32,005 nt of DNA. Source: a virus. The notes beneath the pieces are model-generated. The model worked only from the letters and a program-made list of their open reading frames with translations, ran no database searches and had not been told where the DNA came from. The DNA lies in the IMG/VR virus record IMGVR_UViG_3300032088_002672, positions 1 through 32,005 of that record, one strand, 5' to 3'. A program made the position numbers and the translations under genes. Positions 1 to 32,005 of the stretch are shown one piece after another (the first letter of the stretch is position 1; every line of letters starts with the position of its first letter).

Positions 1-3000
1 ACTCTTGAGCGCATTTATTTTGTCAATGATGCCAATTCAACACTCATGGGACTGCGGACTGCTGACTCGTCGTGTCCCGACTCAGTCATACCTCGTCACG
101 ATAGCACGAATGGTGGATGGAATCTCCATCAATTGACACCGTTCAGACCGTTAGCAAATCTGTCATGGGCGAAAGTCCCGTTGCTATGTGCGGCAATCGA
201 AGCAGGTGGATTTTATCAGCGAGGCGGAATCTCTCATCTATGGGATGCTGATGCTTACGGTGGGGAACTGTTCGTATCGGCTGATGCTATCGACGCTAAT
301 CACTTCAACGACGAGACATGGGGCAATGGTCAAGTGTGGGCGGATGGAGTCGGAGAACTTGCGTACCCACGAGGAAGCGAACTTTTGGTCTTCAAATACG
401 ACCCATCGACTGACCCATTCTATCGCAACATTGCTACGAGTGTCATGACCACTCCTCTTTACAAAGCAGGGGACTTGGTGACGACGCCGTTGCCAAACAG
501 TACACTGACAATGAGCAATTCAATCGTGAATAGGTTTGCCCAATATGAGGGATGGAGTGTGCATGATTGGGTGTTCCCTCAAATCGAACTCATGCGCTAT
601 CTCGGCCGTGAAGACAAAGCGGCGGCAATGCACCCTCGACACAGCCTGAATACAGGGAACGACCCCATATTCCATCCCACCTTGCATTGCTCATCGTTCC
701 GATTCATGGATAACGGCAAGTCAATGATGGCGGCCATCCACAGAGACTACATTGGCTCGGAGGAGGAATACCCCGCAAGTGACATAAATTACCCACCTAA
801 CCCCGATTCGGGTTCGGGTGGAGGATGCCCTGCGGGCTACTATCGAAGCGGCAACGAATGTGTGCCTATCACGAGCGGTGACAGCCCAAACACAGGAGAG
901 CAACACCTTGACCCAATCACAGGTGAAGTGTTGCCGACTCCACCTCCCTCTCCGACTAACGGAAGCGGAACGGGTCATCAAGGTGGAGGAGATAACTTCG
1001 ACCTGTCTCCATCGTGGGCAAGAATTGTAACGAACACCAGTGCTCGTTCCCTGATTCTGTTATGGTCGGATATTCCCGCCGATAACGGCAAGGCTGTCGG
1101 AGGCCGACGGATGTTCGACGCCGAGGCGATTCGTGTTGATGGCGAAACATATTACACACAGAATTGGACTTTCAAGGACTCGTGGTGGAGTGGTTCTCGT
1201 ATCTCATATTGGTACTCAGAGAGCGGTCAGAGAGCAATCCCAATCACTTATGGCTCATACCCCGAAGTGAGGTGTTCCTACGCTGTTTTGCCTAAGAGCC
1301 TGCCACATTTATTCATTGCAGGGATTCAGCACGGTTATCCCACCCTGCAACCCCTTGAACTCATCTCAGGCTACTCCGACTCACCTGCTCAGTCCAACAT
1401 TGATACATGGGCCACTGAGCGTGCCGACCATTTGAAAATGACAACATTCGTACCCACCACTATTGGATTCTCTGACTTCGGAGCGAGTGCCAATCCGCAT
1501 CAAGAATGTGGGTGGTCGGGTTGGTCGTTCCCTCGTGGGTTATACGACCCGATAGGCTACGGTGACAACACTGTGTTCTTCTCTGACTCACCCGAAGCGG
1601 CGAGTGTGGCAATGGGAACATCTGTCACACCAACATTGCAGGCGCAGTGGAATGGTTTTGGTCGCACTGACTCGTACAATCTGATGAGAGGAACACAGTC
1701 GTTTTGGAGTCATCATGGCCCGCTACACTACGGGATAACAACGACCAATCACCCGTTCAAGCCCACGAGAACATGGAAGCAGGTTCACGGTGGAGTGGGT
1801 TATGACATACCGATTCACCTACTCGCTCCTGCACAGGTGTCAGTGCGTGCTCGTGCGGGTGGACGCAACAGTCTTGACCTTGAAATGGAGACTCCGTTTC
1901 ACAGAACTGACACGCTTCACTTGGACGGAGGAATCAAGTTCAACACAGGCTATGAATTGGGTGGCAAGGCTACACCTGCCTCAGCACGAACTCCATTGGG
2001 TCAATACTATCTCCGAACTAACTTATGGGACGACGCATCACGAATAGCAGGCAACACTACACAGGGATTGGGTGCAGTCGGAACAGAGATTGGTCGTGGG
2101 CCGTTGTTGGTTGGAGACAAATTGAATGCGTTTTGGAACGACCATCCTACCGAGCACTTTCACGCAGGGGCGATACCTATTATGCCCAATAACGACTACG
2201 ACTTGGCAGTCATCGAAAACGAACGATACGCACCTGCAATTCTTGGTCGAATCGACGAGATAAGTGACCTCGACTATGTTGCAGTCGCCGAGCAATTGCA
2301 GTCGTCGGTTGATGTTCATGTGTCTTCTGTGACACGGCCAATGTGGGACTCAGGTTCAATCGTATCAGGAAGAGGAACGGGTTCAGGGGACACGGTCAAA
2401 GCGAGCCTCGTATCACAGAATCGAGGTGAGATGAGTGGTGAGGTCATCCGATTGGCGGCCGAATCCAAGAGCACCTATCACGACGACGGTCTTGGAAAGG
2501 GGCAAAGGATTCTACGAACCGACGACGGGACACTGCACATATTCAACATTGAACGGTCAGGTAAGACAGGAATGGGCGAAAATCCAGTGTTCACTCACTA
2601 CTCAAAACCGTTGCATAACGACCTATTTTGGAATCGAAAGGCACAGCGAGTCAATCCATCAGTCTCAGCCTACGATGGAAAAGACGAGGTTGGCCCGCAC
2701 ATCGGAGTGAGCCAACACCTGCGTTCGGCTTGCTTTGCTTCCGATAGTAGAGGTACTATTCACGCTATTGTAGAAATTGAAGACTCGAATGCGGAACATA
2801 AATTGTATTATACATACGCAAATAGGAAATTGGTTTCCTATAACCCGTCACCTGTGTATGAATGGGATTGGTCACAGCACACGGCAGTCATCATTGGCAA
2901 TCAGTCATCGTATGATTTGAGAGAGCCTTCATTGGCATGCGACAGCAACGATAGGTTGCACCTCGCTTGTCGCATGGTTGATGCTAAGACGCACATCATT

Positions 3001-4263
3001 TACAGTACAAAATTGGTCACTGATACATCGTTTTTGCCTTTGCCACCATACATCTCAGACCCTTCGGGGTGGACTGATAATTCTTGGTCGAAGGTCAATG
3101 CCACTACGAGCGAACCAGTCGTCGCATCAGACAATGATGGCGGCTCGACGAACCACAAGGTTACTGACTGTGACAAACCGAAGGTTTGCCTTATCGGCAA
3201 CGATACACCAATGGTGTTTTATCGAGGTGGAGCGGCGGCGGCGGCGAGCACTTTGGGCGACAGAGCGCATAACGCAATCTACGCAAATGTCGGTCGAAAC
3301 GAAACAGGCAGTTACGACCCTGCGGGCCGATTCATATTCGATTTGAGCAAGGCGATTCATGTTGTCGGTGTGCAAAATGCGGCTCAGTATCCTACTCAGA
3401 ATGTCATTTACTACGATGCAATCATCGACGAATCCAACCGTGCCTATGTGACGATAATCAAGGACGACGCAGGGCGAACAGTCCTAATTAACTCGTTCAA
3501 CGCCGCAGTCCCATTCTCAAAACAATACACATCGGCCAATGGATTAGGTGTCACTAAAGCGTTATTCATACCCAAAAATGCGACTGTGCGCCCCGATTAT
3601 CAACACATGACAATGACGACCAATGGCAAGGGAGAACTACACATGATTCTCGGTTTCACTCTTGCGGGTGCGGACGCTGATAGGATAGTAGGTGGCCTGT
3701 TCAGAGACGGTGTGACAGACGCAACCATAGCACCCCTTCAATGGGCTACAACACCTGCAAGTGACGCATCAACCACCCCGCCTGCGGCTAAGGGTGACGG
3801 TGGAGGATATGTGGTGACGGGAGACGGAGATTGGCCTGATGGTGGTACATTCCTTGAACCTTCGACAGGTAAAGTGACTCACTTCATGGAAGTGTGGATG
3901 CCCACATTTGAGTTCTCACAGGACGCAACAGAGGCCGATGAAGTCCTTCGTTCAATCAATGTCCGATGGCTGTCCGTACCATCTATGAACTACGATTCGA
4001 CTAACGGTTGGTATCCTGTCGGCTCGGCGCAGTCGATGAACGGACATGAGGATTTTACCCACACCAACCCACAGTTACGCAATCAGAGATTTTGGGGATT
4101 CGATGCAAGTGAACTCGATTTGAAATGGGCAACCAATGAACTGTCTTGGATGAACACCATGCACGGCGGAGCGAGATTGTACTATCCGTACTTGGGCGGC
4201 TCTTTCACCACAGTCGGTGAAGGTGACACGACAGGTTTGGGTGTCGCAGGTTGGCCTATCTGA
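1..4263 (+). CDS. Giant tail/adhesin-like structural protein, 5' end outside window
   Basis: The reading frame is open from base 1 with no stop upstream of the first ATG (46), so the gene starts outside the window. About 1420 residues are visible, ending at TGA 4261-4263. A Cys-bearing stretch around visible residues 275-290 (CPAGYYRSGNECVP) resembles a small disulphide or EGF-like knot, followed by a Pro/Gly/Ser-rich linker. The C-terminal third has recurring segments of the type D-S-x-G-x-h-H (SDSRGTIHAIV, CDSNDRLHLAC, TNGKGELHMIL), which suggests a beta-propeller or sialidase-like fold. Composition is rich in Gly, Thr, Asn and aromatics, as in phage tail fibres and adhesins. The rest of the tail module lies elsewhere in the window. 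I infer a receptor-binding or tail-tip role. No catalytic motif was identified. Confidence 0.75.
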   Translation, partial: TLERIYFVNDANSTLMGLRTADSSCPDSVIPRHDSTNGGWNLHQLTPFRPLANLSWAKVPLLCAAIEAGGFYQRGGISHLWDADAYGGELFVSADAIDANHFNDETWGNGQVWADGVGELAYPRGSELLVFKYDPSTDPFYRNIATSVMTTPLYKAGDLVTTPLPNSTLTMSNSIVNRFAQYEGWSVHDWVFPQIELMRYLGREDKAAAMHPRHSLNTGNDPIFHPTLHCSSFRFMDNGKSMMAAIHRDYIGSEEEYPASDINYPPNPDSGSGGGCPAGYYRSGNECVPITSGDSPNTGEQHLDPITGEVLPTPPPSPTNGSGTGHQGGGDNFDLSPSWARIVTNTSARSLILLWSDIPADNGKAVGGRRMFDAEAIRVDGETYYTQNWTFKDSWWSGSRISYWYSESGQRAIPITYGSYPEVRCSYAVLPKSLPHLFIAGIQHGYPTLQPLELISGYSDSPAQSNIDTWATERADHLKMTTFVPTTIGFSDFGASANPHQECGWSGWSFPRGLYDPIGYGDNTVFFSDSPEAASVAMGTSVTPTLQAQWNGFGRTDSYNLMRGTQSFWSHHGPLHYGITTTNHPFKPTRTWKQVHGGVGYDIPIHLLAPAQVSVRARAGGRNSLDLEMETPFHRTDTLHLDGGIKFNTGYELGGKATPASARTPLGQYYLRTNLWDDASRIAGNTTQGLGAVGTEIGRGPLLVGDKLNAFWNDHPTEHFHAGAIPIMPNNDYDLAVIENERYAPAILGRIDEISDLDYVAVAEQLQSSVDVHVSSVTRPMWDSGSIVSGRGTGSGDTVKASLVSQNRGEMSGEVIRLAAESKSTYHDDGLGKGQRILRTDDGTLHIFNIERSGKTGMGENPVFTHYSKPLHNDLFWNRKAQRVNPSVSAYDGKDEVGPHIGVSQHLRSACFASDSRGTIHAIVEIEDSNAEHKLYYTYANRKLVSYNPSPVYEWDWSQHTAVIIGNQSSYDLREPSLACDSNDRLHLACRMVDAKTHIIYSTKLVTDTSFLPLPPYISDPSGWTDNSWSKVNATTSEPVVASDNDGGSTNHKVTDCDKPKVCLIGNDTPMVFYRGGAAAAASTLGDRAHNAIYANVGRNETGSYDPAGRFIFDLSKAIHVVGVQNAAQYPTQNVIYYDAIIDESNRAYVTIIKDDAGRTVLINSFNAAVPFSKQYTSANGLGVTKALFIPKNATVRPDYQHMTMTTNGKGELHMILGFTLAGADADRIVGGLFRDGVTDATIAPLQWATTPASDASTTPPAAKGDGGGYVVTGDGDWPDGGTFLEPSTGKVTHFMEVWMPTFEFSQDATEADEVLRSINVRWLSVPSMNYDSTNGWYPVGSAQSMNGHEDFTHTNPQLRNQRFWGFDASELDLKWATNELSWMNTMHGGARLYYPYLGGSFTTVGEGDTTGLGVAGWPI

Positions 4264-4340
4264 CATGATAACAGCACATCGTTTCTTTGAGAGAATCCGT
4301 GATTCTTTATATACTGTCGAGGAAACCTTTGTCCGCTATC

Positions 4341-4384
4341 TTTATATAGGACTGCACCCTACGATTAAACAGAGGCGAAAAAGA
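4341..4384 (+). promoter_or_regulatory. TATA promoter with short SD-containing leader
   Basis: TTTATATAGG at 4341-4350 is followed by the CCCTACGATTAAAC block that precedes ATG at other promoters here. In this copy the expected ATG position (4371) reads AGA, and the gene starts 14 bases later after GAGGCG. The transcript should therefore carry a short leader with a ribosome site. A second TTTATATA at about 4306-4313 may be an alternative upstream promoter. Confidence 0.65.
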
Positions 4385-4642
4385 ATGACTTACTACACCA
4401 ACATCGAATTAACAAACATGGACTACACCGAACATGCAATCGCCGAAGAAGTGAAAGAATCCCTTGTATTCTTCGTTCTCGGAGAACAGGTTGAACAGAT
4501 ACCTGCCCGTCGTGGCTCAACCGAACGAAAAGCCAATTCTCATGCACGAAGACAATATCGAAGATTCCGAAGAAACCTCCTTTCGGCTGTCGAAGAAGCA
4601 TTTTATGACGGCACATGGGATTCATACAAACACTTCGTTTGA
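4385..4642 (+). CDS. Hypothetical 85-residue protein
   Basis: I do not recognise this protein. The frame stays open upstream, but ATG 4385 is chosen because it follows the TATA box and a GAGGCG ribosome-site-like sequence. The N-terminal half is acidic (AEEVKES). The middle is strongly basic (residues about 43-65, with ARRQYRRFRRN), and the end is aromatic. The basic patch could contact nucleic acid, which is inference only. It is the first gene after the giant tail gene, and its last codons overlap the promoter of the helicase gene. Confidence 0.6.
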   Translation: MTYYTNIELTNMDYTEHAIAEEVKESLVFFVLGEQVEQIPARRGSTERKANSHARRQYRRFRRNLLSAVEEAFYDGTWDSYKHFV

Positions 4643-4668
4643 AATAGGTGGGTCTCCCCTTTAGGGGT
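4639..4668 (+). promoter_or_regulatory. Leaderless promoter with inverted repeat before helicase gene
   Basis: The box TTGAAATA at 4639-4646 is followed by GGTGGG. ATG 4669 lies 30 bases after the start of the box, the spacing seen throughout the window. Between box and ATG is the inverted repeat CCCC-TTTA-GGGG at about 4656-4667, which may be an operator or initiator element. The box overlaps the last codons and TGA of the preceding gene. Confidence 0.55.
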
Positions 4669-6429
4669 ATGACGGTCGTCCGTATCAACATTCCTTCTAA
4701 AGCAAAATTGCCTGACATGTGGGATGAGATACAACCGCACTTTCCCCATCCCTCGCCTCGCAAATATCAAGACGATGCGCTCTCCGTAGCGTATTGGGCG
4801 TTGGAAAACGACGACTTTGACAACATAGTCATCCAAGCCCCGACGGGCATTGGCAAGTCTCCTATCGCCATGACGATTCAGAATAAGTTCCAATCAGCGT
4901 ACCTCCTCACACCCTCTTTGGGACTGACGGAGCAATACAAAAAGGACTACGGACACCGTCTTAGCGAAGTCAGAGGCCGTTCTAACTTCGACTGTTGGGC
5001 AAGGTCAGGTACGGCCAAAGGTGCGCCCTGTTGGTCTAAGAACAGCGGCTCGTGCAAGCACTCCAAGCGTGAAGAAGACGGAGGAGAGCCATGTGGCTAC
5101 TACGAGCAACGATTCGCCGCTGAGGACGCTCGTCTGACACTATCCAACCCTGCCTATCTGTTCCGTGCCGTTCGTGGGTTCACGAACTTCCAACAGCGAG
5201 AGTTCGCCATCATTGACGAAGCACACGATATGGAGGGATTCATCCACGACCTGCTTGAGGTTCGGTTGTCCGCTAAGGAATGGCAAACCGTCTTTGGCAA
5301 AGGGAGATTCCCAAACCACCTCACCCCGAAGGATTGGAGAGCCGAATTGAAGGAGCGTCAGGAATTAGCCAAGACAGCCCTCTCTAAGGCCGAAGCGGAT
5401 TTAGGCATGGGAACGACCGAGAAGCAAGTCGAGGCCATTAGAGACGCTGTTAGCAAGTTAGAAACGGCAATTGAGATTCTTCACAGACCGAGCAATGTTC
5501 ATGTGTCATTTGAAAACAACAAATGGGGCAATTATCTGATTCTGAAACCGATTCGGGTTCGGGAATATGCGGCTGAGATTCTTGAGAGCGTTTCACAGCG
5601 ACGAATCATGCTATCGGCCACGATACTCGACATAGACACATTCCTACATGGATTGGGTCTTGAAGAGCAAAAGACGCTCTACATCAACATCACCGAGTCG
5701 CCATTCCCGAAGGAGAACTTCAATGTGCATTATGTCCCATGTGGTTCAATGTCATGGGCGAAGCGACGGCACACGATTCCAAAGCAGGTCAAGGCGTTGG
5801 ATGCGATACTGCGACAGTATCCGAACAAGCGAGGGGTTATCCTGCCACATAGCCATGCGATACGCAAGGAGGTCGTTCAGGGACTCATCGACTTGGGTCA
5901 CGGAGATAGGATACGGACTCACGATTCCAATTCAAGAGCGAGGGACGAAGTGCTGACCGAGTTCTTTAGCGGCGAAGGTGACAACCTCGTACTCATCTCA
6001 ACCTATGTCACTCAAGGGTTCGATTTCAAGGGCAAATTGGCGGAGTTCCTGTGCATCCTAAAAGTGCCGTACCTGCCAACCAAAGACCCCGTTATCGCCG
6101 AGCGTATGATGCAAGACGAGCGTGCATGGCGTTCGGTGCATGAGGACACTCCCTCCTGCCCGTATGAGCCTCCGACCAAGTACAGTGGCGACCTGTGCGG
6201 AGCAGGTTTCACCTGCCCTGCACCGTGTCAGAAGTGGTATCAATTGCAGACCGCCCTATCAATCGTACAAGGTGCAGGTCGTGTGGTCAGGACTCCCGAC
6301 GATGTGGGTCATTTGTTCATCCTCGATGGAGCATGGCAACGGTTTGCTCGCAACAGCGCACACCTCATCCCGTCTTGGTTTAGAGACAATATCCAAGACG
6401 CACCTCGATGGTTAAAGCGTCAGTTATAG
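4669..6429 (+). CDS. XPD/Rad3 (DinG)-family superfamily 2 DNA helicase
   Basis: Protein of 586 residues from ATG 4669; the frame is open to a non-ATG start at 4648, but the promoter spacing favours 4669. Visible motifs are RKYQDDAL (residues 31-38), Walker A APTGIGKS (57-64), DEAH (183-186), LSAT (motif III), YVTQGFDF (motif V) and QGAGRVVR (motif VI). Between Walker A and DEAH are Cys109, Cys121, Cys129 and Cys142, placed like the four 4Fe-4S ligands of XPD/DinG helicases. These are 5'-3' helicases of repair and replication. A length near 590 is close to archaeal XPD. The gene is in the early-type region and is read from its own leaderless promoter. Whether it serves viral replication, recombination or repair is not shown by the sequence. 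Confidence 0.9.
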   Translation: MTVVRINIPSKAKLPDMWDEIQPHFPHPSPRKYQDDALSVAYWALENDDFDNIVIQAPTGIGKSPIAMTIQNKFQSAYLLTPSLGLTEQYKKDYGHRLSEVRGRSNFDCWARSGTAKGAPCWSKNSGSCKHSKREEDGGEPCGYYEQRFAAEDARLTLSNPAYLFRAVRGFTNFQQREFAIIDEAHDMEGFIHDLLEVRLSAKEWQTVFGKGRFPNHLTPKDWRAELKERQELAKTALSKAEADLGMGTTEKQVEAIRDAVSKLETAIEILHRPSNVHVSFENNKWGNYLILKPIRVREYAAEILESVSQRRIMLSATILDIDTFLHGLGLEEQKTLYINITESPFPKENFNVHYVPCGSMSWAKRRHTIPKQVKALDAILRQYPNKRGVILPHSHAIRKEVVQGLIDLGHGDRIRTHDSNSRARDEVLTEFFSGEGDNLVLISTYVTQGFDFKGKLAEFLCILKVPYLPTKDPVIAERMMQDERAWRSVHEDTPSCPYEPPTKYSGDLCGAGFTCPAPCQKWYQLQTALSIVQGAGRVVRTPDDVGHLFILDGAWQRFARNSAHLIPSWFRDNIQDAPRWLKRQL

Positions 6430-6437
6430 ACGACAGT

Positions 6438-6467
6438 GTTATATAGGTGTGACCCATAGGACATAAT
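6438..6467 (+). promoter_or_regulatory. Leaderless TATA promoter
   Basis: GTTATATAGG at 6438-6447 is followed by TGTGACCCATAGGAC; the ATG of the next gene is exactly 30 bases after the box start. The GACCCATAGGA block recurs at 13041-13056 and, on the minus strand, before the gene at 8726. Confidence 0.75.
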
Positions 6468-6659
6468 ATGAGCAACATAAAAGACACAGGCGACTCAATC
6501 GAACTTGACCTACGACAGACACCCTTACTACGAAAAGTAGTCGAGGCGTTGGTTCTGACGAACTCCACTATCGAACCTGCTGACAACGCTCTCGCTGTTG
6601 CTCAGGGGATTGGCCCATACGCACCTCTCATCGAACATAAGCGACCCGACCTTCAATAA
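6468..6659 (+). CDS. Hypothetical 63-residue protein
   Basis: Small unrecognised protein starting at ATG 6468, which coincides with the predicted transcription start of the TATA promoter just upstream. The sequence is mildly acidic with a hydrophobic central helix (TPLLRKVVEALVLT), no Cys pairs and no membrane segment. It lies between the helicase and the baseplate hub gene and ends 22 bases before the hub ATG, so both may share a transcript. The leaderless promoter is the main reason for calling it real. Confidence 0.6.
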   Translation: MSNIKDTGDSIELDLRQTPLLRKVVEALVLTNSTIEPADNALAVAQGIGPYAPLIEHKRPDLQ

Positions 6660-6667
6660 CCGCATAC

Positions 6668-6681
6668 GGCCTCTTTAGGCC
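6668..6681 (+). promoter_or_regulatory. Inverted repeat touching the hub gene start codon
   Basis: GGCC-TCTTTA-GGCC ends on the base before ATG 6682. Two other genes (4669 and 16059) also have a short GC-rich inverted repeat immediately before the ATG, so this may be a shared control element. No clear TATA box was seen for this gene. Confidence 0.35.
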
Positions 6682-8496
6682 ATGAGTGAGGAGGCAGAGC
6701 GGTACTCTCGTATCGTCCGTGCTCCGTCTGATGACCCCATGATTATCACGCCACCGAAGGTTCTCCTTGACGAGGCTGAACGATTGGGGCAAGACCCACG
6801 ACGGCCAAGAACGGCTGTGGCACGATGGGTTGCTACGACATGGGCTGAGACTCGCAAGGAGTCGATACGCCGAGGCATTGATGTTCCCGAAGCGTTGCAG
6901 GCCACTGCCGACGAAAAGGAATTGATGGAGCGACCCGTTCACTTTCCTCCTGACTTTGGTCTCGGCCTAATCCCGTTTCCAAACGAACTCGGCGGACAAT
7001 GGAAATTGGATAAGACGGTCACGACTTGCTACACGAGCCTATCGACGCCGAGACCTTTCGACCCTCACTTGCACGGTGACATGACAACGAACTCGGTTGG
7101 ATTCGGCTACCACTATCACGGCAAATCTCCGTTCCCCGACAAATACGACATAGTCAATCGCCGAGGCGGTGGCGGTCGTGGTGGATTCTCATTCACCACA
7201 GGGCCGACCGAAGGCAATTATCCACAGACCATCCTGCCATCTCCGACCTTCGATTTGGGCAAATTGGGCTTCTCTGACGGCGGTTTTAACCCCGAAGGTC
7301 TCCAATATACCAACAGGCCCAAACGCATGCGCCTGACGGGCCTACGCAACGGTTGGAAGCATAAGGCGTTCTTCGTCAGGTCGAGACAGGTGATGTTCAG
7401 GAATGTGTACGGGCCAATGTCTGTGGATGAAGCAACACCCCAAGCACCGACTGTGGTTCTCAACGGGTCGTTGCCGATTCAAGGGATAACCTCGATTGCT
7501 TCTGAACACCGTCTCAATTCACCCCGTAGCCTATCGGTGTCAATATCCTCAATCGCAGGCAGGCGTGCAGGCATGTTCAAAGTCGGGGACACGATTCAAG
7601 CGTATGCGACTCCGAGGGGTTGGGCAAATCCTCCGTTGATTTTCACAGGGTACATTTCAGACATAGAAGAAGGAGCGAGGACAATCAGAATCACATGCCT
7701 CGATGCACTCGGATTCTTGACGAATGAAACCATAGTCACCGACACCTCGATAGCAAAGGGTGATGCGGCGGCCATGATTAAGCAAATCATAGGCGGGTCG
7801 GCCTACGCCCCTCCTATCGGCCGCATTAGTACCCTGAGCAATGTATCCATCCCGTCGGGAACTTCGCTCGTGGGCAAGACGAGATTGGAGGCAATTCAAG
7901 TCGTCCTCGGATTCATCAATGTAGCACCAAAGCCGATGACGATTTATGCCGACGGACAGGGCTACATTCACCTTCGGGAACTGCCCGAAGTGGATGACGC
8001 TTCGATGACCCCCTTCGTGGGTGGACGACTGCCGAGAACCGCTGTACCGCAAGACTTCTATGCGACCAATATCGAGAAGACTAAAGGTGATTTGACGAAC
8101 TTCAATGTGGTCATCGTCAAGAACGATAAAGCAAATGTATCGTACATGTACCCAACCGCCGATTCTCCGAACTTTCCACAGCGACCAGTGCATCGAGTGG
8201 TACACGATTCAACGATACAGAATGACACGCAAGCGGAGACATTTGCTCGATTGCAGTTATCCAATGTCGGTCGAACAAGGGAGCAATACACCGTCGAAGG
8301 TTTGCCTGAGCGGTTTGATATGCGAGCAGGTGAAGTCATGGACTTTGCATCATCTCAAGGGATTGCAGGCCGTCACCGACTGTTCGCTGTCTCTTGGGAG
8401 ATGACACCTGAAACATCGTTCATGACGCTTGAGGTCGGCCGCTTATCAGCGGACTTGGCATCAACACTTCGATTCGCCAATCAGTTATCCATCTGA
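6682..8496 (+). CDS. Baseplate hub / tail protein (gpD-, XkdQ-like)
   Basis: Protein of 604 residues. Residues about 255-345 read VGDTIQAYA...FTGYISDIEE...IRITCLDALGFL, the pattern of hub proteins of contractile and siphovirus tails (late-control gpD, XkdQ or Tal-like): a beta-rich domain in which a measured displacement F-x-G-x-I-x-x-I is followed by a short D-A-x-x-x-L segment. The C-terminal half continues in the same style to a final beta domain (AGRHRLFAVSWEMTP). The first 250 residues are not recognised and include a Gly-rich GGGGRGG stretch. The role is inferred to be the tail-tip hub below the tube. Oddly, it sits among replication genes, about 9 kb from the tail operon. Its 3' end overlaps the convergent minus-strand gene by 16 bases. 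Confidence 0.65.
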   Translation: MSEEAERYSRIVRAPSDDPMIITPPKVLLDEAERLGQDPRRPRTAVARWVATTWAETRKESIRRGIDVPEALQATADEKELMERPVHFPPDFGLGLIPFPNELGGQWKLDKTVTTCYTSLSTPRPFDPHLHGDMTTNSVGFGYHYHGKSPFPDKYDIVNRRGGGGRGGFSFTTGPTEGNYPQTILPSPTFDLGKLGFSDGGFNPEGLQYTNRPKRMRLTGLRNGWKHKAFFVRSRQVMFRNVYGPMSVDEATPQAPTVVLNGSLPIQGITSIASEHRLNSPRSLSVSISSIAGRRAGMFKVGDTIQAYATPRGWANPPLIFTGYISDIEEGARTIRITCLDALGFLTNETIVTDTSIAKGDAAAMIKQIIGGSAYAPPIGRISTLSNVSIPSGTSLVGKTRLEAIQVVLGFINVAPKPMTIYADGQGYIHLRELPEVDDASMTPFVGGRLPRTAVPQDFYATNIEKTKGDLTNFNVVIVKNDKANVSYMYPTADSPNFPQRPVHRVVHDSTIQNDTQAETFARLQLSNVGRTREQYTVEGLPERFDMRAGEVMDFASSQGIAGRHRLFAVSWEMTPETSFMTLEVGRLSADLASTLRFANQLSI

Positions 8497-8726
8497 CGAG
8501 CCGCTTTGTCATCGAGGTAAGCCAATAACTTCGCTTCTCGGTCGTTAATTGAGACCCATACATAGAATGCTTTTTGCATAGTGGCGTTGTCATTCAATGT
8601 CAGGTGAGGTTCACCGTTTGGCAATTCGATTATTTTACTGAACTCTAAAATGTATTGACCGAATGACATTCCTAAGAAGTCGTTTGCTCTTTTGGTTAGG
8701 CGGCGGGTTGCTGTGTCTTGGCGCAT
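8481..8726 (-). CDS. Hypothetical 81-residue protein, only convincing minus-strand gene
   Basis: The ATG at 8726 (reading leftwards) has the same leaderless promoter as plus-strand genes: ATTATATAGGGG, then a CCCATAGGG block, then ATG 30 bases after the box start. The protein is charged and probably helical (TRRLTKRANDFLGMSFGQYI at residues about 7-26; REAKLLAYLDDKAARQ near the end). I do not recognise it. Its divergent orientation and position beside a duplicated promoter element would suit a small regulator, but no helix-turn-helix is certain. It converges on the hub gene with a 16-base overlap. Confidence 0.65.
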   Translation of the reverse strand: MRQDTATRRLTKRANDFLGMSFGQYILEFSKIIELPNGEPHLTLNDNATMQKAFYVWVSINDREAKLLAYLDDKAARQMDN

Positions 8727-8756
8727 GTTTTACCCTATGGGCCACCCCTATATAAT
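8727..8756 (-). promoter_or_regulatory. Minus-strand leaderless TATA promoter
   Basis: Read on the minus strand, ATTATATAGGGG lies 30 bases before the ATG at 8726, with CCCATAGGG between. It shares an almost identical core with 8911-8926. Confidence 0.7.
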
Positions 8757-8780
8757 ACTATCGGCAATTCAAACCTTTAT
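8745..8780. repeat. Divergent promoter element, copy 1
   Basis: This block contains CCCCTATATAATACTATCGG followed by CAATTCAAACCTTTATG. It is nearly identical to 8911-8947. It holds a minus-strand TATA box and, facing the other way, a weakened plus-strand box (TTTATGTG). The shared centre TATCGGCAA also occurs at 9178-9186. Confidence 0.75.
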
Positions 8781-8892
8781 GTGAGTGCAGGGGCTTCACG
8801 ACTCCCCTGCGTGATACCGAAGTATCGAATCATGCCGTTTATTGGACTGCCGCATTGAAGAACGAAGGGGGGACATTGCCCCAATTCGCTCT
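8780..8892 (-). ncRNA. Predicted structured RNA, minus strand
   Basis: A minus-strand TATA box at about 8915-8922 places transcription start near 8892, but no ATG stands there. The downstream minus-strand sequence folds into clear hairpins: GGGG/CCCC at 8867-8882, GATAC-UUCG-GUAUC at 8813-8826 (a C(UUCG)G tetraloop on the minus strand only) and GCAGGGG/CCCCUGC at 8787-8810. The UUCG loop supports minus-strand sense. No ORF of useful length is present. The 3' end is a guess, placed after the last hairpin and before the next promoter. Function is unknown; I matched it to no RNA family. Confidence 0.5.
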
Positions 8893-8922
8893 GATTAGTC
8901 CTATGGGTCTCCCCTATATAAT
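8893..8922 (-). promoter_or_regulatory. Minus-strand TATA promoter without ATG
   Basis: Minus-strand ATTATATAGGGGAGACCCAT matches the promoter of the gene at 8726 closely, but the position of the expected ATG (near 8892) carries AATCAG. It therefore probably drives an untranslated RNA. Confidence 0.6.
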
Positions 8923-8947
8923 ACTATCGGCAACCAAAACCTTTATA
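8911..8947. repeat. Divergent promoter element, copy 2
   Basis: This block contains CCCCTATATAATACTATCGG followed by CAACCAAAACCTTTATATG. It duplicates 8745-8780 at a distance of 166 bases. Both outward-facing TATA boxes are intact here. The right half (ATCGGCAAxCAAAACC plus TTTATATGGG) recurs a third time at 9179-9204. Confidence 0.8.
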
Positions 8948-8971
8948 TGGGTGACACCCCTACGATAGAAT
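8942..8971 (+). promoter_or_regulatory. TATA promoter without ATG, driving a predicted RNA
   Basis: TTTATATGGGTGACACCCCT at 8942-8961 nearly matches the leaderless promoter at 9195-9214. At the expected start (about 8972) there is ACAAGG, not ATG, and a strongly folding sequence follows. Confidence 0.65.
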
Positions 8972-9165
8972 ACAAGGCCGTGTGGGTGGAAGGCCCACCA
9001 ACGCTAACCATAGCGTCGAATGCGGGGGCAACCCCGTATATACGGTGAGTAAAGTGCAACGCAACGGAATAGGCAAATAGCCAAACCGCAGAGGAGAGCA
9101 CCGCACCTTACTCAATCCGAGAGGGTCGCACCCGACTAAAACATAGGCACTGCGGCCCTCTCAAT
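8972..9165 (+). ncRNA. Predicted structured RNA of about 195 bases, plus strand
   Basis: The start is inferred from TATA spacing. Helices seen: GGTGG/CCACC (8985-8999); ACGCTA-ACCA-TAGCGT (9001-9016); an 8-bp stem with one G-U pair closing a GCAA (GNRA) tetraloop (9020-9039, with CGGGG/CCCCG at 9023-9036); a long-range 12-bp pairing of 9046-9057 with 9103-9114 with one A-C mismatch, enclosing small hairpins; and a 12-bp stem of 9119-9130 with 9151-9162 (GAGAGGGTCGC/GCGGCCCTCTC, one G-U). No useful ORF spans it. The number of paired elements and the GNRA loop suggest a functional RNA. I could not assign it to tRNA, RNase P, SRP or other known classes. The next promoter begins just after its end. 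Confidence 0.6.
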
Positions 9166-9194
9166 CTCCTTTGATATTATCGGCAATCAAAACC

Positions 9195-9224
9195 TTTATA
9201 TGGGTGATACCCCTACGATTAAAC
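9195..9224 (+). promoter_or_regulatory. Leaderless TATA promoter
   Basis: TTTATATGGGTGATACCCCT then ACGATTAAAC lead directly to ATG 9225. The upstream flank TTATCGGCAATCAAAACC repeats the element at 8923-8940, so the zinc-ribbon gene and the predicted RNA probably share upstream control. Confidence 0.8.
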
Positions 9225-9443
9225 ATGACGGAACACAGATTCATGATAGCCTGCGCCCGATGCGGTTGGAACTTCACAGACCAATACATCAAGAATAACA
9301 CAGATGGAAACATCAGACCGATGTTCGGAGACCAATGTTCATGCGGTGGTATGGTTGAGCGTTATGACTTTGATGAACCAACGCCCGAACCCAAAGGATT
9401 CTTCGCAAGAATGATTGGGGCTTTTCGCAAAAACAACGCATGA
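9225..9443 (+). CDS. Zinc-ribbon protein, 72 residues
   Basis: ATG 9225 is chosen over the longer open frame because it sits 30 bases after the TATA box. Cys10-x2-Cys13 and Cys38-x-Cys40 form a likely zinc-ribbon knuckle pair in an N-terminal domain (CARCGWNF ... QCSCGG). The C-terminal part is basic and aromatic (KGFFARMIGAFRKNN), possibly an amphipathic or nucleic-acid-binding tail. The exact function is not recognisable. Its control region is shared with the two predicted RNAs, which makes a regulatory role possible but unproven. Confidence 0.75.
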   Translation: MTEHRFMIACARCGWNFTDQYIKNNTDGNIRPMFGDQCSCGGMVERYDFDEPTPEPKGFFARMIGAFRKNNA

Positions 9444-9508
9444 AGGTTTGGAACACCGATAGGTTTTCGAGTCCTTCACCTTCGATTTGTCCGAATCGTC
9501 CGAATCTT

Positions 9509-9529
9509 TAACCCCCCTACGGGGGGTTA
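9509..9529 (+). terminator. Strong hairpin, possible terminator
   Basis: TAACCCCCC-TAC-GGGGGGTTA forms a 9-bp stem with a 3-base loop. A second hairpin (GACCCT-GACTT-AGGGTC, 9542-9558) follows. It lies 65 bases after the zinc-ribbon gene. No long T-run follows, so it may equally block readthrough or serve as a regulatory or replication structure. Confidence 0.45.
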
Positions 9530-9559
9530 TGGGTTTCGATTGACCCTGACTTAGGGTCT

Positions 9560-9663
9560 TACAGACATATATGTTAGTTATTGTGTGTGTGTATAATGTA
9601 GGGAAGGTAAAGTATCGAATTAAACGAGATGGTTAAGAAGGTGGGTGCATCGTGGTGAGAGGC
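9560..9663 (+). promoter_or_regulatory. Upstream region of the AAA+ ATPase gene
   Basis: A short alternating stretch (GTGTGTGTGTATAATG, about 9583-9598) is followed by GTTAAGAAGGTGGGTG at 9632-9647, which resembles the GTTAAGTAGGTGGG promoter boxes at 16029 and 26965. ATG 9664 lies 32 bases after that box, and GAGAGG stands 4 bases before it. GTG codons at 9652 and 9655 are alternative starts. Confidence 0.45.
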
Positions 9664-11670
9664 ATGAACCCCGACTTCCAAGTACACCAATCGACAGAAT
9701 CCTCCTCGGATTTTCTGTTTCAAATAAATGAAATGGCTGTCCGTCTCACCTTTTTGTCTTCGACTAAGGGACGCATGGAGTTCTCGGCTGACATTGGTGG
9801 AGAGCCAATGGGCAAGGTCAATGTTCTCTCACAGCACAGCATAGCCCGCATGGCTAAGGCAGTCTGTGACGATAAGGACGAGATTGAAGAGTTCAAGCAA
9901 ACCTTCCTGAAAGCAGGTGTCATCCTCCGTGAAGGGACTTATGTCGTAGCGACCATCGAGGATAAGAAAGACGCCGAGATTGATGCCCTGTTGGGTGAAA
10001 CATCAACCTACGGAGAGATTGAAGAAAAGTCAATCAAGGAGTTCTTGGGACAGCGTCACTTGGTCGATAAAATTAACAGGATTCTCCACGAGAGCCGTGA
10101 GACTCCGTTCGTCGGCGACGATGCAAACCTACTCCTCACATTCCTCGTATTCCTGTCCTGTAAGACCGACAATCCGCTCAACCTTGAGATGATTGGGCAG
10201 TCAGCGAGCGGCAAGACATACATGACGCTAACGGCCCGCAACGGCTTCCCTAAGAGCATGATTATGGTGCTTGCAGGTGCTTCAAAAGAGGCTCTCAAGT
10301 ACGACTATGACGAGGTCGATGAGGACGGCAATTTCATCGTGAATGTCGATGGCCGTTGCATCGTCGTCTTGGAGAAGGACGAATCCTATGCGTTCATCAA
10401 GAAAATGAAACCGATTATGTCGGGGGACGATGACGAACTTGTTTGGAAAACGCCCATCAAGAACGAGTTATCGGGCGAGATAGAGACACGAGACTTCATC
10501 ATCAGGGGACGACCATCATTCATCACTTTGACGACTCGCAATCCAAACGAGCAAGAGCAAATCACCCGTCAATTGATTATGACACCCGACACCACAGTCG
10601 AGAAGGTCAATTCTGTGGTCAAGAACACCTTGCTCGCTAAGGCTCGACCCGAACAATTCACAGTCCACCCTGACCTGAAAATGCTCCAAGCCGCCATGCT
10701 GTCTTTGAAGCGATACCGTGTCCGCAACATATTCGCTCCACTCATGGTTGATTTTTTCCCTGCTCGCAACGCTCAACATCAGCGTGACATTGGCAAGGTG
10801 CTGTCGATTATCGACGCCGTGACGCTCTTGCATCAGAACCAACGAGTCGTTCAAAAAGACGCTCATGGCAATGAGTTCCTGCTATCCTCAATCGAGGACA
10901 ATGTCATCGGCCTACTTCTCTGTGACTTGGTCTTGAGAGCGAGCCTGTCGGGTGTCCCTGACGACTCATGGACGGTGTACCAACAGATGAACGCCATGTC
11001 AGAGGCCAAGCGTCCACTAACGGAGGACAACATTCTACAATGGCTCGGACTGCACGCATTCACCATCAGCAAGAACGCACTCAAGGAGAAGCACTTGCCA
11101 ACCCTTGAAGACGCAGGTCTGATTGAGGTCGGTCGTCGTGGTGGCGGTCGTGGTGGCGGCAAGAAGTCCTACAAATTGGTCAAGTCCCGTGAGGGGTTGA
11201 TGGACGACTACGCTCTCGCACCACTGTTTATCGAAGCGGCTTCCAACAATCTACCATCTCTCGCAGTCGAGTTCGACGATGTGATTTCAAAAGCCGAAGC
11301 CGCTTTGTCCGCATTCCCCCTCAAGGGTGAAGACAGCAACCTACTACGCTCGATAGGATGCAAGACGAAGGAACAGTCGAATGTTTGGCGTTCGCTATTT
11401 TTGCCATCGTACCTCCGACCTTCGGGCAAAGGAACTCTCCTTTGGGACATCGTCGGCAAGGATTCTAAGCACCGCAAGTCTCTGTTCAAGGGTGACGCTT
11501 GGTTCTCGTCCAAGCACTCGGCGACAGACGCATTGGCTGAACGCCGTGAAGTCAAAGAAGCAATCAAGACAGCCTCGCAGTCAGGCGAATTGGGCGACGA
11601 CGACCTATGGGAAGCCATGATGGAGGCACAGTTAAACCGCATCTCAGACGACCCTGAAAGTGGGGTTTGA
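9664..11670 (+). CDS. AAA+ helicase-like ATPase (MCM- or primase-helicase-like)
   Basis: Protein of 668 residues from ATG 9664; two in-frame GTGs lie 9 and 12 bases upstream. Walker A is GQSASGKT (178-185), Walker B CIVVLEKDE (232-240), and FITLTTRN (286-293) looks like sensor 1 with a terminal Asn. A helical N-terminal domain precedes the ATPase. Residues about 450-500 look like a winged helix (ILQWLGLHAFTISKNAL ... LEDAGLIEVG), then a basic Gly-rich stretch GRRGGGRGGGKKSY. This arrangement is seen in replicative AAA+ helicases of archaeal plasmids and viruses. The next gene is the SSB, which supports a replicative role. The exact family (MCM or another superfamily 3/6 helicase) cannot be settled by eye. 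Confidence 0.65.
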   Translation: MNPDFQVHQSTESSSDFLFQINEMAVRLTFLSSTKGRMEFSADIGGEPMGKVNVLSQHSIARMAKAVCDDKDEIEEFKQTFLKAGVILREGTYVVATIEDKKDAEIDALLGETSTYGEIEEKSIKEFLGQRHLVDKINRILHESRETPFVGDDANLLLTFLVFLSCKTDNPLNLEMIGQSASGKTYMTLTARNGFPKSMIMVLAGASKEALKYDYDEVDEDGNFIVNVDGRCIVVLEKDESYAFIKKMKPIMSGDDDELVWKTPIKNELSGEIETRDFIIRGRPSFITLTTRNPNEQEQITRQLIMTPDTTVEKVNSVVKNTLLAKARPEQFTVHPDLKMLQAAMLSLKRYRVRNIFAPLMVDFFPARNAQHQRDIGKVLSIIDAVTLLHQNQRVVQKDAHGNEFLLSSIEDNVIGLLLCDLVLRASLSGVPDDSWTVYQQMNAMSEAKRPLTEDNILQWLGLHAFTISKNALKEKHLPTLEDAGLIEVGRRGGGRGGGKKSYKLVKSREGLMDDYALAPLFIEAASNNLPSLAVEFDDVISKAEAALSAFPLKGEDSNLLRSIGCKTKEQSNVWRSLFLPSYLRPSGKGTLLWDIVGKDSKHRKSLFKGDAWFSSKHSATDALAERREVKEAIKTASQSGELGDDDLWEAMMEAQLNRISDDPESGV

Positions 11671-11679
11671 ACTGTTTCT

Positions 11680-11726
11680 TTCATATAGGTGGGGGAGACT
11701 TGGGAAAATTACAGGAGACACCAATT
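11680..11726 (+). promoter_or_regulatory. TATA promoter with SD-containing leader
   Basis: TTCATATAGGTGGG at 11680-11693 predicts a start near 11710. The ATG is 17 bases further, preceded by ACAGGAGACACC, which contains a ribosome-site-like AGGAG. This is one of a few units that are not leaderless. Confidence 0.6.
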
Positions 11727-12866
11727 ATGGCATCAAAGACCCTACCGAAGAGCGTGCAGAGCAGACTACAACCTTTCATCGACAAAGGAATCCAAAATGG
11801 AATCTTTTCAGATGAGCAACCTGTGGTGGCACTGTACCGAAGAAAAGCGCAAGAACTCAAAGAAACCGTCACAGAACTCGGCGGCATGAAGAATGCGAAC
11901 GCACAGCGATTCGTTGCTAACTGCGTACTCACCGACCTATCCGCAATGCTACGACAGAAGTCGTACATGGCTCACCTTGACATTTGGTCTGTTGATTCAC
12001 GAATGACCCGCACAGGCCGTGCTATGGCTAATGTGTTCGGCCAAGTCGTCGTTGAAGACGGTGACTCGACTATGGATGCGGCACTCTTCAAAATGTCCCT
12101 ATGGGACGAAGACGCTTCTCTCGCTGACGACCTCAGTGGTGGACTGCAATATGTTGCATCCATCTCATGCAAGAACCTCGACCGTGAGATTCTTGACCTT
12201 CGCCCTCTCTCAGGAATGACGATTTTCACCGAAGAAGAACACGAGCACGGCGACCGTGCCGAACTACTTCGTGAAACCTACGATGTGACACCAATTGCTC
12301 AATTGGAGGACGACATTTCACGCAACCGTAGCGACTATCGCTTGGTTGAAGCGACTGTGTCCTATGCAGGTGTTCAACAGTCCAAGACAGGGAACTCCTT
12401 CGGCAAAATGTTGCTCAAGGACGAATCCACCATGACACTTGAAGCGATTGAATCAGGCGAAGGCTTGATGCTCAACGCTCTCTGTGACACGGACACCGCC
12501 AACCGCTTCGGCAAGTACAGCGAAGTCTTGGCCCTCGTGACCACTTCAATGTCCGACCAATACGGGCTATCGGCTACAATCGAATCCGCTGTCGGAGTCG
12601 TTGTCATTGCTCCTCCACGAGTCGAAGCACCAAAGTCAGGTGACGACTCTGAGGACAACGCATCGGACTACTTCAACACCAATGTCGAGACAATCGACCT
12701 CGATGACGACTCCTCCGAGGAGACCGTCGAAGAGACCGTTGAAGAGACCGTTGAAGACGCTCCTGCGCCGTCCAAGAAGGACACGAAGGCCGAAGCACCC
12801 AAAGAGGGTGAAGAAGGTTGGACTGCCGAAGGCGACGACGAAGAATGGGACGACGATTGGGATTGA
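11727..12866 (+). CDS. Single-stranded DNA-binding protein, RPA/SSB-like with acidic tail
   Basis: Protein of 379 residues. ATG 11727 is preferred over the upstream open frame because of the AGGAG site. Two beta-rich segments look like OB folds: residues about 90-165 (GRAMANVFGQVVVEDG ... GLQYVASISCKNL) and about 205-285 (RLVEATVSYAGVQQSKTG ... EVLALVTTSM). From about residue 310 the chain is low-complexity and acidic, with three copies of a 4-residue EETV unit encoded by 12-base repeats (about 12718-12756). It ends in DDEEWDDDWD, like the acidic protein-interaction tips of SSBs. Position between the AAA+ ATPase and the Sak4-like and nuclease genes fits a replication/recombination SSB. The fold assignment rests on pattern, not search. 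Confidence 0.6.
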   Translation: MASKTLPKSVQSRLQPFIDKGIQNGIFSDEQPVVALYRRKAQELKETVTELGGMKNANAQRFVANCVLTDLSAMLRQKSYMAHLDIWSVDSRMTRTGRAMANVFGQVVVEDGDSTMDAALFKMSLWDEDASLADDLSGGLQYVASISCKNLDREILDLRPLSGMTIFTEEEHEHGDRAELLRETYDVTPIAQLEDDISRNRSDYRLVEATVSYAGVQQSKTGNSFGKMLLKDESTMTLEAIESGEGLMLNALCDTDTANRFGKYSEVLALVTTSMSDQYGLSATIESAVGVVVIAPPRVEAPKSGDDSEDNASDYFNTNVETIDLDDDSSEETVEETVEETVEDAPAPSKKDTKAEAPKEGEEGWTAEGDDEEWDDDWD

Positions 12867-12881
12867 ATCTCAATTCCCTGA

Positions 12882-12899
12882 CACTCATGGGTGAGTGTA
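12882..12899 (+). terminator. Hairpin after the SSB gene, possible terminator
   Basis: ACACTCA-TGGG-TGAGTGT, a perfect 7-bp stem, lies 16 bases after the SSB stop and is followed by pyrimidine-rich DNA with T-runs (about 12922-12957, TTTTTT and TTTCTTT), as expected for archaeal termination. Confidence 0.5.
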
Positions 12900-12983
12900 G
12901 GTTTTCACCATCACAGGTTGCTTTCCACTTTTTTCGGCTCTCTGTGCGTTTCTTTCGCCTGCACTCGCCCTCCTACTCATGGG

Positions 12984-13013
12984 GGGTCGGGGTTTGGGGT
13001 TATTCCCCGACCC
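12984..13013 (+). other. GC-rich 9-bp hairpin in a 196-base gene-free gap
   Basis: GGGTCGGGG (12984-12992) pairs perfectly with CCCCGACCC (13005-13013) around a 12-base loop. The 5' side is G-rich with several G-runs. It stands between the putative terminator and the next promoter. It may be a second terminator, an insulator or a replication structure. Confidence 0.45.
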
Positions 13014-13032
13014 GCCACCTTTAGACACAACG

Positions 13033-13062
13033 CTTATATAGGTGTGACCCATAGGATAAAAC
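13033..13062 (+). promoter_or_regulatory. Leaderless TATA promoter
   Basis: CTTATATAGGTGTGACCCAT then AGGATAAAAC leads straight to ATG 13063, 30 bases after the start of the box. Confidence 0.8.
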
Positions 13063-13248
13063 ATGCCTAAAGACATACACAAATGGGTCGAAGAGACCCG
13101 ACGACGACAACACATGACTCAACGAATCGACGCATTAGAGGCCGAGATTGAAGAACTTAACACTCAGATTGCTGAGAAGAACAAAGCCGTCGCCATGCTC
13201 ATAAGAGCACGGACTCTCAGCATTGATAAAGCCCGACGCTCTGAATGA
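13063..13248 (+). CDS. Small coiled-coil protein, 61 residues
   Basis: The start coincides with the predicted transcription start. The chain is almost entirely charged heptad-like helix (IDALEAEIEELNTQIAEKNK at residues about 23-42), so a short dimeric or trimeric coiled coil is likely. A basic N-terminus (VEETRRRQHM) precedes it. I recognise no family. It is separated by its own promoter from the Sak4-like gene downstream. Confidence 0.65.
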   Translation: MPKDIHKWVEETRRRQHMTQRIDALEAEIEELNTQIAEKNKAVAMLIRARTLSIDKARRSE

Positions 13249-13252
13249 ACCC

Positions 13253-13282
13253 TTCATATAGGTGGGTGTGCTAATTCACCTC
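13253..13282 (+). promoter_or_regulatory. Leaderless TATA promoter
   Basis: TTCATATAGGTGGGTGTGC with ATG 13283 exactly 30 bases after the box start. GTG 13262, in frame upstream, would lie inside the promoter, which argues for ATG 13283. Confidence 0.7.
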
Positions 13283-14170
13283 ATGGCACGCAAGAAGAAG
13301 GCACAGGCATACGCAGACCTAATCGCATCATGCGACACAGGCGACTCGATGATTAAGAACAGACCCCGACACATCAAGTTACAGGGTTTCAGCGGAGCAG
13401 GCAAGTCCACATGGGGCTTGACTTTCTTCTCTCACCACGCTAAGGATTTGAAGCCCGAAGAGGCTCTCATGTGCATCATCGACTGTGACCTTGAAGGCCA
13501 AGCCGACTTGATTGCTCGTGATGAAATCGTCACACCCAATCTCCGCTCTCGCATCCTACGAAAGGTATGCCGAACACCCGACGAAGTGAATGATATTTCA
13601 CTCGCTTTCATCGACCTGATGCGCCAACACCAAGAGGAATATCCTGACGGTGTGCGAGTCATGGTCATGGAGAACGAAGGTGCGTATTACCTGTCCTGCC
13701 GTGAGCATTACTCCGTCAGCGTACATGGTAAGACCGAGGGCGAACTCTTGCTCTCACGGCAACAGGAGGCTATCTCACAGGGCAAGAAAACATTGCCTGC
13801 CTATGCTGAGGGTCAAATGCACGCATACAAAGTCATCAACAAATTGTTCTACTCGCCGTATGAGCGATTGAAAATTGGTGGCGAGATGTATAACTATCAC
13901 TTCCTCAGTACGGTGCTTCTCAAGACCAAGACCGAGAACTACGGCACACCCAACGAGAACCGTGTGGTGCTCGCCGCAGGTCGTCCTGACATGACCGACC
14001 CCCTATTCGACTGGATAGTCGAGATGACTCAGCAACAGCGCACAGTCAAGGGTGAAATTGAAAGCCGACACTTTGCTCACATCAAAAAGAGCCGAGCCTG
14101 CAAACCATTCAGATTGGAGAATCCATCCCAAGAACGATTTTGGAAAGCAGTCGAAAAGTCATCTCAATGA
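13283..14170 (+). CDS. RecA-fold P-loop ATPase, Sak4-like recombinase candidate
   Basis: Protein of 295 residues. Walker A is GFSGAGKST (35-43), preceded by a beta strand (HIKLQ). MCIIDCDLEG (about 63-72) is the next strand and may carry an acidic catalytic residue, and VRVMVMENEG is the likely Walker B strand with acidic residues. The size, single RecA-like domain and context (SSB upstream, RecB/Cas4-like nuclease downstream) match phage Sak4/RadA-like annealing or strand-exchange ATPases. A DNA-packaging or other P-loop NTPase is the alternative. The stop is 9 bases before the next ATG, so the two genes form one unit. Confidence 0.55.
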   Translation: MARKKKAQAYADLIASCDTGDSMIKNRPRHIKLQGFSGAGKSTWGLTFFSHHAKDLKPEEALMCIIDCDLEGQADLIARDEIVTPNLRSRILRKVCRTPDEVNDISLAFIDLMRQHQEEYPDGVRVMVMENEGAYYLSCREHYSVSVHGKTEGELLLSRQQEAISQGKKTLPAYAEGQMHAYKVINKLFYSPYERLKIGGEMYNYHFLSTVLLKTKTENYGTPNENRVVLAAGRPDMTDPLFDWIVEMTQQQRTVKGEIESRHFAHIKKSRACKPFRLENPSQERFWKAVEKSSQ

Positions 14171-14179
14171 GGCATTAAA

Positions 14180-15415
14180 ATGCGAGTTCCCTACATATCC
14201 GCTTCACGGTTGAAAACAGCGCAGGAATGCTCTCTCAAGTACCATTTCCACTACGAAGAACCCAACGCCGATGCTCAAGCATTGAAGGAGGTTGGCAACC
14301 ATCGTGACAACAGCCAAGCAGGGCGCATGGGGAACAATGTTCACGACGCTCTTGAGCGTTGGCGAACACCTGACCCTGAGACGGGCAAGACACCGAAGCC
14401 CTCATTCGGCCGACTAATGACCTACTACAAAGAAGTCAATGCCGAGCGTGAAGTGGACTTTGCGTTCTATGAAGACGGCAAGAAAATGCTCAAGCGTTGG
14501 TTCGACCGTCGTGGTCGAGACCCCGTTCGTGTGCTTTACTGCGAGCGTATGTTTGGTTCGTTCGACCCCCTTATCGGGCCGCATATCCTTGAGAGGACAG
14601 GTACGCCCGTTCTCGGTTTCATTGACCTCATCATCGAACATAAGGATGGCACTATCGAACTGATTGACTACAAAACCCAACGGCTCGACATAACACAGGC
14701 AGAGGCTGACCACTCGGTTCAAGCCGCAATATACCTCGCAGTGGCCCGTGAATGGTGGCCTGACAGACCAATTCAATTCACCTTTGACCTACAACGACAT
14801 GGCACAGTTACGACCGTGTGGACTGATGAGAGGCTTGAGACCTTCAAGGACTGGCTACACGGCCAATACGAGTCCATTCTCGCCGTTGATTCGTCTGACA
14901 CCATGAAAGTACCTGCTGAGATAGGCAAGGGCTGTCAGTGGTGCTCGTACAGCCCGATATGCCCGAAGGCTCAATCACTGCTTCAAAACGGTGCGTGGGA
15001 CATGCTCACGCCGAACCTCGATGGAGACCTCAATGACATGCTCGACGAACTGGCAACAATCAAGGCGAGCAAGGCCATGCTTGAGAAGCGCAAAAAGGCT
15101 ATCGACAATCATATCAAGACCGAGGTATTCGACCGCACCATGAAGGTCGAAGACTGTAAAACCGAGACTGACAATTGGTCGATTGAGTGGAGAGAACAAA
15201 ACCGCCGCTCGTACATTCCTTCTGAGGTTCAGCGTCTCGTACCACCGAATGTGTTCGGAACTATGGTGTCCTTATCGAACTCAGCAGTCGATAGGGTCTT
15301 GCCTATTCTTCCCGATGATGTTGCCGACGCAATCAAGAGAACTCAAATTGTCAAACCCCAACGCATGCTTATCATCAAGCCAAAGGAGAGCGGGGATGAC
15401 GACCAAGACCAATGA
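14180..15415 (+). CDS. PD-(D/E)XK nuclease, RecB/Cas4 family with Fe-S cysteines
   Basis: Protein of 411 residues. It begins with SASRLKTAQECSLKYHFHY, the typical start of RecB/Cas4-like nucleases, with Cys17. His55 (GNNVHDALE), Asp149 (GFIDLI), Asp163-x-Lys165 (LIDYKT) and Gln181...Tyr185 (QAAIY) make up the metal-dependent active site. Cys252, Cys255 and Cys261 with Cys17 match the four iron-sulphur ligands of Cas4/AddB-type enzymes. The C-terminal 140 residues contain a predicted coiled segment (LDELATIKASKAMLEKRKKA) and are unassigned. It probably resects or processes DNA ends together with the upstream ATPase. There is no CRISPR array here, so a Cas4 adaptation role is not implied. GAGGC before the ATG is a likely ribosome site. 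Confidence 0.85.
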   Translation: MRVPYISASRLKTAQECSLKYHFHYEEPNADAQALKEVGNHRDNSQAGRMGNNVHDALERWRTPDPETGKTPKPSFGRLMTYYKEVNAEREVDFAFYEDGKKMLKRWFDRRGRDPVRVLYCERMFGSFDPLIGPHILERTGTPVLGFIDLIIEHKDGTIELIDYKTQRLDITQAEADHSVQAAIYLAVAREWWPDRPIQFTFDLQRHGTVTTVWTDERLETFKDWLHGQYESILAVDSSDTMKVPAEIGKGCQWCSYSPICPKAQSLLQNGAWDMLTPNLDGDLNDMLDELATIKASKAMLEKRKKAIDNHIKTEVFDRTMKVEDCKTETDNWSIEWREQNRRSYIPSEVQRLVPPNVFGTMVSLSNSAVDRVLPILPDDVADAIKRTQIVKPQRMLIIKPKESGDDDQDQ

Positions 15416-15740
15416 CGACGAAGACCATGTCCCGTCGTCGAAGTACGGCAAGCGGCGAAAGGGCCGTTTAGGTAAATCGGATGGTCGCAATGTCCGTCGT
15501 CTTTGGGCCGCCATGATTGAAGCAGGTGCAGTGTTCCCCGAAGGAACTCCAATATCAACAGGCGAGATACTCACGCTCGATAACCAACCGTTTGAGATGA
15601 ACAGGTTATCGAACCACTTAGCCAAGAAGCCTCACCTGTTCTTCAACGCAGGCTCAGTCAGAATCGCTTCACTGGATGGCCGAACCAAGTACCCTCAGAA
15701 GGTTTGGCTCGCCTATCCCGACGCATACGATGAAGTATAG
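15396..15740 (+). CDS. Possible winged-helix DNA-binding protein, 114 residues
   Basis: The open frame extends far upstream inside the nuclease gene, but ATG 15396, preceded by AAGGAGAGCGGGG, is the sensible start and overlaps the nuclease gene by 20 bases. The N-terminus is acidic then strongly basic (SSKYGKRRKGRLGKSDGR). Residues about 37-114 (RRLWAAMIEAGAVF ... NRLSNHLAKKPHLFF ... YPQKVWLAYPD) have helix-helix-beta character like a small winged helix. It is translationally coupled to the nuclease. The function is unknown; a DNA-binding accessory protein is inferred. Confidence 0.65.
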   Translation: MTTKTNDDEDHVPSSKYGKRRKGRLGKSDGRNVRRLWAAMIEAGAVFPEGTPISTGEILTLDNQPFEMNRLSNHLAKKPHLFFNAGSVRIASLDGRTKYPQKVWLAYPDAYDEV

Positions 15741-15748
15741 TCGGCATC

Positions 15749-15778
15749 TTTATATAGGTGATAGCCCTACGATTAAAC
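15749..15778 (+). promoter_or_regulatory. Leaderless TATA promoter
   Basis: TTTATATAGGTGATAGCCCT then ACGATTAAAC leads directly to ATG 15779, the clearest example of the consensus in this window. Confidence 0.85.
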
Positions 15779-16033
15779 ATGGCGAGACTAACACCCATAC
15801 AGAAAAACGCAATGCAATGGTTCACCGAAGGCTACACATACATTGAATGTGACCCTCGTGGATGGAAACCATACAAAATACAGACCATCCGCTCTCTCAT
15901 CAAGAAGGGCTATATCGAAGTCGATGAACCACCCTACAAATTGGAAGACCCATACCTTGCGACCGATTCGGTCAAGGTTCTCATCCCCGTTCCTCTTGAC
16001 CCAAAGCACTTCCTTTCCCGCAAGTCCCGTTAA
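15779..16033 (+). CDS. Small protein, possible helix-turn-helix, 84 residues
   Basis: The start is set by the leaderless promoter. Residues about 5-50 (TPIQKNAMQWFTEGYTYIEC ... KIQTIRSLIKKGYIEVD) read like a winged helix with a recognition helix and a beta wing: T-I-R-S-L-I-K-K-G-Y-I-E-V is typical. The rest is Pro-rich. It may be a transcription regulator or a DNA-binding accessory; no partner is visible. The stop TAA (16031-16033) is part of the next promoter box. Confidence 0.65.
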   Translation: MARLTPIQKNAMQWFTEGYTYIECDPRGWKPYKIQTIRSLIKKGYIEVDEPPYKLEDPYLATDSVKVLIPVPLDPKHFLSRKSR

Positions 16034-16058
16034 GTAGGTGGGCGCACCCTCTGAGGGT
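16029..16058 (+). promoter_or_regulatory. Leaderless promoter with inverted repeat
   Basis: GTTAAGTAGGTGGG at 16029-16042 has ATG 16059 30 bases from its start. ACCCTC-T-GAGGGT, a near-perfect palindrome, lies just before the ATG (16046-16058). Confidence 0.6.
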
Positions 16059-16862
16059 ATGCTGACTCCGAACTCAAGGGTGACACGCTCCGCTCGCATA
16101 TCAGCGAACGGTGGCAGTCTTGCGTCGTTCCTGACGATGCTTGCACTCGACACACCTGCTGTCCCTGTCCGCATCCTCTTTGAGAACGAAGGGGCTTCAT
16201 GTTGGACGATGAACGCAGGCAAGACAATCATGACATTCATTGACAGATACCCGATAGATGGGTTGAAGGTCAAAGAGCCGTGTGCCATCGTATGCAACCC
16301 GAAGGAGGTTGCTGACCTCGTCCGTAGCAAATCACGGGGCGAGACAATCCGACTATCCACAGAGGCGAGTGAGCCAATCAAAATCTCCACGAAGGACAGA
16401 GGCGGTGCTGAGATAATGCCTGCCGATGAAGACGACTGTATGACAATCCCTGACCGCAATGTGATGCCGAGCAAGGATGGTAAATTGCTGTTCCCGATGT
16501 TTGAGAATGAGCCTGCTTCAAGCGAGGCTCTCATTGACAAATCGGTTCTGATGACGGCGAGCATGGAGATGGCGACAGCCAATGCTCCGTATGTCGTTAT
16601 GACTCTCGATAGCAAGAGCGAAGTCAGAGCAGGTCACTGGACTGCAAAAACCACCCGCTCTTGGACTCCGATTGAAGCCGAAGTCAAGGGTGAACCATTC
16701 ACCGTTGCATTCACTGACTCATTAAAGTCGATTCTAAGCCTTCTAACGGCCTCAAATGCTCTCAAGGTCTCCAAGCACCACAAAGGACAATTCGTGGCTT
16801 TAGAGACCCTTACAGAACCCAAAATAACCATAATCGCCACAGAGGCAATCAAGGAGATATGA
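16059..16862 (+). CDS. Possible PCNA-like sliding clamp, 267 residues
   Basis: The length matches archaeal PCNA (about 245-270), and two similar beta-rich halves seem present. Half one is around residues 1-135 (FLTMLALDTPAVPVRILFEN ... CAIVCNPKEVADLVRSKSRG), and half two ends with EPFTVAFTDSLKSILSLLTA ... QFVALETL, reminiscent of the PCNA pattern of a long helix followed by strands. No DNA polymerase is visible to confirm the context, but primase, SSB and helicase genes are nearby. The alternative is an unrelated beta-rich protein. I am only moderately sure. Confidence 0.45.
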   Translation: MLTPNSRVTRSARISANGGSLASFLTMLALDTPAVPVRILFENEGASCWTMNAGKTIMTFIDRYPIDGLKVKEPCAIVCNPKEVADLVRSKSRGETIRLSTEASEPIKISTKDRGGAEIMPADEDDCMTIPDRNVMPSKDGKLLFPMFENEPASSEALIDKSVLMTASMEMATANAPYVVMTLDSKSEVRAGHWTAKTTRSWTPIEAEVKGEPFTVAFTDSLKSILSLLTASNALKVSKHHKGQFVALETLTEPKITIIATEAIKEI

Positions 16863-17086
16863 ATATGACCGACAATAGATGGACTGAAACCGCCGAGCAA
16901 GTATTGGGATTGACAGATGAGGACAGGAACAGTCTTCGCCTGCTGACGACAGTGGATTTGATTGTAGCCCAATTGGGAATCACCGATGAACAGGTTGCAC
17001 TTGCATACGAGAACAGGCTACGGAATGAGATTCAAAAGACTGCCTCGTCCCTAACAGACCTCGCCAAGCAAACCTCAGATAAGTAG
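16859..17086 (+). CDS. Hypothetical 75-residue helical protein
   Basis: ATG 16859 overlaps the TGA of the clamp-like gene (ATGA), so the two are translationally coupled; ATG 16865 is an alternative. The protein is mostly helical and polar (TAEQVLGLTDEDRNSLRLLT ... ALAYENRLRNEIQKTASSL). I recognise no family. Its stop overlaps the promoter box of the tail operon. Confidence 0.65.
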   Translation: MNMTDNRWTETAEQVLGLTDEDRNSLRLLTTVDLIVAQLGITDEQVALAYENRLRNEIQKTASSLTDLAKQTSDK

Positions 17087-17122
17087 GGACTGTTAAGAAC
17101 CGTATAGACCACAGGCATTGGT
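17078..17122 (+). promoter_or_regulatory. Putative tail-operon promoter with 15-base leader
   Basis: GATAAGTAGGG at 17078-17088 resembles the GTTAAGTAGG boxes and predicts a start near 17108, 15 bases before the tail tube ATG. It lies at the end of the preceding gene, whose TAG stop is 17084-17086. Confidence 0.45.
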
Positions 17123-17536
17123 ATGACCGTCCACCAATTCTCAGGTGTAACTGCTAAAATCACCGTCTCTTCGAGCCTCGTAGGCTTCGTATCAGGCGAT
17201 TTCACTGTCGCAGTAGCAACAGGCCGATACACTGAACTGAACAGCAAAACAAGCGCATCTCTGACTCGTGGTCTCCGAACCGTTTCAGGCACTCTCAAGA
17301 AGGCTTGGGGCATTGGAGACAACACACTCTACACCTACTTCAACACCGACCAAGTGTTCGACATCACCTTCGATAACGACGGTGACGGAGCAGGCGGGGC
17401 AACAGGAGCAAACACCTACACACTGACGGGTTGCATGTTCACTGACATGGCCGTAGAAGGCATTGAAGCAGGTGCTGAGGGAGCGTTGATGATTAACGCA
17501 TCCTTTGAAGGCTTAGACTGGTCGAGAGACGCTTGA
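17123..17536 (+). CDS. Tail tube protein candidate, 137 residues
   Basis: The chain is beta-rich: SGDFTVAVATGRYTEL, then TRGLRTVSGTLKKAWG, a Gly/Asn loop, and ANTYTLTGCMFTDMAVEGI ... LMINASFEGLDWSR. The short beta-sandwich size and the final strand followed by a charged end resemble phage tail tube proteins. It is the first gene of the tail operon, upstream of the assembly chaperone and tape measure, exactly where tube genes stand in siphovirus and myovirus genomes. The family call is by order and pattern. Confidence 0.6.
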   Translation: MTVHQFSGVTAKITVSSSLVGFVSGDFTVAVATGRYTELNSKTSASLTRGLRTVSGTLKKAWGIGDNTLYTYFNTDQVFDITFDNDGDGAGGATGANTYTLTGCMFTDMAVEGIEAGAEGALMINASFEGLDWSRDA

Positions 17537-17547
17537 GGCGATTTAGC

Positions 17548-17934
17548 ATGGCAAGGAATAACAATTTTTCAGCAACATTCTCGCAAGAAGCGGGCGACGG
17601 AGCAAGCGGATTCTCTGAATCGAGTGGTACAAAATCATTCACATCAGGAGACGCTGTCAAAATCGAAGGAAGCGTTGGCCTCGCCGCAGTCCAATACAGC
17701 ACAGCGTCCTTCGGGTTCGCACAGGCTGACGGTATTTACTTTGAGAACCGTGACTCGACTAACTTCATCACACTCACACTACAAACAGGAGCGGCGGCTG
17801 ACTTCGCCGCTCTGAACATTGCACCTAACGGCGTATTCTGTATTCGATTTGATGCAAGTCAAGCCGCTATCACACACATCTCTGTTCTCGCTGACACAGC
17901 GATATGCAATTTTGTCATGTGCCTTGCGGAGTGA
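17548..17934 (+). CDS. Small beta-rich virion protein, 128 residues
   Basis: ATG 17548 follows GAGGCG, a ribosome-site-like sequence; the longer frame begins in the previous gene. The second half (FENRDSTNFITLTLQTG ... IAPNGVFCIRFDASQAAI ... SVLADTAICNFVMCL) has the alternating beta pattern of small structural proteins common in tail regions of tailed phages. It is placed between tube and chaperone genes. Its stop overlaps the next ATG (TGATGA). Confidence 0.6.
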   Translation: MARNNNFSATFSQEAGDGASGFSESSGTKSFTSGDAVKIEGSVGLAAVQYSTASFGFAQADGIYFENRDSTNFITLTLQTGAAADFAALNIAPNGVFCIRFDASQAAITHISVLADTAICNFVMCLAE

Positions 17935-18131
17935 TGAAAATGACACGAACCAATCTCCCTTTGCTACAACAAATGTGCAAAACGGCGGGCAAAATCGTTC
18001 CTACGGAATGGCCCGACGGCTTGCTTGGTATCGGCTTCGATATGCGAGCGTGGGTGGAGACTCAGGAGACTCTCCCAAAAAAGGCAGGAAAAACAAAACC
18101 CAAGACCGTCAAACCTGAGACGGACGAATAA
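17934..18131 (+). CDS. Hypothetical 65-residue protein in tail operon
   Basis: ATG 17934 shares its A with the TGA of the preceding gene, so it is translationally coupled. The N-terminal half has a hydrophobic helix (LPLLQQMCKTAGKI), and the C-terminal end is a Lys/Pro/Thr-rich tail (KKAGKTKPKTVKPETDE). I do not recognise it. Its position in the tail operon suggests a small assembly factor. Confidence 0.6.
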   Translation: MKMTRTNLPLLQQMCKTAGKIVPTEWPDGLLGIGFDMRAWVETQETLPKKAGKTKPKTVKPETDE

Positions 18132-18151
18132 ATCTCGTTGGAGGCACACAC

Positions 18152-18490
18152 ATGACATGGTTAGACACAGCAATAGAGCAAGCAGGCAGTCCCGTATTGG
18201 TCGATATAAGCGACTTGGGACTCGGACAGGACGCAATCGAGGTTATGCCTCTCAGTGCAGGGGAATATCAAGTTCTCAAATCGCACCCTGAGATGCGTAA
18301 CTTGACTGACCCCGACGACAAACAAGAGCGTCTCGGTCTTCTCATGGTCTGTGAGATGATGCAAAAGTGCGACAAAGAAGTCACATGGGGCAAATTGAAG
18401 CAGTTACCTCTACAAACACTCGCCGCACTATCCAACAAAATAACCCTCGCTTTGGGTACGACTCAAGGCGGTGGAGTGTTGGGGGAATAG
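18152..18490 (+). CDS. Tail-assembly chaperone, gpG-like
   Basis: Protein of 112 residues, preceded by GGAGG. It lies between the tail tube and tape measure genes, the conserved site of the lambda G/GT tail chaperones. The sequence is helical and acidic (LSAGEYQVLKSHPEMRNLTD ... RLGLLMVCEMMQKC), compatible with the family. A slippery site, 6-base spacer and stem-loop stand at its very end (18481-18515), and the -1 frame beyond continues for 68 codons, as in gpG-T fusions. The chaperone would coat the tape measure protein during tail assembly. Confidence 0.75.
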   Translation: MTWLDTAIEQAGSPVLVDISDLGLGQDAIEVMPLSAGEYQVLKSHPEMRNLTDPDDKQERLGLLMVCEMMQKCDKEVTWGKLKQLPLQTLAALSNKITLALGTTQGGGVLGE

Positions 18491-18515
18491 TAGCCCTCGC
18501 CGAAACAGACGAGGG
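18481..18515 (+). promoter_or_regulatory. Programmed -1 ribosomal frameshift signal
   Basis: G GGG GAA (18481-18487) is followed by TAG TAG, 6 bases, then a stem CCCTCG (18494-18499)/CGAGGG (18510-18515) with a 10-base loop. Slippage of GGG-GAA by -1 gives GGG-GGA, restoring perfect pairing in the P site and all but a G-U at the second A-site position. The zero-frame stop TAG (18488-18490) follows at once. Confidence 0.8.
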
Positions 18516-18693
18516 GCAATTTCTGATTCACCTTATGGAGGCTCACTCCATGACACCCGCTGAATGGCGGGACTTAGAACTCCGTGACCGTGTTTTCCTC
18601 ATGTCAGCGCACGCTGAGAAGAACCGTAGGCATAATAACCAAGTGGAGCAATCACAGCGTAGTGCAAAGCACTCGCAATTGAAGAGGAGGTGA
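18487..18693 (+). CDS. gpT-like -1 frameshift extension of the tail chaperone
   Basis: After slippage, reading continues with IVALAETDEGQFLIHLMEAH for 68 residues to TGA 18691-18693, giving a fusion of about 180 residues (join 18152-18487 with 18487-18693). MTPAEWRDLELRDRVFLMSA is characteristic of gpT-type extensions and their relatives, followed by a polar basic tail. There is no good independent start near the slip site; the frame is open upstream through the gpG gene, and the internal ATGs (18535, 18550) lack a strong ribosome site. The extension should recruit the tape measure, whose gene begins 9 bases later. Confidence 0.75.
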   Translation: MVALAETDEGQFLIHLMEAHSMTPAEWRDLELRDRVFLMSAHAEKNRRHNNQVEQSQRSAKHSQLKRR

Positions 18694-18702
18694 GAATAAA
18701 CA

Positions 18703-21036
18703 ATGTCGTTCGCTATGGGAGGGGGAATCACCGAAGTATTGGTGGAGATAGGAGCGGACACCAAAGGCTTCAAGAAAGGCATGACGGAGGTCTCACAGGC
18801 GTCGTATGCGGCAGGTGGAGCATTCTCTCGGTTCGGTACTATCGCTCGTTCATTCCTATCCCCTACTGCGGCGGGATTGTCAGCAATCGCTCTCTCGGCA
18901 AAGAGCATGGGGACATTCATCAAACAGTCATCGGAACTGTACCTTGAGTACAACGATGTGCTCTCACGGACAGGTGCTATTCTCGGTGTCACTGCGGGCG
19001 AGATGTCTGACCTTGATACGGAGATTAAGAAAGTCGGTGCATCGACCCGTTTCACAGCAACACAGGTCGGCGAAGCGGCCAATCTCCTCGCTATCGCAGG
19101 TGTCAAAGCGGACGAGATGATTTCAGATAAGGCGTTGGAGAACCTCGTCAAGTTCGCTATCGCAGGTGGAGTCGATATTCAAACGGCCACGAGCATAGGT
19201 ATCGCAGGCGTTAAGGCGTTCGGGATGGAGATGAGCGACCTTGAGCATGTGTCCGATGTACTGACACGAACATTCACCCGCTCAAATGTAGATATTGTCT
19301 CCCTCGGAGAGGGTCTCAAGTTCGCCGCTCCTGTCGCTCACAGCGCAGGTATCGCCATCGAGGAGACTGCGGCGGCTGTGGGTGCTCTTGGTAACGCAGG
19401 TCTTCGTGGCACTGTTGCAGGTACGGGTCTCCGTATGTCGATTAACAAATTGTTGAAACCAACATTTGACTCTCAGAAAGCAATTAACGATTTGGGATTG
19501 ACGGTGCAGGTACTGTCGCCTGCGGGTGAAGCGGCGAAGGCATCGTTGATGTCGGTCACGAGTCAGTTAGACAGAACCAAGAAGCAAACCTCGTCCTTAT
19601 CGGATGAGATAAGAGCACTCAATGGTCAATTGACTGACCTGAGCATCCAACAACAAACGAACTCTTTGGCTATCGAGCAAATTAGGCAACGAGCCGCAAG
19701 ACAAAGTCGAGACCTGACACAGACTGAGATTAAGCAAATCGAAAGACTTCAAGAGGCGAACAATTCACTTCGCATTGATGAAATGTCACTGGACTTGGAG
19801 CGTGCTAAATCACAGCGCAGTCTAACGAACCTAACACTCAAAGAGAAGGAATTAGACGCTGAGTCAAGGACTCTCATGAAGACCGTTGAGCAACAGGCCA
19901 CTGGCCTAACGAGCCTCGGTGATGTACTCGACCAATTGGCTTCGTCGGGTGCAACCACTACACAGGTATTGGAGATATTCGGTGTTCGTGGTGGAACAGC
20001 CATCTCGTCTCTGCTGACTCAACGAGACGCATTCCACGCACTCGTCAAGGAGAACGAAAACGCACAGGGAGCAACGAGACAGTTCACGGAGAGCATTCAA
20101 GGTCAAGACGGCGCACTCGGCTCTGCAAAGGAGTCATTTTTCCTCTTCACTTCTGTTATCCAAGAAGCCATGTTGGCTGTCGGACAACCGTTCATTGATA
20201 TGTTGGCTGAAATCTCGGCTCAGTTCAAGGATGAGATTGCTGAGGCTATCAAAGAAAATATCCCCCTGTTCAAGGGATTGGCGTTTCAAATCGGTAACAC
20301 GCTCCAACAGTTAATTCCTATCGTTCTCGATGCACTGCCCGCATTCATCATGGCGTTGAAGTTCATTGTCCCTCTCGTCGGGTTATTGACAACGGCGTTT
20401 GCGATTCTGATGCAATTGCTCTCTCCATTCCTACAATTGTTGGGTGGCATTCTCACAGTCCTACAAGGCATTGGCAGTGCTTTTATGGCTATCATCACAC
20501 TCGACTTTTCGCCGAAGACATGGAAGAACATTGGATTGGGTATAGTCGGAGGTTTGAAGGATACAATCGTCGGAGCGGCAGGCTCGGCCCTCACTCTCTT
20601 GGGTGGCGGTGCAGGTGGTGTCGTTGGCAAGAGTCTGTTCAAGTCGGCTACTGGAAAAATAGCAGGCGGTGGTGTTGGATTCGCCGCAGGTCGAGTCGCA
20701 GGTGGAGACCTCGCAGGTGAGGGGTCTAACCTTGCCGATATGGGCGTTCAGAAGGCGTTTGCCGCAGGTGGTATCGTAACTGGCCCAACCGTGTCTCTGA
20801 TTGGCGAGGACGGCCCTGAAGCCGTAGTCCCTCTCAGTGCAGGCAAGACAGGTCGTAGAAACGCCGTCATGAACGAAGCAGGTCTCAGTGGTGGAGGTAC
20901 GAACATCTCGATAGGCAATATCGTCATAAACGGTGACGCCCGACTTACGGCTACGCAGGTGCGACAGATGATACACACTGAGTTACCTTCGGCGATTAAG
21001 AAATCGTTATTCAGAGGCTATCGGGGGGTTATTTGA
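18703..21036 (+). CDS. Tail tape measure protein (TP901-like)
   Basis: Protein of 777 residues, with GAGGAGG 10-15 bases before the ATG. Residues about 60-250 match the TP901 core (RTGAILGVTAGEMSDLDTEI, STRFTATQVGEAANLLAIAG). Residues about 285-400 are a long coiled coil rich in Gln and charged residues. Residues about 530-600 are strongly hydrophobic (IVLDALPAFIMALKFIVPLV). After a Gly-rich segment the end has AAGGIVTGPTVSLIGEDGPE, seen at the C-terminus of many tape measure proteins. It sets tail length and would be ejected through the tube at infection. A span of 777 residues suggests a tail of roughly 100 nm if the usual 0.15 nm per residue holds (inference). Confidence 0.9.
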   Translation: MSFAMGGGITEVLVEIGADTKGFKKGMTEVSQASYAAGGAFSRFGTIARSFLSPTAAGLSAIALSAKSMGTFIKQSSELYLEYNDVLSRTGAILGVTAGEMSDLDTEIKKVGASTRFTATQVGEAANLLAIAGVKADEMISDKALENLVKFAIAGGVDIQTATSIGIAGVKAFGMEMSDLEHVSDVLTRTFTRSNVDIVSLGEGLKFAAPVAHSAGIAIEETAAAVGALGNAGLRGTVAGTGLRMSINKLLKPTFDSQKAINDLGLTVQVLSPAGEAAKASLMSVTSQLDRTKKQTSSLSDEIRALNGQLTDLSIQQQTNSLAIEQIRQRAARQSRDLTQTEIKQIERLQEANNSLRIDEMSLDLERAKSQRSLTNLTLKEKELDAESRTLMKTVEQQATGLTSLGDVLDQLASSGATTTQVLEIFGVRGGTAISSLLTQRDAFHALVKENENAQGATRQFTESIQGQDGALGSAKESFFLFTSVIQEAMLAVGQPFIDMLAEISAQFKDEIAEAIKENIPLFKGLAFQIGNTLQQLIPIVLDALPAFIMALKFIVPLVGLLTTAFAILMQLLSPFLQLLGGILTVLQGIGSAFMAIITLDFSPKTWKNIGLGIVGGLKDTIVGAAGSALTLLGGGAGGVVGKSLFKSATGKIAGGGVGFAAGRVAGGDLAGEGSNLADMGVQKAFAAGGIVTGPTVSLIGEDGPEAVVPLSAGKTGRRNAVMNEAGLSGGGTNISIGNIVINGDARLTATQVRQMIHTELPSAIKKSLFRGYRGVI

Positions 21037-24000
21037 ATGGCTAAGTTCGAGAAGAAGCCACTTCACCCGTTCAGTCGTGTGAAAAGTGACCTCGCCGAGT
21101 TACAACGGTGGTGGCCCATTCACATCAAAGACGACGGTGTTCTTGGTATCTCAATCGACCCCGTGCTCTATCGAAGCCGATTCTCCTCCAATACTGAAAC
21201 GAGTGATGATGAGTCAGTGCAAGCAGGTATAAGAGTCGAAGCAATCGACGACGATGGAACTACTGTTTCAGGCATCGAGCCTACGATTGAGATTATCAAT
21301 TCGGGAACGCTCAATGCAAAATGCAATATCAATCACGCTGATGGCACGAGAACGACCGTCCGCTTAGTCGCACCCACTAATGTCAAAGGAGGTGCAGGAG
21401 GCGACGACATGCTATACACAGACAACAACGGCGTTACACAGTATGGCAATAAGACTTCGTTCGTAGCCAACGGTGGTCATAAGCAGTACAGGGGCGGTCA
21501 GTATCCCATATTTATGACGGTTCAGGAATTGGCTGAGACCATTGACACCTATCGACACATCGGGGATAGTGACGACAGTCAAAAAGTGGCTTGGTTGCCT
21601 CAGAACAAATGGGACACTGTTCACTCATCACCCGCCGCAGTCGTCAGAAACCCACTCATCCAATTTGACCCTCGCAATCCCGTCGATGCAACATTGAATG
21701 TTGCCTTCCCAACAGTCTCACCATATCGAGCAACGGTCTTCATGCCTATGATGCTCGATAACAACCAATTCTCAAAAGACATCACGAACGGTCGAACTCT
21801 CTATGCGGCGGGCAATTCGGGATGGAACAGAAACGGAATATCACGCTACGACTCTGACCCCGAAGGAGAGGACTCAGCGACTATTATTTACAAAAAAGTC
21901 GGGACGAGTGGAGACCACTTGCAGGGATGGAATGAGGCAAGAGCACATGATATTGGGAACGCTTACGCACCCACCGTTTCAACAGATTTGCGGGCTATAT
22001 GGACTTCTCAAGACTCATCCGACTGCCCTGCTCCAAAATACCGAATGGCAATGGCCCTTGCGGCGTTCCTCAAGGACGGCACATACAGCCTCAACAACGG
22101 AGTCATCATCCCCTATGTCTTTGATGCCGCACGCACCATAGGAGGGGCTAATACGGACACCCTCTACATGGAATGGGACGGTGGCAACGGAGTCGCCGCC
22201 GTTGATGCTACGAGTTACCTTGACAGGACACCTGCGGGGATATACCCGTACTTTGACTTCGTGCAAGGGCCAATCACACCGAGAGCACAGGGGTCAAATT
22301 GGACTCACGCTGTCTTAGCAGGCCACGAACCTGCTCAATCCGCTTTAGCAATGGAGTGTCCGCCCAACACCAAAAAGAACTCAGTGGACTGGATTGAGGT
22401 GCATACTGTCAGTCACACCATAACGGGTGGAACGCAAATGCAACGAATGATGTTTGTCGATGTGAATGCACCCCCAACATCAACCCCCGAACCACACGGA
22501 GCAACGCCGTTTGAAGTCGGAGATGCAGTGTATTTGTCGGGCATGGACGGTGTCTTGGGTTCAGAACAGAATATGTCATTGGAGTCGGGCAACATTTGGG
22601 GTTCTCGATATGACGGTCGCCGACCTGCCACACTCACTGAAAAAGACTGCAATGGATGGTGGATTGTTTCAAAGGTCGAACTCGATACACCAACAGCAGG
22701 CCACATCAGATACTCGTTCAATGTCAGGGATTCACTGTTGCCCGTAACAGGCGGGTACAACCCATCGGGAACGATTCAGATGGGTCGTTTAGGTGGCCCT
22801 GAGACTGCTCACGACACCACATTCTACATTCTCGGTGACGGTACTCCTAACGACCCTGCGGTACGAGCCGAACGACTTGAAGACATGTCAGGTTCAAGCA
22901 TAACGAACTCCACTATCGGCGCAATGAATCCGTATATGTCCACTGCTGTCTTTCATGGAACAGGGGAACAGGCATCAGACCGCATTGGCACAGGCTTCCA
23001 AGTGGGCATGACTCAAGGTGACATGAATGTACCAATTGCTTCGTCAAGGAACTCTACTTCACCGTCGAGACCAACAATCGGAGAAGCGTCACAGATAACG
23101 AGCACAGGGGAATACATCGGAGATAGACCCGTACCTCGCTCGATAGCGATAGGAACGCTCGGTGTTCCCACTGCTGAGATGACACCCAACACACCGACTA
23201 TTGCATCAACAGGAAACGGCTCTCTCCGCATCCCTGCACCAATCGGACACGACTTGGCTGTGCGATACGAGGCTACGGGCAAGGACGGTCACATACCCAC
23301 TGATGCGTCGAACATTGGGTTCAATTTGTCTCACACCCTTTGGAGGGTTCGACAGGATGCGACAGAGGGTGGCCACAGTGACGCTAATTCAGGTGGCCCG
23401 TCTAAATGGGCATGGAGGGGTGTTTCAAGCCCTCTGTGGTCATTCATTGATGCTCAGACAGGAAGACACGCATGGGACTACATTAAGCCGTCAGGATGGG
23501 ACTATGGGCGAAACAGGTGTTGGCCTGCTCACGAGAGAATGGGAACACGACTTTCCATGTCTCCATCACTCCTGCCTGATGCGACAGGTTGGACTGCGGG
23601 TTCGGGCAATTTAGTCGAGCCTGCACAGGAGACAACCAAAATCGGATTGTCCGAGATAGGATGCTCGCCTATTTTCCTCGATATGGAGATGACGGCGTTC
23701 ATCCCCAAGCGCAACAACAGACTGACAATTATTGAGTTCGATATGAACGGTGCGGACGCCGATATGGGTCGTCATCACATGATTTATGAAACATCGGAAC
23801 GGGACATGGGATTCGGATTCAAGCCCAAGTGGGATGGTGTCGGTGAAACAGGTGTGTGGTTCAACAACGAGTTCTCAGACATTGAAGGGACAACGGTCAC
23901 TGACCCATCAGCCTTTGAGGGTTCGTTAGGGGACGCAATAGGACGAGTCATAGACTCAGGGTTTGCCACACCTGCCGCCGCAGGTTATGGTGCGGAGTGG

Positions 24001-26166
24001 GCGGGTTTCAGCCTTGACCCCGATGAGAAAGACCCGTATGCCACAGGCACATACACCCCATTCCCACCATACCCCTCTTCGTTTGTCGATAATAGGCCCG
24101 CAGTGTGGTTCTGTCCCTCGGCAACCCACTTCTCAGACACCGCTTTCCAATCCACTGAGGGCTTAGTATTGCCGTCCACAGCAGGATTCGGGAGCATGGG
24201 TACAGGGTTCGGTCAAGGGCCATTGTTCTCGTATGATGAAGGAATAAATACCGTTAGAACAGTGTTCACGACGGGTGGAATGACTTGCATATTCAACGGT
24301 GATACGATTGGCACTGACCCATCCGCCCAAGAACCAATTTGGGGCTTTCAAATCAAGGCATGTAACGCATTCGCTTTCCCCAACAGAGAGCCTATGTTCG
24401 CAGGTGCTCAACAGTTCATCAATTCAGTCGATGTTGGATTCCCCCAATACGCTCACCTCGACACAGAAGAGCCTATGATGCGGGTACAAGTCGATAACGA
24501 CATTTACAACGATTATTCAGGAATTGACCCCGTCGATACTGCAACAGCACCGACGACCAAGCGAATGTTTGTCGATAACCCTACTTGGGCGACTATCGAG
24601 AACTTTTACCCTGCGACAGGTCTCGTCAGTCCACTACTCATTCAAGACTCAGGCAATCGCATGTGTCGTGCCGACAATCCCGCACTCCAAACATCGACAG
24701 CGGATTTGCAGGTCGATGAGATTATTCTTCGTCAAATACCAACGCCTGCAATGTTGCCATTCACAGTCGATACCCTGAAACAGCAGGCAGTCGATGTGGT
24801 GTCGGGTCTTGCTCGTTACACTTCAATTCTAATCGAAGCCGATAACATCTCGGCCGATAAGGGAATGAGAGTGACTGTGACTTTACTTGAACCTCCAACG
24901 ACGACAGGAATTGCCAAAGAGGCAACGACGCCCATAACAGGATTTGAAGACCTCGACCCTGACTTCATTGGTGGAGTCGGTGAAGTGGATTTGACTGCAC
25001 TGCCAACATCGGCAATCGTCAATGGGTTCGTCATCCGTTTCAATTTTTACATTCCTTCGTCTGAGCAAAGTGACTTGCATCCTATCGACTGGTCAGCAAC
25101 CCCGATTATCAGAAAATACAGCGTGCTTTTCGACCATAAGCCAACAGCACAGAACACGATTATCGGGAACACCTACGACGGCTCTACTGCAACGACAGTG
25201 GGTCAGACGACTGTTCAGACATTCACCACTAAGGTCGGTCACATCATCTCCATGAGACTGCAAGGATTGACCACTGACGCCGACCGAAAAATAAAGGCGT
25301 TGAAGGTCGATATGGGCGACGGTACAATCACCGATTTCATGCCTGTGACTACACCTGACACCTCTGCTGAACTCGACATATCCCATGTATATTCGTCTCG
25401 ACCTGCGGGCGGAACATACGACATTAAGGTCTATGCACAGGACGATTCTGACAACGAGTCAGACTACATTCTCATCCCGAATGCGTTCCTTCGTGTGACA
25501 ATCGTGGCGGCTGAACCTGTGGCTGTGTTGCGTGCAGTCCCATCTATGGTTCGTGCAGGTCAGGCTATCCGTCTCGATGGGTCAGACTCATACACAGTCG
25601 ATACCTCTTCGTCGCTATCCAATTTTGCTTGGACTTTTGGAGATGGTTCGACAGGGGTCAATGGTGCAACCTCGCATCAAGACCATACATTTGCTGAGGC
25701 GGGTGAGTACATGACAACGCTCATCGTAACGGATGCGTTGGGTACAGTCAGTCCATACGCCAAAGCAGTAGTCAAGGTATTGCCTGCAACGCTCATCGTG
25801 CCTCTAACGCTATCAACGAAGCCATCCTCGTTCACACGCACCCGCACTGCGGCGATAACTCAGACGCCAATCCTCGATGCAATATACCCTGAGATGACTG
25901 ACATGGGACAGCGAGGGGACGAGTTCACACTATCGGGTGCGTTCCTCAAGGAGACACAGGAGACTGATATAGCGTTCATGGAGGAACTGTTGCTATCGGG
26001 TGTGTTGGTTGAGTTCGAGTACCAAGAAGTGAACTACACGGGTGTCGCTGACAGCAAGACATTCACGGGACGAATGGTCTCATTCGACTACAACCGTCAA
26101 GGAGGGAGTATTGACACGACTCCATACACCGCATCATTCGTCAGAGAGGCGGGACTCGGTGCTTGA
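21037..26166 (+). CDS. Very large tail protein with PKD-like domains and Dit-like end
   Basis: Protein of 1709 residues whose ATG directly follows the tape measure stop. Residues about 1-1385 are Gly/Asn/Thr/Pro-rich with repeated aromatic motifs and no recognised enzyme domain; they look like a modular adhesin or baseplate scaffold. Residues about 1388-1490 and 1493-1585 look like PKD domains: KVDMGDGTITDF ... AGGTYDIKVYAQDDSDNES, and FAWTFGDGSTG ... GEYMTTLIVTDALG. The last about 125 residues (TDMGQRGDEFTLSGAFLK ... FTGRMVSFDYNRQGGSIDTT) resemble a distal-tail (Dit) or baseplate-anchoring beta domain. I infer a tail-tip adhesin anchored by its C-terminus. A 1709-residue fusion of this kind is unusual. 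Confidence 0.7.
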   Translation: MAKFEKKPLHPFSRVKSDLAELQRWWPIHIKDDGVLGISIDPVLYRSRFSSNTETSDDESVQAGIRVEAIDDDGTTVSGIEPTIEIINSGTLNAKCNINHADGTRTTVRLVAPTNVKGGAGGDDMLYTDNNGVTQYGNKTSFVANGGHKQYRGGQYPIFMTVQELAETIDTYRHIGDSDDSQKVAWLPQNKWDTVHSSPAAVVRNPLIQFDPRNPVDATLNVAFPTVSPYRATVFMPMMLDNNQFSKDITNGRTLYAAGNSGWNRNGISRYDSDPEGEDSATIIYKKVGTSGDHLQGWNEARAHDIGNAYAPTVSTDLRAIWTSQDSSDCPAPKYRMAMALAAFLKDGTYSLNNGVIIPYVFDAARTIGGANTDTLYMEWDGGNGVAAVDATSYLDRTPAGIYPYFDFVQGPITPRAQGSNWTHAVLAGHEPAQSALAMECPPNTKKNSVDWIEVHTVSHTITGGTQMQRMMFVDVNAPPTSTPEPHGATPFEVGDAVYLSGMDGVLGSEQNMSLESGNIWGSRYDGRRPATLTEKDCNGWWIVSKVELDTPTAGHIRYSFNVRDSLLPVTGGYNPSGTIQMGRLGGPETAHDTTFYILGDGTPNDPAVRAERLEDMSGSSITNSTIGAMNPYMSTAVFHGTGEQASDRIGTGFQVGMTQGDMNVPIASSRNSTSPSRPTIGEASQITSTGEYIGDRPVPRSIAIGTLGVPTAEMTPNTPTIASTGNGSLRIPAPIGHDLAVRYEATGKDGHIPTDASNIGFNLSHTLWRVRQDATEGGHSDANSGGPSKWAWRGVSSPLWSFIDAQTGRHAWDYIKPSGWDYGRNRCWPAHERMGTRLSMSPSLLPDATGWTAGSGNLVEPAQETTKIGLSEIGCSPIFLDMEMTAFIPKRNNRLTIIEFDMNGADADMGRHHMIYETSERDMGFGFKPKWDGVGETGVWFNNEFSDIEGTTVTDPSAFEGSLGDAIGRVIDSGFATPAAAGYGAEWAGFSLDPDEKDPYATGTYTPFPPYPSSFVDNRPAVWFCPSATHFSDTAFQSTEGLVLPSTAGFGSMGTGFGQGPLFSYDEGINTVRTVFTTGGMTCIFNGDTIGTDPSAQEPIWGFQIKACNAFAFPNREPMFAGAQQFINSVDVGFPQYAHLDTEEPMMRVQVDNDIYNDYSGIDPVDTATAPTTKRMFVDNPTWATIENFYPATGLVSPLLIQDSGNRMCRADNPALQTSTADLQVDEIILRQIPTPAMLPFTVDTLKQQAVDVVSGLARYTSILIEADNISADKGMRVTVTLLEPPTTTGIAKEATTPITGFEDLDPDFIGGVGEVDLTALPTSAIVNGFVIRFNFYIPSSEQSDLHPIDWSATPIIRKYSVLFDHKPTAQNTIIGNTYDGSTATTVGQTTVQTFTTKVGHIISMRLQGLTTDADRKIKALKVDMGDGTITDFMPVTTPDTSAELDISHVYSSRPAGGTYDIKVYAQDDSDNESDYILIPNAFLRVTIVAAEPVAVLRAVPSMVRAGQAIRLDGSDSYTVDTSSSLSNFAWTFGDGSTGVNGATSHQDHTFAEAGEYMTTLIVTDALGTVSPYAKAVVKVLPATLIVPLTLSTKPSSFTRTRTAAITQTPILDAIYPEMTDMGQRGDEFTLSGAFLKETQETDIAFMEELLLSGVLVEFEYQEVNYTGVADSKTFTGRMVSFDYNRQGGSIDTTPYTASFVREAGLGA

Positions 26167-26296
26167 GGTCGTCGGCGGCATTGCTGTTTTATTCTTGGTT
26201 TTTGAATTATTTTGGTGGTTGGCCGTTGCTCTCTTTATTCGTGGTTGTTGGTCGCTTTCTAAGGATATTGAAAAAATCCCAATCGAATACCTTTGA
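26159..26296 (+). CDS. Small membrane protein, 45 residues
   Basis: GTG 26159 overlaps the end of the giant tail gene by 8 bases. Almost the whole chain is hydrophobic from residue 4 to about 31 (VVGGIAVLFLVFELFWWLAV then ALFIRGCW), giving one long or two short membrane segments, with a charged C-terminal tail (SLSKDIEKIPIEYL). It could be a holin-like or membrane-docking factor; this is not shown. An open frame in another register over the same DNA (26163-26558) is probably not used. Confidence 0.5.
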   Translation: MLEVVGGIAVLFLVFELFWWLAVALFIRGCWSLSKDIEKIPIEYL

Positions 26297-26304
26297 GAAC
26301 AACC

Positions 26305-26334
26305 CTTATATAGGGGATACTCCTACGGTTAAAC
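26305..26334 (+). promoter_or_regulatory. Leaderless TATA promoter
   Basis: CTTATATAGGGGATACTCCT then ACGGTTAAAC leads directly to ATG 26335, with the standard 30-base spacing. Confidence 0.75.
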
Positions 26335-26469
26335 ATGACGAACCAAAACCTGAACACCGTCGGATTCGACGACCGCCTAATAATGACGCTGATAATCAAC
26401 GAATCCGTGATGGTCGGATTCGACCGAGTCGATTGCCGACTCGTGACATTCTTCAAGAGTCAGAGGTGA
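26335..26469 (+). CDS. Predicted tiny protein, 44 residues, leaderless
   Basis: The promoter places its start exactly at ATG 26335. Codon third positions resemble those of neighbouring genes. The protein is mixed polar/hydrophobic (NTVGFDDRLIMTLIINESVM), with no recognised motif. The stop TGA overlaps a GTG start (GTGA) of the next tiny ORF. An overlapping longer frame (26163-26558) is the alternative. Confidence 0.45.
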   Translation: MTNQNLNTVGFDDRLIMTLIINESVMVGFDRVDCRLVTFFKSQR

Positions 26470-26558
26470 AGCCGATGTGGGACGACGATATTGATTGGGA
26501 CGACGACACACCTGCTGTGCGTGAGCCTGATTGGCAAGACGAGGTTGAGTGGGAATGA
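26466..26558 (+). CDS. Predicted tiny acidic protein, 30 residues
   Basis: GTG 26466 overlaps the previous TGA by the GTGA arrangement; ATG 26475 is an alternative start. The product is acidic and Trp-rich (MWDDDIDWDDDTPAV), similar in style to the acidic SSB tail. The same codons belong to the longer frame 26163-26558, so the start is uncertain. Confidence 0.35.
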   Translation: MKPMWDDDIDWDDDTPAVREPDWQDEVEWE

Positions 26559-26629
26559 AATACACTTTAGCCGCTTGGTTGGTCGATATTGCTATTCGAT
26601 TCAATGAATGGAGATTCAAAAACCTTTGA
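26555..26629 (+). CDS. Predicted tiny protein, 24 residues
   Basis: ATG 26555 overlaps the previous TGA (ATGA). The chain is MKYTLAAWLVDIAIRFNEWR plus four residues, an amphipathic helix. It is the last of three overlapping tiny ORFs and ends 8 bases before the next TATA box. It could be spurious. Confidence 0.35.
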   Translation: MKYTLAAWLVDIAIRFNEWRFKNL

Positions 26630-26637
26630 CAGGCATC

Positions 26638-26667
26638 TTTATATAGGTGTTCAGTATAGGGTTAATC
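26638..26667 (+). promoter_or_regulatory. Leaderless TATA promoter
   Basis: TTTATATAGGTGTTCAGTAT then AGGGTTAATC leads directly to ATG 26668. Confidence 0.8.
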
Positions 26668-26964
26668 ATGGCGAAACCCAACACAACCCTAACCGTAGCA
26701 TACCGAAGAGTCATGATTGCAGATTGGATGCAAATGCACATCTCTGACCGACGATTCAGTAAGAAAGAAGCGTGCGAAAGCATGGCTCAAGAGGCATTCA
26801 ACGCATACAACGAATACATCGAAAACGGTGCATTTGACCAAGACTCAATTGAAGTCTGTCTCGCACGCTCTGACTTTTGCATCAAAGCACGCAAAGCCGC
26901 TCTTGCTATCGACGAAGCATTGCATCAAGGAACTGCACTTGCATACGATATGTCAGCGATTTGA
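26668..26964 (+). CDS. Hypothetical 98-residue helical protein
   Basis: The start is set by the leaderless promoter; the longer frame begins in the promoter itself. The protein is helical and polar (WMQMHISDRRFSKKEACESM, FNAYNEYIENGAFDQDSIE, AALAIDEALHQGTALAY). No family is recognised. It immediately precedes the primase gene, whose promoter overlaps its 3' end. Confidence 0.65.
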   Translation: MAKPNTTLTVAYRRVMIADWMQMHISDRRFSKKEACESMAQEAFNAYNEYIENGAFDQDSIEVCLARSDFCIKARKAALAIDEALHQGTALAYDMSAI

Positions 26965-26994
26965 GTTAAGTAGGTGGGTGTGGCAATGACAGCC
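26965..26994 (+). promoter_or_regulatory. Leaderless promoter of primase gene
   Basis: GTTAAGTAGGTGGGTG at 26965-26980. ATG 26995, the second of two nearby ATGs, is exactly 30 bases after the box start; ATG 26986 would lie inside the promoter. Confidence 0.6.
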
Positions 26995-28158
26995 ATGCTG
27001 ACGCCCAAGCAAGTCGATGATTTGACCGAACATCTCGGTTTCAATCATTGGCCGAGAGCGATTGGCAACCCACGACAACACTTCGTCTATGCAACGGAGC
27101 AGGTCGCCAAGAGTTACCACGAGTGGTGGGGTGAATCATCATGCTTCATCAGCACCGCAGGGTACGACAACCTCGTGTTCGACAACGGCAAACAGATTCC
27201 CCGCTCCATCATCTATGGACTAACCTTCTTCGACTTCGACCACGACAGCAAGCCTGAGAACGCATTCGCTGACGCACAGCGACTGTCACAGTACCTGACT
27301 GAGATTGATGTAGCCCATTGGGTGCAATACAGCGGCTCTAAGGGCTATCATTGCTTCATCCTACACAGACCCACCCGCTTTCGATTTGACCACCGTGACG
27401 GCAGTGGAGAGGCCCTCAAAACGCTCGTCAATCAAACACAGACTCACCTCAAGAAAACACTCGGACTGAACACGCTCGACGAGCAAACGACTGGCGACCC
27501 CAAGCGGCTGTGCCGATTCCCGTTCACCCCTCACATCAATCGACATGGCAAGAAGTCGGGACGACATTCGATGCCTGTCTCGTCTGAAATCCTGAACACG
27601 ATGACGCATAACGACATTGAGAATATGTCCTATCGACCAAAATACCACATGCCCGATGTATCAGGGCAACGGCTGACTTTACCCGAACTCATCAAATTGC
27701 TCGATGTAAAATTGCATAAACCCGAAACCGAAATCCGACCTGTGATTGATGCCGACTTTGGCTTCACTGACGCTACGAGCGAAACGGCTGTGTTCACAGC
27801 CTCTCTTGAGGATAGGTGCATGGGTGTGACCAATGAACTAAAGCGGCGCAATCCAAGCCACTCAAGCAGGGTGTATTCAGCACTCTTCGCTAAGACCGTA
27901 GGCATGCCCCTTGAGGCGTTTGAAGAGGTGTGGGTGGAGTTAGGCACACGGATGGGCTATGTGGACTTGCATAACAAAGAGCACAGGCTACATCAGATGA
28001 AGACGCTCTTCGATGACCCACGCTATGTCTCATTCCCGAACTGCTCAACGCTCAAGGCCAAAGGCTGTTGCGTCGGTGACATTTGTCCCCGATACATCGA
28101 CATGGGCGAGGTGAAACCCCAAAAAATCGTTAAACGAAAATGGAGGAAAAAGACATGA
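26995..28158 (+). CDS. Archaeo-eukaryotic primase (PriS-like) with C-terminal Cys cluster
   Basis: Protein of 387 residues. TFFDFDHD (78-84) supplies the catalytic Asp80 and Asp82 of AEP primases. QYSGSKGYHCFI (111-122) matches the S-x-H nucleotide-binding motif, and DPKRLCRFPFTPHINRHGKK (168-187) the third motif. The C-terminus has Cys350, Cys358, Cys359 and Cys364 (NCSTLKAKGCCVGDICPRY), like the iron-sulphur region of the large subunit PriL or a zinc knuckle. The single gene may therefore combine functions normally split between PriS and PriL. It would prime viral DNA synthesis. The downstream XPF-like nuclease gene overlaps its stop codon by ATGA. Confidence 0.85.
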   Translation: MLTPKQVDDLTEHLGFNHWPRAIGNPRQHFVYATEQVAKSYHEWWGESSCFISTAGYDNLVFDNGKQIPRSIIYGLTFFDFDHDSKPENAFADAQRLSQYLTEIDVAHWVQYSGSKGYHCFILHRPTRFRFDHRDGSGEALKTLVNQTQTHLKKTLGLNTLDEQTTGDPKRLCRFPFTPHINRHGKKSGRHSMPVSSEILNTMTHNDIENMSYRPKYHMPDVSGQRLTLPELIKLLDVKLHKPETEIRPVIDADFGFTDATSETAVFTASLEDRCMGVTNELKRRNPSHSSRVYSALFAKTVGMPLEAFEEVWVELGTRMGYVDLHNKEHRLHQMKTLFDDPRYVSFPNCSTLKAKGCCVGDICPRYIDMGEVKPQKIVKRKWRKKT

Positions 28159-28946
28159 GAATCAAGCGAATGGACTTAATCAAAGAGGATGCTGAACAGG
28201 TGCAGGGGGTTATCGACAAAGGAACGCTCGGCAACAAATTGGGACTGCTCCGAGCAATGGAGGACGACCACCCACAGCGACAGAAGGTATCGACTGCGAT
28301 ACTCACGGAGATGCTCGGTCGTCATCGACGAATCGACCACAGGGAGCACCCTCTCATGATAGGGTACTTTAGCACGCTCGGATTTGAGGTCGCTCACTTG
28401 AAAACAGGTGACGGCGACATGAAGGGTGGCACTACGAGCATCGAACGCAAGGAGGACGACTTCATGGATTCTCTGTTCGACGACCGTTGGCTAAGGCAAT
28501 TGGGCGCAATGCGTGAGGAGGCCGAGCACTCGTTCCTCGTCGTGACGAAGTCATACGAGGCAATCAAGCGAGAGGTCGAGGAGAGAGGAGTCTCTGAGCA
28601 AGTCCTGACGGGCTTCGTGGCGGCTCTGTGCGCTGTGGGCTATCCACCTGTGTTCATCGAGGACAAGTGGGATGCGGCTGTCGTGATGCGTAAAATCATG
28701 GATAAAATCGACGACGACACCACTCGTCTCTATGTTCCCCGACCACGCTCACCGAAGCCACAGGAGTACCGCAACGCCCTCATCGAGGCACTGCCGAAGG
28801 TGGGCATCAAGACCCGTCGCAAAATCGTGCAGGCGTTCCCATCTATGGCTGACCTGTGTGGTGCAACAGTCGAGCAGTTAGTCGAATTAGAGGGCATCGG
28901 TCAGAAAACCGCTGAACGGATTCACGAGATACTTCATGCGGTATGA
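28155..28946 (+). CDS. XPF/ERCC4-family nuclease with HhH domain
   Basis: Protein of 263 residues. ATG 28155 follows GGAGG by 8 bases and overlaps the primase stop. The ERCC4 nuclease core has GDGD (85-88) and IERKEDDF (96-103). The canonical motif is ERK-x3-D; here only two residues separate K99 and D102, a possible one-residue shortening. After the core, residues about 213-260 form tandem helix-hairpin-helix motifs (LPKVGIKTRRKI, LEGIGQKTAERI). The first 60 residues are helical and unassigned. In archaea and eukaryotes such enzymes cut branched or 3'-flap DNA. Coupling to the primase suggests replication-fork or recombination-intermediate processing. Confidence 0.85.
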   Translation: MRIKRMDLIKEDAEQVQGVIDKGTLGNKLGLLRAMEDDHPQRQKVSTAILTEMLGRHRRIDHREHPLMIGYFSTLGFEVAHLKTGDGDMKGGTTSIERKEDDFMDSLFDDRWLRQLGAMREEAEHSFLVVTKSYEAIKREVEERGVSEQVLTGFVAALCAVGYPPVFIEDKWDAAVVMRKIMDKIDDDTTRLYVPRPRSPKPQEYRNALIEALPKVGIKTRRKIVQAFPSMADLCGATVEQLVELEGIGQKTAERIHEILHAV

Positions 28947-28975
28947 TTATATAGGTGTGACTCATAGGACTGAAC
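28946..28975 (+). promoter_or_regulatory. Leaderless TATA promoter
   Basis: ATTATATAGGTGTGACTCAT, starting in the TGA of the nuclease gene, has ATG 28976 exactly 30 bases later. Confidence 0.8.
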
Positions 28976-29395
28976 ATGACGCAACAAGACGACGGCATGA
29001 AAACATACGGAGCAGACCTCACGAACGCACGAGCCAACGCAGGTGCAATCGTGTTATACCAACATGAAGAACTAAGCCTAATGCAGGCCATTGAGGGACT
29101 CAAAGCCCTTCACTCGGCACGAAAGGCATTCCTGATGGTGAACCCTGAAACAAGAACACCAAAAGGAACAGTCTATGAGGAAAGACAAATCGAGACCTTG
29201 ATTGAGTTAATCCAAACCCAATTGAGCAATTGCCAACAACGCATTCAAAACATGAAAAAGTCATTCAACCATTTGACAGGTCTAACATGGGCCGAGAAGG
29301 TCGAGCAGGGTCTCGTCCCCGCTCCCTCAGATATAATCACCGAAGAGTCTGTTGTCAATGGCACAGTATTCACAAGAAGCACGGAGGCTTTTTGA
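28976..29395 (+). CDS. Hypothetical 139-residue protein
   Basis: Leaderless start. The chain is largely helical (LMQAIEGLKALHSARKAFLM, IETLIELIQTQLSNCQQRIQ, then NMKKSF), with a likely coiled coil at residues about 65-95 and a polar C-terminus. Such short coiled-coil proteins are frequent in viral accessory regions. I do not recognise a family. Its stop abuts the GTG of the next gene, so the two are one operon. Confidence 0.65.
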   Translation: MTQQDDGMKTYGADLTNARANAGAIVLYQHEELSLMQAIEGLKALHSARKAFLMVNPETRTPKGTVYEERQIETLIELIQTQLSNCQQRIQNMKKSFNHLTGLTWAEKVEQGLVPAPSDIITEESVVNGTVFTRSTEAF

Positions 29396-29725
29396 GTGGC
29401 AAGAGGCAACAGCAAAGGCGTTCAACGCAATAAAATGACTCGATGGGCTATGGAGCAAAGTCGAGATGAGAACGGCAAACCTGAACCGTTCACAGCAACC
29501 GACCTGATAACGATATTGAAAACCAAATACAAATCAATCCCAACCGTCAGAGAAGTCGGCATGGTTCTGTCCGCAATGAAGCGCACAGGAGAGGTCATAT
29601 ACTTGGGTGAACAGGGTGCGTTGCAGTCACGAAGACTCCTTGAGCAGGCAGGGCTTACTCAACAGGGCGTTCGCAAGGTTGCACTCTACATCAAGGACGA
29701 TGATTGGAATGACGGCACAGAATGA
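29396..29725 (+). CDS. Possible helix-turn-helix protein, 109 residues
   Basis: GTG 29396 directly follows the previous TGA. Basic N-terminus (ARGNSKGVQRNKMTRW). Residues about 30-85 (FTATDLITILKTKYKSIPT, then VREVGMVLSAMKRTGEVIYL) have the pattern of a winged-helix DNA-binding domain. A DNA-binding regulator is likely; no ligand or target is visible. It overlaps the next gene by 17 bases. Confidence 0.6.
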   Translation: MARGNSKGVQRNKMTRWAMEQSRDENGKPEPFTATDLITILKTKYKSIPTVREVGMVLSAMKRTGEVIYLGEQGALQSRRLLEQAGLTQQGVRKVALYIKDDDWNDGTE

Positions 29726-29906
29726 AGAACGATTATACCGATTCACCACAGACCTTGAACACATACTGTTGCAGAGGGCCGCAAGCGTCTCAGAGTCGCT
29801 TAGACACGAGATTGCCATACGCCGCATTGCTATGTCATTCTTGGAAAAGGGAGACACTCAGAACGCACTCAAAGTCTTGAAATCAGGAGATGAATACTAT
29901 GAATGA
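29709..29906 (+). CDS. Hypothetical 65-residue protein
   Basis: ATG 29709 is inside the end of the preceding gene (different register); the longer frame upstream is unlikely. Polar, helical (TDLEHILLQRAASVSESLRH then EIAIRRIAMSFL), possibly a small dimer. Its last codons overlap the start of the next gene. No family is recognised. Confidence 0.55.
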   Translation: MTAQNEERLYRFTTDLEHILLQRAASVSESLRHEIAIRRIAMSFLEKGDTQNALKVLKSGDEYYE

Positions 29907-30579
29907 CCCAAGCAAGCAAGCCGATTCGTACATGAGAATTGTCAAGCGAGGTGACGAATGGCTCGTCAGATATTCGGTGTTGATTCAAAGTGACGCCTTT
30001 GTCGATGAAGGGTACATCATGCAACCTCTTGATTGGATTGGGTCAGACCTATCGTATGGAATAGAGACGGTTGAGCAAGCCGCATGGAGTCTTCTCGTAT
30101 CGAACAAATCGTGTTCAAATCGAGAGAACTTTCCCATGCTCGACCTATTGGCATCGGAGACATTGGTTCGTCAGTCCAAGTTATTGAAAGACGGGTGGTC
30201 AATTCAGATATTCAGAGGCACAGGCATCGAGGCTTGGTTCGCTGTGTGCGGTCACGAGGATATGTTCAACGAACGCCCCTTCCGATTCTCACGAGGAGTA
30301 GGCAACGACGACATGGCAGTGGCAATATCCTCTCTTAGGGTCGCACGGGCCTGTGAAGCGGTCGAATACAACCGAGAGACCAAACACCACATCATACCGA
30401 GAGACGAGAACGGAGACTACATCAAATACACACCCGAAGAGCGTGAACGGCGCAAGCCGATTGAGCGAGCACGATGGCTACGAGCACGAGGCAATTTTGA
30501 GGAATGGGACGGGTATCAGGCATGGAAAAATGAGATACTCAATTTCACTCGCAAAAAGAGTCTTGACCGAGTCGATTAA
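29899..30579 (+). CDS. Hypothetical 226-residue protein
   Basis: ATG 29899 is chosen because GGAG lies 9 bases upstream; ATG 29890 is an alternative. The N-terminal part is mixed beta (YMRIVKRGDEWLVRYSVLIQ), the middle has helices and isolated Cys residues without a clear cluster, and the C-terminus is basic and helical (TPEERERRKPIERARWLRAR). It may bind nucleic acid. I do not recognise a family. It is in the 28976-30579 operon; its TAA stop is part of the next promoter box. Confidence 0.6.
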   Translation: MNDPSKQADSYMRIVKRGDEWLVRYSVLIQSDAFVDEGYIMQPLDWIGSDLSYGIETVEQAAWSLLVSNKSCSNRENFPMLDLLASETLVRQSKLLKDGWSIQIFRGTGIEAWFAVCGHEDMFNERPFRFSRGVGNDDMAVAISSLRVARACEAVEYNRETKHHIIPRDENGDYIKYTPEERERRKPIERARWLRARGNFEEWDGYQAWKNEILNFTRKKSLDRVD

Positions 30580-30603
30580 GTAGGTGTGGGTCATAGTCGA
30601 AAC
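30575..30603 (+). promoter_or_regulatory. Leaderless promoter, GTTAAGTA type
   Basis: ATTAAGTAGGTGTGGG at 30575-30590 overlaps the preceding TAA stop (30577-30579). ATG 30604 lies 29 bases from the box start. Confidence 0.6.
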
Positions 30604-30813
30604 ATGGATTACCTTATCACCGTAGCATTTCACGACGAGACCATCGAGATTCATCACGAAGGAACTCTGAAAGACGGACTGAAAGCCGTTTGGGCTTTGT
30701 CCGCTAAGAAAAAAGCGCAACCATTTGACATTCGATTCTCCAAAGGCGGAGCAGTTCTCGGAGACAACGAGGATGGGTGGACGACAGTCTGTCCGATTGA
30801 GCCAATGGCATGA
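30604..30813 (+). CDS. Hypothetical 69-residue protein
   Basis: The start is set by the promoter. Alternating beta and helix (ITVAFHDETIEIHHEG, KDGLKAVWALSAKKKAQPF, GGAVLGDNEDGWTTV), a small alpha/beta fold. No known family identified. It is the first of a run of small genes leading to the collagen-like gene. Confidence 0.6.
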   Translation: MDYLITVAFHDETIEIHHEGTLKDGLKAVWALSAKKKAQPFDIRFSKGGAVLGDNEDGWTTVCPIEPMA

Positions 30814-30847
30814 AACCCAAATTAACCCCGTATGCAAAACACACACC

Positions 30848-31207
30848 ATGCACGACGAGGGAGACGGGAACGAGATGCAAATAATCAATTGGGTCGTAGC
30901 AGGCACGAACAGCATGGAGATACACGGGTATGCCGAGGGCGACAATCCTCGTCAGCCAACAGTCAAGGTTCTGACCACAGGGTCAGGCGAGTGGTCATTC
31001 ACTTTTCGTGACATGCAAGGTACTGGCCGCATCCAAGTCGGCAAGGGTGGAGACTACAACCCACTCGACCTCATCGAATCTCTGTACCATCACATGACCT
31101 CATCGGTCGCAACAATCAATAAAGGCCAATCCAACCCCAAGACAGCGCAAGTCAAAATGACCGACAGGGTCGATTTTGAACATGCCTTTGGGGATGAGTG
31201 GATATGA
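30848..31207 (+). CDS. Hypothetical protein, about 119 residues
   Basis: Start at ATG 30848 or ATG 30875 (residue 10). AGGGAG at 30858-30863 could serve as a ribosome site for the latter. Beta-rich N-terminus (MQIINWVVAGTNSMEIHGYA) and a central strand-loop pattern (GEWSFTFRDMQGTGRIQVGK). No family is recognised. The stop overlaps the next ATG (ATGA at 31204). Confidence 0.55.
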   Translation: MHDEGDGNEMQIINWVVAGTNSMEIHGYAEGDNPRQPTVKVLTTGSGEWSFTFRDMQGTGRIQVGKGGDYNPLDLIESLYHHMTSSVATINKGQSNPKTAQVKMTDRVDFEHAFGDEWI

Positions 31208-31500
31208 TTTCATTTACAGAATCAGACGGCGACGGAATGAACATAACCACTCTCTATGAGAAGGACAAATGGGGCGACTTCAACGCTGTATGCGAACTGG
31301 TCGAAGTCGATGCCGAGTGGCACATTGACACCAAAAGCGAACTGTTCATCGTTGAGAATCCACAGGGAGATAAGCACGAATATCTCAATCAGATGTTCGG
31401 CCTCGGTGATTCGTCTATTGACCCCGATAACACCATCATGTCTTTCAGGTCAGGGTTTCTCAATTTTGATGTGAAGGAAGTGATTCGTGATGACGATTAG
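31204..31500 (+). CDS. Hypothetical 98-residue acidic protein
   Basis: ATG 31204 overlaps the preceding TGA by ATGA. Acidic, mixed alpha/beta (DGMNITTLYEKDKWGDFNAV, then CELVEVDAEW, EPQ-poor end [14 protein letters not shown]). I recognise no family. The ATG of the collagen-like gene (31490) lies inside its last codons. Confidence 0.55.
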   Translation: MISFTESDGDGMNITTLYEKDKWGDFNAVCELVEVDAEWHIDTKSELFIVENPQGDKHEYLNQMFGLGDSSIDPDNTIMSFRSGFLNFDVKEVIRDDD

Positions 31501-32005
31501 ATATTCGGCACAGGAGTTACGAAGCAAATTGAAAGCGGCGGGTATCGACACCCCTAACTCACTCACCTACAACCAATTGGTCTATTTAGCCACGAGAGAG
31601 GGCGTTGTAGCCACTCAAACGACCACGACGGGGGGAACAGGCACTGTTGGCCCAAGAGGGCCACAGGGCGTGCGTGGAGTGCAAGGAACGCAAGGAACGC
31701 AAGGTGCTACTGGCCCTGCGGGTGCTCAAGGTGCTCAGGGTGCTCAAGGTGCTACTGGCCCACAGGGAGCGGCAGGAGCGGCAGGAGCGGACGGAAACGA
31801 TGGTGCTCAGGGTGCTCAAGGCCCACAGGGAATAGCAGGAGCGGACGGTGCTGATGGCGTAGATGGCTCTCAAGGCCCACAGGGAATACAAGGCCCTGCG
31901 GGTGCTAATGGTAACGACGGTGCTGACGGTGCTGTTGGGCCGCAAGGCCCTGCGGGTGCTGATGGGAATGACGGGGCTGTTGGCCCTATTGGCCCACAAG
32001 GCCCT
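31490..32005 (+). CDS. Collagen-like G-x-y repeat protein, runs off window
   Basis: Frame open from ATG 31490 to the window end (172 codons). After about 45 helical residues ([20 protein letters not shown] ... [10 protein letters not shown]) comes [16 protein letters not shown], then uninterrupted collagen-type G-x-y triplets with units such as GPQ, GAQ, GPA, GAD and GND. Such triple-helical shafts are common in tail fibres and virion surface proteins of phages. The DNA is correspondingly repetitive (GGTGCTCAAGGTGCTCAGGG-like stretches). Its start overlaps the preceding gene in another register. Likely a trimeric surface fibre; the globular end lies outside the window. Confidence 0.8.

Follow-up and report, generated by a model that had tools for sequence, protein, structure and literature searches.

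The window analysed here, a whole virus record of 32 kb (32,005 nucleotides), almost certainly contains a genuine gene for a structured RNA, which we will refer to as RNA A. Its predicted transcript (~8971-9170, plus strand) has its own promoter and would consist of a four-way junction followed by a long branched stem and, as its 3' terminal hairpin, P6. A covarying fold, a promoter of its own, the lack of a conserved ORF and a viral genome as location come together in RNA A, as in virus-encoded structured ncRNAs. Regarding its function, we lean tentatively, with somewhat less than even confidence, toward an independent and accessory ncRNA acting in trans, with a shared 3' handle that is probably meant for a protein.

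The gene products of the window include a YqbQ-like tail protein, a DinG-type helicase, a PD-(D/E)XK nuclease and an ERCC4/HhH (XPF-type) nuclease; these genes, together with the TATA promoters and leaderless genes, point to a tailed virus of an archaeon, and a marine origin and a Poseidoniales host are a likely guess. The protein encoded at 9652-11670 is called “replication protein” as a provisional label, since it shows a Walker-type motif only as seen by eye and has no match in Pfam or PDB. Its relatives were collected among viral contigs (43 first, later 72), which are incomplete. Phage records contained no DNA similar to the window and no relative of the replication protein or the primase, and relatives of the replication protein were absent among the pattern matches in bacterial and archaeal genomes. 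Elsewhere in the window, a collagen-like Gly-X-Y repeat protein (31487-32005, plus strand) runs off the end, and the lowest folding z-score (-6.2) lies at 17301-17500 on the minus strand, opposite a coding frame.

Predicted transcription unit and fold of RNA A

The features of the region are the following:

8785-8892, minus: probable second ncRNA, ~108 nt, divergent from RNA A (ATG-less TATA box at 8921; z -2.4)
8914-8921, minus: TATA box of the minus-strand RNA promoter (strict TATA scan, without ATG)
8942-8949, plus: TATA box of the RNA A promoter, TTTATATG
8971-9170, plus: RNA A as a predicted transcript (the TATA spacing suggests the start, P6 and a weak T-rich CTCCTTT the end)
8977-9046, plus: four-way junction, P1-P4 (fold and covariation)
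8977-8983/9040-9046, plus: P1, which with P2 closes the four-way junction
8985-8989/8995-8999, plus: P2 (fold)
9001-9006/9011-9016, plus: P3, perfect 6-bp hairpin (fold)
9020-9027/9032-9039, plus: P4, with a GCAA loop (fold)
9047-9113, plus: P5 domain, stem 9047-9057/9103-9113 with an A-rich branched interior
9119-9162, plus: P6, 3' terminal hairpin, stem 9119-9130/9151-9162, loop 9131-9150
9195-9202, plus: TATA box of the next gene, a leaderless ORF with its ATG at 9225 (strict TATA scan)

The segment from 8972 to 9165/9170 folds with a minimum free energy of -80.1 kcal/mol, compared with -57.3 +/- 4.5 for 200 dinucleotide shuffles (z -5.1), the second lowest value among 638 windows on both strands of the whole record. 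A first-pass annotation had proposed here a structured ncRNA under a viral TATA promoter, with four helices that all reappear in the present fold: its 6-bp perfect hairpin is P3, its stem with a GCAA tetraloop is P4, its 12-bp long-range pairing with one mismatch is P5 (9046/9047-9057 with 9103-9113/9114), and its 12-bp stem with one G-U pair is P6. The interior of P5 contains two further helices (9065-9067/9086-9088 and 9072-9074/9080-9082). The absence of a useful ORF, also claimed then, was borne out: the ORFs overlapping RNA A are all small and its homologues differ by 1- and 2-nt indels, so a protein-coding reading was discarded.

The standard promoter of the virus is TTATATAGG-GTGACCC-TACGATTAAAC, with the ATG at +29/30, thus giving leaderless genes. 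A strict search of the window gives 12 distinct TATA matches, of which 8 are followed by such an ATG; the other four are those of RNA A (8942, plus) and of the second RNA (8921, minus), a match at 4341 with a short leader, and one at 4306 without the downstream promoter element. As the first-pass annotation had noted, the RNA A box is not followed by a start codon, GAATACAAGG standing in place of ATG at the predicted start (~8971). A promoter matrix trained on the ATG-bearing TATA sites of 24 related sequences yielded ATG-less sites of one kind with ACAGAGGCGA-type leaders followed by an ATG (short-leader genes); the other strong ones are very largely found before the replication gene, leading into structured RNA. 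Since the ORF at 9225 owns the TATA box at 9195-9202, RNA A is a separate unit and not the leader of that ORF. Between TATA box and start, promoters of the window (for example 8942-8970, 13034-13063 and 15749-15778) share a strong element, GGGTGACACCC-like and followed by CCTACG or CATAGG, through which many of the viral genes may have an operator in common.

Downstream of the next ORF and before the replication gene, a conserved block (9444-9651, plus strand) carries a hairpin, TTTAACCCCCCTACGGGGGGTTA, kept in 15 sequences with some paired changes and followed by a repeat of the ACACACA/TGTGTGT type; in the folding scan, the 200-nt segment at 9401 reaches a z of -5.0. This block is possibly an origin or a leader.

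Homologues, covariation and known RNA classes

Related loci and contigs are designated by L numbers. RNA A is present in L004 (L005 being identical in that part) and in L010, where the P5 interior is absent and a short hairpin stands in its place on the retained stem base; full-length RNA A is thus represented by three distinct sequences (window, L004, L010), and a search with a model of the four-way junction found these same three members. Across these three, both partners have changed in 13 of the 55 pairs, a value reached by none of 500 shuffles. Paired cells amount to 96.9%, versus 35-51% in slid controls, a figure biased upward because the structure was drawn from the window and its relatives; the double-sided pair changes are not produced by that procedure. 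The L004 homologue, folded alone, gives a z of -4.5. Furthermore, G-U cells far exceed A-C cells, both in full RNA A (14:1) and in P6 (9:1), which indicates that the plus-strand RNA is what selection acts on. The promoter without start codon, the low-energy fold, the covarying helices and this strand bias sustain the structured ncRNA originally proposed; its pairing does covary among relatives and no conserved ORF crosses it, so the proposal stands.

The first-pass annotation could name no RNA class, and neither can we. At the gathering threshold, Rfam 15 (4227 families) gave no match for the window or 13 related loci, nor did Rfam match L110, L111 or parts of L095 and L105; relaxing the cut-off to an E of 5 brought up no more than two matches, both weak and below gathering, on segments other than RNA A. 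ARAGORN found 0 tRNA or tmRNA genes in the window, the four-way junction resembling tRNA in topology only. By reading of the sequence 8971-9170, neither RUGAUGA nor CUGA of C/D box sRNAs is present, and there is no ACA box of H/ACA sRNAs, AAUCUCC following P6 in the window. Archaeal C/D and H/ACA guide RNAs are likewise small and built of stem-loops; RNA A differs from them in these missing boxes and in its negative Rfam result.

GOLLD and ROOL also combine an elaborate conserved fold, a transcription unit of their own and an unsettled function, and occur partly in viral genomes. RNA A, at ~200 nt, is shorter than these RNAs of several hundred nt, and unlike them it has an archaeal-type TATA promoter and an end module common to unlike RNAs. 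Both are structured ncRNAs of phages and bacteria whose role is unknown or known in part, and they rank among the closest known systems (PMC12286853). No Rfam match to GOLLD, ROOL or OLE was obtained. In a library search, archaeal viruses and structured ncRNA led to general papers only, and noncoding RNA of Poseidoniales viruses to none; hardly any structured ncRNA of an archaeal virus seems to have been described.

P6 and the turnover of RNA cassettes

In related viruses, at least five RNAs that are otherwise unlike end in P6, which occurs on both strands and at three sites in the genome and marks a modular RNA family without Rfam match. It closes RNA A (window, L004, L010), RNA B (L009) and RNA D (L016, L020), as well as a hairpin RNA in L011, a second RNA of the L016 contig (L110) and a longer RNA in L112. 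In 10 copies (8 in an earlier set; the counts include related lineages), 11 of the 12 stem pairs are changed on both sides, with a score of 0.63 versus 0.25 for shuffled sequences. The conserved loop is CCCGACURAAACAUAGGC, in which CCGA and UAGG are invariant; its middle is dispensable in the hotspot copy of L016, where the top of the loop is missing. Of the 9 viral stretches matched by the loop pattern, 8 belong to this virus group and have the stem; the ninth, L048, was dismissed as a chance match, and so were the pattern matches in L056-L058 and L092-L094. A P6 model built on 8 copies (R2) retrieved copies not used to build it: L110, which has a tail gene on one side and the DinG gene on the other (E 7.8e-8), and those in L111/L112 (E 3.6e-4 and 1.1e-3), E-values which are rough since the models were short-calibrated. 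In L111/L112 the replication proteins are ~61% identical and P6 adjoins what looks like an XPF-type nuclease gene. A wider model (R3), run on 50 records, added no further lineages.

The loop stays constant although the stem below it varies freely, and P6 is invariably the 3' terminus of RNAs that differ otherwise; both points favour a recognition handle. The main rival to it is 3'-end protection without a specific partner: P6 could be an element of 3'-end formation or stability only, terminator-like or exonuclease-blocking, with the body of RNA A acting alone. This alternative, which we regard as rather unlikely though worth serious attention, agrees with the free variation of the stem and with the strictly 3'-terminal position of P6, often followed by a short T-run (ACTTTTT in L016, ACCTTTT in L020, ACCTTT in L110). 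Nonetheless, a terminator does not need a loop of ~18 nt kept constant across viruses as distant as those of L111/L112, the T-runs are weak or absent after P6 in the window, L009 and L010, and many RNAs of the group, including those of L003, L013 and L017, have no P6.

The exposed conserved loop of ~20 nt, in a virus with leaderless mRNAs, might also suggest an antisense regulator pairing with viral or host mRNAs. We consider this improbable, as the longest complementarity of RNA A to the plus strand of the window is 11 nt against a shuffled mean of 11.2, and the three loop matches in bacterial and archaeal genome contigs (two in the cyanobacterium Moorena, one in a Euryarchaeota MAG) all lack the stem, do not exceed chance and were set aside. 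The last of them (L091, 5850-5868) is a 19-nt exact match lying antisense inside a peptidase-like gene, and is probably fortuitous because the identical stretch is found in Moorena.

The gap between the tail gene and the replication gene is a hotspot with turnover of RNA cassettes. A 54-bp promoter repeat occurs in three copies around RNA A (8734-8787, 8900-8953 and 9153-9206), and in L053, where the left flank is nearly identical, one fused promoter leads directly into P6 at the contig end, without RNA A, as expected from recombination (deletion) between promoter repeats. The closest relative by replication protein (L001, 90% identical) lacks RNA A, and neither L001 nor L015 shows any RNA of this kind at that site.

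Other RNAs of the group share 5' elements. For the second ncRNA, the minus strand fits better than a plus-strand RNA at 8788-8910, which was abandoned (z -0.8); its 5' element ACTAATCAGAGC is conserved in L004 and L006, with a variant in L012. AUUGUUGGGGCAACAACCCCGACCGAAGC begins minus-strand RNAs of differing bodies in L004, L006, L010 (with a ~190-nt insert) and L011 (whose body is unlike the others), and is found again at other places in the L003 and L077 contigs. Another 5' hairpin, followed by (C)CGAA(A)G, starts RNA D and the RNAs of L019 and L110 and, more loosely, that of L112. That all these RNAs descend from one ancestor is no more than a suggestion.

Two further cases were recorded. 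A 260-nt RNA candidate in L004 (1545-1805, minus; z -4.8), divergent from RNA A, has a 5' two-hairpin head that recurs with other bodies in L006, L010, L011 and L095, its first hairpin also in L105. RNA B has P6 in L009 (4638-4723, minus) and lacks it in L013 (4647-4734, plus); the core is nearly identical in both, with closing stems GGACCCC/GGGGTCC versus GACAGACCC/GGGTCTGTC.

This distribution also bears on whether the elements act as DNA. Single-stranded hairpins could serve as attC-like recombination sites or replication structures without RNA function, and the shuffling of cassettes, P6 in both orientations and the conservation of its loop rather than its stem would suit them. We judge this highly improbable: the G-U excess marks one strand as RNA, the RNA bodies lie under correctly oriented ATG-less promoters of the virus's standard type, and the visible junction repeats are promoters, not P6.

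Mode of action and significance

RNA A lies just upstream of the conserved, repeat-bearing region before the replication gene, a position that would suit an action in cis: on the small ORF 9225-9443 or the replication gene, as their leader or attenuator, or within an origin, as RNA primer or inhibitor. This seems highly improbable considering that a leaderless promoter of its own, at 9195, serves the next ORF, that the P6 RNAs of L008, L009 and L011 run on the opposite strand from the replication gene, that L110 and L112 have theirs at different sites in the genome, and that L001 and L015 show no such RNA at the site. Independence of orientation, the variety of genomic sites and the patchy distribution speak for action in trans rather than for a leader or an origin. 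RNA A would be an accessory element, a reading based on distribution in incomplete contigs: it is present in some close relatives and lacking in others, and RNA and promoter seem to be exchanged as one cassette.

The weakest steps of the proposed trans-acting mechanism concern its partners. P6 would be a handle, most likely bound by a viral or host protein that would protect the 3' end and build RNA A into an RNP, and the variable body would be the effector, most likely against a factor of the host or of a rival virus. Adenovirus VA RNA and EBV EBER, short, stable and virus-encoded, offer a working model for such a protein-binding decoy; Rfam shows no match of RNA A to them, and host domain and promoter are different. 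Cassette turnover at the hotspot suggests, by analogy, that the RNA bodies act in conflict with the host or rival viruses. The “morons” of tailed viruses are comparable, being promoter-flanked accessory cassettes with patchy presence between core gene modules; the cargo is here a structured RNA instead of a protein.

With RNA A, uncultured viruses yield a new RNA class that is supported by covariation and contains a module able to be transferred. Being short and defined, P6 could serve as bait in a hunt for the partner protein; natural variants for testing the function of the bodies are provided by the cassettes. More speculatively, and with a doubtful standing, a modular RNA system can be envisaged in which interchangeable bodies with the standard 3' handle P6, often with a 5' hairpin followed by CCGAAG, would be shuffled at hotspots by promoter recombination, one shared protein serving all of them. 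If true, such a system would be the RNA counterpart of exchangeable effector proteins.
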